Below, piece by piece: positions 1 through 64,000 of a stretch of DNA of 64,000 nucleotides. A program made the position numbers and the translations under genes. The stretch covers positions 62,001 to 126,000 of the forward strand of contig JAFLCC010000001.1 in the NCBI GenBank assembly GCA_017302835.1. The letters are read 5' to 3'. This DNA is from Deltaproteobacteria bacterium (GTDB taxonomy: Bacteria; Bdellovibrionota; Bdellovibrionia; Bdellovibrionales; Bdellovibrionaceae). The stretch's first letter is position 1, and every line of letters begins with the position of its first letter. The notes under the pieces are model-generated. The model was not told where the DNA came from. It did no database searches and worked only from the letters and a program-made list of their open reading frames with translations.

Positions 1-745
1 TTAAAGATCCTGGATAGGTTACTTGAACCCATTCATTTTGTAGTTGTCCCACTAAAACCTCAGAACCTTCTTGTAATACAAACAACTCAGATTGCTCTTC
101 ACCAGGAGCCATTTTCACCTGGGTATTGTCACTCAAAATGATGGCCCTTGGGCTATAAGCTTCAATAATTTTTGATAAACCTAGGCCGGCTGATAGTATA
201 AATAAGAAAAAAATAATCATGCCAACTGCGGGAAAATCAGGTGAATCTAATTCTTGCTCAACAGATTTCTTCTTCTGAGAAAAATATCTAATCCACAAAT
301 ACCCAGAAAATAAAAGCGAAATAGCACCTAAAGCCAGAATAATATTAAGTGAAATTTTATTTAAAATCGAATTTCTGAAAACTTCAAAATAGGAATTTTT
401 TTGAGCTAGAGAATTTGTTTTAAGTTGCCCTCTTATAACTTCGATAGCCTGATTTATTGGTTCAAAATCAGGATCTAAAGCATTCCCTTTTAATAAATAA
501 ACTAAGGCCTTCCCTTTTTGATTGAGTTGATAATAGGTCAAGCCAAGATTCAATAAAACAGCAACATTTCGTGGGTTTTCATCTAAAGCCTGGTTAAATT
601 GACTTTGTGCTTCTGTGTAATTTTTGTTTTTATACTCATTCATTCCATTTTTAAAATGTACACCTGCGCTATCACCAATATTGTCACTAGCTTCAATAGT
701 TTTAATTAGGAATAAAAAAATAATAACTAGTAATTTATATGACAT
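1..745 (-). CDS. BatE-like TPR and SH3 domain membrane protein (3' end cut by window)
   Basis: A reading frame opens at the ATG complementary to 743-745 and is still open at base 1, giving about 248 residues. The N-terminus looks like a signal peptide (MSYKLLVIIFLFLIK). Residues about 30-100 read as TPR units, with YTEAQSQFNQALDENPRN and a following LGLTYYQLNQKGKAL. Two hydrophobic stretches follow near residues 131-155 and 174-194. The last visible part (LFVLQEGSEVLVGQLQNEWV) looks like a bacterial SH3 domain. This order of TPR, membrane segments and SH3 matches BatE of the Bat (Bacteroides aerotolerance) clusters. The upstream bat genes would lie on this strand at higher coordinates but are not there, so the name is a domain-based inference. 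Confidence 0.7.
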   Translation of the reverse strand, partial: MSYKLLVIIFLFLIKTIEASDNIGDSAGVHFKNGMNEYKNKNYTEAQSQFNQALDENPRNVAVLLNLGLTYYQLNQKGKALVYLLKGNALDPDFEPINQAIEVIRGQLKTNSLAQKNSYFEVFRNSILNKISLNIILALGAISLLFSGYLWIRYFSQKKKSVEQELDSPDFPAVGMIIFFLFILSAGLGLSKIIEAYSPRAIILSDNTQVKMAPGEEQSELFVLQEGSEVLVGQLQNEWVQVTYPGSL

Positions 746-905
746 AAAGACAACCTTTTTCCTTCAGAATAAAATAATACCTATTTTAAAATAATGTAAG
801 ACTTTATACTTAGTTTTTCTTCAATACTAGACTCCTTAACAAAAAAAGTGCTAGGCTGTAGAAACACAGTTTAGGGTCTATTTTTATTACCAAATGAGGA
901 TACAA

Positions 906-2294
906 ATGAAATTACTTGGAGATCAACTATTACAATCAGAAAGAATAAATCAACTTATCCAAGAATTAACTGCGGAAGTTGAGAAAAATAATTCACAAAT
1001 TTCTGGAATTAAATCACCCACTTCGGAAAATCTAGATTCCTATAAGAAACTGCTCGACTCTGCTGGTCAGTTTCGTGGCCGCCCTCTTCACTATCCCTAT
1101 GTGGGCTCAGGAGCCGGCCGTGGACCCTATGTAGAACTTGCCGATGGCAGTGTCAAAATGGATTTAATCAATGGCATCGGAATTCATCTTTTTGGTCATG
1201 CACACCCCAGGGTGATTCATGCCTCCTTGCGTGGATCTCTTATGGATATCGTGATGCAGGGAAATCTAGAGCCCAACCGGGAATATCTTCAGCTATCCCA
1301 AAAATTAGTCGGTCTTGCTGGCAAAAAAAGTCGTCTAAAATATGTTTGGTTTGCTACCTGTGGCACCATGGCAAATGAGAATGCGCTCAAAATGGCTAGA
1401 CAAAAAAATTCGCCTGCAAGAATGATTGTCTCTTTTAAAAATGCTTTTGCTGGCAGATCCACCATGATGGCAGAAGTCACTGACAATCCGGCTTATAAGC
1501 AAGGTCTTCCTGAATACCATGAAGTTCTGCGTCTTCCTTTTTATGATAAAAAAGACCCCTCCTCTTCAGAAAAAACATTGCGAGCCCTCAAAGAGCATGT
1601 CGTGCAACAAGAACAGCATGGAAATAAAATTGCCTGTTTTTCATTCGAACCCATGTTGGGTGAAGGTGGCTACATGCCTGCAAATAGAGAATTTTTTGTT
1701 CCACTTTTAGATTTTTGTAAGCAACAAAAAATCGCTATCTGGGCGGATGAAGTTCAAACTTTCGCAAGAACAGGAGAGCTTTTTGCCTTTGAGACTTTGG
1801 ACATTGGTAACTATATTGATATTGTTACTATTGCCAAGACAGTTCAATTAGGCGCTACTATCTACACTGAAGAATTTAACCCTAAACCAGGTCTTATTGC
1901 AGGAACGTTTTCTGGATCCACTGTCTCCATGCATGCGGGAATGGAAATGCTAGACATGCTTGTTGGCGAAAATTATTTTGGCCCCCAAGGGCGCATTCAA
2001 GCCATACACCGCCAAGTAGTTCAAGGGCTGAATTTCCTAAATGAAAATTCTTGTAAAGGTAAAATTACTGATGCCTGTGGCATGGGATTAATGATTGCCT
2101 TTACTCCTTATGATGGAAAAAAAGAGCAAGTGGATGCCTTCCTAAAAAATCTTTTTAACAATGGAGTTATTGCTTTTTCATGTGGGAAAGATCCGATGAG
2201 GGTTCGGTTCTTAATTCCTGCCTGCATCAAGGATGAGGAAATTAAAATCGCCCTGCAAGTAGTTGAAAAAACCATTCTTCAAAGCAATAACTAA
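906..2294 (+). CDS. Class III PLP-dependent aminotransferase, succinylornithine transaminase-like
   Basis: A PLP enzyme of the class III (ornithine/GABA) aminotransferase family, about 462 residues. The N-terminal glycine-rich substrate region, the PLP-binding Asp in AIWADEVQTFARTG and the Schiff-base Lys in VTIAKTVQLG are visible. It heads a compact operon with an M20 deacylase, AstA and AstD, so the likely reaction is N2-succinylornithine to N-succinylglutamate semialdehyde (the AstC step). The sequence is longer and more diverged than typical AstC/ArgD, hence no symbol. Start: ATG 894 is possible, but ATG 906 has GAGGA at 896-900 with five bases between, so 906 is preferred. Substrate is inferred from context only. 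Confidence 0.8.
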   Translation: MKLLGDQLLQSERINQLIQELTAEVEKNNSQISGIKSPTSENLDSYKKLLDSAGQFRGRPLHYPYVGSGAGRGPYVELADGSVKMDLINGIGIHLFGHAHPRVIHASLRGSLMDIVMQGNLEPNREYLQLSQKLVGLAGKKSRLKYVWFATCGTMANENALKMARQKNSPARMIVSFKNAFAGRSTMMAEVTDNPAYKQGLPEYHEVLRLPFYDKKDPSSSEKTLRALKEHVVQQEQHGNKIACFSFEPMLGEGGYMPANREFFVPLLDFCKQQKIAIWADEVQTFARTGELFAFETLDIGNYIDIVTIAKTVQLGATIYTEEFNPKPGLIAGTFSGSTVSMHAGMEMLDMLVGENYFGPQGRIQAIHRQVVQGLNFLNENSCKGKITDACGMGLMIAFTPYDGKKEQVDAFLKNLFNNGVIAFSCGKDPMRVRFLIPACIKDEEIKIALQVVEKTILQSNN

Positions 2295-2297
2295 TTT

Positions 2298-3641
2298 ATG
2301 GATTTTATCCAAGCTTGCAGAGAATTTATCGCTATCGACAGTACTCCTTCCCATGGATCCTATAAAGCTGCCGATTTTGCTGCGAGGTTCTGTCAGGAAC
2401 TTGGTCTTTTTGTTGAAAAACAAATTGAAAGATCAACCCATTTTGAAGAAATGAATTTAATCATTCGACCAACAGCTGAAAGGCACAGCCTTGAGTTTTT
2501 ATTTCAAAATCACTTAGACACTTCTGATCCCGGGCCCTATCACGCATGGGAAAAAACGGGATTAAATCCTTTTGATGCCAGCATTGTTGATAATAAGATT
2601 TATGGTCTTGGTGCCGCAGATGTTAAACTAGATTTTTTAATTAAAGCTCAAACTCTGAGTGAATTTAAAAACATTAAATCTTTCTCTTTACCCCCGGTTT
2701 TAGTCGCCACCTTTGGTGAAGAATCGGGAATGAACGGCACTCTTAAACTCATAAGAAAAAATAAAGTGTCTCCTAAATACGCTCTTATTGGCGAGCCGAC
2801 CAATTTGGAAATTGCTAGTTCTGCTAAGGGCTTTGTTGGCGTTGATATTCAAATTCCTTTTTCTGAAGAGGAAATTCAGTACCGAGCTGAGCATAACCTC
2901 AGAGAAAGCACTTCCACTCAAAGTAAAATATTTCAAGGCAAAGCGGCGCACTCTTCAACTCCACACCTGGGTGAGAGTGCCATTGTAAAAATGCTAGATT
3001 ATTTGGAATTACTGCCTGACAATATTGCGATCATGGAAATTGACGGGGGTAATAATTACAATACCGTACCAAGTCATGCGTTCATGGAATTAGACCTCAC
3101 TCCCATGTTGAACCCCATCAATTCTAAAATTATTCAAATATATAAAGATATCAAAAGACTCGAAGAGGAATTTTTGCAATATCAAGATCACTCCTTTACT
3201 CCCGTTTCTCCAACTTTAAACATTGGTCTTATAAGAACCTTTCATGATCATATTTTATTAAGTGGAAATTGTCGTATTTTGCCAAATATCCCTCAAAATA
3301 CCTTTGAAAAATGGATGGCTTTTTTAAAAAACTCTTGCAGCAAAAATAATTGCCGATTCAATATCACTGATTATAAAAAACCATTCAAAACCAATGACTC
3401 TTCGGTATTTCTTAAGGGTGCCAGTGCCGTTTTGATGGAACTTAATTTAAACTCAACCCCTATTTCACTTTCTTCTACTAACGAGTCCAGTTTATTTAGC
3501 CGGTTAGGTATAGATTGTCTCTGTTTTGGTCCAGGTTTAAGAGATGGTAATATTCACACCCCCAATGAACATGTAAAAATAGATGATCTTGATAAAGCCA
3601 CCCAATTTTATAGGAAAATGATTGAAAGGTTTTGTATATGA
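2298..3641 (+). CDS. M20 family metallopeptidase, ArgE/DapE-like N-acyl amino acid deacylase
   Basis: A 447-residue zinc amidohydrolase of the M20 family. The metal-ligand signatures are readable: FLFQNHLDTSDPG (His and catalytic Asp), GLGAADVKLD (bridging Asp), ATFGEESG (Glu-Glu) and IGEPT; the C-terminal His is in DGNIHTPNEHV. It starts 3 bases after the aminotransferase stop and overlaps astA by 4 bases (ATGA at 3638-3641), so it is translationally coupled to succinyl-amino-acid enzymes. I infer that it removes the succinyl group from N-succinylglutamate, replacing AstE, which is a different zinc family. A general acetylornithine deacetylase role is an alternative. Confidence 0.75.
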   Translation: MDFIQACREFIAIDSTPSHGSYKAADFAARFCQELGLFVEKQIERSTHFEEMNLIIRPTAERHSLEFLFQNHLDTSDPGPYHAWEKTGLNPFDASIVDNKIYGLGAADVKLDFLIKAQTLSEFKNIKSFSLPPVLVATFGEESGMNGTLKLIRKNKVSPKYALIGEPTNLEIASSAKGFVGVDIQIPFSEEEIQYRAEHNLRESTSTQSKIFQGKAAHSSTPHLGESAIVKMLDYLELLPDNIAIMEIDGGNNYNTVPSHAFMELDLTPMLNPINSKIIQIYKDIKRLEEEFLQYQDHSFTPVSPTLNIGLIRTFHDHILLSGNCRILPNIPQNTFEKWMAFLKNSCSKNNCRFNITDYKKPFKTNDSSVFLKGASAVLMELNLNSTPISLSSTNESSLFSRLGIDCLCFGPGLRDGNIHTPNEHVKIDDLDKATQFYRKMIERFCI

Positions 3642-4660
3642 GTTTTATTATCCGACCGGCTCAACACGAAGATGTAAATCAACTCGTCGATTTGGCGAAA
3701 CAGTTTAATTTGTTAAATCTACCTGGCGAAAAAAAAACTCTCCAAAATAAAATTGAAAAAAGCATGAAATCATTCTCGGAAAACCTTCCCAAGTCTTCTA
3801 GTGAATATTTATTTGTTCTTGAAGATACTGAAGAAAAATTAGTCGTGGGTTCTTCTTTGATCATCGCCAAACATGGAACCGATGATATTCCTCATTTTTT
3901 TTTCAAATTATTAAAAAAAAATCATTTTAGTGAAGATCTTGGGACTGGGTTTATTCATCAAGTACTCCGTTTTCAATTGGATACCGATGGCCCTACAGAA
4001 ATTGGCGGTCTATTGGTAGATAAAACCTATCGCCGCAGGCCAGAAAAACTTGGAAAACAAATTAGTTTAGCTAGATTTGTCTACATGGGCCTATACCCCA
4101 ATCGTTTTGAAGACCGTGTTTTATGTGAATTAACTCCGCCCTTAACTGAAGAAGGTCGCAGCGAGTTCTGGGAGGCTTTGGGTCGCAGATTCACTGGCCT
4201 TCCCTATCAAGAGGCCGATGTTTTAAGTCAAAGTCATAAAGAATTTATTCAAAGTCTTTTTCCAGAAGATGATATTTATCTTTGTTTGCTGGATTCAAAA
4301 GCCCGACTTGTCCTTGGTCGTGTAGGTCAAGCAACAAAGCCAGCACAGCATCTATTAGAAAGTATTGGGTTTGAATATTTAGATGAGGTAGATCCATTTG
4401 ATGGAGGTCCTCACTATGGTTGTAAAGTGGAAGCCCTCGCCCCGATTAAACAAAGTCGAATGGTCCGTTTGACTGAGTTTAAAGATCCCAAATTTCAAGG
4501 TCGAGTTTTAGTCGGAGTTCCCGGCGATCATTTTAAAGCTGCAGTTGTTCCCTATGATTTAAGGCATGATGAGATTTCCATCCCTTCTAAGATGAAAGAT
4601 CTTCTTGAAATTGAAAATGATTCAGAAATATTTGTAACCCCCTTCGAATATGAAAAGTAA
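3638..4660 (+). CDS. astA: Arginine/ornithine N-succinyltransferase
   Basis: AstA/AruF/AruG family acyltransferase using succinyl-CoA, about 340 residues, close to the usual 340-345. Family features include the N-terminal FIIRPAQHEDVNQLVDLA, the central GGLLVDKTYRRRPEKLGKQ and the REFW-like SEFWEALGRRFTG. The track through TTG 3632 adds two residues, but ATG 3638 has AAAGG at 3625-3629 and overlaps the previous stop, so it is the likely start. It adds a succinyl group to the alpha-amine of arginine or ornithine. No astB-like succinylarginine dihydrolase is beside it, which favours ornithine as the substrate of this operon unless astB lies elsewhere. Confidence 0.85.
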   Translation: MSFIIRPAQHEDVNQLVDLAKQFNLLNLPGEKKTLQNKIEKSMKSFSENLPKSSSEYLFVLEDTEEKLVVGSSLIIAKHGTDDIPHFFFKLLKKNHFSEDLGTGFIHQVLRFQLDTDGPTEIGGLLVDKTYRRRPEKLGKQISLARFVYMGLYPNRFEDRVLCELTPPLTEEGRSEFWEALGRRFTGLPYQEADVLSQSHKEFIQSLFPEDDIYLCLLDSKARLVLGRVGQATKPAQHLLESIGFEYLDEVDPFDGGPHYGCKVEALAPIKQSRMVRLTEFKDPKFQGRVLVGVPGDHFKAAVVPYDLRHDEISIPSKMKDLLEIENDSEIFVTPFEYEK

Positions 4661-4671
4661 AAGGAGAGCTT

Positions 4672-6165
4672 ATGAGCTTCAAAGGTGATTTCATAAATGG
4701 GCAATTTCTTAAAATTGAAAAACCAGATGGAGAATTTAAAGATATTTCTCCGGCCGACCTAAGCGATGTTCTGATGACCGTTTCCTTTAAACACGAACAT
4801 GTCGATGAAGCTTGCTTTGCTGCCAAAAAAGCCTATTCGCCTTGGGCTCACCTCAGTTTTGAACAAAGAAAAGAATATCTTTTACGCTTAAAAGAATTAT
4901 TTGTGACCCATGAAGCTGAAATGGCCAAAGCCATTTCTAGAGACACGGGAAAACCTTTGTGGGATGCCACCACCGAGGCCAAAGCTCTTTATGGAAAAAT
5001 TGATATCACTTTGAATTTTTCTTCCAAGCTCATACAAGAAGAAAGAATTCCCAATGCCCTCCCCCAGGTAGATGGAGTCATCCGCTATAAACCTCGGGGT
5101 GTGATGGCCGTTATAGGGCCCTTTAATTTTCCGGCTCATTTACCTAATGGACATATTATTCCTGCTCTCTATGCTGGTAACACAGTTGTTTTTAAACCTT
5201 CAGAACAAACACCTTTTGTCGGGCAACTTTATTCTGAGCTTATTGAAAAGGCTCAATTTCCACCGGGTGTTTTCAATATGGTTCAAGGTGATGGCGAGTC
5301 AGGAAGACGGTTAGTTTCCCATGAAGCTGTGGATGGAATTTTATTTACTGGATCTTACGAAGTTGGTCTCAAAATAAAACAAGAGACCATGACACACTAT
5401 TGGAAAATATTAGCACTGGAAATGGGTGGAAAAAATTCAACCGTGATTTGGGATGATGCCGATATGGACAAGGCCCTGTATGAGACTCTGATCGGCGCCT
5501 ACATGTCCACTGGACAAAGATGTTCTTGCACAAGTCGTATTTTTATTCATGAAAAAATAGCTGAAAATTTTGTTGAACGTTTTTACCAATCTGCGAAAAA
5601 ACTAACTATTGGGCATTGGTCTGAAAACCCTTTCATGGGTCCTTTAATAAATGCTTCCGCTGTTGAAAAATACTTGCGCTTCCAGGAAATTGCGAACCGT
5701 GAAAATTGTGAATCCATGATGCGAGGTAAGGTTTTAGATTTAAAAACAAAAGGACACTACGTCACACCTAGTATTCATCTTGTGAAGAAATTTGATCCCA
5801 AATCGGTATATCAAAAAAGTGAAATTTTTGGACCTAATGTTGCTGTCTTTACCGTGAACGACTTTGACGAAACTCTTTCTCAGATTAACTCAACTGGTTA
5901 TGGTCTGGTCATGGCTTTATTTACTAAAAATGAATCCCTTTACAAAAAAGCACTTTTAGAAGCTCGAGTTGGCTTATTAAACTGGAATCGTACAACCAAT
6001 GGAGCTAGCTCGAAACTTCCTTTTGGCGGCATGGGTAAATCAGGAAATGACAGACCCTCGGCTCACTTTGCAATTCAATATTGCACGGTACCCGTGGCTA
6101 GCCTTGAAGACTTGACCCCCTTTGATGAAACTAAAATGGTCCCAGGATTGACATTTACAAAATGA
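4672..6165 (+). CDS. astD: N-succinylglutamate 5-semialdehyde dehydrogenase
   Basis: A 497-residue aldehyde dehydrogenase of the AstD type, usual length about 490. It oxidises N-succinylglutamate semialdehyde to N-succinylglutamate with NAD. The catalytic Glu is in ALEMGGKNS and the catalytic Cys in TGQRCSCTSR; the cofactor fold region FNFPAHLPNGHIIPALYAGN and the GPFNFP motif are clear. An AAAAGGAG ribosome-binding site precedes the ATG. It is 11 bases downstream of astA, completing a four-gene set: succinyl transfer, transamination, oxidation and deacylation. Confidence 0.9.
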   Translation: MSFKGDFINGQFLKIEKPDGEFKDISPADLSDVLMTVSFKHEHVDEACFAAKKAYSPWAHLSFEQRKEYLLRLKELFVTHEAEMAKAISRDTGKPLWDATTEAKALYGKIDITLNFSSKLIQEERIPNALPQVDGVIRYKPRGVMAVIGPFNFPAHLPNGHIIPALYAGNTVVFKPSEQTPFVGQLYSELIEKAQFPPGVFNMVQGDGESGRRLVSHEAVDGILFTGSYEVGLKIKQETMTHYWKILALEMGGKNSTVIWDDADMDKALYETLIGAYMSTGQRCSCTSRIFIHEKIAENFVERFYQSAKKLTIGHWSENPFMGPLINASAVEKYLRFQEIANRENCESMMRGKVLDLKTKGHYVTPSIHLVKKFDPKSVYQKSEIFGPNVAVFTVNDFDETLSQINSTGYGLVMALFTKNESLYKKALLEARVGLLNWNRTTNGASSKLPFGGMGKSGNDRPSAHFAIQYCTVPVASLEDLTPFDETKMVPGLTFTK

Positions 6166-6172
6166 GTCGTTT

Positions 6173-7252
6173 ATGTTGAAACCATCTACCATCAATAAAC
6201 CATTACGAGTTTTTTTCTTAGCTGTTTTTTCTTTAATTTCTTCTTTGGGAATTTTAATAGGTTTTTTATACTGGAACTTTGTTTTCAAACCAGCTTCGAA
6301 GGAAACCAAACAAGTTGTGTACGAAATCACTCCTCAAAAAACATTCAAAACAATTGCTAAAGAATTAGAAGATGCCAATTTAGTTAAAAACGCTCAATTT
6401 TTTAATATTTATGCAAAAATTATTGGTTTGCGATCCAAGATCAAAGTAGGTGAATACTCATTAAATTCAAGCATGAGACCTAAAGAAATACTGAATGTAT
6501 TGGTTTCGGGGATCAGTATATTTAAGCCCCTGACCATTCCTGAAGGCTCTAATCTTTTTGAAATTGCCGAGATCTTTGAAAGAATGGGCTTAACTACAAA
6601 AGAAGAATTCATTCGACTTTGTTTTGATCAAGAATTTATCAAATCTCTGCTTGGCTATTCCGTTCCAAGTCTAGAAGGGTATTTATATCCTGAGACCTAT
6701 CAAATCACAAAATACATGAATCTAAGAGATATCCTTAAGACACAAGTTAAACAATTTCAAAATGTATTTAATGATATTATGGAAAAAAATAAAATAACTT
6801 ATCTAAAACCAAATGAGTTATTAATACTTGCAAGTATCATTGAAAAAGAAACTGGCAATCCATCAGAAAGAGTCCTTATCTCCTCTGTCTTTCATAACCG
6901 CCTTCGAATCAAAATGAAATTACAAACTGACCCAACTATTTTATATGGAAAATCCTTATCCAATAAAAAACTTGAAAATAATATTACTAAACAAGACCTC
7001 TTATCTGACAACAATCCCTATAATACCTACAGAATTCCGGCGCTTCCCCCTGGGCCTATTTCTAATCCCGGAAGAGCCTCTCTTATGGCGGCTATCCAAC
7101 CAGCTCAAACTAATTTTTTATACTTTGTAAGTCAGAACGATGGGACCTCTAGATTTACTGAGAATCTGCGAGAACATAATTCCAATGTTGAAGAAACTCA
7201 ACTCAACCCCAAAATGCGCGAAGGTAAATCCTGGCGAGATTTAAAAAAATAA
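6173..7252 (+). CDS. mltG: Endolytic murein transglycosylase MltG (YceG-like)
   Basis: A 359-residue single-pass inner-membrane protein: one hydrophobic segment at about residues 12-34, then a LysM-like region, then the YceG catalytic domain. The active-site motif ASIIEKETGNPSER with the catalytic Glu, the FHNRL motif and the C-terminal PYNTYR...PPGPISNPG signature are present. It cuts nascent glycan strands and is thought to set their length. It begins 7 bases after astD, so it may be read through from that operon although the functions are unrelated. MltG usually sits next to other cell-division or folate genes, so this location is unremarkable but different. Confidence 0.93.
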   Translation: MLKPSTINKPLRVFFLAVFSLISSLGILIGFLYWNFVFKPASKETKQVVYEITPQKTFKTIAKELEDANLVKNAQFFNIYAKIIGLRSKIKVGEYSLNSSMRPKEILNVLVSGISIFKPLTIPEGSNLFEIAEIFERMGLTTKEEFIRLCFDQEFIKSLLGYSVPSLEGYLYPETYQITKYMNLRDILKTQVKQFQNVFNDIMEKNKITYLKPNELLILASIIEKETGNPSERVLISSVFHNRLRIKMKLQTDPTILYGKSLSNKKLENNITKQDLLSDNNPYNTYRIPALPPGPISNPGRASLMAAIQPAQTNFLYFVSQNDGTSRFTENLREHNSNVEETQLNPKMREGKSWRDLKK

Positions 7253-7264
7253 TCCGGATCGATA

Positions 7265-7924
7265 TCAACAATTTTCTAAATGACCATCTTTTAAAAAAAT
7301 TTTCATGTCTGCTAAAGCTGCAAAATCAGCGTCATGGGTCACATAAATTACTGTTGTTTGTCCCTCTCTGGTTGCTGATTTTAATATATTCATAACAATT
7401 TCGCCATTCGTTGAATCTAGATTCCCTGTTGGCTCGTCAGCAAAAATATATTGTGGCTCTTGAATTAAGGCTCTGGCAATAGCCACCCGCTGTTGTTCAC
7501 CTCCTGAGAGCTGCCTTGGCAATCGATCCAACTTTTCTTCTATACCAAATTGAGTTAGCAAATCAATTCCTCTTTTTCTTCGTGCTATCTGCTGGCCCGT
7601 TCTTCTTGTAGGCATTAGTACATTTTCCAAAGAAGTTAATTCAGGCAACAAATAATGAAATTGAAAAATAAACCCCATTTTCAAGTTTCTGAACTCATGA
7701 ACTTCTTTTTCATTCATTGTTGAGATTTCTTTTTTATCAAAAAAAACTTTTCCACTGGTTGGGTGATCCAAAGTACTCATCGAATAGAGCAAAGTTGATT
7801 TGCCCGAACCAGATCTTCCTGTAATCGAAACAAAACTGTTATCTGGTATTTTAAACGAGATCCCATGAAGAATTTCTATGGGAGGTTCACCAAAAGACTT
7901 TTTTAAATTATCTACAACGATCAT
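7265..7924 (-). CDS. ABC transporter ATP-binding protein, LolD/MacB/DevA class
   Basis: A 219-residue ATPase with Walker A GRSGSGKST, Q-loop region, signature LSGGEQQRVAIARA, Walker B YIFADEPTGNLDS and the H-loop VTHD. These are typical of the small MacB/LolD/FtsE ATPases that drive mechanotransmission permeases. It lies 2 bases downstream of a FtsX-fold permease gene, which in turn follows a periplasmic adaptor gene. The three together resemble DevBCA or a split MacAB. LolD is the closest single-gene description, but the adaptor argues for tripartite export. Confidence 0.88.
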   Translation of the reverse strand: MIVVDNLKKSFGEPPIEILHGISFKIPDNSFVSITGRSGSGKSTLLYSMSTLDHPTSGKVFFDKKEISTMNEKEVHEFRNLKMGFIFQFHYLLPELTSLENVLMPTRRTGQQIARRKRGIDLLTQFGIEEKLDRLPRQLSGGEQQRVAIARALIQEPQYIFADEPTGNLDSTNGEIVMNILKSATREGQTTVIYVTHDADFAALADMKIFLKDGHLENC

Positions 7925-7926
7925 TT

Positions 7927-9162
7927 TTATTCGCCACTTCTGACAATATCTATGGGATTTAACTTGCCAGCCGCCCGCGCCGGTAAATAGGAAGACAAAA
8001 CCGATGCCCCTACGGCCATAGCAATTCCCATTAAATATAATCTTGGAGAAAAATTTACCCTCATCGTATCCATCATCCCTCCAATTTTTAAAGTACTTAA
8101 ATACAAGCTCATCAAAAATCCAAAAAATAAGCCGATGATTCCACCTGAAATTCCAAGGAATAGTCCCTGAACCATAAATAAGTTTTGAATTTCCGAGGGA
8201 TCAAATCCAAAACTTCTTAAAATACCAATATCTTTTCTTTTTTGATTCACCAAAATATTAAGAATATTATAAATTCCAAATGAGGCAACAACCATAATGG
8301 CAACGGTGATAAAGGTTCTAATAAAATCTTGCAAACTAAAAACGCTTAAAATACTCGCATTACTTTGGTCCCAACTTTGAACTTTTTCGTCTGTAAATGC
8401 CGCATACTCTGCTGCAAAAGTTTGCGCATCTTCCACATCAGTCAGCCGGATGGCGATATCGGTAATTTCACTTGGACGCGACAATGCATTTTGTACGTCT
8501 CTTAGATGAGCATATCCAATGCTATCATCTATATTAACAATTCCTGTTTTGTAAATTCCTGAAATCTTAAATGGAATCAAATCCGCCTTACCAACGGAAA
8601 TTAAAATCGTATCGCTTAATTTAGAACCCATTTTTTTCGCCAATCCAACTCCAAGAATGACTCTGTTTCCACCACCCGTAAGAGATTGGTAATCTCCAGA
8701 AATCATATAGTTTGAAATATTGGTTACTTTGGCTTGATTTACAGGATCTACACCCTGAAGTTTTCCACTGAGACTGATGCCACCCTTGATATATAAAACC
8801 ATGGCCCCAATTAAAGGAGAGTAGGCAAGAACTCTTGGGTCTCGATCCAATTTATGAAACCATCCTAAGGGATAATTAATTTTTGCGGATTCTTGCCTCC
8901 CAGAAGGTGTTGTGACCCAAAACACGTGACTTTTATCCTTGAATAAACTCACGTTTAGATCTTGCTCCGTCACCATTTTTTCTTTAGCACTGATTTTTAC
9001 ATAGGCATCGTTGTTAACTAGCTGATCGATAATAAAAGATTGAAATCCCGTCATGATGGCGGCAAAGGTAATAAAAGCCGTGGTACCAAGTGCCACTCCC
9101 AATAAGGTTAACAAACTTTGTTTGGGTCTGGCAAAAATGTGTCTGAACGCTAAAAAAAACAT
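7927..9162 (-). CDS. ABC transporter permease, FtsX/MacB-type
   Basis: A 411-residue membrane protein with the type VII ABC layout: TM1 near residues 18-40, a large periplasmic domain of roughly 220 residues (MacB_PCD-like), then three TM segments near residues 290-395 containing the FtsX domain. The N-terminal RHIFARPKQSLLTLLGVALG and the C-terminal SSYLPARAAGKLNPIDIVR are characteristic. Four TM segments and no fused ATPase agree with the separate ATPase gene 2 bases downstream. The substrate cannot be read from sequence. Confidence 0.85.
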   Translation of the reverse strand: MFFLAFRHIFARPKQSLLTLLGVALGTTAFITFAAIMTGFQSFIIDQLVNNDAYVKISAKEKMVTEQDLNVSLFKDKSHVFWVTTPSGRQESAKINYPLGWFHKLDRDPRVLAYSPLIGAMVLYIKGGISLSGKLQGVDPVNQAKVTNISNYMISGDYQSLTGGGNRVILGVGLAKKMGSKLSDTILISVGKADLIPFKISGIYKTGIVNIDDSIGYAHLRDVQNALSRPSEITDIAIRLTDVEDAQTFAAEYAAFTDEKVQSWDQSNASILSVFSLQDFIRTFITVAIMVVASFGIYNILNILVNQKRKDIGILRSFGFDPSEIQNLFMVQGLFLGISGGIIGLFFGFLMSLYLSTLKIGGMMDTMRVNFSPRLYLMGIAMAVGASVLSSYLPARAAGKLNPIDIVRSGE

Positions 9163-9169
9163 AATGATC

Positions 9170-9937
9170 TTATTTCCTTACCAGAATTAAATCTTCTTCT
9201 TTAATCTCACCTGAAATCTCTTCGGCCCATTCCTGATCCATAATTCCCAATTTCACCTCATGCTTTTGTTTATCCTTATTTCTAATCAAAGTGATAAATT
9301 TATTACTGATGGATTTGATGGGTATTAAAAGAGTTTTGTCTTTACTTGCAACCTCAATAGCCACATCGGCTGTCATTCCTGGTAAAATTTCCTTTGGCAA
9401 TTTCTTGACTTCAATTTTTGCAATAAATTGTCCCATGGAAGGATAGAGAGTTGTCACTTGTCCTTCGATCAATTCATTTCTTAAGTTTTCAAAAGAAATT
9501 CGAGCCTTCATGCCTGTCTTAACCCTGAGACTAGCCACCTGGTCTAAATGTGATTCAATAAATACTTTTTCCAAATCTTCGACACTCACCACCGTTCTAT
9601 CTGCAAACACATTTTCGCCCACATTATAGGGAATACTTAGTACGGTTCCATCAAAGGGACTGCTTACGGTCGGTCCATCTTCAAAACGCAAAAGTTTCGT
9701 TCCTTTAGATACTTTTTGTCCTTCTTGAACATACAAAGCATTCAAAGTTTTCCCGACTCCTGATTTAAAATTAAACTTATAGTAACTTTGTACAGTGCCA
9801 AGACCATAAATAACTTCTGTAATGGGTCCCATCTTAGGCTTTACAAGTTCAAATGATTTTTTATTTTGATTCCACTTAAATAAAATAAAAGCCAAAATCA
9901 CCACGACCGGAATAATTAATAAATACTTTTTTTTCAT
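9170..9937 (-). CDS. HlyD/MacA-family periplasmic adaptor protein
   Basis: About 255 residues with an N-terminal membrane anchor (KKKYLLIIPVVVILAFILF) followed by a lipoyl/barrel-sandwich half motif, a short linker and a beta-barrel domain (ESHLDQVASLRVKTGMKARIS, then LPGMTADVAIEV). The helical hairpin is very short or absent, so the adaptor is smaller than MacA (about 370). Start: an upstream GTG at 9949 is in frame, but ATG 9937 has GGAG six bases ahead and is preferred. It leads the transporter operon and would join the permease to an outer-membrane channel that is not in the window. Confidence 0.82.
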   Translation of the reverse strand: MKKKYLLIIPVVVILAFILFKWNQNKKSFELVKPKMGPITEVIYGLGTVQSYYKFNFKSGVGKTLNALYVQEGQKVSKGTKLLRFEDGPTVSSPFDGTVLSIPYNVGENVFADRTVVSVEDLEKVFIESHLDQVASLRVKTGMKARISFENLRNELIEGQVTTLYPSMGQFIAKIEVKKLPKEILPGMTADVAIEVASKDKTLLIPIKSISNKFITLIRNKDKQKHEVKLGIMDQEWAEEISGEIKEEDLILVRK

Positions 9938-9983
9938 CTGCGACTCCACTCACTGCTTCCCATTGTCTGCTTTCCATTTAATA

Positions 9984-10093
9984 TCTCATTTTGACTATTT
10001 CAATTCAACACATGTCTAGACTTTAGTCATTGTCTCAATTTGAATCATCTTTAACTTATTGATTATTGGTGATTTTTTCTGTCTCAAAATGAA
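9984..10093. promoter_or_regulatory. Cluster of three TCTCA-type operator-like sites
   Basis: The intergenic region between the exporter adaptor and the small secreted gene holds TCTCATTTTGAC (9984-9995), TGTCTCAATTTGAAT (10031-10045) and TGTCTCAAAATGAA (10080-10093). The same 13-mer TGTCTCAAAATGA occurs inverted at 55065-55077, upstream of the sigma-54 activator gene. Their position 5' of a -24/-12 promoter suggests activator-binding sites; the protein bound is unknown. Confidence 0.45.
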
Positions 10094-10099
10094 TGTCTC

Positions 10100-10115
10100 T
10101 GGCACGTGTCTCGCA
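10100..10115 (+). promoter_or_regulatory. Candidate sigma-54 (-24/-12) promoter
   Basis: TGGCACGTGTCTCGCA matches the sigma-54 pattern TGGCAC-N5-TTGCA with one change (TTGC to TCGC). The invariant GG (10101-10102) and GC (10113-10114) are exactly 10 bases apart. A transcript would start near 10126, about 32 bases before the ATG at 10158. Confidence 0.55.
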
Positions 10116-10157
10116 ATGATCTCTTTTTATAAAGTTTCATCACAAAAGGAGACAACT

Positions 10158-10361
10158 ATGAAACACTTAACAATCGCCCTTATCATGACCCTATTAACTT
10201 CTTTCTCAGCACTTGCGGCCGGCAAGAGCAGATGTCCTCTGGCTGCTAAAGGCACTCTTGCGACTAATGATGGTTCTTACACTCGGCTTGACATGAGTCG
10301 AAGTAAAAGTGCGCTAGCAACTGTAAATGCAAATACAGCTTCTGAAAAATCACAAAAGTAA
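10158..10361 (+). CDS. Small secreted protein, unknown function
   Basis: A 67-residue product with a clear signal peptide (KHLTIALIMTLLTSFSALAAG), predicted cleavage after ALAA, leaving a mature chain of about 46 residues with one Cys (GKSRCPLAAKG) and a Ser/Ala/Lys-rich tail. A longer frame begins at 10059, but ATG 10158 has AAAGGAGA eight bases upstream and starts at the signal peptide. A sigma-54-type promoter with upstream repeats lies just ahead, so expression is probably conditional. No family recognised; could be a small periplasmic or exported peptide. Confidence 0.7.
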   Translation: MKHLTIALIMTLLTSFSALAAGKSRCPLAAKGTLATNDGSYTRLDMSRSKSALATVNANTASEKSQK

Positions 10362-10362
10362 A

Positions 10363-10629
10363 CTATCGTTCTGATTTGCTTGCAAGAGGTGTTTTGGAGT
10401 GGCTTGAAAATAGATTATGAATGCTTTCTTTTGAAGACTTATAGGCATTCTCTATGGCCAACGCCCCTCCAGCAGCTGCTGCCTGAATGTGTTTAGGAAT
10501 AGATGACTGATAAAACCATGTAGTTAGGGTTTTTTCCAATGTCGAATGGTTTACTTCGATTTGTAATATTCCAATGAATAAAATACTCAGTACGGCACAT
10601 TTTAAAATATATAACAAATCGCTTATCAT
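10363..10629 (-). CDS. Small membrane-anchored protein, unknown function
   Basis: An 88-residue protein with one hydrophobic N-terminal segment (LLYILKCAVLSILFIGILQI) followed by a soluble region containing an alanine-rich stretch (HIQAAAAGGALAIENAYKSS). Its start overlaps the stop of the CheY-like gene by 4 bases (10626-10629), so the two are translationally coupled. The product is not recognised. The coupling suggests it works with, or is produced in fixed ratio to, the receiver-domain protein. Confidence 0.6.
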   Translation of the reverse strand: MISDLLYILKCAVLSILFIGILQIEVNHSTLEKTLTTWFYQSSIPKHIQAAAAGGALAIENAYKSSKESIHNLFSSHSKTPLASKSER

Positions 10630-11015
10630 TTATTTTCCTTTCCTAAATTTGTTGTGGTACCCACAACTTTTTCTAAAGCTTTAAACAAACTGAGTTTGGT
10701 AAATGGCTTTTCAACAAACTCATCCACACCATTTTTTTTGGCATTGATAATAATTTTCTCATCGTCGATTGTTGACATACCGATAATTTTTAACTCTGGC
10801 CAAATGATTTTTGCCTCTGCCGCGACCTCAATTCCATTTTTAAAAGGCATAACAAAATCTAAAAACAAAACATCGGGAAGAATCTTTTTAACTAACTCAA
10901 TGGCTTCATTGCCATTGAAAGCCGAACCAACAAACTTAAACTCATCTTCGGTTAAAAGATTTTTTATGACTTCATGAATGAAGGGAGCGTCATCGGCTAT
11001 GGAGTATCTGACCAT
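10626..11015 (-). CDS. Single-domain response regulator (CheY-like)
   Basis: A 129-residue stand-alone receiver domain. The acidic pair Asp8-Asp9, phospho-acceptor Asp53 (LFLDFVMP), switch Ser81/Thr82 (GMSTIDD) and Lys103 (VEKPF) are all present, so it should be phosphorylatable. There is no output domain. No histidine kinase gene is adjacent. It is followed by a coupled small membrane protein and ends with a polar tail (TTTNLGKENK). Likely acts by protein-protein contact, in chemotaxis or other signalling. Confidence 0.88.
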   Translation of the reverse strand: MVRYSIADDAPFIHEVIKNLLTEDEFKFVGSAFNGNEAIELVKKILPDVLFLDFVMPFKNGIEVAAEAKIIWPELKIIGMSTIDDEKIIINAKKNGVDEFVEKPFTKLSLFKALEKVVGTTTNLGKENK

Positions 11016-11122
11016 GATAATATGTTGACCTAGTTTGGAATTAAATGAAACGTTCCTGACTGATATCTAGACCTATGCTCTAGTGAATTGACCCCCCTAT
11101 AATAATTAAGCAAAATAGACCT

Positions 11123-12745
11123 ATGAACCAAACTTTATCTGAAAAAATAACTCGACCTTCAAAAATTAATAAACGACTCGAAATAAGTTTATCATTGGTT
11201 ATTCTGCCTCTTTTTTTTAATTTACAAACTCTTGCGAAACCAACAAACCCGACTCACCAAAAAAATTCGACAAATATAGCTAAAATTGCGCCACCAAATA
11301 AAGAAAGAATTTATACCAGCAAGGATGACGAGGCGATTACGATAGAAAAAATTTATTTCGAAACTTTTTCAGATAATATGAATCATATTTACGCGCAAAA
11401 AGCACAGGAAAAAATTACTTCCTTATTCGCTGAAGAACCTCAATGGGAGATAGTTACAGACCCCAAACATGCAGATATTCAAGTTTCTTCCCGCCTGACG
11501 AAAAATCCAAAAACAATTTCGATAAGACTGAGCTTTTCGTTTACTAAGAAAACGGATTCTAGCAACTCAGACTTAACTTTTAGCGATTCCGTTGACTTAG
11601 AAAATGTTTTTGAAATGGAAAAAATATTGCTCAGCTATGAAAATCTTTTCTATTCCCTTAAGAAAAGAATTCCCTATCAAGGGGTTATCTTGAGTCGCTC
11701 GCAGGACCAAGTCACTCTAAGTCTAGGAAAAAAACAAGGCCTTTTAGAAAACCAAGATGTCATAGCTATTTTAATAACTAAAATTAAAAAGCACCCAAAA
11801 ACTAACTTCTATATTTCAGCTGAGAAAGAAATTCTTGGAAAAATTCAAATTACGAAGGTTGACGAAGCCCTGAGTTTTGGAAAAATTCTTTATGAGCGTG
11901 CTGAAAATTCGATTCAAAAAAATACAAAAATTGAGTTTTCCAAACTGGACCTCCGGCTGACTCAAGAAAATCCAGATATGAAAAATAGACCTGACAGCCC
12001 CATCGTCATTGGAAAATCTCCCCAGCAAGAATGGCTTCCTACCGAGCCACCTCAATTTGGAAAAGTGAGTATTACTGGCGGTTTAATTCAATACACCCAC
12101 AATTTGAACTTCCTATCAGCAGGCTCAAAAACAGTTGGCCAGTGGTTAACTCCAACGATAAAAGCCGCTGGCGAATTGTGGATCAATCCAGAATTTCACT
12201 TAGAACTATTTTTACGACAGTCCTCTTTCAAAGTTTCTAACCCTTTAGAAGGTTCAGAACCAGGCTCTGTCAACACAAGCCTCAGTCAATACCAAGTAAA
12301 AGCAAAATATAATTATGCTCTGGATTCTTCATTTAGATCACCCCAATTTCAAGCCTCCATTGGCATGGGACAGTTCACTGCTAGTTTTGATACAACCGCT
12401 CCCGTGTCTTTATCTTCTCATTCTTATGGTGGAATTTTACTGGGTTTTAATGGTCAATTTCCTATTTCAGAAGAAATACCCGTAGATCTTGGACTATATT
12501 TTAATTATTTCCTAACAAAAACACTCAGTGATTCTGCTGCTGCAGAATCCTCAGGAGTTCAAATAAATGATTTTGGATTGCTCTTGAGATATCTCAAATC
12601 ACAAAAATTATCTTATATCTTTGATCTCAGCTTTGAATACTACGCTTCTGATTTTAACAGCAGCACCGGAACAAGAGCTGACCCTATCAATGGCGCCACC
12701 CACAGACTCATGACCACTATGGCAGGAATTGAGTATTCATTTTAA
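11123..12745 (+). CDS. Outer-membrane beta-barrel-like protein, unknown function
   Basis: A 540-residue envelope protein with a hydrophobic export signal near residues 24-40 (SLSLVILPLFFNLQTLAKP). The first half is soluble and includes a stretch reading like a FlgT/TolB-type fold (SRSQDQVTLSLGKKQGLLENQDVIAI). The second half has alternating aromatic/hydrophobic strands and ends in Phe (TMMAGIEYSF), the usual outer-membrane barrel ending. Its stop overlaps that of the convergent kamA gene by 4 bases. Exact family not recognised. Confidence 0.65.
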   Translation: MNQTLSEKITRPSKINKRLEISLSLVILPLFFNLQTLAKPTNPTHQKNSTNIAKIAPPNKERIYTSKDDEAITIEKIYFETFSDNMNHIYAQKAQEKITSLFAEEPQWEIVTDPKHADIQVSSRLTKNPKTISIRLSFSFTKKTDSSNSDLTFSDSVDLENVFEMEKILLSYENLFYSLKKRIPYQGVILSRSQDQVTLSLGKKQGLLENQDVIAILITKIKKHPKTNFYISAEKEILGKIQITKVDEALSFGKILYERAENSIQKNTKIEFSKLDLRLTQENPDMKNRPDSPIVIGKSPQQEWLPTEPPQFGKVSITGGLIQYTHNLNFLSAGSKTVGQWLTPTIKAAGELWINPEFHLELFLRQSSFKVSNPLEGSEPGSVNTSLSQYQVKAKYNYALDSSFRSPQFQASIGMGQFTASFDTTAPVSLSSHSYGGILLGFNGQFPISEEIPVDLGLYFNYFLTKTLSDSAAAESSGVQINDFGLLLRYLKSQKLSYIFDLSFEYYASDFNSSTGTRADPINGATHRLMTTMAGIEYSF

Positions 12746-13956
12746 CAGGTTTTTGCTGCCTTCAAAGTTTCCCATTCCTTCATATAATCTTCTAAATCCA
12801 AAGGTTTAGTAATGGTCTCGTCTGAGGGATTTATATACTCGCCTTGAACTCCATCCCAACCTTGAAATTTAATACTCCGATGGGTCCTTTCCAATGAAAA
12901 GGAAGGTACAAAATAGGCTTTGCCACCACCGTTTGGAATGTCTAATGAAAGTTGAGGCATGGCCAATCCTGATAAATGACCCCAAAGATTTCTTTGAATT
13001 GTTAATGAATCTTCAAGAGAAGTTCGAAGATGATCTGTTCCCAAGGACGGGTCACATTGAAACATGTAATAAGGCTTTACCCGAAGGTAAAGTAATCTTC
13101 GCGAAAGGGCTTGAACAATGGCTTCATGATTATTGATACCGTTGAGCAACACCATTTGATTAAATGTGGGAATCCCATGATCCACAATCATTTCCAGTTT
13201 TTCTGCTGCAATTTCTGTGAGCTCTCTTGGATGATTAAAATGAGTCATCAAATAAACAGGTTTGTAACGCCTCATGGTTTTTAGTAAGTCTTCGTCAATT
13301 CGTTGTGGACAGACCACAGGCATTCTTGAACCAATTCTTATAATTTCAACATGCTCAATTTTACGAATTTCATTCAGGATATTATCAATTATATTATTGC
13401 TTAAAGTCAGCGGATCTCCACCCGAAAGAATCACCTCTCTTATTCCTGGATGTGATTTGATATAACTTAAAGATTCTTCAAATTCTTTCGCTTTTAAAAA
13501 TGAAAGCTCATTTCCAGTAAAATGTTTCCTCGTACAATAGCGACAGTAGACACTACAAAAATCGGTAACCAAAAATAGAACTCTATCCGAATACCTGTGA
13601 ATCAATCTTGGAGTTTTTAAATTTACTTTTTCCCCCAACGGATCCAACATTTCTTGGTACTCTGATTTGAGCTCCTGCAATGAGGGCATTAAAATCTTTC
13701 GAATGGGATCTGATTCCACATCTTTACAAAGACTCGCATAATAGGGTGTTGTCCTTATATTAAATACAGCCTCCGAGTTTTTAAATGCCTGTTCCTCGGA
13801 ATCAGAAAGTTTAAAGTATTTTTTAAAGTCCAAAATATTCTTAATCGAATTCTGCATTTGCCAATTGTAACTATTCCATAATGATTCTGTGATCTGGTAA
13901 TCATTAATAAGAAACGATGGGATCTGGGGATTTTTTTGAAAGCTTATTTTTGGCAT
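12742..13956 (-). CDS. KamA-family radical SAM aminomutase (lysine 2,3-aminomutase-like)
   Basis: A radical SAM and PLP enzyme of the KamA family. The iron-sulfur motif CSVYCRYC and surrounding VLFLVTDFC...TRKHFTGNE are diagnostic, followed by the EVILSGGDPLTL motif and YYMFQCDPSLG near the PLP site. Length (about 404 residues from ATG 13956; an in-frame TTG at 13995 would give 417) matches true lysine 2,3-aminomutases better than the shorter EF-P modifying EpmB (about 340). It converts L-lysine to beta-lysine, or acts on a related amino acid. No EF-P gene is adjacent. Confidence 0.85.
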   Translation of the reverse strand: MPKISFQKNPQIPSFLINDYQITESLWNSYNWQMQNSIKNILDFKKYFKLSDSEEQAFKNSEAVFNIRTTPYYASLCKDVESDPIRKILMPSLQELKSEYQEMLDPLGEKVNLKTPRLIHRYSDRVLFLVTDFCSVYCRYCTRKHFTGNELSFLKAKEFEESLSYIKSHPGIREVILSGGDPLTLSNNIIDNILNEIRKIEHVEIIRIGSRMPVVCPQRIDEDLLKTMRRYKPVYLMTHFNHPRELTEIAAEKLEMIVDHGIPTFNQMVLLNGINNHEAIVQALSRRLLYLRVKPYYMFQCDPSLGTDHLRTSLEDSLTIQRNLWGHLSGLAMPQLSLDIPNGGGKAYFVPSFSLERTHRSIKFQGWDGVQGEYINPSDETITKPLDLEDYMKEWETLKAAKTC

Positions 13957-14057
13957 TATCAGAAGATAAGTAAAGTTATTTTTTACTAGAGTCAAGTCAT
14001 TGAAAATTCGAAATAATTTTAAAAATCTTATTTTGATATACTACAAGTTAAACACTT

Positions 14058-14068
14058 TCTCATTTTGA
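14058..14068. promoter_or_regulatory. TCTCATTTTGA motif upstream of the 14.2 kb gene
   Basis: Exact 11-base match to sites at 9984-9994 and 55063-55073. It lies about 165 bases before the ATG at 14234 and 100 bases upstream of the kamA start on the other strand. I could not find a correctly spaced -24/-12 promoter between it and either gene. Confidence 0.35.
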
Positions 14069-14233
14069 TACGCTTTTAATAGATTTGTATTTTCATATTA
14101 AATTCCAACAGGATAAGCCTTTCAAGGGCCATATTCAATGAGACCACTTTGTTGTCACTGGCTTTGCATTTTTATAGGAATGTACAGCTAATTTTTTATT
14201 AGCAGCAAAGTTTACAACTTTTTTGGAGGCTCT

Positions 14234-15793
14234 ATGAACTCAGTTTTACACAACTATAAAAAATGGCTACTTTATGGTTCCCTACTATCAACACTTGGAT
14301 TTACCATCTCAGGCACCAACCCCAGAACCGAAGGCCAAATTTCCCTCTCCGCAGAGTCTCCACCTGCTGCAGCTGCTGCACCCGATAAGGCACCCGATAA
14401 GGCACCCGATAAGGCACCCGATAAGGCACCTGAAAGAGCAGCGCCAGCCGTAAAAACAATAACCCCACCAACAGCTGCTTCTGCTTCTACTTCACCTTCA
14501 CCTACACCAACGCCAGCAATTGCTCCTCCTTCAACTAATGCAGCCTCAAAAGATCAAAACAAGGAGCAAACGATTAATGCATCAAATGGAAAAAAAGAAA
14601 TACGCTATAAAACTTTACAACGTGATATTTTAAAAAATAGATATGACATTAGAATTTTAGAAGATGAAACTAATGGATCATTTGCAATATATAGACCGGT
14701 AGACACAGAAGGAAAAACTTGTGAGGGTTGTGAGAAAACTTATAGCACTATACCACTTGACTCACAAACTAAAGGCAATATTGATGCTATCGTTAATAGT
14801 ATTGAACAAGATCTAATCACGCGAAAAAAAATTGAATCCACCAAAACAACAACAAATGAAGAACCGCTTAAGAAAAAAGCTGCTGATGGTGCTGACGATG
14901 TTGTTGAAGAAGACACAAGTGCTAGTGATAGACTTTTAGAATCTATTAATACAGCTTGTGATAAAAGCGATAAAGAAGCTGCAAGGCAAATAGAATGTAA
15001 AGTAAACAAGTACATTGCCTTGCTGAATCGACGCTTAGATAAATCCAAGGACAAAAATAAAGTTGTCATTGATGACGATAAGGCCCTCGATTTTTTTAAT
15101 GATAACATCAAAGAAGGGCTAAAGGATATGCTAACTCATAAATTTGTAATGCCCATGGTTTATAACAATGATGTCTATGATAGATATTCTATGAATATGG
15201 AATTTAACGAGGAAAAAGTTGCCGCCAAAAAAGAACAAGAGAAAGCAATCAGCTTGATTAAAAAACTGATGAAGGAATTAGGTTCTAAGTACAAAAATGT
15301 CAGAAAAGAAATTGCGGAGCTACATAAAGATGCAACAAGGGAACAAGCAAAAGACGCTCTGTTAAATTATACACAATTAAAACTTGCTGAAAAAAATAAG
15401 GACAAATTAGGCATAGCTTCAAACTATGGAAGCTTTGCAATGAACGATGAGTTCTTAAGATCCTTAGACCAGAATCTTTTTTCCGATCTAAGTTCGGGAA
15501 TTAATGACTCTCGACGATTGAAATTACTTGATAATGGCTCCTATGACGAGATCATGAGACTATTAAATAATTCTCACTCTGGACTTTGTCTTTCCTACTC
15601 AAGAGCCATTGGACAAAATTCTGATAGTTGCGGATCCCTACAAGGTGCCAGTCTTTCAGATTTTTCAGTATCCGACATCGTTGAGGCTCTTACCAATAGT
15701 AAGAGAAATCAACGCGGCAACGTTAGCGGATCCCCTGCTGCCATACAGTCAGCCCCTGTTAGCAACGGTCGAGGTTCACCCCGAGGTCAGTGA
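14234..15793 (+). CDS. Secreted coiled-coil/low-complexity protein, unknown function
   Basis: A 519-residue protein with an N-terminal hydrophobic segment (WLLYGSLLSTLGFTISG) likely to be a signal peptide. It is followed by an Ala/Pro/Lys-rich linker (about residues 40-115) that includes four PDKA repeats, then a charged, largely helical body with several Cys (TCEGCEKTY, NTACDKSDKEAARQIECK), and a Gly/Ser-rich end. A GGAGG site precedes the ATG. Architecture suggests an extracytoplasmic protein held by a flexible proline-rich linker. No family recognised. Confidence 0.65.
   Translation: MNSVLHNYKKWLLYGSLLSTLGFTISGTNPRTEGQISLSAESPPAAAAAPDKAPDKAPDKAPDKAPERAAPAVKTITPPTAASASTSPSPTPTPAIAPPSTNAASKDQNKEQTINASNGKKEIRYKTLQRDILKNRYDIRILEDETNGSFAIYRPVDTEGKTCEGCEKTYSTIPLDSQTKGNIDAIVNSIEQDLITRKKIESTKTTTNEEPLKKKAADGADDVVEEDTSASDRLLESINTACDKSDKEAARQIECKVNKYIALLNRRLDKSKDKNKVVIDDDKALDFFNDNIKEGLKDMLTHKFVMPMVYNNDVYDRYSMNMEFNEEKVAAKKEQEKAISLIKKLMKELGSKYKNVRKEIAELHKDATREQAKDALLNYTQLKLAEKNKDKLGIASNYGSFAMNDEFLRSLDQNLFSDLSSGINDSRRLKLLDNGSYDEIMRLLNNSHSGLCLSYSRAIGQNSDSCGSLQGASLSDFSVSDIVEALTNSKRNQRGNVSGSPAAIQSAPVSNGRGSPRGQ
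14378..14425 (+). repeat. Four tandem 12-base units encoding PDKA
   Basis: Four exact copies of GCACCCGATAAG in frame within the linker of the 14234 gene, encoding A-P-D-K repeats, followed by a decayed fifth unit (GCACCTGAAAGA). Exact identity of the units suggests recent slippage and possible length variation between strains. Confidence 0.9.
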
Positions 15794-15814
15794 TTACTCT
15801 AGGGGGTAATCACT
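15789..15814. terminator. Bidirectional hairpin between convergent genes
   Basis: AGTGATTAC (15789-15797) and GTAATCACT (15806-15814) form a perfect 9-bp stem with an 8-base loop. The hairpin covers the TGA of the upstream plus-strand gene and the stop and last codons of the minus-strand oxidoreductase, which end at adjacent bases. Confidence 0.6.
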
Positions 15815-16873
15815 ATACCCCTTTTCACCTGGAGTATAAAAAGTGTTATGATCTGCAGGTGTAAGTGGTAAATGTTTTTTCATTTTGGTCACAAGTTTGG
15901 GATTCGAAATGAACGGTCTTCCGAAGGCAAATAGGTCACCTTTTTTTTCAGATAAATCGTGTTCAGCTTTTTTAACGTCATATCCACCAGACAGAATCAC
16001 AACTCCATTAAAGTTTTTTCTAATTTTAATTTTTACACTCGGCCTGACTTCAGGTGCACCCATTGAGGAATGATCGACAATGTGAACATAAAGAATTCCA
16101 ATTTTTTGTAAATCGATGGCTAATTTTTCATAAAGATCTTCCATATGAGAATCTGCCACCATACCATTAAACACGCCATAGGGAGACATTCTAAAGCCCA
16201 CTTTTCCTGGGCCAATTTTCTTACTGACAGCTTGAGTGACCTCTACCGCAAAGCGAAGTCTGTTTTCAATGCTGCCTCCCCATCGATCTTGACGGTGATT
16301 GCTAGCGGTATTTAAAAACTGATCTACCAAGTATCCATTTGCTCCATGAATCTCGACCCCATCAAAACCCGCTTGCATCGCGAGATCTGCGGAATGAGCG
16401 TACTCTTCAATAATGCTCAGTATTTCATTTTCGGTCATTTCTTCAGGAACAGGAAAATCCTGTAAACCATTTTGATCGGTCCAAATTTTTTCCCCTCTAA
16501 TGGCATTAGGTGAAGGTGCAATTATTTCTAAGCCCGACATCATGTTGTCGGGATGAGCGGCTCGTCCACAATGCATCAATTGGACAAAAATTTTGGAGCC
16601 AGCATGATGAACTGCTTCAGTGACTTTCTTCCATGCTTTGGCTTGCTCGCTGGTAAATAATCCCGGAATTCGCGCGTAGCCTAGACCATTATCCGATGGA
16701 GAAGTTCCTTCGGTAATTATTAATCCCGCTTCTGCTCTTTGTGCATAATAAGTCGCAACCATATCGCTAGGAATATTGTCGACACAGCGATTCCGAGTCA
16801 TTGGTGCCATCACGATATGATTATTTAATAACATATTTCCTAGTTTGAAATTTGAAAATAAATGGTTCGACAT
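15794..16873 (-). CDS. Old Yellow Enzyme family NADH:flavin oxidoreductase
   Basis: A 359-residue FMN-binding TIM-barrel enzyme of the OYE/NemA class (usual length 350-370). Recognisable are the N-terminal NHIVMAPMTRNRC, the QLMHCGRAAHPDN segment, the FDGVEIHGANGYLVDQFLN motif with the substrate-binding His and Asn, and the C-terminal FGRPFISNP phosphate-binding region. It reduces activated alkenes or nitro compounds with NAD(P)H. It starts 33 bases after the porin-like gene and may be the last gene of the DUF507-GroES-porin run. Confidence 0.9.
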   Translation of the reverse strand: MSNHLFSNFKLGNMLLNNHIVMAPMTRNRCVDNIPSDMVATYYAQRAEAGLIITEGTSPSDNGLGYARIPGLFTSEQAKAWKKVTEAVHHAGSKIFVQLMHCGRAAHPDNMMSGLEIIAPSPNAIRGEKIWTDQNGLQDFPVPEEMTENEILSIIEEYAHSADLAMQAGFDGVEIHGANGYLVDQFLNTASNHRQDRWGGSIENRLRFAVEVTQAVSKKIGPGKVGFRMSPYGVFNGMVADSHMEDLYEKLAIDLQKIGILYVHIVDHSSMGAPEVRPSVKIKIRKNFNGVVILSGGYDVKKAEHDLSEKKGDLFAFGRPFISNPKLVTKMKKHLPLTPADHNTFYTPGEKGYSDYPLE

Positions 16874-16906
16874 GAAAATCTCCTTGTATTTTTAGATTTG
16901 AAGTTA

Positions 16907-18328
16907 TTAGAACTGAATGGCAATCTTTGAAGTTAAACCGTAAGTGAAACTACTATCAGCTCCAGGAATTGAATTTGGTTTAAACGCACTTCCGGGAAAT
17001 AAAAATCCCATCTGATTCACCCACTGGACTTTTTCCCTGGCCTTATAAACAAACTCAAGATCCCACTCAAAACCAAGATCTTTAGAGGCTCCATTATTTG
17101 CTAAAGGACTTGTCACTAATTGGGCCCAAGTAAGGTACTGATTAAAATCAAGTTTTTCATTCCATCGGTATTTCAACACCGGTGACACGTAAAATGCGTT
17201 TGAGATGGCTTCATCATCTAAAGTATTTCCTGCATGAAGTCCGCTAGCAACCGTCACATTTTTATTGGCTCCCGTTCTGAGGACATCATACAAACCCAGA
17301 CGATGATTAAAGAGCAGAAAGGCAACATCATAATTTTTATCAAAGAAAAAGCCTTCGAAATCATTAGTTTCTGGATTATCACCGCTAGCGATACCTGCCT
17401 TTAACAAGTAACTCCAATTTGAACCTGTCTTAAAATTCCACTCCGAAGCAATTCCATAGCCATTCACTTTGACACTTTGGCCACCTTTTAAAGCACCAAT
17501 TTCTCCTGATAAAAATCCTGCTTCTAAGCGAAACCCAAAGGAATCCCAATCTCTTCCTAAAATAAAATTAGTTCTTTGAACATTGAGATCACCACTTCTG
17601 GAATCTCCAACGGCACCTGGATTCACGGACAAGTCTACAGGAACATCATTGGCTGTAACAGACGCTTTTCTTCTTTCTAACATGACACCAATTAAACTTC
17701 CTGAATCCTTATTTTCATATTGAACTAAAAAACCTTCATCTTGGGTCATGCTGCCTTGCTGGTACCCGTCCTCAGAATGACGAGCAAAGAAAGGCATCAG
17801 AGTTAAATTATTTATCAGAAATTTATAGGCAATTTGATCACGATTATTATTCCAATGATCAAACAAGCCATCCCCCAAAGAGTAATTCATTCCAATTCCA
17901 AAATAAAATGGAGCTCTTCCAATAATAAAAGAAGCATTCTCCTGTGAAATGTTTAAATATAATTGACTTACCTTTACTGGCATACTGTCTGCCGAGTGCC
18001 CAAAAGCACTTGACTTTGATGGGCTTGAAGTTTTGTCTTCACTTCTTCCCCATTGCGACCCCAAATAAGAATTATAATTGCTGTCAACATTTGAAAAAAT
18101 TTCGAATCTAGAAACAATTTTAATACCGTCCGAAGCTTCAATTCTTGGTGCCAAATACAGGTAATTTAAACCATATGATTTTTTTAAAGAAGGATTTGTA
18201 AGGCTAGGTTTATCTATTTCAACGAATTCAAATCTATATCCACCCTTCCAATCTAAATTATTGGCAGCACTCAAAATAGAGGTTGTAAGAGTTAATAGAA
18301 AAATAAAAGAATTAAATTTTTTAATCAA
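16907..18328 (-). CDS. Porin-like outer-membrane beta-barrel, alginate-export-like
   Basis: A 473-residue protein with a signal peptide (FIFLLTLTTSILSAANN) and a body of alternating beta-strands ending in Phe (TSKIAIQF). N-terminal WKGGYRFEFVEIDKP and the FIIGRAPFYFGIGMNYSLGDG segment resemble the alginate_exp (AlgE-like) porin group, in which an RQPF/GR motif marks the second strand. It begins 16 bases after the GroES-like gene stop. Substrate unknown; the family name reflects fold similarity only. Confidence 0.7.
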   Translation of the reverse strand: MIKKFNSFIFLLTLTTSILSAANNLDWKGGYRFEFVEIDKPSLTNPSLKKSYGLNYLYLAPRIEASDGIKIVSRFEIFSNVDSNYNSYLGSQWGRSEDKTSSPSKSSAFGHSADSMPVKVSQLYLNISQENASFIIGRAPFYFGIGMNYSLGDGLFDHWNNNRDQIAYKFLINNLTLMPFFARHSEDGYQQGSMTQDEGFLVQYENKDSGSLIGVMLERRKASVTANDVPVDLSVNPGAVGDSRSGDLNVQRTNFILGRDWDSFGFRLEAGFLSGEIGALKGGQSVKVNGYGIASEWNFKTGSNWSYLLKAGIASGDNPETNDFEGFFFDKNYDVAFLLFNHRLGLYDVLRTGANKNVTVASGLHAGNTLDDEAISNAFYVSPVLKYRWNEKLDFNQYLTWAQLVTSPLANNGASKDLGFEWDLEFVYKAREKVQWVNQMGFLFPGSAFKPNSIPGADSSFTYGLTSKIAIQF

Positions 18329-18343
18329 AGGACACCTCTATAT

Positions 18344-18973
18344 TTAATTATTAACAATACCAAGTACATCAGATTCTCTCAAAAAAATGACCGTTTCGCC
18401 TTGATACTCAATCTTGCTTCCAGAAAATTGAGAAAAAATGACTTGATCACCTTTCTTAACATCCAATGGACGGATCTTACCTTTTTTGTCTAAATGACCT
18501 CTGCCAACGGCGGCCACAACACCTTTCATATTTCCAGACACATCTGTTACCGTATCAGGAATATACAAACCACCAGGAGTCATTTTTTCACCTTCAGAAA
18601 TCATTACTAAAAGACGATCGTCCAAAGGTGTTACCCAATTTTGAAAATCAATTTTACTCATAACTTTCTTAGCGGGCATCAAGGAAACTTTGATTTTTGT
18701 TGTAGGCATAGTTTTAGACATAACCTTAGATATAGTTTTGGACATAGCTTTAGGCATTGCCTTTGGAGCCACTTTAACTTTAGTTTTAACCTGAGGCGCC
18801 ACCTTAGATTTACCTTTAATTATAGTCGCCACCTTACCTTTTGCTAATTTACCCTTTGTTAGTACTTTAGGCTTAGCGTTAGACTTTGTCTTAGCTTTAA
18901 GCTTAGGCTTGGATTTTGGTTTGGATTTAGACTTGGATTTAATCATAACTTTAGTTTTATTTTTCTTGGCCAT
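18344..18973 (-). CDS. GroES-domain protein with long lysine-rich N-terminal tail
   Basis: About 209 residues. Residues 1-108 are almost only Lys, Ser, Pro, Ala, Val, Met and Thr in short repeats (KSKSKSKPKSKPKLKAKTK; later PKAMPKAMSKTISKVMSKT), like histone H1/AlgP-type tails. Residues about 110-209 are a full GroES fold: WVTPLDDRLLV, mobile loop TPGGLYIPDT, then GDQVIFSQFSGSKIEYQGE and DVLGIV. It is clearly paralogous to the normal GroES at 23820-24122. The mobile loop keeps GG-L-hydrophobic-I, so GroEL binding is plausible. Start ATG 18973 has GAGGAAAG upstream; an alternative ATG at 18994 adds seven residues. It overlaps the upstream DUF507 gene by 17 bases. Confidence 0.85.
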   Translation of the reverse strand: MAKKNKTKVMIKSKSKSKPKSKPKLKAKTKSNAKPKVLTKGKLAKGKVATIIKGKSKVAPQVKTKVKVAPKAMPKAMSKTISKVMSKTMPTTKIKVSLMPAKKVMSKIDFQNWVTPLDDRLLVMISEGEKMTPGGLYIPDTVTDVSGNMKGVVAAVGRGHLDKKGKIRPLDVKKGDQVIFSQFSGSKIEYQGETVIFLRESDVLGIVNN

Positions 18974-19235
18974 GTTTTCTTCTTTCCTCTTCATAATATT
19001 TTTTAAACATAATTTCCCATTCAGGGGACCCTTCGATAACTCCTCTTTTTAAGGAAGCTACCTTGGCCTTTGCTTTTGTTTCTATTTCTAAATCTTCTTT
19101 TACAAATTCCTGTATTGCTTTTTTAGCCAATCGTAATGCTTGATCTTCATCGGTATAATCAACTAAGTCATCGTTCCAAACTGAATCCGTTAAAAGATGG
19201 GCCCAATGGGATTGCCGCTCTTCTGACAAAATCAT
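18957..19235 (-). CDS. DUF507 family protein (second copy)
   Basis: A 92-residue helical, highly charged protein resembling DUF507 (short proteins of about 90 residues in deltaproteobacteria and Aquificae). The C-terminal half (RGVIEGSPEWEIMFKKYYEEERRK) is typical. It overlaps the preceding DUF507 gene by 4 bases (ATGA 19232-19235) and the tailed GroES gene by 17 bases, so these three are translationally linked. Molecular function is not known for the family. Confidence 0.75.
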   Translation of the reverse strand: MILSEERQSHWAHLLTDSVWNDDLVDYTDEDQALRLAKKAIQEFVKEDLEIETKAKAKVASLKRGVIEGSPEWEIMFKKYYEEERRKHGQEK

Positions 19236-19510
19236 AGAATCACCTTTTTTTCTTTTGCTAATTTTTGTTTTAACATGGGATACATTTTAAATCTTTGAAA
19301 TTGCCCCGAATTACTTCTCTCTAAATCATCTAACATTTTATTCACTTCTTTTTCTAAATCGAGTTCTTTTTGATAATCAGTTCGAAGAGCTTCAACGAGT
19401 CGAGAGTATACTTTTTTTTCATCGACTTTAAATTGAACTATATTCTGATCTTTCCAAGACTTTAGAACCTTATTAACAATGACTTCTAAATGCTGATTTG
19501 ATATTTTCAT
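19232..19510 (-). CDS. DUF507 family protein (first copy)
   Basis: A 92-residue helical protein, same length as and related to the next gene: the two share a long charged helix and a terminal segment (QFQRFKMYPMLKQKLAKEKK versus the copy's EWEIMFKKYYEEERRK). Their tandem, overlapping arrangement suggests a heterodimer. Its ATG ends at 19510, directly abutting the divergent PBP gene starting at 19511, so both promoters must lie inside the opposite coding region or use very short leaders. Confidence 0.75.
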   Translation of the reverse strand: MKISNQHLEVIVNKVLKSWKDQNIVQFKVDEKKVYSRLVEALRTDYQKELDLEKEVNKMLDDLERSNSGQFQRFKMYPMLKQKLAKEKKVIL

Positions 19511-21841
19511 ATGAGCCCTATGTTTAGAAACCGATTAAAGACCATTTTGTTAGCTTTTACAATCACTCTGACGCTGTCAATCATGCTGACAGCTCAGGTT
19601 TTCACACATTATGAATCGGAGCTTGAGAAAAGACTCGAATCCAAAAAGTTTATTCACCCCACAGAATTTTTCGCAGCACCCTTACAATTTAGAGTGGGAA
19701 CCTTTTTAAATTTTCCTCAAACTATTGATAAGTTTACCAAGTTAAATTTTCGCCCTAGATCTTTAGGACAACGCTTGCTTTCAGGAGATTATCTTTACAG
19801 CGAAAAGAAAAATTGCGAGACCCTTTTAGGATCTTCAAACTTAGATTATGCTTACTGTTTCGGTTTTGTAAACAAATCAGTCGCGACAGAAAACTCAGAC
19901 AAAGAAATCAATTGGCTTTTCTTAGATAATTCTTATTTAATCATGAGCATCACCAAGGGCTCTCCACCCATCAACAAAGACTCTATTGAACTAGAGCCCG
20001 AGCTTTTAGCACAATATTTAAACACTGAGCCCATCATGCAAGAAGAATTGTCACTCAACGAGATTCCAACCTACTGCCCAAATGCCATCATGGCCATTGA
20101 AGATGTCCATTTCTTAACTCATACGGGGTTTAGCTTAACTGGAACGCTCCGAGGATTAATCCTTCCGCTGCTCAAGGGCAAAAAACCTCAAGGTGGCAGC
20201 ACGATCACTCAACAATTAGTTAAAAATTATTTTCTTTCCAACGAACGCTCTATCAAAAGAAAAGCCCAAGAACTTGTTCTTTCTGTATTAATTGAAAAAA
20301 AATTTAGCAAGGATCAGATTCTTGAAACCTATATGAATATCATCTACATGGGCCAAAATGGTCCTTTCCAATTGATTGGTCTTGGTGCTGCTAGTAGGTT
20401 TTATTTTCAAAAGAAGTTAAGCGATGCCAACCTTGCTGAGTGTGCCTTGCTTGCGGCTATCCTTAATGGTCCAGGCGTCTACAACCCATTTTCTAAAAGC
20501 GAAAAAGCATTAACAAGAAGAAATCTAGTTTTATCAAAAATGAAAGGGCTAGACCTTATTTCAGAACTGGAATTCGAAGAAGCAAAAAAAATCCCGCTTC
20601 CAAATAAAAAACCAAATCTCGCTTCTGAAACAGCTCCTTACTATATTGATGCTGTACGAAAACAGATGAATGAATTAAATCTCCCCCTTGAGGGCAGCAA
20701 AATTTTTACCGGATTAAATCTGGAGCTTCAACAAGGGGCTCAGGAATCGTTAACAAAACATCTTGAAAAATTAGAAAAAGATAATAAAAAAATTTCAGAT
20801 ATAAAAACCAAAGGAAAATCCTTAGAAGGGGTTGTCTTATCTGCTGATAATTTCGACGGATTAATCTCTGTAGCTGTTGGCGGACGCAACTTTAGAATGA
20901 CTCAATTCAACCGTGCTATAGATAGTCATCGACAAGTTGGTTCTATCTTCAAACCACTGGTATACCTGACTGCGCTCAACAAAAAAAGCCTTACAGGTGA
21001 AAATTATCACTCGCTATCACTTATCTCTGATGAAAAATTTGAGGTTAAGTATGAAAATCAAAAATGGTCGCCAGAGAATTATTCCAAAAACTTTTTTGGA
21101 CCCGTTCCCATTTATTTTGCCTTAAAAAATTCGCTGAATGCGGCCACTGCGAAGTTAGGAATTGAAATTGGTTTATCAGAAGTCATTGAGACAGCAAAAG
21201 CTTTAGGAGCCAAATCAGAACTAAAAAATCTGCCCTCTTTAACCCTTGGGGCTTTTGAAATGTATCCAACTGAAGTTCTACAAATTTATTCAAACATTGC
21301 TAATTTAGGAAATTCACAAAAACTGAGCTTTATTTCTAAAGTTTTAGATTCGCAAAATAAAATACTTTTTGAGCATGCCATTAATCATCAGCAGATTTTT
21401 GACCAAGTGAGCTTATCTGTTTTAGTTAGTATTTTAAAACAAACAACAAGGACTGGTTCTGCAAAACAAATCTCTGCGATGCATTTTGATTATCCTGTTG
21501 CTGGAAAAACAGGGACAACCAGCGACTTTAAAGATGCTTGGTTTGCTGGTTTTACACCCTTCATGACATCGATAGTATGGGTAGGTTATGATCAAAACTT
21601 AGTGTCTGGCTTAACTGGCGCCAGTGGAGCGGTCCCCGTTTGGCTTCAATACATGCAATTGGCATCCAACAAGTTTTCAAAAAATGATTTTTCATTTCCA
21701 ATGGATAAATTACAAAAAGTTATTATCAACTCAGAATTAATTGAAAAAGCCAAAATTAATAAAGATCTCGATCCCTCTATAGAGTCTTTTGAATTACTTT
21801 TCGATAAAAACAAGCTTCCCTCTTTTATAGAAAAACCTTAA
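19511..21841 (+). CDS. Class A penicillin-binding protein (PBP1B-like)
   Basis: A 776-residue bifunctional peptidoglycan synthase. TM anchor at residues 8-28; a UB2H-like region (residues about 55-100, FNFRPRSLGQRLLSGDYLYS pattern as in PBP1B); GT51 glycosyltransferase motifs EDVHFLTHTGFS, QGGSTITQQLVKNYF, KAQELVLSVLIEKKFSK and ETYMNIIYMGQNG; transpeptidase motifs SIFK (catalytic Ser), SLN and KTGTT. The UB2H region suggests an outer-membrane lipoprotein activator of the LpoB kind. No ribosome-binding site is obvious; a second ATG at 19520 is possible. Confidence 0.92.
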   Translation: MSPMFRNRLKTILLAFTITLTLSIMLTAQVFTHYESELEKRLESKKFIHPTEFFAAPLQFRVGTFLNFPQTIDKFTKLNFRPRSLGQRLLSGDYLYSEKKNCETLLGSSNLDYAYCFGFVNKSVATENSDKEINWLFLDNSYLIMSITKGSPPINKDSIELEPELLAQYLNTEPIMQEELSLNEIPTYCPNAIMAIEDVHFLTHTGFSLTGTLRGLILPLLKGKKPQGGSTITQQLVKNYFLSNERSIKRKAQELVLSVLIEKKFSKDQILETYMNIIYMGQNGPFQLIGLGAASRFYFQKKLSDANLAECALLAAILNGPGVYNPFSKSEKALTRRNLVLSKMKGLDLISELEFEEAKKIPLPNKKPNLASETAPYYIDAVRKQMNELNLPLEGSKIFTGLNLELQQGAQESLTKHLEKLEKDNKKISDIKTKGKSLEGVVLSADNFDGLISVAVGGRNFRMTQFNRAIDSHRQVGSIFKPLVYLTALNKKSLTGENYHSLSLISDEKFEVKYENQKWSPENYSKNFFGPVPIYFALKNSLNAATAKLGIEIGLSEVIETAKALGAKSELKNLPSLTLGAFEMYPTEVLQIYSNIANLGNSQKLSFISKVLDSQNKILFEHAINHQQIFDQVSLSVLVSILKQTTRTGSAKQISAMHFDYPVAGKTGTTSDFKDAWFAGFTPFMTSIVWVGYDQNLVSGLTGASGAVPVWLQYMQLASNKFSKNDFSFPMDKLQKVIINSELIEKAKINKDLDPSIESFELLFDKNKLPSFIEKP

Positions 21842-21904
21842 ATCTCTCCCCTGAATTCGCATTTATAAGAACTCCGACCTTTTGATAACCAGAAAGGTCC
21901 AAAA

Positions 21905-21937
21905 CTAAAAAACCCCCACAAGTTAATCCTGTGAGGG
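21905..21937 (-). terminator. Rho-independent terminator of groEL
   Basis: Read on the minus strand: CCCTCACAGG, loop ATTAA, CTTGTGGGGG (10 pairs including G-U), then TTTTTTAG. It is 46 bases past the groEL stop. Read on the plus strand the stem has A-C mismatches, so it serves the PBP gene less well. Confidence 0.8.
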
Positions 21938-21982
21938 CTTTTCTAAATCTGGATAACAGACGATAAAATACCTAAAAAGATA

Positions 21983-23680
<1,698 letters not shown>

Positions 23681-23792
23681 TTATATTTTAAACTTTGATC
23701 TCTATTTGGATCGGATTTCAATTTAGAACTGATCCCTATTTAAATCTCTATTTTATTTTTTAACAGAAACAGAACTTTAATTGGTATTTTTA

Positions 23793-23817
23793 TCAAAAAA
23801 CCTCTTTTATTAAAGAG
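23793..23817 (-). terminator. Weak terminator or attenuator between groES and groEL
   Basis: On the minus strand, immediately after the groES stop: CTCTTT, loop AATA, AAAGAG, then GTTTTTTG. The 6-bp AT-rich stem with a T run could partly stop transcription before groEL. The 181-base groES-groEL gap is longer than usual, which fits a regulatory or processing site. Confidence 0.4.
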
Positions 23818-23819
23818 TC

Positions 23820-24122
23820 TTAGTTAAAAACTCCAAGAACGTCTTCTTCTCTCATCATTAAATATTCATTTCCATCTAGCTTTAACTCTGTTCCAGAATA
23901 TTTACTGAACAAAACCTTATCACCCGTCTTTACTTCAAGTGGTAAAACTTTACCATCTTCAGTAACTCGGCCTTTTCCTGTAGCAATAATTTCACCTTTT
24001 TGTGGTTTTTCTTTTGCTGTGTCAGGGATAAATAACCCACCAGCCGTTTTTTCTTCTTCTGCCATACGACGTACTAAAATTCTGTCGTGCAATGGACGAA
24101 CGCCAATTTCTTGTTTTGCCAT
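23820..24122 (-). CDS. groS: Co-chaperonin GroES
   Basis: A 100-residue GroES of ordinary length: [13 protein letters not shown] at the start, mobile loop [29 protein letters not shown] and terminal DVLGVF. A good ribosome-binding site (AGGAGG) lies upstream. First gene of groES-groEL. No CIRCE inverted repeat is present in the upstream 140 bases, so HrcA control is not supported; a sigma-70-like promoter is visible instead. Confidence 0.97.
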
Positions 24123-24169
24123 AAAATGCCTCCTATATTAATTTTAAAGATAAATGAACGCGACAGGAG

Positions 24170-24199
24170 TTAATATGAATGGAGGTTTAATCATGTCAA
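24170..24199 (-). promoter_or_regulatory. Candidate groES promoter
   Basis: On the minus strand: TTGACA (complement of 24194-24199), an 18-base spacer, and TATTAA (complement of 24170-24175), or ATATTA with a 17-base spacer. It lies about 50 bases upstream of the groES ATG. The -35 is a perfect match to sigma-70; the box does not fit the sigma-32 CTTGAAA/CCCCAT spacing. Confidence 0.5.
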
Positions 24200-24262
24200 G
24201 GTAAAGGCTCTAAAGTTTTGCATCAAAACTAACTGATGGCTAATGACTTATTGCGTTGCTTT

Positions 24263-24958
24263 TTATCTAATTCTACCTGCATAATCTTCACCATAGGCCG
24301 AAGGACCGGTTATCCCATTTGATTGAGTACCTGAAAAAGAATCAGCAAAGGCATTGATTAATTCCGTAACTTCTTCAGTATTCATTTTTTCTGCAGCCCC
24401 CTTATAAGCTTCTTTTTTATTTTCCAATTTGGTTAAATAAATAGCAAAATAATCCTGAACTGTGAGTTGCTGAGCCACCTCTAGTGAAAATAAATCATTC
24501 TTTAATTTAGCCTCTAGCTTTTCGATTTCAAGATCTAAACCTGAACTAGATTCCGCCTTTTGTAAATTTTGAAGATTTTGTATATTCAATTTTTTACTAT
24601 TAATTTGAGTAATTTGAGCTCTGGTTAACGCTACTTTGCTTTTAGCTCTTTGAATCTTCTCTTGTCTCCACTCTTTATAGCTTTGCACATAGCTTTGTGA
24701 CATTTTTCCACTTGAATTTCCACTTGAATTTCCATTTGAAAAAAGGTTTTTCTCTTGAATTTGTGGTTTTTGAATTTTTTTACCTGGCAATATGACATTA
24801 TTATTCAGATTGCTTGATTTCGAACTGCCAAACTTCAAACCTTCAGAATTTAAACTGACTTTAATCTCTTTTGAAAAATCAGATGCCACTGACGGTAGGG
24901 CAGCCAATAACCATATTTCTATGCTGATGACGAGTAAAACTGTTAAATTAAATGACAT
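24263..24958 (-). CDS. Exported coiled-coil protein, unknown function
   Basis: About 231 residues from ATG 24958 (a frame from GTG 25012 would add 18 residues that look less like a signal). The N-terminus (FNLTVLLVISIEIWLLAALPSVASD) reads as a signal peptide. The middle contains helix-forming, charged segments with heptad-like spacing (KVALTRAQITQINSKKLNIQ; LEIEKLEAKLKNDLFSLEVA). Ser/Gly/Asn-rich spacer near residue 80. Probably a periplasmic protein. No family recognised; it lies upstream of groES on the same strand but 140 bases away. Confidence 0.55.
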   Translation of the reverse strand: MSFNLTVLLVISIEIWLLAALPSVASDFSKEIKVSLNSEGLKFGSSKSSNLNNNVILPGKKIQKPQIQEKNLFSNGNSSGNSSGKMSQSYVQSYKEWRQEKIQRAKSKVALTRAQITQINSKKLNIQNLQNLQKAESSSGLDLEIEKLEAKLKNDLFSLEVAQQLTVQDYFAIYLTKLENKKEAYKGAAEKMNTEEVTELINAFADSFSGTQSNGITGPSAYGEDYAGRIR

Positions 24959-25236
24959 TTTTTTACACACGAACAACTCCGTAACAAAGGAGTAACAAAA
25001 TGAATGCCACACCTAAGAAAGAATTTAACTAAATCTTATCTTTTTATTTTCTTTTAATCACTTTTTTGATGGCCCAAAATGAGCCTGGCTGACTTTTTCT
25101 TGACTCTGAAAAAAAATCAAGAAATCCAAGGGGAAATTGTTTTTTCTCGGGCCCTTCGTGCTCCGAAATTTCTACCTAAGAGAGCATATAACTTTATGAT
25201 TTACAAAATTTAAAGTCTTTGCTTAACTGGCTGCAC

Positions 25237-26052
25237 ATGTCTAAATCCTTCACTATTTTTGCCTATAACGATTATAAAAAGTTTTTCAATGCTTGGGTTG
25301 AGCTCAAACCTAAAAATGGTTACGGAGAATATCGCAAGGTCTCGCAAGCTCTCAATCTTTCTACAACCATGATCAGCCAAGTATTTAAGTCTGACAAACA
25401 TCTAAGCATGGAAATGGCGGCAGATCTGTGTGACTACCTAGGCCTTACTGATGATGAAACTGATTTTTTTTTGCTTTTGGTTGAATATCAAAAGGCAGGA
25501 AGCTTTAAGCTAAAAACTAAACTTGAAAGACAAATTAAGAAATCTCAGGAAAAATCTGCAAAATTGGAAAGTAAAGTAAAAAAAGATATTGAATTGTCCG
25601 ATGGAGATAAGGTGATTTACTATTCAAGTTGGCTTTTTCAAGCTGTTCGACTCTTATCTGATATTGATGGCTTTGGCGATGCTGATGATATCGCACTTCG
25701 TTTGAATTTACCAAAAAATCAAATTCAAAAAGTGATCCACTTTCTTTTAGAAACAAATCTTTGCAAGCGCGAAAAAGGGCTGCTAAAGATGGGCCCAGCC
25801 ATTACTCATATCAATTCTAAATCGCCCATGGTATCTAGACATCATTTAAATTGGCGCCTTCGAGGTCATCAGCAAATGACTTTCAATGATGAAAAAAATT
25901 TCTTTGCCACAGTTCCAATGGTTTTATCCGTGGAGCTCGCAGAAAAGTTAAGGCAAGAGTTGCCGCAATTCATTCAAAATATAACCTCGGAAATAGTTTC
26001 GTCAAAATCAGAAGTGGTTCGTTGCTTAAATATTGATTTTTTCGAGTACTAA
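25237..26052 (+). CDS. TIGR02147-like DNA-binding regulator
   Basis: About 271 residues. The N-terminal FTIFAYNDYKKFFNAWVELK followed by a helix-turn-helix (YRKVSQALNLSTTMISQVFK, with SMEMAADLCDYLGLTDDET) and the FFLLLVEYQKAGS segment are features I associate with the TIGR02147/DUF4423 group, which is abundant in Bdellovibrio and Fibrobacter relatives. The C-terminal half has a second winged-helix-like part (ADDIALRLNLPKNQIQKVIHF). Start ATG 25237 is preferred over 25219. Target genes unknown. No adjacent gene on the same strand, so it may act in trans. Confidence 0.7.
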   Translation: MSKSFTIFAYNDYKKFFNAWVELKPKNGYGEYRKVSQALNLSTTMISQVFKSDKHLSMEMAADLCDYLGLTDDETDFFLLLVEYQKAGSFKLKTKLERQIKKSQEKSAKLESKVKKDIELSDGDKVIYYSSWLFQAVRLLSDIDGFGDADDIALRLNLPKNQIQKVIHFLLETNLCKREKGLLKMGPAITHINSKSPMVSRHHLNWRLRGHQQMTFNDEKNFFATVPMVLSVELAEKLRQELPQFIQNITSEIVSSKSEVVRCLNIDFFEY

Positions 26053-26065
26053 GATCTTAAGCAAT

Positions 26066-26854
26066 TTAATATTCTCTGAATTTCACAGATCGAAACCAGT
26101 CTTGTAAATCTTGCCAATTAGTTTTATCAATAAATTTATACAAATTTGAGGTGAGTGTTCGTATATTATTATAATCATTGCCACTAAGTTTAAATTTGGC
26201 CGGATTAACAAAATAGGTGACATAAACACGGTAACATTCTTTTTTAGCATCAGAATATTCCGTTGATTCCTTAAAATCATTTTTGATAAAAATTCTCTTT
26301 GATTGAGCTAAACAACGCTCTAAGCCTTCATGATGTTCGAGCCACTTCACCCCCATCAATATTTCATGAGTAATTAAAAAACCTTGTTGAAAACTATCCA
26401 AGGTTTTCCAAATTGGTTTAGAAATATATATCAAATCTGGAAAATGATATGCTGCCTGTTGAGTTTCAATTTCAAAACCAATACCGATTTTGAACGGATC
26501 TAAAGTTTTTAACGGAACAGGAATCAAATACCATTTTCTGGCTTCTACAATATGATAAAAATCAGCAGCAAGTTCTGGAAACTTATTTTTAAGAACTTCC
26601 AAAATCGGTAACACCTTTTCTTTATAGGCTGGCTCCTCTGAAATCATGATTCGATAATCTTCAACTAACTTACCATTTACCAAATTGCCCCCGCCAAGAT
26701 CAACACCACCAGCGCTTCCACCACCAGAGGAATTGGTCTCAGTTTTAGTTTCAGGAGTTTTAATTACCTCTTGTGTCGTTTCTTTTTTCCCGCCACATGA
26801 AGTTAAAACGGCTGTCAATGACAATGATAAAACAAGAAATCTATATTTCTTCAT
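26066..26854 (-). CDS. Predicted lipoprotein, unknown function
   Basis: A 262-residue protein with a lipoprotein signal peptide, lipobox LTSC with Cys20, followed by a polar linker containing a Ser/Gly run (TNSSGGGSAGGVDLGGGN). The folded part has HEILMGVKWLEHHE, which could be a metal- or substrate-binding helix, but I see no complete protease motif (HExxH is absent). Start overlaps the stop of the preceding gene by 4 bases. Last gene of a three-gene cluster of envelope proteins. Confidence 0.65.
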   Translation of the reverse strand: MKKYRFLVLSLSLTAVLTSCGGKKETTQEVIKTPETKTETNSSGGGSAGGVDLGGGNLVNGKLVEDYRIMISEEPAYKEKVLPILEVLKNKFPELAADFYHIVEARKWYLIPVPLKTLDPFKIGIGFEIETQQAAYHFPDLIYISKPIWKTLDSFQQGFLITHEILMGVKWLEHHEGLERCLAQSKRIFIKNDFKESTEYSDAKKECYRVYVTYFVNPAKFKLSGNDYNNIRTLTSNLYKFIDKTNWQDLQDWFRSVKFREY

Positions 26855-27210
26855 TTCATCACCATTGTTTGGATGTCTAGATCTTTTAAATAAATGACTG
26901 TTTCTTTTAATGTGTCCTTATGAATCAATTTTGATAGAATAATTCTATTCGCCTCTATATCATAAATCCCGTTTTCATTATGATAAGACTCGATAATTTT
27001 GTTTTTATCATTCTTGATATCTATAGTAATATTTCTTAACAACATATTTGGACTTATTGATCCACTTTGGGCTTTGTCCGCTGTTATCTGAATACATTTT
27101 TTCTTGCTATTTACACAAGTTGATAGTTCAAATTTATCAATTTGTGATTGCACTTCACTCCGTGCCATTATCCCTATGGTTAGACCTAAGATGAAAATCT
27201 TATTTTTCAT
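26851..27210 (-). CDS. Small exported protein, unknown function
   Basis: About 119 residues from ATG 27210, preceded by AGGGAT; the longer frame to 27339 overlaps the upstream gene heavily and is unlikely. The N-terminus KNKIFILGLTIGIMARSEVQSQ is signal-peptide-like. The mature part has two Cys (STCVNSKKKC) and beta-type repeats (IESYHNENGIYDIEANRIIL). It lies between two lipoprotein genes and is coupled to the downstream one by a 4-base overlap. Confidence 0.6.
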   Translation of the reverse strand: MKNKIFILGLTIGIMARSEVQSQIDKFELSTCVNSKKKCIQITADKAQSGSISPNMLLRNITIDIKNDKNKIIESYHNENGIYDIEANRIILSKLIHKDTLKETVIYLKDLDIQTMVMK

Positions 27211-27220
27211 ATATTCATCC

Positions 27221-28540
27221 CTAATGACTTCTAGATAATGATTTACATTCTTGGAAGGAGACAAAATCTTCCCCATTCTGATCAACGAAAAACCCACCAA
27301 AAGTTTTATCCAATAGGCCTTCCCCTTCTCCACATTCATTAAATCTAGCAGGACCTAGGGCTTTAAGATCTTTTACAGGCTTTCTAAACCAAGAAAATAC
27401 ATCTACACGAACCACTTCCTTTTCAACAGGAGATGATGATCCTTTTGCGTTCCCGTTTTTTACTAATTTCATACTCGTAACGCCCTTAAGAGCTTGATCA
27501 AACAAATCTAATTTATTATCGGTATTGTTTACGCAAATTCCATCTACGACTAAATAGCCAGGACGTTGTCTTGTTTGACCATCTCCCTTAGGGCATAGTT
27601 GGTCTTTATATTTAATTGCATATCTAAAAGCCTCTGCCAAGTCAGCACCAATAGATAAAGTTTCACCCATTAAATGGCGATCTCTTAAAGTGTATATGTT
27701 TGGAGCCACCTTCAATAAATACTTATATTTTTGTTCTGTTGTCAGGCTGTCTTTAGGATCAAATTTATAAAGTTGATCTAAACCATCATAATTATAGGCA
27801 GTATAAATATTATAAAACAAAACTTGCCCAGCAACCATTTGTCTTAAAGCCATCAGATCAGGGGGAGCTAGTTTCTTTTGAAAAACATTATCGTAATTGC
27901 AAATGGCTTTACCTTCTTTTTCATCAATGTACTGACAAGAGTGCTTCGCTTCAATGCCCGAGTTTATAGCCAACCAAAATGGATCCAAATTCAAAGTTAA
28001 CGACTTATCATAATTTTTGATTAACCATTTTCGAAAGTTATTCCAATTTGTTTGCTGGTCGGATAAAAAATTTTGAACATCAGCTAGCGTTTCAATGTCC
28101 TCTTTGCCATCCAATAGAAATTTTCTTAACGGGACACTTGGCAACTCGCTGATTATTTTTTCTAAATTCTTAATTTTTCCATGATTTCGAACTAAGGGTT
28201 TGATTCGTGTCAGAATACCTTTCATTACTGTGTAATTTTTTAAAAATCCTTCGGTATAAAACTGTGCCTTCAAATTATCTGGATTTTTCAATAAGGCCAT
28301 TTTGAATGCCTTCTCTGCCAATGGTACTGTATGAATTACCATTAACTGTTCACCGGCATCGGCAAGCTCGTCGTCATTCATGGACTCATCTATTTTTATT
28401 AACCTTTCAGAACTGGGATTATCTATTTTTTTTTCAATAATTTTTTCTGTGATTTTTTCATTCTGTTGACAAGCACTTAAATTGAAAAGCAATCCGATGA
28501 GTGCAAAAATTGAAAAATATAGTTTTAGTTTTTTAGCCAT
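27221..28540 (-). CDS. Predicted lipoprotein with TPR-like segment
   Basis: A 439-residue lipoprotein: signal peptide with lipobox LSAC, Cys24. Residues about 50-90 read like a TPR pair (PLAEKAFKMALLKNPDNLKAQF). The C-terminal region ends FGGFFVDQNGEDFVSFQECK, which looks like a tightly folded domain with several Cys in the protein. First gene of a three-gene minus-strand cluster with the two downstream exported proteins, 10 bases apart from the next. Function not recognised. Confidence 0.65.
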   Translation of the reverse strand: MAKKLKLYFSIFALIGLLFNLSACQQNEKITEKIIEKKIDNPSSERLIKIDESMNDDELADAGEQLMVIHTVPLAEKAFKMALLKNPDNLKAQFYTEGFLKNYTVMKGILTRIKPLVRNHGKIKNLEKIISELPSVPLRKFLLDGKEDIETLADVQNFLSDQQTNWNNFRKWLIKNYDKSLTLNLDPFWLAINSGIEAKHSCQYIDEKEGKAICNYDNVFQKKLAPPDLMALRQMVAGQVLFYNIYTAYNYDGLDQLYKFDPKDSLTTEQKYKYLLKVAPNIYTLRDRHLMGETLSIGADLAEAFRYAIKYKDQLCPKGDGQTRQRPGYLVVDGICVNNTDNKLDLFDQALKGVTSMKLVKNGNAKGSSSPVEKEVVRVDVFSWFRKPVKDLKALGPARFNECGEGEGLLDKTFGGFFVDQNGEDFVSFQECKSLSRSH

Positions 28541-28747
28541 ATTAACCTCTTAATTATTCTTAATTAAACTTAATATATTCAAAAAACATATATTAAAATA
28601 GAATCATTTTGTAAATAGTAAACTATAAAGTTAACAAATAAGTAAACTATACAGGGGGACAGCAGTTTCTTCTTTACACCTTTGTCTGGGAAAGGTGCAT
28701 ATAAGGTTTATAGGCTCGTCCTATATTGAGACTTTAGTACATTTTAC

Positions 28748-28773
28748 TTAAGTCGAACTCCCTTAGACCGATA
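28748..28773 (+). promoter_or_regulatory. Candidate sigma-28 (FliA-like) promoter
   Basis: TTAAGTC, an 11-base spacer, then GACCGATA resembles the flagellar sigma-28 pattern TAAAGTTT-N11-GCCGATAA. It lies 20 bases upstream of the ATG at 28794, so the leader would be very short. A similar arrangement is seen upstream of 45330. Confidence 0.35.
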
Positions 28774-28793
28774 TCTCATTTGGGAGGCCCTAT

Positions 28794-29033
28794 ATGAAAT
28801 TTAATAATATTATCTTCGCAACAATGCTTCTTTTCACTTTTGCCTTTGCAAATCTTGCAGAAGCAAAGAAGTCCAACGGTAGTCATTCTTCAGCGTCTAA
28901 AAAAATGAAAAAAAAGCATAAAAAAAAGAATAAGAAAAAAGTTGTAAATAATAGTTCAAGTAAGAAAAAACGTGATGTTGCCAGCGTCAAAAAAGGTAAT
29001 AAGAAAGCTAAAAATAAAAAAAACAAAGGGTGA
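28794..29033 (+). CDS. Small lysine-rich exported protein
   Basis: A 79-residue product: signal peptide (FNNIIFATMLLFTFAFANLAEA) followed by a mature chain of about 55 residues that is nearly half Lys (for example KKMKKKHKKKNKKKVVNNSS). Ribosome-binding site GGGAGG precedes the ATG. Such a strongly cationic exported peptide could bind nucleic acid, LPS or teichoic/polyphosphate polymers, or act on membranes; none of these is shown. The stop codon lies inside a strong terminator hairpin. Confidence 0.7.
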   Translation: MKFNNIIFATMLLFTFAFANLAEAKKSNGSHSSASKKMKKKHKKKNKKKVVNNSSSKKKRDVASVKKGNKKAKNKKNKG

Positions 29034-29053
29034 GTTCACCCTTTGTTTAGTTT
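29021..29053 (+). terminator. Rho-independent terminator overlapping the stop codon
   Basis: AAACAAAGGGTGA (29021-29033) pairs with TCACCCTTTGTTT (29036-29048) around a 2-base centre, followed by AGTTTTCT. The TGA stop is part of the stem. Confidence 0.85.
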
Positions 29054-29117
29054 TCTAATCCTTTAGAAAATTTAATAATTATAAAGAAACAACACTTACA
29101 ATTTTATAGCCCTATTT

Positions 29118-30635
29118 CTATTGTCCGAAAAAACCGGTCCACTGTGGAGCCCCAATTGTCGCAAAGGAAAGCAACTTATACTCTTTAACGATTTCTTGCC
29201 CTACTGGCTTAGTTTGAGGATTGTTTTGCGCGATCATACCTGCCAATGAATACAAAGTCATTCCGTGGGCGCCGCGAGTGGCTCTGGTGTATGCATCTGC
29301 TATCAAGGGGCTCGTAACTGGAAATTGATTGTGATAAATAATTGGATCTTTTCCATCTCTAAGATAAGTAGACAAGGCTTCCTGTGAGGCGATTTCCTTG
29401 TTTCCAAATCTAAGATTTTTCTTAGCCACTACAAAATATTGTCTTGGTTTTCCATTGGGAAATACAAATTGATAATCACCTAGCGCATTCGGAGCCAATA
29501 CGCCATGGAGCCAGTTTCCTGAAACATTATAACGGTAATACACATCTGACGGGCTCGTTCTAGATACCATATTTAAAGACGCTGCCGCTTCATTATTTTG
29601 AACCAAACCTCTTTGAATTCCTTCAGCTGGATAACCGTAACTTTGAATCACTTGATCAATTGCTGAAACGGTATTTGTATCTTTCAAAGCCGCTTTTTTT
29701 GCGCTTGAAAGACCTGTGATCAAGTCAAAACTCGAACTTCCAAAAGCCTTCTTAATTTGATTTTTTAAAGCAGATCCGTTCATAACCATGGAGGTTTGGT
29801 TAAATAAACCAGTAAATTGAGCCACTTTACTTAAATCAATAGCTGCATAATTAATAGAATCATTTTCATTCTGGTAATTTAAAGCATATTGATAAACCAT
29901 AATTTCAGCCAGTTCCCTTGCTTCCATTGTTGGTTTCGCAACTAAAGGCTGTAGAAAAGAAGTGTAGTTCTCACCTTCTCCTGGTTCTAAAAATTGTGAG
30001 CCCACTAAAAATTTAGCGACATCCTTAACTTCATAGGCCACTTCAAGAGTCGACATTAAACAAGCATCAAAATTTAAAATATCAATCAAGGGAACTGGAG
30101 ATCTTGAAATCCCTCTTTGTTGAGCTACGGCAACGTTCATAGCCTCAAGGCCTTTTCTGAGCATTGGCATATTTAAATAAGTTCTGGGATTATCGTCATA
30201 AGAAACACCCTGCCAGCCATTTCCATGATTCCAAATAATGACAGCATATTTTTTAGCTGGAAAATTCTTAACCCCCCAAACCAAAAAATCTGCTAAAGTT
30301 TGTGGGCTTCCCATATCAGTCTCTGGAAAAGTTTCTAGAACCTTAGATGTTATCTTTCCTTTAATCGGGTTGGGATTTTGAGTCACGTAGTATCTGGTCG
30401 TTGGCATATTTCTTGGCTCTGGATCTAACTGGACAACAATATTTACCCCCGCAGAGGATCCTACTTTTTCCATTTGAGCCATATTCAAATCAGAAAATGT
30501 ATAGAGGTTATTATCCGCATTTATATAAACCAGATAGGTCCATTCCTTCAACGGGTTTGTCTGAGAAAAACCAACCTGGGAATAAACTAAAAGCATCGTA
30601 ACAATCAGCGCATTCAAAAATCCTATAACTTTCAT
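29118..30635 (-). CDS. Clostripain-family (C11) cysteine peptidase, secreted
   Basis: A 505-residue exported protein: signal peptide ending near FSQTNP, then the clan CD peptidase fold. WTYLVYINADNNLY starts the domain; the catalytic His is in IIWNHGNGWQG and the catalytic Cys in ILNFDACLMSTLEVAYEVK. The region ends with a long C-terminal extension. C11 peptidases cleave after basic residues and often process themselves. In a predatory lineage it could digest prey protein, but that is inference. Stands alone between a terminator and an intergenic stretch. Confidence 0.88.
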   Translation of the reverse strand: MKVIGFLNALIVTMLLVYSQVGFSQTNPLKEWTYLVYINADNNLYTFSDLNMAQMEKVGSSAGVNIVVQLDPEPRNMPTTRYYVTQNPNPIKGKITSKVLETFPETDMGSPQTLADFLVWGVKNFPAKKYAVIIWNHGNGWQGVSYDDNPRTYLNMPMLRKGLEAMNVAVAQQRGISRSPVPLIDILNFDACLMSTLEVAYEVKDVAKFLVGSQFLEPGEGENYTSFLQPLVAKPTMEARELAEIMVYQYALNYQNENDSINYAAIDLSKVAQFTGLFNQTSMVMNGSALKNQIKKAFGSSSFDLITGLSSAKKAALKDTNTVSAIDQVIQSYGYPAEGIQRGLVQNNEAAASLNMVSRTSPSDVYYRYNVSGNWLHGVLAPNALGDYQFVFPNGKPRQYFVVAKKNLRFGNKEIASQEALSTYLRDGKDPIIYHNQFPVTSPLIADAYTRATRGAHGMTLYSLAGMIAQNNPQTKPVGQEIVKEYKLLSFATIGAPQWTGFFGQ

Positions 30636-30977
30636 ATTACCTTCCTTGTGTGTTGAAGATCCTATCGTTACGATTTTTTGCTCGCAAGAAATTATTTACA
30701 TTTACAAAATTTTTTTTCTATCTAAATGATCCATAACTTCTGCTTATTTCAGTCAAGTTAGTCGTTTATATCGTTGTCATTTTTTTTTGGATTTCATCTT
30801 TAAATTCAGCTTCAAAACGATTTAGTTCTTTCTCATCAGGTTTATGCTTTTTTAATTTTTTTTAAGAAAATTATATTTTCTAGAAATTATAATTTTGTCA
30901 TGCGTTATTCATGGCGACGTCTCTTCCCTGTGTTCGCGTTTGCCATGGTAGTTACTTATTCTTGGCATTTTATATTC
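30636..30977. other. Intergenic region with gene-like remnants
   Basis: No convincing gene. A minus-strand stretch at about 30766-30855 can be read as PDEKELNRFEAEFKDEIQKK ending at a TAA but has no start codon, and a 35-residue plus-strand frame (30900-31007) has no ribosome-binding site and runs into the ABC-F gene. Both could be fragments of lost genes. Confidence 0.4.
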
Positions 30978-32624
30978 TTATCTATTGAGCAATTTATTGT
31001 TTTTTAAACGCTCTGATTTTTCAATATAGTAATCCCAAATTCCATCATAAACATTCAAATTGTTTTTATCGAGCTCAAAAACTCGAGTGGTGATTTCTCT
31101 AAGAAAAAACCTATCATGGCTTACAATAATAACAGTTCCAGGGAAGTTTTTTACTGCCTGTAAAAGCATTTCACGAGAAGTTATATCTAAATGATTTGTT
31201 GGTTCATCTAATATCAATAAATTAACTGGTCGAGCTAAAATAGTTGCCAAAACAACCCGACTTTTTTCTCCACCCGAAAGGATTGAAATTTTCTTATCTG
31301 CCTCTTCTCCAGAAAACTTAAAGGCACCTAAAAGACTTCTAATTTGTCCCAAGCCTGCTGTAGGCAAATGGCTATGAATTTCTTCTATGATCGTATTCTG
31401 TGGTGATAATACGTCTAACGAGTTCTGGCTAAAATAACCCACTTCAATGCTCGAACCAATTTGTAAAAAACCACTTGTTGGCTCCGTTTCTTTTGCAATG
31501 ATCTTAAGTAAAGTGGACTTTCCTGCTCCATTAACTCCAACGACAGCCACGCGATCAAGTCGTTTAACTAAGGCACTGGCGTTTTTAAATACGAGCTTCT
31601 CTTTGCCTTCCTTGCTTTGCCAAATTTTAGTTAGATTTTCAAATTTGACGACCTCGTCTCCACCTCGAGCTGGAACGGGCCAAACAAATTGAATCTCTTT
31701 TTCTTCTAAAGGGATTTCAATTCTATCAATTTTTTCAATTTTTTTAACTCGAGATTGAACTTGAGCTGCATGCGAAGCTCTTGCTGCAAATCGAGCAATA
31801 AATTCTTCTTCTTTTGCTAACATTTCTTCTTGTCTCTTAGCTGCTGCTATCAATTGTTCTTTTCGTATCGCTTTTTCTTTCTCATAAAAATCATAATTTC
31901 CTGAGTAAACGGTAATTGTCTGATACGCAACCTCAACAATTTTACTTACTAATCGATTTAAGAACTCCCGATCATGGCTCGTCATCAACAAGGCCCCCTT
32001 AAACTGTCTAAGCCATTCCTCCAACCAAATGATAGACTCTAGATCTAAATGGTTAGTCGGTTCGTCCATGAGCAACACGTCGGGATTCATTAAAAGAATT
32101 TTTGCCAGAGCAATTCTCATTTTCCAACCGCCACTAAAGCTTTCTGTAGGGCGATGGTAATCTTCCGGACCTATTCCCAAACCGGTGAGAATCTCCTGAG
32201 CTCTCGCTTCCAAATCATAGCCTCCAAGCCTTTCAAAATCCGCTTGAACTTCTCCATAGTGTTCCAATATCTTGGTCATTTGTTCTTCCGTTAAATCTGG
32301 AGAAGCCAGTTGGTGTTCATAGGAAACAATTTGTTTTTGCAATTCACTTATTTTACCAGCAGATGAAATGACCTCTTGAAGCGCAGATCGGCCTTCCATT
32401 TCTTCAATATTTTGTGAAAAATACCCGATGACCGTTCTTTCGGACTTGCTGATGGTTCCCGAATCAAAACCTTCTTCACCAACAATAATTTTAAAAATAG
32501 TGGATTTACCAGCTCCATTTGGACCAACCAAACCAATTTTTTCTCCATTATTGATTTGAAAAGAAGCATTTTTATAGAAAACTTTAGCACCATATTGTTT
32601 GGTTATATTAGAAATATGTATCAT
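30978..32624 (-). CDS. ABC-F family ATPase (Uup/YheS-like)
   Basis: A 548-residue soluble protein with two ABC domains and no membrane segments. Domain 1: Walker A GPNGAGKST, signature SFSGGWKMRIALAK, Walker B VLLMDEPTNHLDLESI. Linker of charged helix (about residues 240-310). Domain 2: GVNGAGKST, LSGGEKSRVVLA, LLILDEPTNHLD. ABC-F proteins act on the ribosome (translation factor or antibiotic protection). Length and short C-terminus fit YheS/YbiT-like members rather than Uup with its coiled-coil end. Confidence 0.92.
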   Translation of the reverse strand: MIHISNITKQYGAKVFYKNASFQINNGEKIGLVGPNGAGKSTIFKIIVGEEGFDSGTISKSERTVIGYFSQNIEEMEGRSALQEVISSAGKISELQKQIVSYEHQLASPDLTEEQMTKILEHYGEVQADFERLGGYDLEARAQEILTGLGIGPEDYHRPTESFSGGWKMRIALAKILLMNPDVLLMDEPTNHLDLESIIWLEEWLRQFKGALLMTSHDREFLNRLVSKIVEVAYQTITVYSGNYDFYEKEKAIRKEQLIAAAKRQEEMLAKEEEFIARFAARASHAAQVQSRVKKIEKIDRIEIPLEEKEIQFVWPVPARGGDEVVKFENLTKIWQSKEGKEKLVFKNASALVKRLDRVAVVGVNGAGKSTLLKIIAKETEPTSGFLQIGSSIEVGYFSQNSLDVLSPQNTIIEEIHSHLPTAGLGQIRSLLGAFKFSGEEADKKISILSGGEKSRVVLATILARPVNLLILDEPTNHLDITSREMLLQAVKNFPGTVIIVSHDRFFLREITTRVFELDKNNLNVYDGIWDYYIEKSERLKNNKLLNR

Positions 32625-32945
32625 CTTTTTTCTCGATTCATTTTTTGAAAGAACTCAAGTTCTTAATTCTTAGCTGAAATAATAGCAACTATTTTCAATT
32701 TTTTTTAAATTTGAAGCTTCCACAAAAAACGACATTTTTTGTCATAGTTTCAAAAGCACCAGACTTAAATCTCATTAGTTAATTCTAAACATCCTTTTCC
32801 AATAAATTTGAATGCGATTGCCGTAGCAAAACTGTCTAAATCTCTACAGTGGTTTTAGTTTACATATCGGTGTATTATGATTCTCTATTTTTTGATAAAT
32901 TGTTTTCGATAAATTTTTTATGGCTTTTCTTAAGGAGAAAAAAAT
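32625..32945. other. Intergenic region, promoters of divergent genes
   Basis: An AT-rich 321-base gap between the ABC-F gene and the small secreted gene at 32946. I see no reading frame worth reporting. A direct repeat of GATAAATT occurs at about 32895 and 32909. No confident -35/-10 pair could be placed. Confidence 0.5.
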
Positions 32946-33380
32946 ATGAAACCACTTATTTTCTTAATGGGTTTACTTTTTAATATCACTGTTTTTGGTG
33001 GTAATTTCAATCCTGGTAAATTCACTGGTGATAACCGCCCCTTCACCTATTCTGATTATAATTATTTTGTTACCTTATATTGTTCCTCTAGTCCCTACGG
33101 CTATTATTTCACTGAAGATGGTAAAATCTGGCGAAATCATACCAATATGTTTGGAAATAATTGGAAAAAGACTTCGGCGTATTTTGCCGCTTTAGCAGTA
33201 GATTATAACAATAAATCAATTTCTGTTAATATCAATGGACATACATATTCTGGTACTCTTGGTACCCATGTAGAGTATCCACAAGATAATATTGAAAATT
33301 ATTTTGTTTCTTTTAACCCTCGTTTGACTATAGATGACACATCAATGTCACAATGCAATTTAAAACTTCAAAGAAAATAG
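32946..33380 (+). CDS. Small secreted protein, unknown function
   Basis: A 144-residue protein with a signal peptide (KPLIFLMGLLFNITVFGG) and a Tyr/Asn-rich beta-type mature part (YSDYNYFVTLYCSSSPYGYY; ISVNINGHTYSGTLG). Two Cys residues (YCSSS and MSQCNL) could form a disulfide. AAGGAG sits nine bases before the ATG. Unrecognised; the composition suggests a small beta-sandwich in the periplasm or outside the cell. Confidence 0.7.
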   Translation: MKPLIFLMGLLFNITVFGGNFNPGKFTGDNRPFTYSDYNYFVTLYCSSSPYGYYFTEDGKIWRNHTNMFGNNWKKTSAYFAALAVDYNNKSISVNINGHTYSGTLGTHVEYPQDNIENYFVSFNPRLTIDDTSMSQCNLKLQRK

Positions 33381-33488
33381 AAACGGCTTTTTTTATAAGA
33401 GCTTTTTATTTTTTTACTTATTCTTTAATTTAGCTGAATTTGGACCATTTAATTTTTTCTTAATTTGCTAAATCTTAGTTATGGCTTT

Positions 33489-33521
33489 CCAAAAGGTGAT
33501 ATCATTGAAATCACCTTTTGG
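33489..33521 (-). terminator. Terminator-like hairpin downstream of recA
   Basis: CCAAAAGGTGAT (33489-33500) and ATCACCTTTTGG (33510-33521) form a perfect 12-bp stem between the convergent 32946 gene and recA. Neither side has a long T run, so termination strength is uncertain. Confidence 0.55.
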
Positions 33522-33543
33522 TTTCGCCTGTAGCATTGATAAT

Positions 33544-34701
33544 TTAGTGTTTTGCTATCGAAGATTTTTTCTTGTCTTTATCTTTTTTAGCTGCAGCCTT
33601 GGAAGCCTCAGACAATTCTAACTCTTCTTCCTCAGTCATTGGAGCGCTCCCCTCTGCTGTAAGAAGTAATTTACCAATTCCATGGGAGGACAGCAGTTGA
33701 TTTCTAAGGGTTGCCATTGCCTCTGGGTTTTGTCTTAGATATTGCTTGGCCTGATCACGACCTTGGCCCATTCGCTCCCCTTTATAACTAAACCAGGCTC
33801 CTGATTTATCAACAAGATTGGCAACTACCGCCAGATCTAAAACATCACCCTCTGCGGAAATCCCCTCATTGTACATCAAATCAAATTCTGTTTTAGTAAA
33901 TGGAGGTGCTAATTTGTTCTTTACAATTTTAACTGCTGTTCTATTTCCAGTAATTTCCTCGCCATCTTTGATAGCACCAACACGTCTGACATCCATTCTC
34001 ACTGAAGCATAAAACTTAAGTGCATTTCCACCAGTTGTGGTTTCGGGGTTACCAAACATCACACCAATTTTCATACGAATTTGATTAATAAAAATCATCA
34101 ATGTGTTGGATCTATTAATAGCCGCTGTTAATTTTCTGAGAGCCTGAGACATAAGGCGAGCTTGCAGTCCCATATGGCTATCACCCATTTCTCCCTCAAT
34201 CTCTGCCCTGGGGACTAAGGCGGCCACAGAGTCGACCACGATCACATCGACAGCACCAGATCTGACAAGGGTTTCCGCGATTTCCAAGGCTTGCTCCCCC
34301 GTATCTGGCTGAGAGATCAATAAATCCTCAGCATTGACACCGAGCTTTTTAGCGTAATTCACGTCCAACGCATGTTCAGCATCAATAAAAGCAACGACGC
34401 CTCCTTTTTTTTGCGCTTGAGCGATCACAGATAAAGCAATCGTTGTTTTGCCAGAAGACTCTGGCCCATAAACCTCAACGATTCTTCCCTTGGGTAATCC
34501 GCCGATGCCAAGAGCAATGTCTAAACTTAAAGAACCTGTGCTGATAACCTCAATATCTTTATGTAAAGAATCACTAACCCCCAAGCGCATGATAGAGCCC
34601 TTGCCAAATTGTTTTTCAATTGTTGAAACGGCAAGCTCAAGAGCTTTCAATTTTTCCCCATGATTTTTTTGCGATTCTTTTGTTTCTTTTTCTGTGTTCA
34701 T
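33544..34701 (-). CDS. recA: Recombinase RecA
   Basis: A 385-residue RecA, slightly longer than the E. coli protein (353) because of a charged N-terminal lead and a Lys-rich C-terminal tail ([17 protein letters not shown]). Core motifs: [14 protein letters not shown], Walker [19 protein letters not shown], the L2-type [11 protein letters not shown] and [13 protein letters not shown]. It forms filaments on single-stranded DNA for recombination and SOS induction. The upstream amidase gene ends only 56 bases away, so they may be co-transcribed; I see no SOS box in that short gap. Confidence 0.98.
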
Positions 34702-34757
34702 TGTCTTAATTTCCTTTCATTTTTTTATCAAATTTAATGTTGCTATTTATATGTTAT

Positions 34758-35234
34758 CTAAATTTGCTTATTCACTAGGTCCACAGCGAAATCCACAGAC
34801 TTTTCTTGAATTTCAACCCTGCTACCTAGAAAATATTTTTTTTCTGTACATTCAAAATTGGGTCCTATCAATGCAAAACACACAGTACCCACTGGCTTAT
34901 CCACAGTTCCCCCATTCGGACCAGCAACACCAGAAATACTGAGCGCCCATTGAGACTTAAATTTTTTTAGAGCCCCCCTAGCCATTTCTAGGACAACGGG
35001 CTCACTCACGGCACCAAATTTTAAAATTGTTTCTCGAAGAACCCCTAAAATATCTTCTTTCGCAGAATTGGAATAGCACACAACGGAACCCACGAAGACA
35101 TCAGAGACACCTGGAATTTCCGTCAATTTCGCAGAGAGCTTCCCTCCAGTACAACTCTCAGCAAAACTTATCACTGCATGCGCGCGACGAAGCTTTTCAC
35201 ATAAAAGATCTAACTTTGTACTTAATCTGTCCAT
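34758..35234 (-). CDS. pncC: CinA C-terminal domain amidase (nicotinamide-nucleotide amidase)
   Basis: About 158 residues from ATG 35234 (an in-frame upstream start at 35276 is less likely). It is the stand-alone CinA_C/PncC form: SFAESCTGGKLSAKLTEIPG with the catalytic Ser, SVVCYSNSAK, and ISGVAGPNGGTVDKPVGTV. It deamidates nicotinamide mononucleotide in NAD salvage. The cinA-recA gene pairing is well known in Gram-positive competence loci but here only the C-terminal domain is present. Confidence 0.9.
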   Translation of the reverse strand: MDRLSTKLDLLCEKLRRAHAVISFAESCTGGKLSAKLTEIPGVSDVFVGSVVCYSNSAKEDILGVLRETILKFGAVSEPVVLEMARGALKKFKSQWALSISGVAGPNGGTVDKPVGTVCFALIGPNFECTEKKYFLGSRVEIQEKSVDFAVDLVNKQI

Positions 35235-35410
35235 AAAAAAAACCCTTGTTGCAACTGTCCAACGACTTTTTATCATAAAAAAAGTCGAAAACCATTTAAA
35301 ACAGGAAATGACAGAATATTTTATTTAATTCTAGACTTTAAAAAAAATGACAAAACCTGACGAATTAACGCAAAATCTTAAGTAATGTCTTTGTCGTTCA
35401 TGTCATTTAT

Positions 35411-35539
35411 GAGCCTGTCCCCAAAAGGTCAGATACAAGGCGTGATTCCGTCAAAAAATTCGTGGCGGTTTACTTAATGTAAGTTGGAACGGATTTTTTG
35501 ACGGGCCAACGAAGTAGATGACCTTTCGGGGACAGGCTC
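35411..35539. repeat. 129-bp imperfect inverted repeat (MITE- or hairpin-like)
   Basis: Outer arms of 21 bases differ at one position: left begins GAGCCTGTCCCC then AAAAGGTCA (35411-35431); right ends at 35539. A second pair of arms lies inside (CCGTCAAAAAAT near 35448 against ATTTTTTGACGG near 35493), with ACTTAATGTAAGT at the centre. Nearly the whole element can fold into one hairpin. No coding content; no target duplication recognised by eye. Located between pncC and the lipoprotein gene at 35573. Confidence 0.75.
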
Positions 35540-35572
35540 TTTATATCTCATTTAAATGAGAAAGGGGACTCC

Positions 35573-36667
35573 ATGTTTAAAACAAGTAAGATAGGATTGG
35601 TTTTAATTATTTCCATTTTTGTAAGTTGTAAGAAAAAAGAAGAGAACACCACCGTGAATTCTAACATTGCTAGCCAGGTGGTCTCAAATTTGAGTCAAGT
35701 TAGTTCCAACTTTACCCCCACATCTCTGTCTTCAGCAACCACACAAAACCTTTCGCAAGCTTCAGATCCCTGTGCTTCAACTTCTGATTGGGCGATTTGC
35801 CAATCAAATTTAATCCGTGAATATTTAAAAATTGGAAAATCATCTGTGGAAACAATAACCCAATTAGTTTCAAGCATCGGTGGGGCCTTAGGTCAAATAC
35901 CTGACGGCAATTCTGGAACTTCAGACAATGGTAAAATTTCCTGGTCCAAATCAAGTAGCGGCGCCTGGTCTGTTATCTCTAGAGGAACAAATAATGCTTC
36001 CAATGCCTATATCTCCATTTCAAGCAATGTCTACACTTTGAAAGTAGATAATTCTGTCAGTGAAAATAATCCCACAAATTGGAAGGTGGAAGCATCTGTA
36101 ACTTACACCGATTCAGAAACTTGGGACGTTTCAGTTTTCGTAAGCAATACCGATTGTAACACCGCAGACGTCGGAGCTCCTTCAAAAGCAACGATTTATG
36201 TTTCTAGGGCAAATGGACTGTGGTCGGGAAAGGCCATGCTCTATTCGCCTCGATGGAAAAAACCAAATGTCACGGTGACTTGCGATGGCACCGCCGCTGG
36301 CACTTATGAAATTGCCATGTATACTGATTTTGTAGGCAATAACACCTCGACAAAGGCCGCATTGTATTTAATTCCTGCCTCTGTTTCAAGCCTAACGAAT
36401 TCTAATAGCAGCACTTATGCTATCAATAATTTTTGCACAAACTTTAGTGACGCCTGCGGAGTCACCGGCGGTCCGACGAGTGGCTACTTTACTTCCAATG
36501 GAATTCAAAATAATTGGTGTACTACGGGAGCCAACACTACACCCACTTGGGGCAACAATTGCTCTTCTAATGCAAGTGTTTCTTCAGCTAGTTATTCAAG
36601 CGATTCAATTTGGATCGCTCCGGCAACTCTAAAGCTTAAAGATGTTACCTTGCCGACCAGTTTATAA
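35573..36667 (+). CDS. Predicted lipoprotein, unknown function
   Basis: A 364-residue protein with a lipoprotein signal ending FVSC (Cys19) followed by KKKEENTT. The first 100 residues after the Cys are Ser/Thr/Asn-rich and probably disordered; the rest reads as beta-rich (ISWSKSSSGAWSVISRGTNN; ATIYVSRANGLWSGKAMLY) and contains paired Cys (NFCTNFSDACG, NWCTTGANTT). A GGGGAC site lies before the ATG, itself preceded by a perfect palindrome TCTCATTT-AAATGAGA (35546-35561). No family recognised. Confidence 0.65.
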   Translation: MFKTSKIGLVLIISIFVSCKKKEENTTVNSNIASQVVSNLSQVSSNFTPTSLSSATTQNLSQASDPCASTSDWAICQSNLIREYLKIGKSSVETITQLVSSIGGALGQIPDGNSGTSDNGKISWSKSSSGAWSVISRGTNNASNAYISISSNVYTLKVDNSVSENNPTNWKVEASVTYTDSETWDVSVFVSNTDCNTADVGAPSKATIYVSRANGLWSGKAMLYSPRWKKPNVTVTCDGTAAGTYEIAMYTDFVGNNTSTKAALYLIPASVSSLTNSNSSTYAINNFCTNFSDACGVTGGPTSGYFTSNGIQNNWCTTGANTTPTWGNNCSSNASVSSASYSSDSIWIAPATLKLKDVTLPTSL

Positions 36668-36718
36668 ATTATGTTTGCCTTGACAAGAAAAATAAACCTA
36701 CACAAAATCTTTAACTGC

Positions 36719-37147
36719 ATGCCTAAAATTATTTTTTTTTCGATTTTGTTATTTCTTTGTTCTTGTGCTCAATTACACCATGTTCAAATTGGTGAACTGG
36801 TCAGTCACCCTGACTTTATTCAAAAACCATTTGATATTAAAATCAGTGAAACAGGCATAAACATTCAAGAAGCCGCTAATGTTTCCAAAGTTTTTATGGA
36901 TAAAAATCGCCAGAAAGAAGCTGAAGATATTGCATCCATCATCGGTTTATTTCAAATGGGTCCAAGAACAGGCAATCCCGTTTATGTTCGAGATTATGCA
37001 AAAAATTTGATTCAGCTTATTTATGAAAAATGTCCCTCCGGTAAAGTAACTGGACTTATGTCCATTCGTGAATCACGAAAATATCCAGTTGTTTCAGGGG
37101 AAATCGTTAAAGTTACTGGGTATTGTTTAATTAGAAAGGGAAGCTAA
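36719..37147 (+). CDS. Small lipoprotein, tandem paralogue 1 of 3
   Basis: About 142 residues from ATG 36719, which places the signal peptide at the N-terminus (PKIIFFSILLFLCSC, Cys16); the longer frame to 36671 is also open. The C-terminal domain (LIYEKCPSGKVTGLMSIRES, then VKVTGYC) repeats in the next two genes. TAA of this gene and ATG of the next overlap at 37147. Membrane-anchored periplasmic protein of unknown role. Confidence 0.6.
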   Translation: MPKIIFFSILLFLCSCAQLHHVQIGELVSHPDFIQKPFDIKISETGINIQEAANVSKVFMDKNRQKEAEDIASIIGLFQMGPRTGNPVYVRDYAKNLIQLIYEKCPSGKVTGLMSIRESRKYPVVSGEIVKVTGYCLIRKGS

Positions 37148-37488
37148 TGTTGCGTTCAGTTTTATTGTTAGTCTCTGTTTTGTTTTTAACTCATTGTGCA
37201 TCCATAAATAGTCTTTCTCTAACCCCCATTCCTCAAGATAGAAAGTCCCATGTTAAAACGGAAAAAAGCAAAGTGATAATTTTAGGTTTTAATTTTGATA
37301 ATGATTTTGTTGATGAAGTTATTGAGGACCTTAAAAGACAATGTCCCAATGGAAAAGTTAGCGGTTTGCTTACAAAAGATGAAAATATTAATTACTTTTT
37401 ATATTTTGTTTGGAAGAAACAAATTACAGCTACTGGATATTGTATCTCATCAAATTCTCAGGGCCCCAATAGGAATAGCGAGTTTTAA
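37147..37488 (+). CDS. Small lipoprotein, tandem paralogue 2 of 3
   Basis: A 113-residue lipoprotein (lipobox LTHC, Cys17) with the shared domain: FVDEVIEDLKRQCPNGKVSG and a C-terminal TATGYC. The pattern CP-x-G-K-V-x-G, about 25 residues, then G-Y-C matches genes 1 and 3. It overlaps gene 1 by one base and is followed 2 bases later by gene 3, a tight three-gene operon. Function unknown. Confidence 0.65.
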   Translation: MLRSVLLLVSVLFLTHCASINSLSLTPIPQDRKSHVKTEKSKVIILGFNFDNDFVDEVIEDLKRQCPNGKVSGLLTKDENINYFLYFVWKKQITATGYCISSNSQGPNRNSEF

Positions 37489-37490
37489 AC

Positions 37491-37808
37491 ATGAAGAATT
37501 ATTGGATACCCGTTATTTCTTTTTTATTTCTCACAGGGTGCACCCACAGTATTCACCTGGCCCACGTCAGTGATTTCTCTCCGACCTTTAAGGAATACAA
37601 CAAAGGCCAACTTGTAAAAGCCAAATCAGAGCAGTTTACAATCATGGGTTTTGTTGCCAATACAAACTATGTGGATGAAGCTTACCATCAATTGATAGCC
37701 CGCTGTCCTGGGGGATCTATACAAGGTATCACAACAGAGTATTCAACCAGTCATGGATTTTTTTCCTGGACCAATTATGTTGAAATGCAAGGGCTTTGCC
37801 TAAAATAG
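37491..37808 (+). CDS. Small lipoprotein, tandem paralogue 3 of 3
   Basis: A 105-residue lipoprotein (lipobox LTGC, Cys17). Shared domain: TNYVDEAYHQLIARCPGGSI, then G-I-T-T-E and terminal MQGLCLK. The two conserved Cys of the domain (in CP and in G-x-C) could form a disulfide in all three copies. Third gene of the cluster; the next gene downstream is a terminator-free intergenic stretch with repeats. Confidence 0.65.
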   Translation: MKNYWIPVISFLFLTGCTHSIHLAHVSDFSPTFKEYNKGQLVKAKSEQFTIMGFVANTNYVDEAYHQLIARCPGGSIQGITTEYSTSHGFFSWTNYVEMQGLCLK

Positions 37809-37820
37809 AGGAAACCTCTA

Positions 37821-37852
37821 GGACCAATCAACCTCATGGACCAATCAACCTC
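37821..37852. repeat. Direct repeat GGACCAATCAACCTC, two copies
   Basis: Exact 15-base copies at 37821-37835 and 37838-37852 (17-base period) just after the lipoprotein cluster. No coding role seen. Confidence 0.8.
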
Positions 37853-37966
37853 TTGAACCAAGTGACTTTAACCTTTTCTCCATTCCATCAAATATTGAAG
37901 AAGCAACATTTTTTGGAAAGTCAGTGGATAAATTTATCTTTATTCTACTTATGACCTTTGGGTTTT

Positions 37967-38015
37967 CCCGCCAACCTGGCGGGTGGCGGACAAATGGCGG
38001 GAATGTGGCGGACAA
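37967..38015. repeat. GC-rich hairpin followed by TGGCGG repeats
   Basis: CCCGCCA-ACC-TGGCGGG (37967-37983) is a perfect short hairpin, followed by three 11-base units GTGGCGGACAA, ATGGCGGGAAT and GTGGCGGACAA. This is a local GC-rich island in AT-rich surroundings, so it may be foreign or a regulatory structure. Confidence 0.75.
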
Positions 38016-38115
38016 TAGCTCATGGATTCGAGTCTAGACAATTTCCTTAGAGCCGGTCAATTTGATCAACGCTGAATAATTGACTAGATTTAATATTTAA
38101 GATTCTGGTGTTGAC

Positions 38116-38223
38116 ATGGCAAAAGAGATAAAAATAAAATCAATCACTGTTTCATATCGAGAAAATTTTAGCAGATGCGAAACTTTCCAGTTTAAATCAA
38201 GCAACCTCAACGTCGAAATCTAA
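38116..38223 (+). pseudogene. Short reading frame, possible gene fragment
   Basis: A 35-residue frame (start ATG 38116: AKEIKIKSITVSYRENFSRC) that ends within the 3' end of the antitoxin-like gene on the other strand. The segment looks like a real beta-strand pair rather than random sequence, but it has no clear ribosome-binding site and no partner. It could be the 5' remnant of a lost gene. Confidence 0.3.
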
Positions 38224-38499
38224 GTGAAGTCTTTCAGCTAAATCCATCAGCTTATCTGCGGTGAACAAATCAATACGGTATTTTACAATCTCGTTAATGC
38301 GAGATGGATCAACCTTTAGCTTTTTTGCTAATTGAACCTGGGACATCTTGTGATCTTGAAGGTAAATAACAAACTTCTCACAAAGCTTAAACTTCACCTG
38401 ATCAGCCTTAGAAGCATTTTTGGGAAGCATCCTAGATGGCTCTACTTTTTCAAGTTTCTTGCGCATTTTAGATAGTTCTTTTTCATTAGGAAAACTCAC
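38197..38499 (-). CDS. XRE-type helix-turn-helix protein, antitoxin-like
   Basis: A 100-residue protein with an N-terminal polar segment and a C-terminal helix-turn-helix (VIYLQDHKMSQVQLAKKLKV, then DPSRINEIVKYR). This is the HTH_37/HigA-like class usually found as the antitoxin and autoregulator in type II toxin-antitoxin pairs. It starts 3 bases after the stop of the 38503 gene, so the order is toxin first, antitoxin second, as in higBA. A perfect palindrome upstream of the pair is a natural binding site. Confidence 0.75.
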   Translation of the reverse strand: MSFPNEKELSKMRKKLEKVEPSRMLPKNASKADQVKFKLCEKFVIYLQDHKMSQVQLAKKLKVDPSRINEIVKYRIDLFTADKLMDLAERLHLDFDVEVA

Positions 38500-38502
38500 A
38501 AA

Positions 38503-38745
38503 TTACCTCTTTCTCTTAGTCCGATGAGCATTAACAACACCAATATAAATTGCTCCGTCTTCAAGTAACCACACCAGTTTGTATGGTTTGTCAGAATATT
38601 CAACTAAAGTCACAAAATAAGAGAATCCATCTTTTTCTGCGACTGGAATTTCACGGCGACCATCAAGTTCATTAACCAATTTCAAGATGAGATCATCATC
38701 CATATAGTTCAAATGATTCTCTTCATAATGACTGGAAATAATCAC
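38503..38745 (-). CDS. Toxin-like small protein, possibly with a broken 5' end
   Basis: An 80-residue product from GTG 38745 with a compact alpha-beta pattern (LVNELDGRREIPVAEKDGFS; WLLEDGAIYIGVVNAHRTKR), reminiscent of RelE/HigB or DUF4258 toxins but not clearly one family. The frame is open upstream past the GTG and continues as KIKAILVNGLRVNEVIISSH up to a TAG at 38791-38793; beyond it lies ATG 38808 (MSERR then stop). The full-length gene may therefore be interrupted by one nonsense codon, or translation starts internally. Paired with the HTH gene downstream. Confidence 0.55.
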   Translation of the reverse strand: MIISSHYEENHLNYMDDDLILKLVNELDGRREIPVAEKDGFSYFVTLVEYSDKPYKLVWLLEDGAIYIGVVNAHRTKRKR

Positions 38746-38828
38746 TTCGTTAACCCGAAGTCCATTGACCAGAATAGCCTTGATTTTATACTAACGTCTT
38801 TCACTCATTCTCGAGCTAAGAATATCAC

Positions 38829-38852
38829 AACATTGCGAAATTTCGCAATGTT
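38829..38852. promoter_or_regulatory. Perfect 24-bp palindrome, candidate operator of the TA-like pair
   Basis: AACATTGCGAAA followed by its exact complement (centre 38840/38841). It lies 20 bases upstream of ATG 38808 on the minus strand, where a promoter for the toxin-antitoxin pair would be, and fits autorepression by the HTH protein. Confidence 0.6.
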
Positions 38853-39016
38853 TATTTTAAACATTTAACTGGAACCTGCGCAAACAGCAATTCAGCAAAA
38901 AATCTCAGCAAGTAACAATTCTTCTAAAGACTGTATTTTTTACTTCATTTGAAAAAAAACTACCCATCTACATACTTTTATGAAGATGTTATCGAAGTTC
39001 AATATGAATTTGAATA

Positions 39017-39043
39017 TAAATTTGAACTTCAAGTTCAAATTTA
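39017..39043. promoter_or_regulatory. 27-bp palindrome upstream of the nuclease gene
   Basis: Perfect 13-base arms TAAATTTGAACTT and AAGTTCAAATTTA around one central C. It ends 46 bases before ATG 39090. Nearby half-sites GAAGTTCAA (38995-39002) and TTGAAT (39010) suggest a cooperative operator; a hairpin in RNA is possible too. Confidence 0.5.
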
Positions 39044-39089
39044 GCTTCATCACTTTTGCGAAGTTTAAATATAAATAAAAGGGAGAGTT

Positions 39090-40172
39090 ATGTTTTCGAA
39101 TAAAAATTTTTCAATCAACAGGGCCAGTTTTTTCCAACAAGGCATCGCTTGCTACTATTTTGTTTTGTTTGTTTTTCTATTAAATTCTTCTTTTTCAATA
39201 GCTCAATCCTATCAAGGAGTTCCTGAAGTAGCTGAGGATCAAATTAACTCTGCTGTTCTTCCCCCATTACAAATCCCAAAAATATCTGCAAAAAGAAATT
39301 TGGTAATCCCAGAAAATCAAGAAGACCTTGTTAAAAAATGTACTGACACTTTTGAAAACCGTCCTGATCTTTTTAGGGGCACAAACCTTTTTAAGGGCAC
39401 AAACACAGATCAACAACAGGATGAAAAAGATGAGAAAAATTCATTCAATGCCTACAGCTTTTCTATAAAACATGGGGCCTATGAGGTGTCTTATAATTTT
39501 TATCACCTTAACCCGAATTGGGTTTACCATCGTGTTCATCGATCTAATTTAGAAAACAGCTGTGGAAAAAGGGATAAGGGTTTTTATTCAGATTATCATT
39601 TAACTAAAGCAGGGGTTCCTAAAGAATTTATCCTCAGTGATAAAAGCTTTAAAGGCTCTGGATTTGATCGAGGACATATGGCTCCCTCTGGAGATTTTTT
39701 GTGGGATCAAGGAATCAACAAAGAATCTTTTTTCATGACCAATATGTCCCCGCAAACACCCGGCTTAAATCAAAATACGTGGCAAAAACTAGAAGACCAC
39801 ATTCGAAAGTGGGCTTGTGGCAATCAAGAATTGGAAGTCTACACGGGTCCCGTTCTTTCTCAAAAATTGGATCGATTAGAATCCTGCGTGAGTGTTCCAC
39901 AATATTATTATAAAGTTTTAGTCTATTATAAAAATGGCAAACACCATGGAATTGCTTTTCTCTATCCACAAACAGATGAAAAAGAAGACGGAGACCCTTT
40001 TGAAAAACGAGCTCTCTCTATCAGAAAATTAGAAGAAGTTACAGGAATCAAATTCTTTAAAAATAAATATTCTCAAGAAGTTCAAGATCAATTCGAAACA
40101 TCCTTTGATCTGAATGATTGGATTGGCACCGAAGTCAATTGCGTCGCTTGCAATGGAGTGCTAAAGCAGTAG
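39090..40172 (+). CDS. Secreted DNA/RNA non-specific endonuclease (NucA/Serratia type)
   Basis: A 360-residue exported nuclease: hydrophobic signal region (YYFVLFVFLLNSSFSIAQ), a linker of about 100 residues, and the beta-beta-alpha-metal nuclease domain with the catalytic motif GFDRGHMAPSGDF (His) and the metal-binding Asn in NMSPQTPGLNQNTW. GGGAGAG precedes the ATG. It would degrade both DNA and RNA without sequence preference, in keeping with nucleotide scavenging from prey or environment. Its 3' end overlaps nagZ by 12 bases (convergent). Confidence 0.9.
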   Translation: MFSNKNFSINRASFFQQGIACYYFVLFVFLLNSSFSIAQSYQGVPEVAEDQINSAVLPPLQIPKISAKRNLVIPENQEDLVKKCTDTFENRPDLFRGTNLFKGTNTDQQQDEKDEKNSFNAYSFSIKHGAYEVSYNFYHLNPNWVYHRVHRSNLENSCGKRDKGFYSDYHLTKAGVPKEFILSDKSFKGSGFDRGHMAPSGDFLWDQGINKESFFMTNMSPQTPGLNQNTWQKLEDHIRKWACGNQELEVYTGPVLSQKLDRLESCVSVPQYYYKVLVYYKNGKHHGIAFLYPQTDEKEDGDPFEKRALSIRKLEEVTGIKFFKNKYSQEVQDQFETSFDLNDWIGTEVNCVACNGVLKQ

Positions 40173-41264
40173 TCCCTCTGGAATCACTCCCAATCTTACG
40201 GCTTCTGCAATTTTTTGATGTTCTTCGCAACCAACAATTTTAGAGGCCTCTTCGTAAGTCATAGGATCAGGATTTGTAATTTTTTCTTTCTTAAAGGCAA
40301 TGATTTTATTTGCCACCTGTTCAAGGTGATTAATATCCAACACCCCTTGTGCTGTAGCCTCGATCAAGGCTTCTAGAGCTCTTGGTGGGGATAGTGGCTC
40401 GTTACAATATAGCAATAAATCACATCCTGCTTTCATTGCTAGTATGGGAATTTGATCTGGAGAATAGTTTTTTGTTAGGGCTTTCATATCGAGATCATCA
40501 GTGATAACAAGACCACGGAAACGATTAGCTTCTTTCAGAACTTTTTTGATAAAGATTTCTGAAAAAGTAACTGGGTATTTGGGATCAATCTTAGGAAATA
40601 AAATATGAGACGTCATGCACATTTCAACACGAGCTTTGAAAGACCGCTTAAAAGGGATAAGTTCAAAATCTTCCAAGCGTTTGAGCTCTGCATCTTCTGT
40701 TGGTAGATCCTCATGAGAGTCGATCAGGGTATTTCCATGTCCAGGAAAGTGTTTTACACAGGGGATGATTTCAGATTTTATATAACCCCTGACCAGCGCC
40801 GATGCGTGTTTACCCACTTGTTCAGGATCAGTTCCTAAGGCGCGATCACCAATAACAGTGTTTTGAGGATTTGAAAAAATATCCACACAAGGTGCGAAAT
40901 TTAAATTGATCCCAACACTTTTTAATTCCATTCCCATCTTCTGACTAAACAAAAAGGAAATACTGGCATTGTCTAGTTCCCCCATCTTTCTTGCTGGAGG
41001 CCACAGCGTAAAGGGGGATTTTAATCGCTGCACACGACCTCCCTCCATGTCTATTCCAATAAATAAAGGGGCTTTGTCAGGCATATGAAATCTTAAGGAC
41101 TGGATCTCTGTACACAAATCATGGACTTGTTTAGGTGACTCACAATTTCTTCCCATAAGAATAATTCCTGAAATATTATTATTGATAATAAATTTTTTTT
41201 CATCTTCAGAAAGAGATTTTCCCTGAATTCCAATAATCATTAATTGACCAAATTTTTTATTCAT
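40161..41264 (-). CDS. nagZ: Beta-N-acetylglucosaminidase NagZ (GH3)
   Basis: A 367-residue glycoside hydrolase family 3 enzyme. Hallmarks: KHFPGHGNTLIDSHEDLPT with the conserved His/Asp dyad and the nucleophile Asp in VITDDLDMKAL; QTVIGDRALG-type IGDRALGTDPEQV is present. It removes GlcNAc from anhydro-MurNAc peptides in cell-wall recycling, usually in the cytoplasm; no signal peptide is seen here, which agrees. The AmgK/MurU-like pair about 10 kb away could use the recovered sugar. Confidence 0.93.
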   Translation of the reverse strand: MNKKFGQLMIIGIQGKSLSEDEKKFIINNNISGIILMGRNCESPKQVHDLCTEIQSLRFHMPDKAPLFIGIDMEGGRVQRLKSPFTLWPPARKMGELDNASISFLFSQKMGMELKSVGINLNFAPCVDIFSNPQNTVIGDRALGTDPEQVGKHASALVRGYIKSEIIPCVKHFPGHGNTLIDSHEDLPTEDAELKRLEDFELIPFKRSFKARVEMCMTSHILFPKIDPKYPVTFSEIFIKKVLKEANRFRGLVITDDLDMKALTKNYSPDQIPILAMKAGCDLLLYCNEPLSPPRALEALIEATAQGVLDINHLEQVANKIIAFKKEKITNPDPMTYEEASKIVGCEEHQKIAEAVRLGVIPEGLLL

Positions 41265-41288
41265 TTAACATATCCTTTTTATTTTTCT

Positions 41289-42398
41289 TCACTTCTCAAG
41301 TGGAATTTTTTTCTCAAGAGTTTCCACTTTCATGGGTAGTTCCTGATCACTCGAATTTGTTTGCTGACTATCGTGGTTGTTATCAATTTTGTTGATGCTT
41401 CCTCCTGGCTTGCTTACAATTCCAGCGCCTTCAGGAGTTCCAAACTGTTTGGATCCTGGGGGCTGAGTGACTGATCTCAATGCCTCTTGCTTCAATGTTT
41501 TAGACACGATATTATTCGTCCCCAAAGGAACTTCTCCGAATAAAGTTTTTAAGATGGCCGTGGGAAAAGGAAAAGTTCCTACCGCTTCATTGGGTTTTGC
41601 CATCAGTTCTGTTTCTATTCCCAATTTAGGGTTGATCACACCCAAAAGCTCTCCCCGATCCGTGAGATAGCTAATAAAATTTTGCGAATCAAATTCATTT
41701 TCAATTCTATAGGCCTTATAACCATTGAAATCTTCTATCGCTTTTACAAAGGAGATTCCACTGGCTAATTTAGCTTTTTCCTCAGCAATGGCTTTATAAT
41801 TGTAGTTTGAGTTTGTCTGTATCCCTGTTTTACTTTTCAGCATTAAATAAGCTAAAAAATAGCTCAAAAAAGTGTCTTCAGGCAAATCCGTTTCCATCTT
41901 TGACATTTTTCCATCTTGAATGACAGTTGCGTAAAGGGTCAGCTTATTCTTGTTTGGATTTTTGCTTGAAGGTGATTTCTTTTTCGTAGCCTCTTTCCTG
42001 AATCTAAAAGTGGCCTCAATTTTTTTAGAAGAGGTTTTGCCCCTTTCGCTGCTTAACGTGAGGTATTCATAATTTATCGGCGATAAATTAGCATCGCTCA
42101 CGGCTTTAACACTTTCCGTAATATTATCTCCCAAGGCTCCTGTCTTGGTAAAGATTGTCGCAAAAAATCTTTTCGAGACGGGATCAAACTCGTACTTAGA
42201 GATTAAATATCCCAAGTGTTGTTTGTTGATGTTAATCTTAAAATATCCCTCAAAAAGAACTTCCTTAGTCGCCTGGGCTCTTGCTCCTAGGAATGAGCTT
42301 AGAAGTAAAAACCCAACAAGTAATTCCAAGACCATGGTCCTGATGTTTTTTAGAGAAATTGATCTTTTAAAAATTTTTTGCTTTTTTATTGTTGTCAT
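41289..42398 (-). CDS. Exported protein, DUF3108-like
   Basis: About 369 residues from ATG 42398, with a signal or anchor segment near residues 20-43 (LELLVGFLLLSSFLGARAQA). The central part (FEGYFKININKQHLGYLISK, VSDANLSPINYEYL) follows the pattern of DUF3108 and related beta-rich periplasmic proteins in which an ester/lipid-binding barrel is proposed. The C-terminal third is polar and low in complexity. It lies 24 bases upstream of nagZ on the same strand and may be co-transcribed. The name is tentative. Confidence 0.6.
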   Translation of the reverse strand: MTTIKKQKIFKRSISLKNIRTMVLELLVGFLLLSSFLGARAQATKEVLFEGYFKININKQHLGYLISKYEFDPVSKRFFATIFTKTGALGDNITESVKAVSDANLSPINYEYLTLSSERGKTSSKKIEATFRFRKEATKKKSPSSKNPNKNKLTLYATVIQDGKMSKMETDLPEDTFLSYFLAYLMLKSKTGIQTNSNYNYKAIAEEKAKLASGISFVKAIEDFNGYKAYRIENEFDSQNFISYLTDRGELLGVINPKLGIETELMAKPNEAVGTFPFPTAILKTLFGEVPLGTNNIVSKTLKQEALRSVTQPPGSKQFGTPEGAGIVSKPGGSINKIDNNHDSQQTNSSDQELPMKVETLEKKIPLEK

Positions 42399-42573
42399 GT
42401 GTTTGATTTTCTCAACTGTAAAATAATTAATCAAGTAATTGTCTAGTTTATTATTGCACGGGTCCTTAAGGTCTTGGTTGGTTCTGTTAGGTCCTGGTTA
42501 GTCTTTGTTTTATGAGGTCTTGAATCTTTTTAATTTTTAACTAGAATAAATACCAAAGGTAAATTCAAAAATA

Positions 42574-44865
42574 ATGAAGTTGTTGAAAAGTAATAAAAGT
42601 TTTCTCACGGGCAACAAAGGACAAGTAGCTTTATTTGTAGCTTTAAGCTTTCAAGTCCTTTTTTTATTTTTTGCCATGATCATTAATGTCGGCCTGCTTG
42701 TAAATCATAAAATAAATCTTCAAAACTCCGTAGATATGGCTGCCTATTACGGGGCTTCAAAGCAAGCTGAGCTTTTAAACTCCATCGCCCACATCAACTA
42801 TCAAATGCGACAAAGTTGGAAATTACTTTCCTGGCGCTACCGTGTCCTAGGCTCTGCGGGGGATGATAGCCTCCACCCCTACGATCACCGACATGGGAGA
42901 ATCAAGCCAGAAATGGATATTGAATATTCCAACGATCCCAATGGTCCAGATGCAGCTTTAGGTAATTTTCTAAGCCCCCCATTTTGCATTACCTATAACC
43001 CTTTTAATGAACGCATTGTTCCTAAGAATGAAAGTACCTGCAAAAGAACTCTCAGTCCTACGATTGCACAAGAAATTATTCGTCTTTTTAACCCTCCGTC
43101 TGTTGTTGCTTCTTTCATAGGAATTGCCAGCGTCACAAAAGCAATCACGAAAAACATGAAAGATTCTGCATTAAGTCGATGCGAAATTATGGGGCCCTAT
43201 AATTATATGACTATAGGGTCGTTCATGATCGGTTATCAATTAGATCAATATGTCAGGCGAGTCTCAATCTCTCGAATTTCAAGAAGCATGAGCCGACAAA
43301 AAAACGATTTCCTTGATATTGAAGGAAACTCAGTCCTTGCAGGCGCCGAAGAAACTCTTAAACGAAATCTCACCGAAGCAAACAAAGGATCCACCAAATT
43401 AAGTTTTGAATTATACAACAGTTTAGCCCACAATGGATGTGGAAATCTTCCTTCTGACACAGAAACTCCAGCTCCTTGGCTTTCAGAAGTGCGAGTCTTT
43501 CCCTCCATATTTTATTTAGATTTAGAAAAATGTGACGATAAGAACACTTCGCAAGTAAGTTATAGCCCCAAAAATTTTGATTTAGTTAATACTTCTAACA
43601 TCGATGATATAAATAATAAAAAATCTTTACCTGAATCTTATTTTACGCTTCTTAAAACTCAACCCGAGATAAAAGAACGAATCAAATATATTGCCCAAAC
43701 GCTTTCTCTCTACAATGACAAATACCGCTTTGTCATTGGGATGGAAAAAAACCCATGGTGCCAAGCCTATGTGGGATTTAAAGCCAGTGCTAATCCCAAA
43801 ATTCCATTTGCTCCCAGTAATTTGACTCTCACCGCTTCGGCTTTTGCAAAGCCATTTGGAGGACGCATCGGACCTTGGTACTATAAAAATTGGAGCAAAG
43901 GTTCCCCCGAATCCTCCGGTGATATTGATGACAGAACAGACACACAGCTCCCACTTCGTGTGAAAGATCTAGCTACACTAAAAAGTGACGCTAAGTTTTT
44001 TGCTAACCCTCTGAGAATTGCTAATTACTCTAAATATATTGGCGACCCCTATGGTTTGACTTCGTGGCAAACTCTAGCGCATATGTCTAAAACTTTATTT
44101 AATTTATACCCTGAAACACCCTACCGGACTGTTAACAGCGCTTCTTCGCCAACAGATAATGTTCTTATCAATGCTGGCAGTTACCCTGCGCCCAGGCTCG
44201 AAGATTGGTACAATGTAGGGGATGGAATTGATACCAATACTAAAAAAGACATCTTAGCTTGGAACATGGGTGAGGACAAAGAATCGGGAATGCGTGTTTT
44301 AGAAATTTCCGGGCTCGCTCCAGATCAGTTTGATCTAGCCTATTTTTCCATCGAGCCCAATTTCTATGAAAATTATTTCAAAAAACTCAAAGATGGTTTG
44401 ATCAAGGCTATAGGACTCGACGAAAGTTTTATTCGCCCAGATCTGGGAGCTCGTATTGGTCATCCTACTCTGGAAAAATTTTCCGTCAAAGACCAGATTA
44501 AAACGGTGGCCGATATCTCGAAACCCCTTTTAGATTTTCAATCAAAACTCACTTACACTGTATTAAATCCAGTTCACTTATTAACGTCTTGGTCGAACAA
44601 ATCCTTATTTGATTACGAAGAAGCCGCTGATGGTTTTTTTGGTGCTTGCCAATCTCCACTCACAACGAAGGGGACCTACACCGACCCACAAGAAAACTCT
44701 GCTTTTTTGAACAAGAATGAATCCATGCCCGGCGAATGTGTTACCGGTGGAAGAACCGGCTACTCCGTAAAAATAATTTCTAAAGATATCCTCTTTAGCC
44801 CCATCAAAGCAGGTGGCACCGGCAATGTCGAATCCATCATCTTGAATCCCCCAAGTGATTTTTAG
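42574..44865 (+). CDS. TadG/TadE-like pilus assembly protein
   Basis: A 763-residue protein beginning GNKGQVALFVALSFQVLFLF, the Flp-pilus TadG-like N-terminal segment: a short charged lead, a Gly and one TM helix (about residues 18-45) followed by NSVDMAAYYGASKQAELLNS. The rest is a very large extracytoplasmic region with no clear von Willebrand motif. No other tad genes are in the window, so it may be an orphan anchored protein of the same entry type. Two secreted proteins and a TA-like remnant follow downstream. Confidence 0.65.
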   Translation: MKLLKSNKSFLTGNKGQVALFVALSFQVLFLFFAMIINVGLLVNHKINLQNSVDMAAYYGASKQAELLNSIAHINYQMRQSWKLLSWRYRVLGSAGDDSLHPYDHRHGRIKPEMDIEYSNDPNGPDAALGNFLSPPFCITYNPFNERIVPKNESTCKRTLSPTIAQEIIRLFNPPSVVASFIGIASVTKAITKNMKDSALSRCEIMGPYNYMTIGSFMIGYQLDQYVRRVSISRISRSMSRQKNDFLDIEGNSVLAGAEETLKRNLTEANKGSTKLSFELYNSLAHNGCGNLPSDTETPAPWLSEVRVFPSIFYLDLEKCDDKNTSQVSYSPKNFDLVNTSNIDDINNKKSLPESYFTLLKTQPEIKERIKYIAQTLSLYNDKYRFVIGMEKNPWCQAYVGFKASANPKIPFAPSNLTLTASAFAKPFGGRIGPWYYKNWSKGSPESSGDIDDRTDTQLPLRVKDLATLKSDAKFFANPLRIANYSKYIGDPYGLTSWQTLAHMSKTLFNLYPETPYRTVNSASSPTDNVLINAGSYPAPRLEDWYNVGDGIDTNTKKDILAWNMGEDKESGMRVLEISGLAPDQFDLAYFSIEPNFYENYFKKLKDGLIKAIGLDESFIRPDLGARIGHPTLEKFSVKDQIKTVADISKPLLDFQSKLTYTVLNPVHLLTSWSNKSLFDYEEAADGFFGACQSPLTTKGTYTDPQENSAFLNKNESMPGECVTGGRTGYSVKIISKDILFSPIKAGGTGNVESIILNPPSDF

Positions 44866-44918
44866 ATGTTTTTTTGAAAACCTTTAGCTTACCTTTGAAT
44901 GTTTTTGTTTCTTTTCTC

Positions 44919-45062
44919 TTAGTTGCATTCGTAATGAGTCAGGACACAACTTATTGAACTGAGATCAACTTCACCAACGGCACCGTCATCAAATTTTAAG
45001 TTGATGACAAAGGACTCTTCATCAAATGAAATGACTTTTTTAATTTTATAACCCAGTTTCAT
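44919..45062 (-). pseudogene. Truncated DUF2442-like gene
   Basis: A 47-residue frame (ATG 45062; KLGYKIKKVISFDEESFVIN, then LKFDDGAVGEVDLSS) that matches the N-terminal half of DUF2442 proteins and ends early at YECN. The usual C-terminal Trp-rich part (W-P-N-G-A-D) is missing. With the upstream fragment it looks like the wreck of a DUF4160-DUF2442 pair. The family assignment is from memory of the pattern, not a search. Confidence 0.5.
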
Positions 45063-45066
45063 TTGA

Positions 45067-45153
45067 CTACTCCAGTCCTTTAATGCGCTTTGGTGGTTTC
45101 ATGGCAATAACACTATTCCATGCTGTATTCAGTTCAGAAATATCCTTTTTCAT
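45067..45153 (-). pseudogene. Fragment of a DUF4160-like gene (C-terminal end)
   Basis: A 28-residue frame (ATG 45153; KKDISELNTAWNSVIAMKPP, then KRIKGLE stop) resembling the C-terminal end of DUF4160 proteins, where a helix with W is followed by kPP-x-x-I-x-x-L-E. An AAGGAG 12 bases upstream is probably fortuitous. It precedes the DUF2442-like fragment by 4 bases, the normal gene order for that pair. Confidence 0.45.
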
Positions 45154-45278
45154 ACAATTCAATATCTCCTTTTAGTAAGTTTTCAAGTCAGCTGAAAAAA
45201 CCGATGACACTGTAAAATTCAAATATAACTAAATCTTTGTATCAAGATGAGATTTTCTATTTATTTCCAACAATTCCC

Positions 45279-45306
45279 TATAAGTTTTCATGCTTTAGTC
45301 CGATAA
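45279..45306 (+). promoter_or_regulatory. Candidate sigma-28 (FliA-like) promoter
   Basis: TATAAGTTT, an 11-base spacer, then TCCGATAA: close to the flagellar sigma-28 consensus TAAAGTTT-N11-GCCGATAA. It ends 23 bases before ATG 45330. Confidence 0.45.
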
Positions 45307-45329
45307 TTTTATAAGAACACGGGGGACTA

Positions 45330-46901
45330 ATGAAAACCAATATTTTTCGAATCATCTTGGCTTTTGTTCTTATGACTTTTGGAACTGTATCTGCGACTGC
45401 AGATTTGGGGAATATTGGTGCTCCCGCTGATCCAAATGCTTCAACAACTCCGTATACTGATAACACAATAGGTGGAACAACTCCTTCTGAATCACCAACA
45501 GTTGTCCCAACCGCTTCTGAAGCTTCCGCTGCAGCTTCAACTGCTGGTGGTGAGGCTAATAAGGCAAATTTAATTGCTGCAGGAAATGTTTCTCAATTAA
45601 CCACGTTGAAGTGCGAAGGGTTAATCACTGTTGAAACTCAAAAATTAAAAGCTGCTTGCTTGGAACTTAAAGCCTCCGCGACATCATGTAATGGGAAATA
45701 CGATATGGCAGCGCCCATCTGCAATCCTGAATCAAATGCTAATTTACTATCAACAATATCTCAAGTTCAGGGATTAATGAGTGTAGCCCAAGGCCTTATG
45801 GATTCATGTAATAAATTCGGTAAAGCTATGAATCTCGCAAAGATGGGAATGGCGGGATACACTCTTGCTTGTGGAACAGTTCAAAAGGCTTGTGATATCT
45901 CATGTTCATCTGCGGTTAAAGATCTTGAAACATTCAACGCAGCCTCAGGGGCTGCGAAAGCAGAATTGACTTCTTGTGTTGTCACATTTTCAAAAACTAA
46001 TCCCTTAAAAGCAGCTGATTGTCAAAATGATCTATATGCTATTCAAGCTCTCGATGCCCTCGCTGAGAATGAGAGTGCTACGACGGGGCCTACAGTTACG
46101 GCTAAGGCGAAGGTTTGTAAGGTGGATATCACGACCTTGTTAGGATTGGCGGCGATTAATTTGGGGGCTTTGGCTCAATCGAAAATGATGGCGGATAAAT
46201 GTGAGAAACAAACCAAAGCCAAGGATGTCGCGGCAAAGACTGCGGAGGAAAAAGCAGATTGTACCAAGACAGAGAATGCCGCCAAAGCCGAGTGCTTGAA
46301 TACTAATGGTTTGGTAGATTGCGCTGTTACAACCAATGCGGATAAGCCCATTTGTATTTGTAAGGCCAATCCTAGACTTAAAGGATGTGAAGGCATTTCG
46401 ACGGCCTTAGCAACCAATTCCACGATGTCATCTGGATCTGCGGGAGGTGTCTCTGGCGGTAGCGGTCGCAATGCTCTTCTAACAAATGCACCGGGATCGG
46501 CTGCGGATAAAAAATTTCCAAATGACTTAGCAAAGTCCAATCGAAATGATGGCTCTGGTTCTGGCGCCTATGGCAGCAGCGGAGGAAGCAGTGCGGGTCT
46601 TACTGGAAGCTCTGATGGCGGCGCCAAAGATGGAGAGCTAGAGAAAAAAGGCGCCCTCGGTAACGCCAATATTCTAGGAACCGAAGGTGGCGGTGGTAGC
46701 GGAAGATTTGGCTATGGCGGCGGGTCTTACGGATCGGGGGACAAGGCTCAATTGCGAAAATTGGCTACGGCTAATGGATTCAAAGGAAAATCAACTGGGA
46801 ACAACTGGAAAGATCAAGTGACTTCGAATGCAGGAAAATCAAATTTCGATAAAATCAAAGTCCGCTACAATGAAAATCGAGCCAGTTTGTTGGGCAGATG
46901 A
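45330..46901 (+). CDS. Secreted Cys-rich protein with Gly/Ser-rich end, unknown function
   Basis: A 523-residue exported protein (signal KTNIFRIILAFVLMTFGTVS, cleavage near SATA). A Thr/Ser-rich lead is followed by a helical region with about 20 Cys in pairs (LACGTVQKACDISCSS; CTKTENAAKAECLNTNGLVD), which suggests an extracytoplasmic disulfide-bonded domain. Residues about 370-480 are Gly/Ser-rich (GSAGGVSGGSGRNAL) and the C-terminus is basic. It is followed by a second secreted gene 89 bases on. No family recognised. Confidence 0.65.
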   Translation: MKTNIFRIILAFVLMTFGTVSATADLGNIGAPADPNASTTPYTDNTIGGTTPSESPTVVPTASEASAAASTAGGEANKANLIAAGNVSQLTTLKCEGLITVETQKLKAACLELKASATSCNGKYDMAAPICNPESNANLLSTISQVQGLMSVAQGLMDSCNKFGKAMNLAKMGMAGYTLACGTVQKACDISCSSAVKDLETFNAASGAAKAELTSCVVTFSKTNPLKAADCQNDLYAIQALDALAENESATTGPTVTAKAKVCKVDITTLLGLAAINLGALAQSKMMADKCEKQTKAKDVAAKTAEEKADCTKTENAAKAECLNTNGLVDCAVTTNADKPICICKANPRLKGCEGISTALATNSTMSSGSAGGVSGGSGRNALLTNAPGSAADKKFPNDLAKSNRNDGSGSGAYGSSGGSSAGLTGSSDGGAKDGELEKKGALGNANILGTEGGGGSGRFGYGGGSYGSGDKAQLRKLATANGFKGKSTGNNWKDQVTSNAGKSNFDKIKVRYNENRASLLGR

Positions 46902-46990
46902 AGTTAGCTGAAGTTGATTACGAAAACGACTAAAGAATTAAGAGAGTGTTAAAAATGCTAAGACAGGATTTCAGAAAAAAAGGGGATTTT

Positions 46991-47989
46991 ATGAAGAGAT
47001 TAAAATTAAAATTTAAATTAAAGACATTACTTAATTTAATCACCTTACTCTGTTTTTTCTCAACAACATTGTTAGCCCAATCGACGGCACCAAAACTGAA
47101 TGAAAGTGCTAACAAAGCAAAAAAACAGAATGATAAATCCCAAGCAGTGAGCCAAGTCGTAGGTGTCGCAAATATGGCCATGGGAGCTATGTATGCTGCA
47201 AAATGCAGTTCCAAAAACTACGCAGCTTGTGTTAAGGCGGTTTTACATTTTGCAATGGGTGCTCTTTCTTTTAAGCAAGCCAAGGTAAATGGGAAAGCCT
47301 CTAGCCAAGCTGCTTTGACAGGAATAGATACGAATAGTTATGATGGTTCTAATCCTTACGGAGATCCAGGAAAAGAGATAAATCCCCTAGACCCAAATAC
47401 AAATCCTTCTTCTGATCCCAAAGTGAATGGGCTTGTCGATACCAAAAAGTTTGCAGCCATCAAAAAAGATTTAATGAATGGTGATACCAACAGTAAGGGT
47501 TTGAATGGATTTAAAATGGATCCCAAAACAGGAATTCTGACTGGACCTGATGGTAAAAAATATGATCCTGAAAGTCTTGGAAGTAAAGAGGAAATGGCTA
47601 AAGCTGGATTTCCCACTTCTGCAATTGACAGTGCCATGGCGGCAAATAGCGCCTTTGAATCGGAAGCATTGAAAAAGCTGGGATTTAAAAAAGACGATAT
47701 CGTTGCTGTTGGAGCCGCAACCCCAGAAAATGGATATCGAGAGGGCGGCAGCAGCGGGGCACCCAAGTATACAAGCGCAAATGAAATAGATCAGAACAAT
47801 AGAAATGGTGTTGGAGGAGGGTCTCGTAAGCCTTCCAACGTCAATAAAGTGGCTGGTCTCACCAAAAATTTCAATGGTGAAAAAATTGGTGTCGCGGCAG
47901 AGAATATTTTTAACATGATGACTCGACGTTATAAAACAAAAGAGAAGCAAGATTCTTTTTTTGATCCTTCTGATTTAACCCACAATTGA
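46991..47989 (+). CDS. Secreted protein, unknown function
   Basis: About 332 residues from ATG 46991 (AGGGGA upstream; the longer frame from GTG 46946 is less likely). Signal peptide KLKTLLNLITLLCFFSTTLL, cleavage near LAQS. Early region has a Cys pair and a helix (MAMGAMYAAKCSSKNYAACV), then a Gly/Asn/Asp/Pro-rich region (SNPYGDPGKEINPLDPNTN) and a conserved-looking MDPKTGILTGPDGKKYDPES stretch. Probably functions with the 45330 gene (both have a Cys-bearing part and a low-complexity part). Confidence 0.6.
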   Translation: MKRLKLKFKLKTLLNLITLLCFFSTTLLAQSTAPKLNESANKAKKQNDKSQAVSQVVGVANMAMGAMYAAKCSSKNYAACVKAVLHFAMGALSFKQAKVNGKASSQAALTGIDTNSYDGSNPYGDPGKEINPLDPNTNPSSDPKVNGLVDTKKFAAIKKDLMNGDTNSKGLNGFKMDPKTGILTGPDGKKYDPESLGSKEEMAKAGFPTSAIDSAMAANSAFESEALKKLGFKKDDIVAVGAATPENGYREGGSSGAPKYTSANEIDQNNRNGVGGGSRKPSNVNKVAGLTKNFNGEKIGVAAENIFNMMTRRYKTKEKQDSFFDPSDLTHN

Positions 47990-48103
47990 GCACGGAATTA
48001 GCAACTTATCGACGTAGCTCCTAATAGAAGTAACGCCCAAATTGTAGAACCTAAATTTCTACACCTAATTTAAAATCGCAATTGTCTAACATCTACAGAT
48101 AGA

Positions 48104-48131
48104 TTGACATAGTCGCCTCCTTAGCTAAGAT
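48104..48131 (+). promoter_or_regulatory. Candidate sigma-70 promoter of the S9 peptidase gene
   Basis: TTGACA (48104-48109), a 16-base spacer, then TAAGAT (48126-48131). Predicted transcript start near 48138, 17 bases before ATG 48155. Confidence 0.5.
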
Positions 48132-48154
48132 GGACCCCAACCAAGGGGTTTTTA

Positions 48155-50110
48155 ATGAAATTACTTTTTTTATTTTCAGTATTAATTTTTACTATAAGTA
48201 TGTCTTGTACGCATAAACCTCAGGGTGTTATTAACACGACTTACAAAAGTTTTGGCCTGGATTCGGTTACCAAAGAGAATTTAAAAAAATATGCAGCCCC
48301 TGAATTGGAGTCTTCTCTCAAAGGTCAAATCGCTTTGTATATGGATATTCAACCCCAGGGCGCTGGCTTATTAAATCCTAAAAATACCAATGAATTTTTC
48401 TTTGGTTGGGGGATTTCCGGAAACACTCAGGTTTGGAAAATGAACGGTCCTAAATCTTTTCCGCAACAGTTTACTGGAGGAAAAGATTCTACCTCATTGA
48501 TGGATATCACTCTTGATGGAAAATATTTGATCTTGCAAAGAGATGTCGATGGCCAAGAAAACCCAGGAATTTATCTTCAATCAACCCAGGGTGGCCCGCT
48601 GATAAAGCTTTTTCATAAACCAAAAGTCAAAGCGAGTTTTCAATTTATTAGCGATGATGCCAAGTATTTATTTTACGCAGCCAATGAAGAGGTCGCGGAT
48701 AGTTTTTATATTTATAAAATGGATTTAAATACCAAAGAGGTAGAAAAAATTTGGTCTGAAAAAGGGCTTTGGTCAGTGATAGACCAAGAAGGTGACCGCA
48801 TCTTGTTATCCTATCAAAAAGGAAATACTTCTAATGAAGTTGTTGAGCTAAATCTAGCAACAAAACAACATCAAAATATTATTGGTCAAAATAAGGAAGA
48901 AGAATACGCTGTTGCTTTTTTAAAAAATGGAAAAGATTACTTGGTTTTAACTTCTGAGTTTTCCAATTATAAAACTCTCTATACCATGAAGGCAGGAAAG
49001 TTTTCTCCATTAACGAGTGCTCTTAAATATGATGTTGAGAAATTTAGACTTAATAAAAGAAGGACTTTCCTGGCTGTGGAAATAAACAAAGGCGGCTACA
49101 CTCAAACAGATCTTCATAAAGTTTCAGCCGACGGAGTCCTTACTCCATTTTCCTTTCCCAAGTTTGAACAGGCAGATCATGTGAGATTGGGCTTTGGACG
49201 CGCCGACGATCTAGCCATTATTTCAGCGTCTAGTTACAACTCTCCCCGTATTACCTATTCATTTAACTTAAAATCTAAAGTATTAAAACAATGGAGTCTG
49301 CCTAACGCTCCCGAGGTGCAGCTTTCTGAATTTGTGCCAGCAAAGCTAGAGCACTACATTACAAGAGATCAAGTAAAAATCCCCATGTTCGTAAGAAGAT
49401 CAAAAAAATGTGAGCTCGAATCCTGCCCTGTTGTCGTCTTATTCCACGGTGGTCCCGAAGCGCAAAGTCTTCCCGGATTTAGTTCATTGGCTCAGTTATT
49501 TTCTGAAAATGATTTCATTTTTGTCGAACCCAATGTCAGAGGCAGTTCTGGTTATGGTAAAGAATGGCTTCACTCTGACAATGGTCCCAAAAGAGAATCG
49601 GTTGTCACGGATATTGAGGATTGCTCACTTTGGATCAAAAAAAATTGGAGCAAGAATCATCAAATTCCTAAGGTCGGTATCTTTGGTTGGAGCTATGGAG
49701 GCTATTCAACACTGATGGGAATGACTTATTTTGCTGGAAGTTATGATGTGGGCGTCGCCAATGTGGGAATGAGCAACCTAGTTACTTTCTTAGAAAATAC
49801 AGCTCCCTATCGAAGAAAAGTTCGTGAGTCAGAATATGGATTTCTGGATAAAGATTTGGCGAGTTTAAAGAAACTATCGCCTATAAATTATATTGATAAA
49901 GTTAAAGGTCCTCTCTTAATCATTCAAGGAGCAAATGACCCAAGGGTCCCTGCAGGTGAGGCCATCCAAATGCACGAAGCGATGGAAAAGAAGGCTCTTG
50001 ATTCTAAATTAATTATCTTTGCGGATGAAGGCCACGGAACTGCGAAAAAAGAAAATCGTATCCTTGAATGGGGCCACACCCTTGGTTTTTTCAGGAAACA
50101 TTTAAAATAA
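48155..50110 (+). CDS. S9 family prolyl oligopeptidase-like serine peptidase
   Basis: A 651-residue protein. N-terminus is a signal peptide ending ISMSC (possible lipobox, Cys18). Residues about 50-380 form a beta-propeller of short repeats (FFGWGISGNTQVWKMNG; KYLFYAANEEVADSFYIYKM). The C-terminal alpha/beta-hydrolase domain holds GWSYGGYST (catalytic Ser), GANDPRVPAGEA (Asp) and DEGHGTAK (His). It would cleave proline-containing or acylated peptides outside the cytoplasm. Its stop overlaps the convergent nucleotidyltransferase gene by 20 bases. Confidence 0.9.
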   Translation: MKLLFLFSVLIFTISMSCTHKPQGVINTTYKSFGLDSVTKENLKKYAAPELESSLKGQIALYMDIQPQGAGLLNPKNTNEFFFGWGISGNTQVWKMNGPKSFPQQFTGGKDSTSLMDITLDGKYLILQRDVDGQENPGIYLQSTQGGPLIKLFHKPKVKASFQFISDDAKYLFYAANEEVADSFYIYKMDLNTKEVEKIWSEKGLWSVIDQEGDRILLSYQKGNTSNEVVELNLATKQHQNIIGQNKEEEYAVAFLKNGKDYLVLTSEFSNYKTLYTMKAGKFSPLTSALKYDVEKFRLNKRRTFLAVEINKGGYTQTDLHKVSADGVLTPFSFPKFEQADHVRLGFGRADDLAIISASSYNSPRITYSFNLKSKVLKQWSLPNAPEVQLSEFVPAKLEHYITRDQVKIPMFVRRSKKCELESCPVVVLFHGGPEAQSLPGFSSLAQLFSENDFIFVEPNVRGSSGYGKEWLHSDNGPKRESVVTDIEDCSLWIKKNWSKNHQIPKVGIFGWSYGGYSTLMGMTYFAGSYDVGVANVGMSNLVTFLENTAPYRRKVRESEYGFLDKDLASLKKLSPINYIDKVKGPLLIIQGANDPRVPAGEAIQMHEAMEKKALDSKLIIFADEGHGTAKKENRILEWGHTLGFFRKHLK

Positions 50111-51089
50111 GTTGATCTTGAATGAACTCAGCCCCCAAAAGTTTTAAATTATTTCCAATGACTGAGTTTTTAATTTTAATATCTTTATGAATGTAAACAT
50201 TTTTTCCAATCACACAGAAACCAGTTAGGTTCTGAAGTGGTAACAAAGAACTCGAATCAAACAAGATGGATTTTTCTTGATCAAAGATCCATTTGGAACT
50301 TGGTGAATAGAGCTTTATCATTTGCCGAAGGTAATTTCCTTCAAACTGATGATTTTGATCAGCAGAACTCATTAACTTTAAACACTCCTTGCTTGCTAAA
50401 ATAAAGTCAGCTGAATTTCCTGTTTCAAACCAAAGACAGGATAGGGAATAGGACTGAGCCCTTTTCCCATCTTTAATCGCAGACATAAGAACATCGTATA
50501 AAATATTTGATACGCCTTCGGGAATGTATTTAAAAATTTCTCGAGAAAAAATCATCACACCGATATTATGATGCGCACGAGTCGCCTTCTCCATTTTATT
50601 TTTACCAAACCCTAAAATGCAGTTTTGATCATCGGTCCAAACACCGCCAAATTTAGTACCAACTTCAGGGTGATCCATTACCAAAAGGGTCGCTATATTC
50701 TTATTATTTTTATGATGCTCCAAAGCTTGTTGCAACTGTCCTGGCCGAGAGGGGATAATGAGCTCGTCCCCATTGACAAGAATAAAATGCTCTTGATCTT
50801 GAAAGTGAGTCCGCGCATTTCCTAGCCCTCCACCACTTCCAAGCAAGGTCTTTATTTCGTCGCTAAAAATAACTGGGAAATTAAAAGAATATTCTGCAGC
50901 TTTTTCTTTTAACCTTTCAGGTAAGTGAAAGGTGTTCATAACTAATTTAGAAATTTTGACTTCACTAAGAAAATTTAATGAATGAACAAACAGGGGGATA
51001 TTTAAAAAGGGTATTGCTGGCTTAGGCAAAAAATTCGTATGCGGTCGCAGCCTCGTTCCTTCACCGGCTGCCAACATCATGATGTTCAT
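50091..51089 (-). CDS. Sugar-1-phosphate nucleotidyltransferase, MurU-like
   Basis: A 332-residue nucleotidyltransferase. The pyrophosphorylase start MNIMMLAAGEGTRLRPHTNF with LPKPAIPFLNIP and the substrate region (VILGSGGGLGNA-like LLGSGGGLGNARTHF, then LVNGDELI) are clear. It is longer than P. putida MurU (about 220) and ends with a left-handed-helix-like part (IGKNVYIHKDIKIKNSVIGN) as in GlmU/GDP-mannose enzymes. Coupled by a 4-base overlap (51086-51089) to an AmgK-like kinase, which suggests MurNAc-alpha-1-P uridylyltransferase; other sugars are possible. Confidence 0.75.
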   Translation of the reverse strand: MNIMMLAAGEGTRLRPHTNFLPKPAIPFLNIPLFVHSLNFLSEVKISKLVMNTFHLPERLKEKAAEYSFNFPVIFSDEIKTLLGSGGGLGNARTHFQDQEHFILVNGDELIIPSRPGQLQQALEHHKNNKNIATLLVMDHPEVGTKFGGVWTDDQNCILGFGKNKMEKATRAHHNIGVMIFSREIFKYIPEGVSNILYDVLMSAIKDGKRAQSYSLSCLWFETGNSADFILASKECLKLMSSADQNHQFEGNYLRQMIKLYSPSSKWIFDQEKSILFDSSSLLPLQNLTGFCVIGKNVYIHKDIKIKNSVIGNNLKLLGAEFIQDQLILNVS

Positions 51090-52102
51090 ATCAGTTCAAA
51101 CTTTTTTTCAAGCACTCCTGAATCGATCAAGACATCTGAAAAAGCTTTATATTCTGGAAATGCAGTTAAACTTTTTATTACTTTTTTTAAAGTTCCATTT
51201 AAATACTTTAAATACCTTCGATCCTGTCTTTGGTGGAAAAAACTAGCAAAACTGCCACAGGCCTTGAAACACCTCTGAATACTTTGGAGCTCGTAAATAT
51301 GGTTGAATTCTTCCATTGAAAAGTTAGATAAAAATGGTTTAGCTTGTTCTAGGTAGTAAGAAATAATTTTATCCCCAAAATCCTCATTGATATCCACATA
51401 AGAATCTTTAATCAAACTAACTAAATCATATTGAACAGGACCCAACCGAGCATCTTGAAAATCAATAACAAACATCTTGTCGAGTTTAATCATTAAATTT
51501 CGAGAATGGTAATCCCTATGGGATATAAACTTAGGCTGTAAATGCAGGTGAGTCGAAATTTTAGTAAATATTTGCTGAATTTCTTTTTCCACTTTTTCTG
51601 AAAATGAATAATTTAAGATTCCTTTGATCAAATTATCCTTGCCATAGTTCATTTCCCATACAAATTTTTCCACATTAAATTCAATATCAAAAGCGGTGCA
51701 AGGTTTCTTATTTAATGTCGAATGAAAATGGACTTTCACTATTTCATCAATCGCCAATTTGTAATAAATAAATGAATTTTCAGGATTTTGCTCCTCCCAA
51801 AACTTTCTTTCTAATGTCAAATCGCCCAAATCCTCTAATAGCACCAGCCCGTCTTGAGGAGACATGGAAATAATTTTAGGAACATGAACCTTATTGTTTT
51901 CGAAATGAGACAACACACTTGTAAAAGGATAGTGATCTGGATCAAAGGGATTCCAAACCATCAGCACCCATGATGAATTATCTAAAATAACTCGGTAATA
52001 TTTTCTTGTGGAGGCGTCTCCCGCAAGGGGAAGAACTTTATAGGAATTATCCTTTAATGATTTTTCTAAAAATACTTGCACGGGTTTTTCCTTGATTTGC
52101 AA
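51086..52102 (-). CDS. Aminoglycoside phosphotransferase-fold kinase, AmgK-like
   Basis: A 338-residue APH-fold kinase with the catalytic loop FISHRDYHSRNLMI (HxDxxxxN) and the metal-binding FVIDFQDARLGPVQYD. Together with the downstream MurU-like gene it matches the amgK-murU pair, where AmgK phosphorylates MurNAc/GlcNAc at the anomeric position in MurNAc salvage that bypasses de novo synthesis (giving fosfomycin tolerance). NagZ in the same window supports recycling. Function assigned from fold and gene pairing. Confidence 0.8.
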   Translation of the reverse strand: MQIKEKPVQVFLEKSLKDNSYKVLPLAGDASTRKYYRVILDNSSWVLMVWNPFDPDHYPFTSVLSHFENNKVHVPKIISMSPQDGLVLLEDLGDLTLERKFWEEQNPENSFIYYKLAIDEIVKVHFHSTLNKKPCTAFDIEFNVEKFVWEMNYGKDNLIKGILNYSFSEKVEKEIQQIFTKISTHLHLQPKFISHRDYHSRNLMIKLDKMFVIDFQDARLGPVQYDLVSLIKDSYVDINEDFGDKIISYYLEQAKPFLSNFSMEEFNHIYELQSIQRCFKACGSFASFFHQRQDRRYLKYLNGTLKKVIKSLTAFPEYKAFSDVLIDSGVLEKKFELI

Positions 52103-52243
52103 TGTTTATCCTTTTTTAATTTCACCTTTCTCTGATTATGATGCATTTTTTAAAACAACCCAAATATTTTCGATTTTTTTTGAACGGAATTTAAGGACCG
52201 AAGTCTAGACGCGAACCAAGATTTAAGACTTACCTAGCGCGCT

Positions 52244-53122
52244 TTATGTATAAAACATGAGCTCTGCGGCTTCTTTTAGCTGCGCATTTAGAACGGGGGC
52301 CTTATTCACTTCAAAGGTCACTTGATCAAGAGCTATTAGAAATTCCATGGACATCCCAGGATGATTTGCCATCTTTTCCAGATGCAAATTTGAACCGACA
52401 ATGATTAATGGGGACTCCTCATCCCTCACTTGTTTTTGATATTTAGCTAAAAACAATTGCTGCTTTAAATTTAATTCCAAAATATCAGGAATAAAAATAG
52501 TCATGGATCCTAACTTTTTAACTTCTTCTAGACTTTGATTAGAATGGCTGTCAAAGGAAACATTTAAATTCTTTAAGGGAACAAAACCCCAGCGGTTTTC
52601 AAGCTCATGAATTTGATGTGCCACTTTTAAAATTCTTTCAGGTACTCCATTCAAGTGAATGACCTGAGAAATAATCCGATTTTGTTTTGTTTCAGGAATA
52701 ACATGAGGACTAACATAAGAACTAACATCAGGACGAACAAAGGAAAGAGAATTCACAGGAAAATTATTTTGATGAATCTCTTGGAACTCCGAGTATAAAA
52801 GTGGAGTCAATGTCTTTTTGACCAAAGAAGAAAGGGTTAAATGCTGTTCGGATTCAATTTCAATGGCCTTCTTAACAATAGCAACGCCTAAAAAAAGTTG
52901 ATCTTGAAAAATAGGAATCAACATGTCCTTTTTATTAAAGTAGAAATCAGAATCTCGTTTCAATGAGTTTAATTCTGTCAATCTGTTGATTTCTAACCCT
53001 TTGCCAAACTTATCTTTAACAAGAAATTTCAACTTGTTAATTGATGATAACTCACCCGATTCCCACATAATTCCCCCAAACCCAATGTGATTTTCAATAT
53101 ACTGAACCAACACAACATACAA
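52244..53122 (-). CDS. Degenerate sigma-54 activator-like protein (GAF-like plus pseudo-AAA)
   Basis: A 292-residue protein (TTG 53122 start is uncertain; ATG 53068 with GGGGGA before it is an alternative). The N-terminal part looks GAF-like (MLIPIFQDQLFLGVAIVKKA). The C-terminal 110 residues can be laid on the AAA+ domain of the neighbouring activator: SMTIFIPDILEL for GTLFLDEVGDI, SPLIIVGSNLHLEKM for VRIIAATNKNLKEM, and EFLIALDQVTFEVNKAPV for DLFYRL...PPLRER. Walker A, the Walker B acidic pair and the arginine finger are missing, so it cannot hydrolyse ATP. It lies 270 bases downstream of the sigma-54 activator gene on the same strand. Confidence 0.6.
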   Translation of the reverse strand: MYVVLVQYIENHIGFGGIMWESGELSSINKLKFLVKDKFGKGLEINRLTELNSLKRDSDFYFNKKDMLIPIFQDQLFLGVAIVKKAIEIESEQHLTLSSLVKKTLTPLLYSEFQEIHQNNFPVNSLSFVRPDVSSYVSPHVIPETKQNRIISQVIHLNGVPERILKVAHQIHELENRWGFVPLKNLNVSFDSHSNQSLEEVKKLGSMTIFIPDILELNLKQQLFLAKYQKQVRDEESPLIIVGSNLHLEKMANHPGMSMEFLIALDQVTFEVNKAPVLNAQLKEAAELMFYT

Positions 53123-53245
53123 TTGTTGTGCCGTAAAGGCCCTTGTCTCTATGAAAAATATTTACTTGTTTTCGGTTAATTAAATCTAAAGAATTTCTAG
53201 GGTTTTACCATTTGAAGAATTAACCTGTCGTTAACTTGCACATTA

Positions 53246-53279
53246 AAAACAAAAGAGCGATTTTTTCAAATCGCTCTTT
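53246..53279 (-). terminator. Rho-independent terminator of the sigma-54 activator gene
   Basis: AAAGAGCGATTT (53252-53263) pairs perfectly with AAATCGCTCTTT (53268-53279). Read on the minus strand the stem is followed by TGTTTTT, giving a good U tract. It lies about 115 bases past the activator stop and before the pseudo-AAA gene. Confidence 0.85.
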
Positions 53280-53337
53280 CCTATGACTATCAGGTAGTTT
53301 TTACAGTTTTAACAACTTTCACAAGCTTGATTTATCC

Positions 53338-53385
53338 CGCGACTTAGCTCGCGACTTGGATCGCAACTTAGCTCGCAACTTTTCA
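53338..53385. repeat. Four degenerate 12-base tandem units after the activator gene
   Basis: CGCGACTTAGCT, CGCGACTTGGAT, CGCAACTTAGCT and CGCAACTTTTCA in a row, ending 6 bases from the activator stop. On the minus strand an alternative frame past the stop reads as a basic tail (KLRAKLRSKSRAKSRDKS). Confidence 0.8.
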
Positions 53386-53391
53386 AGTGAT

Positions 53392-54960
53392 TTATCTGGT
53401 GATACGTCTTTTATCCAAACCAAATTGCTGAACTTTATCAATTAAATTAGCTCTGCTGATTCCTAATTCTTTTGATAATTTAGATTTATTCCAACCCGTT
53501 CTTCTTAACCCCTCACGAATCATTTCTCTTTCAAGTTCTTGAATCGCATCTTTTAATCTGCCCTGAAGTCTAGCGCCTTGAACTTTATTAGACTCTGAGG
53601 CTTCAATAATTTTTGGGGAAAGATTTTCTACCGTGATTTTTGTCTCTGTGCCCGACAAGACATACACACGTTCAATTTCGTTTTGTAATTCTCTGACATT
53701 TCCTGGCCAAGCGTAATCATAAAGTTTCTCCAGAGCTCTGCTGGTTAAAACTTTCGTAACGCCACCAGCGTGTTTTTGTTCCGACACTTTTTTCATAAAA
53801 TAATCCACAAGATAAGGAATATCTTCTTTTCTTTCTCTTAATGGAGGAACGCGGATATTGATAATATTTAATCGATAAAACAAATCTTCTCGGAAGGTCC
53901 CTTGCTCAATCATTTCCTTTAGGTTTTTGTTGGTAGCTGCAATAATGCGGACGTCAATTTTTTTAGTTTCCGTAGACCCAACAGCCATAAAAGTACCTTC
54001 TTGAATCACGCGAAGTAATTTGACCTGCATGGAAGGTGAAATATCCCCAACCTCATCTAAAAACAATGTTCCCTTATCGGCGCTTTCAAACAAACCCTTT
54101 CGATCTTTGACCGAGCCGGTATAAGCACCTCTTACCGCACCAAACAATTCAGCCTCAAGCAAGTTATCATTTATAGCGGTAAAGTTCTGTGCTACAAATA
54201 TTTTGTCTTTCCTGTTTGAATGATAGTGAATTGATTTTGCAATTAATTCCTTCCCCGTTCCATTCTCTCCCTGAATCAACACCGTCGTATCAGATCCACG
54301 AATTTTATCTAACAACCCATACATTTCTTGCATGGGTTTAGATTTGCCGACCATAGAATCATACTTAAATCTTTTTCCCAATTCGTTATTTAATTCTCTA
54401 ATACGGTCGTCTCTTCTTGTAATTTCCAAGTGAAGAGTCACGATCTCTTGAGCTACAAGTTCGCACAGCTCACAGTAATGTTGTCTTTCTTGATCATCTA
54501 AATACTTCATTTTTATAATCAACTTTTCAATGTAATCACCAGGAACACCAAATGCAGCAAGCCGTTCCTTAACTTCCAATAATCTTTGTTGAACTTGATC
54601 ATCTTTGAAATACCCCAATGCCACTACTGTTCCAACACAGTCATTTTCAATCATGATCGGAAATATACCAATATCAAAACCAGCCATTTCCCATTTCTTA
54701 AGGGCATATTTATTATTTGTTGATCTTAAATCTTCAAGAGTTTTTGTTACCAATTCCCCTAGGTTAGCTTTTCCAGCATCTTTTTCTAGAAGATAACCAA
54801 TGGCAGGATTATTAAATACGAGCTTGCTGCTATCTATTCCCTTTAACTCACCACGCTCATCACTAAACACAACATCAATATTCCACCATGTATTTAAGAT
54901 GTGTTTTAATTTTTTGATAACATGAATATGTTCAAACTCGTTCCAATTAATCATCGACAT
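53392..54960 (-). CDS. Sigma-54-dependent transcriptional activator
   Basis: A 522-residue activator. Residues 1-190 are a PocR/GAF-like sensor ending with a Cys pair (YCELCELVAQEIV). AAA+ domain: Walker A GENGTGKE, then GAVRGAYTGSVKD in place of the usual GAFTGA loop, Walker B GTLFLDEVGD, arginine-finger region FREDLFYRL and PPLRERKED. C-terminal Fis-like helix-turn-helix: GWNKSKLSKELGISRANLID. Good start at 54960 (AAGGAG upstream). Its likely binding site TCTCATTTTGAGACA lies in its own upstream region and recurs upstream of two other genes. The GAFTGA variant (Tyr and Ser) still keeps the T-G needed for sigma-54 contact. Confidence 0.88.
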   Translation of the reverse strand: MSMINWNEFEHIHVIKKLKHILNTWWNIDVVFSDERGELKGIDSSKLVFNNPAIGYLLEKDAGKANLGELVTKTLEDLRSTNNKYALKKWEMAGFDIGIFPIMIENDCVGTVVALGYFKDDQVQQRLLEVKERLAAFGVPGDYIEKLIIKMKYLDDQERQHYCELCELVAQEIVTLHLEITRRDDRIRELNNELGKRFKYDSMVGKSKPMQEMYGLLDKIRGSDTTVLIQGENGTGKELIAKSIHYHSNRKDKIFVAQNFTAINDNLLEAELFGAVRGAYTGSVKDRKGLFESADKGTLFLDEVGDISPSMQVKLLRVIQEGTFMAVGSTETKKIDVRIIAATNKNLKEMIEQGTFREDLFYRLNIINIRVPPLRERKEDIPYLVDYFMKKVSEQKHAGGVTKVLTSRALEKLYDYAWPGNVRELQNEIERVYVLSGTETKITVENLSPKIIEASESNKVQGARLQGRLKDAIQELEREMIREGLRRTGWNKSKLSKELGISRANLIDKVQQFGLDKRRITR

Positions 54961-55016
54961 AAAGTCTCCTTAATTTTTTGATCCATCAACCTGTATATTC
55001 TCACTACATCCATCGT

Positions 55017-55077
55017 CTAAAGTTTAAACAAACTTTAGAGTAAACTGCTAAAAAAGTTGTAATCTCATTTTGAGACA
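55017..55077. promoter_or_regulatory. Two palindromes upstream of the sigma-54 activator gene
   Basis: CTAAAGTTT-AAAC-AAACTTTAG (55017-55038) is a perfect 9-bp inverted repeat. TCTCATTTTGAGACA (55063-55077) holds the inverted repeat TCTCA-TTT-TGAGA and is shared with 10080-10092 (13 bases, inverted). Both lie 60-115 bases upstream of the activator start, consistent with auto-control. Confidence 0.5.
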
Positions 55078-55243
55078 CAAAGAAAGTGAACACCTCCCAA
55101 TTCCCAAGGCCCCTTAGGCAACACTAAACTAGAAATCCTAGACGAAGGACTTTAATCACTAGATGAAAATTTTTCATCCACATTGTTCTATAAACTCTTT
55201 TAACTTACTTAGGGCAGGTCTGTTTTTTGAAGAGCTTTAAGGA

Positions 55244-56320
55244 GTGAAAAAATATTTTGTTTCCTCTTTCTTTATTCATTCTTGCGTTTTTGCCCTCGTC
55301 ACTTTTTTTTCATTCAATCCAGAATGGTTTCCACTTCCAATGGTTAAACCGGAGGCTCGTCCCAATTTAATCACCTTTTCAATTGAAGAAACCTCTGCAG
55401 TCGCTGGCTCTTCAGCTCCAGGCTTTTTCTCAGGCCCCAGTAAAGCTACTTCTAAAATTAAAGATTCGAAAATTAAGCACCAAGCTCCACAATTCAACTC
55501 TAAAGTAAATTCTCATCTTCCTCAGGGTGATCCAACTTATAGTGGTCCAACCAATAACAGTCCTTCCTATAGTGATCCAACTCATTTCGATGACATCGAT
55601 GACATCGCTATGCCTGAGCTCGCTCATGTAAGTTCTGAAGACTTAAGTGACAGCACCCACTCTTCCCTCCGTTTTGATGAAATAAAAAAATCCTTTGATG
55701 AAATTGATAATGAAGATTCAAAAAAAATAGTGGCTGTTAATAATGAGTTCGAGCAATTAAGCTCGGAAGAATTAGCTTCCATTGACAAACAGTCTGACAC
55801 TATTAAAGAACAGAACGCTTCTCTTGACAGTTTGGTTTCGAAAAGAAAATCAGAGCTGGCTCAAGAGAAAAGTAATTTAGGTATCCAAAGACAAAAAACC
55901 AAAGTTGCAAGTAATGCTTCCGGAGAGTCTTCGTCTTCAAGCTTTGGAAGAGGGAAAGCTGGGCAAATAAGTGGAGATAATCAAAATGGCGCTGGTGGGA
56001 CGGGAACTACTGGTGAGATCAGAAAACTCGAAGATCTTCGACAAGTACCAGGAAATTTAAAGCCTGAGTATGATACTGAAGATCGTGTTCAAGGATTATC
56101 TGGAAATATTGTTGTCTATGGTTATGTCACCAAAAGTGGATCGATATCTTCCTTTAAATTGATGCAATCCACGGGACATCGAAGTTTAGATCAAAAAACT
56201 TTAAATGCACTTAAAAGATGGAGATTCTATCCAGGACAAGATGGGTGGGTTGAATTACCCTTTAAATGGGACCTAAAGGGTGGCGTTCAACAAAAGCCCA
56301 CCCTCTTGAAAAGACAATAA
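55244..56320 (+). CDS. TonB-like energy transducer
   Basis: A 358-residue protein with an N-terminal membrane anchor (FVSSFFIHSCVFALVTFFSF), a long polar central region with Ser/Asp/Gly-rich stretches, and a TonB C-terminal domain (LSGNIVVYGYVTKSGSISSF, then LDQKTLNALKRWRFYPGQDG). TonB-like proteins couple the proton motive force to outer-membrane transport, or act in gliding (AgmX/TonB family). No ExbBD genes here. Start GTG 55244 overlaps an AAGGAG, leaving almost no spacing; GAAGAG at 55229-55234 with 9 bases to the GTG is the more likely ribosome-binding site. Confidence 0.8.
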   Translation: MKKYFVSSFFIHSCVFALVTFFSFNPEWFPLPMVKPEARPNLITFSIEETSAVAGSSAPGFFSGPSKATSKIKDSKIKHQAPQFNSKVNSHLPQGDPTYSGPTNNSPSYSDPTHFDDIDDIAMPELAHVSSEDLSDSTHSSLRFDEIKKSFDEIDNEDSKKIVAVNNEFEQLSSEELASIDKQSDTIKEQNASLDSLVSKRKSELAQEKSNLGIQRQKTKVASNASGESSSSSFGRGKAGQISGDNQNGAGGTGTTGEIRKLEDLRQVPGNLKPEYDTEDRVQGLSGNIVVYGYVTKSGSISSFKLMQSTGHRSLDQKTLNALKRWRFYPGQDGWVELPFKWDLKGGVQQKPTLLKRQ

Positions 56321-56324
56321 GAAA

Positions 56325-56453
56325 CTATTCGCCAAATAACTCTTTATCTGTTTTCGTTGTACCTTGAGATCTTAATTTTGCTTTTCTTTTAACACCTTTA
56401 CGAACAAGTTTTCTTTTTCTGATAATTTTGGTACGTCTAGTTTTTGATGCCAT
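56325..56453 (-). CDS. Small basic protein of 42 residues, unknown
   Basis: Too short for many gene callers. ATG at 56453 with GAGGAG eight bases upstream. Sequence starts ASKTRRTKIIRKRKLVRKGV and is about 40 percent Lys/Arg, ending with an acidic KELFGE. It resembles ribosomal or nucleoid-associated small basic proteins; it may also be an assembly factor. It ends 4 bases past the convergent TonB-like gene stop, which argues for a functional gene. Confidence 0.7.
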   Translation of the reverse strand: MASKTRRTKIIRKRKLVRKGVKRKAKLRSQGTTKTDKELFGE

Positions 56454-56489
56454 TTTGTCTCCTCTTTTTTAACAAGATCATTTGAGTTA

Positions 56490-57305
56490 TCAAAAAGGAA
56501 CCATTAAGTCAACGGAATGCCTTACTTGAGTGTAATCTTTAGAATCAGATAAATAAGCATAGTTTATCTTAAATTTGGGCAAATCAAAGCCCATCCCAAT
56601 TGTCATTAAATCATTAATATTCAAAGAGTTTTTTTGATATCCAAGTCGTAACAAGGTCCATCGATTTAAATAATTTTCAACTCCAAACATCAGGCTTCCC
56701 TCATTTAACTTAAACCGACCTTCGCTCAAATAGTCGACCCGAGCTCGCAAAAATCCTTTGTACACATAATGATACCCAACTCCAATTTTTGGTTCCACTC
56801 GATTTTCCAAAGGCCAATTATCTGGAGATTTGTTCAGATCATAAAGCACCACTCCAATAGCTTTATTTTGGCTCACTAAATAAGTCATTCCCAAATCCAA
56901 ATTTGCCAAATTGAACATCGCCTCCCCAACTCTGGCTTGAGAATACCCTAAGGACATTCCCAATGAAATTCTTTTTGAAAAAGGCTCTGCAAAGGACAAT
57001 TTGAAGTTTTTAAAATCTAACTTTTGATAAACATAAACCGCGGCAGGAATAACCGTTTCCATTGTGTTATCAGAAATGCTTATCGCCGTTTCGCCTGGAG
57101 CATACCGAGTGTAAAAATTGAACCCAAATAAATAAACCAAACTCGCTGGATTTAACGTGCTCACATCCCCAGGGCCTACTGCAGCCCTACCCGCGCCACC
57201 AAGTGCCGAAGAGGACGCGCTGAGATGAGAGGCCGTCGAATCTAAAGAGGCCCAAGCTGTATGAAATAAATGGAGAGAAACTAAAATCGAGAGCAAATAC
57301 ATCAT
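56490..57305 (-). CDS. Outer-membrane beta-barrel protein (PorV/FadL-like fold)
   Basis: A 271-residue exported protein: signal peptide MYLLSILVSLHLFHTAWA, then ALGGAGRAAVGPGDVSTLNP and alternating beta-strands to a terminal Phe (SVDLMVPF). The NPA-SL...ALGGAG-A start is typical of the PorV/PorQ and FadL-like small barrels. No substrate can be inferred. It is transcribed away from the TonB-like gene and shares its strand with the 42-residue basic protein. Confidence 0.65.
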   Translation of the reverse strand: MMYLLSILVSLHLFHTAWASLDSTASHLSASSSALGGAGRAAVGPGDVSTLNPASLVYLFGFNFYTRYAPGETAISISDNTMETVIPAAVYVYQKLDFKNFKLSFAEPFSKRISLGMSLGYSQARVGEAMFNLANLDLGMTYLVSQNKAIGVVLYDLNKSPDNWPLENRVEPKIGVGYHYVYKGFLRARVDYLSEGRFKLNEGSLMFGVENYLNRWTLLRLGYQKNSLNINDLMTIGMGFDLPKFKINYAYLSDSKDYTQVRHSVDLMVPF

Positions 57306-57367
57306 CTGAAGCCTCTTTCGCTTTCATTCCATAAAAGTTTAAAGACTTTAGCAACCTTAATTTTTAG

Positions 57368-58993
57368 TTATCTTTTCGTGCACACTGTCACGTATTCGGT
57401 GCAGTAGTCTGTTGGCATGTTGCCGGCGGCATCTGTTTTGTTGGCTTTATAATAACTGCCGTCAAATTTATGATGACAGGCTAAATTTCCTTGATAGGTC
57501 ACTTTATATTTTCCAAAATGGGTTCCCCCATCAACTGCTTTTCTGTCTTCGTCGGGATAACAACTATATTTTTTAGGTACGACACAGCCATATTGCAAAT
57601 TAATGTCCCATTCATTGTCGGGTAAATGCCTGCGAACCATTTCTAAAATTTGAGCGTAGGTCTTACCAGCGTAAGCACCGCCACCATAGACCGATTCGAC
57701 TGGTGGTATCGAGTTAAGCGTTGCATATTCCATCTTAGGACACAAGCCTGCTTTGATAATGGAACCATCAATAACGGCACCCGAGTTATTTATATTTAGA
57801 GCATTTCCTGCGCTATTATAATATTTGTAGTAATTGGCCAAATTCACTTTGGTTGCACTAGCGACCACAGGCTTATTGGCTTCTATAATTCCCGAGTCTG
57901 TGGAAACAGCCAAATTAACTGCAGCATCAAGGGAAGACCACAGAAAAGCAGCATCCTCTGATCTCACAATTTTGAATTTAAGTCCACAATCCCAATCAGA
58001 ACCTGAAACAACGCGATTGTTTAGTAAATCAACTTCCGTCACTTGTGCTAATTGATTGTTGGGATGATACGCCCAGGTGCTTGGAACTTTGCCCATATCT
58101 ATGGGATTTTGAAATATGAGCTGATACCCCCTTGCATTTGCAGAGGTCATCATATCTGTTTCGCTTGTTTCCTGAGAAATCAAAACGGCTTCATTCGTAT
58201 GAGAAAATCCTATAACAATTTGGGCATCAATATCGCCAATCTTATTAAAGGCATTTCGATAAGCCTCAGAGGTTTGAGGACTGTTGTTAATACTAAATTC
58301 GGCTTCAATAGCTCTTGAGTCTCCCGTCGCCTTGGGAAAGAAATTGACAAAATCCACACTTTGTTCAGCTTTCATGGCTTCTGCTATTAAAGATTCGGCC
58401 CATCGCAAATCCGTTAAATCCCCCAGAACTTGAATGATATCAATTCCAATGGATGGACTACCCGTTTTAAAAAACACATTTCCAAGACGATTGCCTTTAT
58501 TGATAGACCTTATGGAGATTTGCGGCCGGACATCTGCATTCATCGAAGATTCGCCCAAAAGTCTTTCAACTTGTTCCTTTGTTATATCTGGATTTGGGTA
58601 ATCAGGTTTTAAGGTTTTTTTAAAATAGCTTACAAATTCCTGCGTTATTCTCACTCCCGATTTAGGGACTTTATCAGAAATCTCACCAGATGAAGACAAG
58701 ATTTTGGAAACTGCAGACTCGTAACTGCCCACTTTAAAAGTAAATGTTTTACCCTGTGAAGAGGGACTATTACAAGAATTATAGGTAATCATGTCAAGGC
58801 TTGCTTCAAAAGCAAAAGGGGCAGCACTTGCTGGATTGTAAACAGTTGAGGCACCGTCATTAGCCGCATCAAATCCAGCCTTGCCACAGTTTTGAAAAAA
58901 AACCACTGCGAGTAAAGAAGAAAAGACAACAACAAAAAGACTAAATAAAGACCTTTTTTGCCTTTTAAGATGAGCAAACGCTTTAAATAACAT
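57368..58993 (-). CDS. Predicted lipoprotein, unknown function
   Basis: About 541 residues from ATG 58993 (AAAGGGGAG upstream; the frame extends to 59023). The long signal region ends at FQNC, so Cys36 is a probable lipid-attachment site. The body is mixed alpha/beta with about ten Cys, mainly near the C-terminus (SCNSPSS; KYSCYPDED; ACHHKF; YCTEYVTVC). I do not recognise a domain; Cys content suggests a disulfide-rich periplasmic or surface domain. Confidence 0.6.
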   Translation of the reverse strand: MLFKAFAHLKRQKRSLFSLFVVVFSSLLAVVFFQNCGKAGFDAANDGASTVYNPASAAPFAFEASLDMITYNSCNSPSSQGKTFTFKVGSYESAVSKILSSSGEISDKVPKSGVRITQEFVSYFKKTLKPDYPNPDITKEQVERLLGESSMNADVRPQISIRSINKGNRLGNVFFKTGSPSIGIDIIQVLGDLTDLRWAESLIAEAMKAEQSVDFVNFFPKATGDSRAIEAEFSINNSPQTSEAYRNAFNKIGDIDAQIVIGFSHTNEAVLISQETSETDMMTSANARGYQLIFQNPIDMGKVPSTWAYHPNNQLAQVTEVDLLNNRVVSGSDWDCGLKFKIVRSEDAAFLWSSLDAAVNLAVSTDSGIIEANKPVVASATKVNLANYYKYYNSAGNALNINNSGAVIDGSIIKAGLCPKMEYATLNSIPPVESVYGGGAYAGKTYAQILEMVRRHLPDNEWDINLQYGCVVPKKYSCYPDEDRKAVDGGTHFGKYKVTYQGNLACHHKFDGSYYKANKTDAAGNMPTDYCTEYVTVCTKR

Positions 58994-59089
58994 GAAGACT
59001 CCCCTTTTGAGATAATAACACATTTTGTCTTTTCAGCCCAATTGGATTATTACTTGCCTCATTTTAAAACGTTTGAGATTTTCAAGACC

Positions 59090-60022
59090 ATGAAAAAAGT
59101 GAAGAAAGCTATAATTCCTGCCGCTGGTCTAGGAACAAGATTTTTGCCTGCAACCAAAACGGTTCCCAAAGAAATGTTAACGATTGTGGATGCCCCTATC
59201 ATTTTTTATGTTGTTGAAGAAGCCGTGAACTCGGGCATAGAAGACATTATTCTTATTGCTGGGAGAGGCAAGCATGCCATTGAAGATTTTTTTGATACCT
59301 CCTATGAAATAGAGGACCGTTTGCTCAAAGATGGAAAGACTGAAATACTTGAACGTCTAGAAAAAATTAGAAATATGGCAAATATAATTTCGATAAGACA
59401 AAAGCAGGCCCTAGGTCTTGGCCATGCTATCTGGTGTGGAAAAAAAATTGTTGGGAACGAGCCTTTTGCCGTTCTTCTTGGGGACGAAATCACCGTCAAA
59501 ACACAAAAGCAAGAAGCCATCACTAAGACCTTGGTGGATGCTTTTGAAACATCTAATAGATCCTCCATTGGGGTCATGAAAGTGGACGACAACCTGGTTT
59601 CAAAATATGGAATTGCAGAAACAAATTCTTTGCTCCCAGAAATTTTCAAATCCAAGTCTGGCAAGACTCTGGAAAGATTTGCTGTTTCTAAACTCCTTGA
59701 AAAACCAAATAAGAACGATACCCTCTCTCGATGGGCTATCACAGGGAGATATGTTTTATCACCGCAAATATTTGAAATTCTTGAAAATCAAAAGCCTACC
59801 AAAAATAATGAAATCCAGTTAACTGACGCTCTTGATAAACTCATTGCTATCGAAGGGGTTGATGTTTATCCCAATTCTTGTTTACGTTACGATGCCGGTG
59901 ACAAGGTTGGGTACTTACAGGCCAACATTGAATTTGGTTTAAGAAATCCTGAAATCAAAACAGAGCTTAAAAATTATTTATTATCTCTTTCGCAAAAACT
60001 AGCAGAAGGAAGTTTTGAATGA
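59090..60022 (+). CDS. galU: UTP-glucose-1-phosphate uridylyltransferase
   Basis: About 310 residues from ATG 59090 (TTG 59042 would add 16). Motifs: KAIIPAAGLGTRFLPATKTV, KEMLTIVDAPIIFYVVEEA, RQKQALGLGHAI (substrate loop), LLGDEITV and LEKPN. Forms UDP-glucose for LPS and glycogen/trehalose type pathways. It overlaps the next gene by 4 bases (60019-60022), so galU, the 60019 gene and priA are translationally coupled, though metabolically unrelated. Confidence 0.95.
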   Translation: MKKVKKAIIPAAGLGTRFLPATKTVPKEMLTIVDAPIIFYVVEEAVNSGIEDIILIAGRGKHAIEDFFDTSYEIEDRLLKDGKTEILERLEKIRNMANIISIRQKQALGLGHAIWCGKKIVGNEPFAVLLGDEITVKTQKQEAITKTLVDAFETSNRSSIGVMKVDDNLVSKYGIAETNSLLPEIFKSKSGKTLERFAVSKLLEKPNKNDTLSRWAITGRYVLSPQIFEILENQKPTKNNEIQLTDALDKLIAIEGVDVYPNSCLRYDAGDKVGYLQANIEFGLRNPEIKTELKNYLLSLSQKLAEGSFE

Positions 60023-60831
60023 CCTGCTCAAACTCAAATCTCTTTAAGTTTTTAATTACAGTTTGGTTTCTTTCGTTTATTTCTCTCTACAGTTTTGCTT
60101 ATATCCCACCACTCAAAATGATTCTTTCACGAACTGCAGAGAATTCTGGGAATGGCATTTATAGCAACGAGTTAGAAATCATTTTTTCGGATGGCTCTCA
60201 TGAGGCTTCAACCAAAGAGCTGTGGACCATCGAAAATGATCGAACTTTGAAGGTTCATGTTACAGGCCTGAAGGACCTCAAGGGATTAAATTTAAATTAT
60301 CTGTACTTGTCTGGTCAACGTTGGGCCAGGAAAAACAATAACAAAGCGTCCATTAAAATTTCTGATGATTTTATCGAGAAATGGCATCATTTTAGAAATT
60401 CTGATCTACTTTATAAATCGTTGTTAGCCCATGGATTTGTGACCGATGAAGATTCAAATTTAAAACTTTCACGAATTCAAGGCGTCGTGGCCTATTCCAT
60501 CAGCGACCATAAAAATAACGATCCCTTAGCTCCCAGATTCTGGATTGAGCAAGATTTTTTTCTTATTCGAAAATTAAGACTTAGCTCGGGTGCCGAAGTC
60601 AGCATGGATAATTACAAATCCTTTTCTAAAAGCTTGCACTACCCCAAAGAGCGCACCCTTAAATGGGGAAATAATTCGATCCTCATTAAGACAGTGACCG
60701 TTAACGCAAGGTCAGGAAGCCAGGGAAACCTCTTTTCACCCCAGTCCTTAGAGATTAATAATCAATCCGAAGTCTTGCTGAATCATCCCTTAAAATCACA
60801 AATCGAAGAATTTTACACTCGATTTAGATGA
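60019..60831 (+). CDS. Exported protein, unknown function
   Basis: A 270-residue protein with a signal peptide (FKFLITVWFLSFISLYSFAY) and a mature part of mixed strands and helices (ELWTIENDRTLKVHVTGLKD; LWLSGQRW-like YLYLSGQRWARKNNN). No domain recognised. It overlaps both neighbours by ATGA (60019-60022 with galU; 60828-60831 with priA), so its expression is tied to theirs. Confidence 0.65.
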   Translation: MTCSNSNLFKFLITVWFLSFISLYSFAYIPPLKMILSRTAENSGNGIYSNELEIIFSDGSHEASTKELWTIENDRTLKVHVTGLKDLKGLNLNYLYLSGQRWARKNNNKASIKISDDFIEKWHHFRNSDLLYKSLLAHGFVTDEDSNLKLSRIQGVVAYSISDHKNNDPLAPRFWIEQDFFLIRKLRLSSGAEVSMDNYKSFSKSLHYPKERTLKWGNNSILIKTVTVNARSGSQGNLFSPQSLEINNQSEVLLNHPLKSQIEEFYTRFR

Positions 60832-62861
60832 CTTCAAAATTTGCGAAGGTGGCCGTTGCCGCCCCGTTAAAAACCTTATTAACTTATTCTATTCCTGAGG
60901 AGTTTTCAGAAATTAAAATAGGTAGTGTGGTGAACGTCCCACTGGCCAACCAGTTCACTCGAGGAATTGTTTTTCAAATTGAACTGGAAACCCCATCGGC
61001 TTCCCATTCCTTTAAAATCAAGCCTATAAAAGGCATAGAAACCGATTACTCTCCTGAAATGATATCGCCTTACTTGCCTTGGATAGCATGGATTTCTGAA
61101 TATTATTTATATGCCATTGGCCTAGTGGCAAGTCTTTTGTTCCCTCCATTAGAGAAAAAAACAAAAGTTTCTACCAGAAAGAAATCTCCCATTCCTGATG
61201 TCGAGATGGAGATTCCCTATTCCATGAATGAGGAACAACAAAAAATTTATTCCGATATTTCACAAAACTTAAATTTTTCAGTTCATCTGCTTTACGGAAT
61301 TACAGGCTCTGGCAAAACAGAAGTTTATTTGCAACTCTTTAAACATATCATCGGCCAAGGGAAAAAGGGTTTGTTCCTTCTACCGGAAATTTCCCTTACT
61401 CCTCAATTGGTTTCTCGGTTCGCAAAAAGATTTGGAAATCAAATTTCCTTGCTCCATTCTCAGCTAACCGATAGAGAGCGAACCCAGTTTTGGTGGGATA
61501 TGGTCGAGGGTGATAAAAAAATTCTTATTGGCGCTAGGTCTGCAATGTTTTGCCCCATACCCAATCTGGGCCTCATTGTCGTTGATGAAGAACACGAAAC
61601 AAGTTTTAAACAAGATGAAAAATTAAAATACCATGGCCGTGATACCGCGATCATGTTAGGAAAATTTCTGAATTGCCCTGTGATATTGGGATCAGCCACC
61701 CCTAGTTTTGAAAGTTGGAATAATGTTTTACAAAAAAAATATCAACTCCATAGATTAACTAAAAGGGTTGGAACCGCCGTCCTACCAGAAATAGAAATCG
61801 TGGACTTAAAACTCAGCAAAGAACGGTCTAAGGAATTGAATCTTCCATTTTGGATGAGCGAGCCTCTATATAATGAAATTCAAATTCACCTTGGTGATGG
61901 TAATCAGATAGCCCTTTTCTTAAATCGAAGAGGCATGTCCCAAACCGTTATCTGCCCGGCCTGCGGTCACACCCGTGAATGTCCTAATTGTGATATCAAA
62001 TTGACTCTGCATGCTCATAATCATTTGGTATGTCACTATTGTGATTACCATGAAAGTTTTAAAAAAAAATGCCCCGACTGCAAAGAAGGAGAGCTAGAAC
62101 CTTTAGGCATTGGAACAGAGGCCATAGAACAAGAAATAAAAAAACTTTTTCCCCTCGCTCGCCTTGCCAGGGTGGATCGCGATGAAATTCAAACTCGCCA
62201 AGATCTTGAAAGTGTTGTCGAGAAAATGGAAAAAAACGAAATTGATATTCTTATCGGAACACAAATGATTTCTAAGGGCTTAGATTTTGCGAATCTAAAA
62301 CTGGTCGGGTTAATTATTGCCGATATCGGTTTAAATATGCCCGATTTCAGATCTGGCGAAAAAAGCTTCCAATTAATCACTCAAATGAGTGGCCGTGCCG
62401 GCCGTCATGTCAAAGAAAACGAAAAACCCGGAAAGGTAATCTTACAAACTTTTAATCCAGAAAATCAAAGTGTGCTTTATGCTCTTAACTCAAATTTTGA
62501 GGGATTTGCTGAATTCGACCTTGCTAATCGAAAATCCCTTAACTACCCTCCTTTTGGTAAAATCATTTCATTTCGCATTCAATCCAATAAAATGGACAAG
62601 GCTCATCAAACCGCCAAAAAACTGGCTTACCGCTGTCTGAGTCTAAAAATACAAAATGAAAAATATCAAGAAATGGAAATTCTCGGTCCCGCAGAATCTC
62701 CGATATTCAAAATTCGAGGAGACTTCCGATATCAACTACTCATCAAATCTACAAATAAAATATTGATAAATCAATTCGTAAAACACGTTCTCCACGACGA
62801 AAAATGGGTCCCGTCAGCTGTAAGAATTATCACCGACGTAGACCCACAAAGTTTATTGTAA
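60828..62861 (+). CDS. priA: Primosomal replication-restart helicase PriA
   Basis: A 677-residue helicase (E. coli PriA 732). N-terminal DNA-binding part (FAKVAVAAPLKTLLTYSIPE), then helicase motifs: Walker A GITGSGKTE, Walker B VVDEEHET, SATPSFES and ISKGLDFANL with GRAGR. The eight-Cys zinc-binding region is complete: CPACGHTRECPNCD and CHYCDYHESFKKKCPDC. It reloads DnaB at stalled forks. It overlaps the preceding gene by 4 bases. Confidence 0.96.
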   Translation: MTSKFAKVAVAAPLKTLLTYSIPEEFSEIKIGSVVNVPLANQFTRGIVFQIELETPSASHSFKIKPIKGIETDYSPEMISPYLPWIAWISEYYLYAIGLVASLLFPPLEKKTKVSTRKKSPIPDVEMEIPYSMNEEQQKIYSDISQNLNFSVHLLYGITGSGKTEVYLQLFKHIIGQGKKGLFLLPEISLTPQLVSRFAKRFGNQISLLHSQLTDRERTQFWWDMVEGDKKILIGARSAMFCPIPNLGLIVVDEEHETSFKQDEKLKYHGRDTAIMLGKFLNCPVILGSATPSFESWNNVLQKKYQLHRLTKRVGTAVLPEIEIVDLKLSKERSKELNLPFWMSEPLYNEIQIHLGDGNQIALFLNRRGMSQTVICPACGHTRECPNCDIKLTLHAHNHLVCHYCDYHESFKKKCPDCKEGELEPLGIGTEAIEQEIKKLFPLARLARVDRDEIQTRQDLESVVEKMEKNEIDILIGTQMISKGLDFANLKLVGLIIADIGLNMPDFRSGEKSFQLITQMSGRAGRHVKENEKPGKVILQTFNPENQSVLYALNSNFEGFAEFDLANRKSLNYPPFGKIISFRIQSNKMDKAHQTAKKLAYRCLSLKIQNEKYQEMEILGPAESPIFKIRGDFRYQLLIKSTNKILINQFVKHVLHDEKWVPSAVRIITDVDPQSLL

Positions 62862-62935
62862 CCTAATCAAATACATTTCAACAGATCACAGGCATTTCAA
62901 TTAATTAACTTAAGAATAAATCTGACGACTTAGTA

Positions 62936-63487
62936 TTAATTTTGAATTTTTGCTTTTGGATTGTTAACTTTTTCTAATACTTCCATCAAAGAATAGTCAT
63001 TTGTTTGACCATTTTCAAAAGTTAGATATAATTTATCGTTAGGTTGATCAATTTTAATATCCTTTACACTAGAATATGGTTTATTTTTTGCGTTTAACAA
63101 ATAAGCAAATTCGTTTGTTCTCGTTACGACAATCACCTCTCCAGATTGAGTTAAAGCAAACAACCGACCTTCCAATTGTTTAGTTTCCTTAAATTTTCCA
63201 AAAATATTTATTTTATTGTATTCACAAGCACGTGTGGTTGATCCAAAATCTGTTGTTAATGAAACTAAAGTATCATTATCTTTAAAAACAACTTTAGTTG
63301 AATATTTTGTTCCATCTTCTCTTTTTCCACCCTGTACAACAGAACAATCATGTCCAGCAGTTTGATAATTTGCCAAATTTGCTGCATAAGTTCCGCAAGC
63401 TTTGCTTACTTCTTTCATGCAAGTTTCAAACTTTGCAGCATTTGAAGAAGCTGCTACTAATAATAAAAGGGCCAACGTTTTTTTCAT
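62936..63487 (-). CDS. Small exported protein, unknown function
   Basis: A 183-residue protein with a signal peptide (KKTLALLLLVAASSNAAKFE), three Cys after it (ETCMKEVSKACGTYAAN; HDCSVV) and a beta-type body (KYSTKVVFKDNDTLVSLTTD; KDIKIDQPNDKLYLTFENGQ). GGAGAA before the ATG. Periplasmic, function not recognised; it lies alone, 75 bases past the convergent priA stop. Confidence 0.65.
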   Translation of the reverse strand: MKKTLALLLLVAASSNAAKFETCMKEVSKACGTYAANLANYQTAGHDCSVVQGGKREDGTKYSTKVVFKDNDTLVSLTTDFGSTTRACEYNKINIFGKFKETKQLEGRLFALTQSGEVIVVTRTNEFAYLLNAKNKPYSSVKDIKIDQPNDKLYLTFENGQTNDYSLMEVLEKVNNPKAKIQN

Positions 63488-63664
63488 ATTAAATTCTCCT
63501 TTGAATAATAAATAATTAAATTATTATTGTTGTTTGTTTTTTATTGTTTCAATGGGGGCATAATAGTTTTGAGTATAAAAAATTCCTACTGTAGACTTTT
63601 AGACAGTAATTTTTGCAAAATCGCTAAGTTTTATTATGACTTGATCTCTTAAGTATTAATAGAG

Positions 63665-64000
63665 ATGATGGTTTTTATGATTCAATGCCCTAAATGTGGT
63701 CTTCAAGTTACAGAGCTACAAACACTTGATCCTGAAACCATTTCTCAATTAAGTGCTGTTGGGGAAACGGTGACAACGTCCATTTGTATGGTTTGCGCCT
63801 CTGATCTGAGAAAAACCTTATCCTTAAGCAAGGGGGGTGTTCTTTTGGCCCAAGAGCGAGCCAAAGAACAATACCGCTTAGACTTATGGAAAAACAGAGT
63901 GACTCTCATTAAAAACGCCAGAATTTTATTAAATAATAAAAACTATTCACAGGCTGCAATCACTTATGAAAAGTATTTGAAAATTTTAGATATTGTTTTT
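63665..64000 (+). CDS. Zinc-ribbon protein with TPR-like part (5' end, cut by window)
   Basis: A frame from ATG 63665 (also ATG 63668 and 63677) still open at base 64000. It begins with a zinc-ribbon made of CPKCG (residues about 8-12) and CMVC (about 41-44), then a helical segment (LWKNRVTLIKNARILLNNKN, then SQAAITYEKYLKILDIVF) that starts like a TPR. Possibly a small regulatory or assembly protein; the rest is outside the window. Confidence 0.6.
   Translation, partial: MMVFMIQCPKCGLQVTELQTLDPETISQLSAVGETVTTSICMVCASDLRKTLSLSKGGVLLAQERAKEQYRLDLWKNRVTLIKNARILLNNKNYSQAAITYEKYLKILDIVF

Follow-up and report, generated by a model that had tools for sequence, protein, structure and literature searches.

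A lysine-rich tail conserved on the second GroES of Bdellovibrionales and its possible role in placing a GroEL lid on the nucleoid

Few bacterial proteins are as conserved as the co-chaperonins, which are regarded as freely diffusing lids. Variant lids that modify a GroEL-type cage include chloroplast Cpn20, which consists of tandem GroES domains, and phage T4 gp31, which enlarges the cage; the protein described here would resemble both in this respect, while to our knowledge neither carries a polycationic tail. The closest described protein is GroES2 (Bd3349) of Bdellovibrio bacteriovorus HD100, studied by Lambert et al. in 2012 (PMC3464611), after which a literature search found no further paper on Bd3349. 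It had been annotated as a protein of 224 aa, and these authors cut it to 117 aa, starting from the Met at bp 322, because they considered the preceding region to be "repetitive sequence" (PMC3464611). The groES2 gene is silent early, and its expression is confined to the septation stage, 2-4 h into predation; it is not heat-induced, and is de-repressed without the sigma factor Bd0743 (PMC3464611). Lambert et al. proposed that GroES2 is an alternative GroEL lid providing a modified chamber for late proteins, and left unanswered the question of why two lids should serve one GroEL in Bdellovibrio (PMC3464611). Shortly before septation, Bdellovibrio compacts its chromosomes again (PMC11318664).

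Two other groups of proteins are relevant to the tail described below. The C-terminal tails of AlgP, PhaF and histone H1 are likewise disordered and rich in Lys, Ala and Pro; AlgP/PhaF tails of this similar composition bind DNA and position granules, and those of AlgP act on polyphosphate granules (PMC9239181). In GroES2, however, the tail precedes a GroES domain that should assemble into a seven-fold ring, so it lies at the N-terminus; its repeats are less regular, and its DNA binding is putative. GroEL1 of M. tuberculosis is, according to the statement that cites Basu 2009 in PMC9966693, a nucleoid-associated protein, and is likewise a chaperonin-family protein tied to the nucleoid; there, going by the same statement, the protein is a paralogue of the barrel, whereas we propose here a lid acting through a lysine tail.

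The tailed GroES of the window and its genomic context

The window (the whole stretch of 64,000 nucleotides analysed here) contains a minus-strand ORF at 18344..18994, in which we placed the start of groES2 at the ATG at 18973 (MAKKNKTK...), based on the start kept in relatives. This gives a co-chaperonin of 209 aa (18344..18973, minus strand) with the conserved start M-A-K, preceded by a Shine-Dalgarno sequence GAGGA (18985..18989, minus strand) that occupies the same position in most relatives. Residues 1-108 (18650..18973, minus strand) form a lysine-rich, histone-H1-like tail enriched in Lys, Ser, Pro, Ala, Thr and Val, and AlphaFold2 predicted residues 1-100 to be without structure, including secondary structure (pLDDT 50-56). 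Residues 113-209 (18347..18637, minus strand) form a GroES/Cpn10 domain, since residues 114-207 match Pfam Cpn10 (PF00166) with an E-value of 1.8e-24 and 86 bits against a cutoff of 21.1. AlphaFold2 modelled this C-terminal part as a GroES fold (core pLDDT ~91-93), and the top PDB matches of the model in a Foldseek search were all Cpn10/GroES structures (e.g., 1p3h, 4v4o, 8wuc and 1aon). These results bear out the earlier note, including its coordinates and the length they imply, which had read a Lys-rich extension of about 108 residues in front of a complete GroES. The mobile loop EKMTPGGLYIPDTVTDVSGN (residues 129-148; 18530..18589, minus strand) contains GGLYIP, an instance of the GroEL-binding hydrophobic pattern GG-[LI]xx, and the roof hairpin GRGHLDKKGKIRP (residues 157-169; 18467..18505, minus strand) is basic. 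The protein shares the fold, the mobile loop and the invariant glycines with canonical GroES/Cpn10 (PF00166), but differs from it in its lysine tail of about 108 aa, its basic KKG roof hairpin, its location outside the groEL operon and its membership of a separate clade. It scored below the cutoff of all 15 NCBIfam "co-chaperone GroES" models (equivalog/subfamily) tried, with a best score of 84.8 bits versus a cutoff of 136, which fits a diverged paralogue and not a GroES of the standard kind. It is the orthologue of GroES2, the paralogue found in Bdellovibrionales (Bd3349 in B. bacteriovorus HD100), and like Bd3349 it is a second GroES accompanying a single GroEL; the two accounts differ in that the published one removed the tail, whereas we keep it as conserved protein.

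The source genome harbors exactly two Cpn10 genes (groES1 and groES2) and one GroEL gene. The canonical groES1 (23820..24122, minus strand) and the sole groEL (21983..23638, minus strand) lie 5 kb from groES2, where the earlier note had already placed a normal pair, and are the only other chaperonin genes. Each of the 19 genomes checked has one GroEL, which is common to both GroES lids. In one 2.1-Mb genome of the same order (G039), listed as 99% complete, neither GroES nor GroEL was found, reflecting either a true loss of the chaperonin or an assembly gap.

Immediately downstream of groES2 in the window lies a gene for a predicted outer-membrane protein (16907..18328, minus strand), which we call TIGR04551-like only, as its 63.7 bits fall short of the family cutoff of 300. 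Such a gene follows groES2 on the same strand in 79 of the 80 loci compared, with a median gap of 12 nt, and is thus the constant partner; in the one exceptional locus the contig ends there. On the other side, a divergently oriented PBP gene (19511..21841, plus strand in the window) flanks 76/80 loci; we use it as a locus marker, outside the proposed mechanism. Between groES2 and the PBP gene are two ORFs, at 19232..19510 and 18957..19235 (both minus strand), which overlap each other by 4 nt, the second also overlapping the start of groES2. The earlier note had taken them for two DUF507 proteins, but they cover positions 1-93 and 93-181, respectively, of a single 182-position DUF507 model (PF04368), and hence are the N- and C-terminal halves of one DUF507, which is itself an internal duplication (PMC10439177). 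Both Myxococcota genomes tested encode DUF507 in one ORF, whereas the carriers of this class and one Geobacter MAG encode it in two. The two halves are a variable partner: 52/80 loci have both, and none of the five searched genomes of genus g6 (taken as Bdellovibrio from the match in length, 224 aa, and in Met108) has DUF507, while in one genome (G008) DUF507 remains but GroES2 is gone, the gene being cleanly absent between DUF507 and the TIGR04551-like gene (L085). We therefore ruled out DUF507 as an obligate partner of GroES2, and the invariable precedence of the DUF507 genes, which the earlier note had proposed to check, did not hold. Two further features of the region were seen in passing. 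The divergent starts of the N-terminal DUF507 half and the PBP gene abut at 19510/19511 with zero bases between them, so that either each promoter lies within the gene facing it or the starts have been listed upstream of their true positions. At 14234-15793 of the window, an ORF of 519 aa has a PDKA tandem repeat near its N-terminus, behind a signal-like segment.

Distribution, composition and translation of the tail

The search took in 60 relatives and, from the phylum, 291 genomes. Almost every genome of the family to which the window belongs, and a large part of its order, has a second GroES with a long ORF. The resulting set comprises 80 GroES2 loci, of which 79 are intact and one (L072) is cut by a contig end. 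All 79 intact homologues carry the lysine-rich tail in frame, which answers the search for this architecture across Bdellovibrionota suggested in the earlier note. The 79 tails have a length of 47-214 residues (median 104) and a net charge of +18 to +99 (median +35), and consist of 36% K, 19% A, 8% each of S, V and T, 6% P, 1.1% R and 1.4% D+E. They are thus histone-H1-like in the sense of the AlgP/PhaF type, being disordered, rich in Lys, Ala and Pro, and poor in Arg, Asp and Glu. Within the order, the phylum search found no GroES2 in genomes of 2.0 Mb or less, and likewise none in some larger ones. Members of the phylum outside the order that have two GroES showed no extended frames, and K-rich GroES tails were absent from the 20 Myxococcota loci read. 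Beyond the phylum, the survey covered these Myxococcota loci and a GroES2-profile scan of contigs (a single short peptide pattern); among the matches listed, which were mostly canonical GroES, K-rich tails occurred only in Bdellovibrionota. In the source genome, no other protein with such a tail matched a synthetic query of the PAKKA type, which was of too low complexity to be informative.

As the tail was removed from Bd3349 on account of its repetitive sequence (PMC3464611), the possibility has to be considered that it is not made, translation starting at an internal Met (giving 117 aa in HD100) with the repeats left untranslated. Several observations speak against this. In close pairs, dN/dS is 0.06-0.28 for the tail, that is, below 0.3, versus 0.00-0.10 for the GroES domain. 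In the L006/L007 pair (dN/dS 0.06), third codon positions account for 22 of the 27 differences in the tail, and a 10-residue difference in tail length keeps the frame. The N-terminus is MA[KTSN] in 71/79 homologues (in summary, an M/V-A-K start), and an AGGAG/GAGG-type Shine-Dalgarno sequence precedes the tail's own start in most loci, whereas an internal Met is in the place of the published start in only 3 of the 19 relatives examined. One of the homologues (L040) has 224 aa with a Met at codon 108, that is, bp 322, and so matches the published description of Bd3349. Furthermore, the tail is kept in the window's own species and across the whole order. A frame or annotation error, the case in which the earlier note would have given up the fusion, is ruled out by the dN/dS values and the conserved start. 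A low-G+C artefact is ruled out as well: the tails stay lysine-rich from 32 to 63% G+C, and in the ten loci of highest G+C lysine still makes up 24-37% of the tail, the use of AAG rising with G+C while Arg does not, hence the lysine content is selected as such and is not an effect of base composition. Judged from these comparisons, the tail is a real protein segment under purifying selection, kept across the order, and the comparative data contradict the published shortening of HD100 GroES2 to 117 aa; that the tail is not made is hardly credible.

Phylogeny, mobile loop and roof hairpin of the GroES domain

In a tree based on 94 alignment columns, GroES2 forms one clade apart from all canonical GroES sampled (support 98/89), and 96% of the bootstrap trees need only a single change for the GroES2 grouping; GroES2 branches are longer than those of GroES1, reflecting faster evolution. 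As read from these sequences, GroES2 has one ancient origin. The mobile loop, with the pattern T-x-G-G-[LI]-[YIF]-[IL]-P, is nearly invariant among the 79 sequences, and the roof hairpin GRGHxxKKGxxRP has a median charge of +3, versus 0 for the 13-residue counterpart in GroES1. The fusion inferred in the earlier note is therefore real, old and conserved, with its GroEL-binding loop retained; it is the link to DUF507 that is not constant. Three members of family f2, namely, L059 (G037), L057 (G045) and L058 (G050), have altered mobile loops, L059 lacking the GG, and may, to judge by their loops, be tailed GroES proteins in which normal binding to GroEL has been lost.

Possible functions of the tailed lid

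We consider there to be an even chance that GroES2 is a late-stage alternative lid of GroEL that attaches by its seven polycationic tails to a polyanion, DNA of the nucleoid being the most likely one. Bdellovibrionales would then possess, for their single GroEL, a second lid peculiar to the order. The GroES domain of this lid is expected to form a seven-membered cap that docks on GroEL through the conserved mobile loop, and each cap would display seven disordered H1-like lysine tails with a total charge of about +250 in the typical case (7 x +35). Lying outside the cage, the tails would anchor the cap, along with any docked GroEL, to the polyanion, which is probably DNA; the tethering would take place at the late septation stage, the time of groES2 induction and of chromosome re-compaction. 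Since AlgP/PhaF-like tails bind DNA, and since re-compaction coincides with the induction of groES2, we favor nucleoid DNA as the place of the alternative lid. Against this reading, the main text on the nucleoid proteomics of HD100, which cover the attack phase only, makes no mention of GroES (PMC10627809).

The position of the tails bears on how far this reading can be separated from one in which they point inward, forming together with the roof hairpins a strongly basic chamber for acidic or otherwise unusual late-stage clients, that is, a cage chemistry encoded by the lid. Our literature search found nothing usable on which face of the ring the N-terminus of GroES emerges from. The cavity of GroEL-GroES has a volume of about 175,000 cubic angstroms. 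We estimated that seven tails of 214 aa occupy ~194,000 cubic angstroms, and seven of the median 104 aa ~94,000; the longest tails thus cannot all sit inside a homo-heptameric cage in the species concerned, which argues that the tails are outside, at least in the longest-tailed species. On the other hand, median tails could fit the cavity, which counts against our preferred explanation, although they would use about half of the cage and leave scant space for a client, and a length spread of 47-214 aa is odd for a lining. Two points favor inward-pointing tails: the roof hairpin, on the ceiling side of the cage, is basic too (KKG, median +3 versus 0 in GroES1), and a chamber modified for late proteins was what Lambert et al. 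had in mind (PMC3464611). We regard this arrangement as unlikely rather than negligible.

Alternatively, the ligand of the tails may be a polyanion other than DNA: RNA or ribosomes (placing folding beside translation), granules of polyphosphate, or the envelope, whose inner face is anionic. Lysine tails discriminate weakly between polyanions, AlgP tails act on polyphosphate granules (PMC9239181), and the constant operon partner, a predicted outer-membrane protein, is envelope-related. However, the 79 tails do not have the poly-acidic, Ser/Lys-rich make-up of the PASK motifs subject to lysine polyphosphorylation (D+E 1.4%), and no signal peptide is apparent on GroES2; in our judgement this alternative is unlikely. 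It is also conceivable that GroES2 has left the chaperonin cycle, its ring serving merely as a scaffold for seven tails that condense the nucleoid without GroEL. The gene does not adjoin groEL, the protein evolves faster than GroES1, and a few members such as L059 have a degenerate mobile loop, a point that also weighs against the alternative-lid reading; but a near-invariant mobile loop in 79 sequences would be unexplained without GroEL binding, and we consider such a scaffold very unlikely.

Taking the alternative lid on nucleoid DNA one step further, we tentatively suggest, as less likely than not, that this GroES with seven H1-like DNA-binding arms is an order-wide nucleoid protein, which either brings GroEL to the chromosome or condenses the chromosome at septation in the prey. 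In any case, the conservation of the tail corrects the published annotation in the model predator (Bd3349 in HD100), and an order-wide lid with an H1-like tail suggests that GroEL folding may be targetable to a site in the cell, or that a part of the chaperonin may have turned into a chromosome protein.
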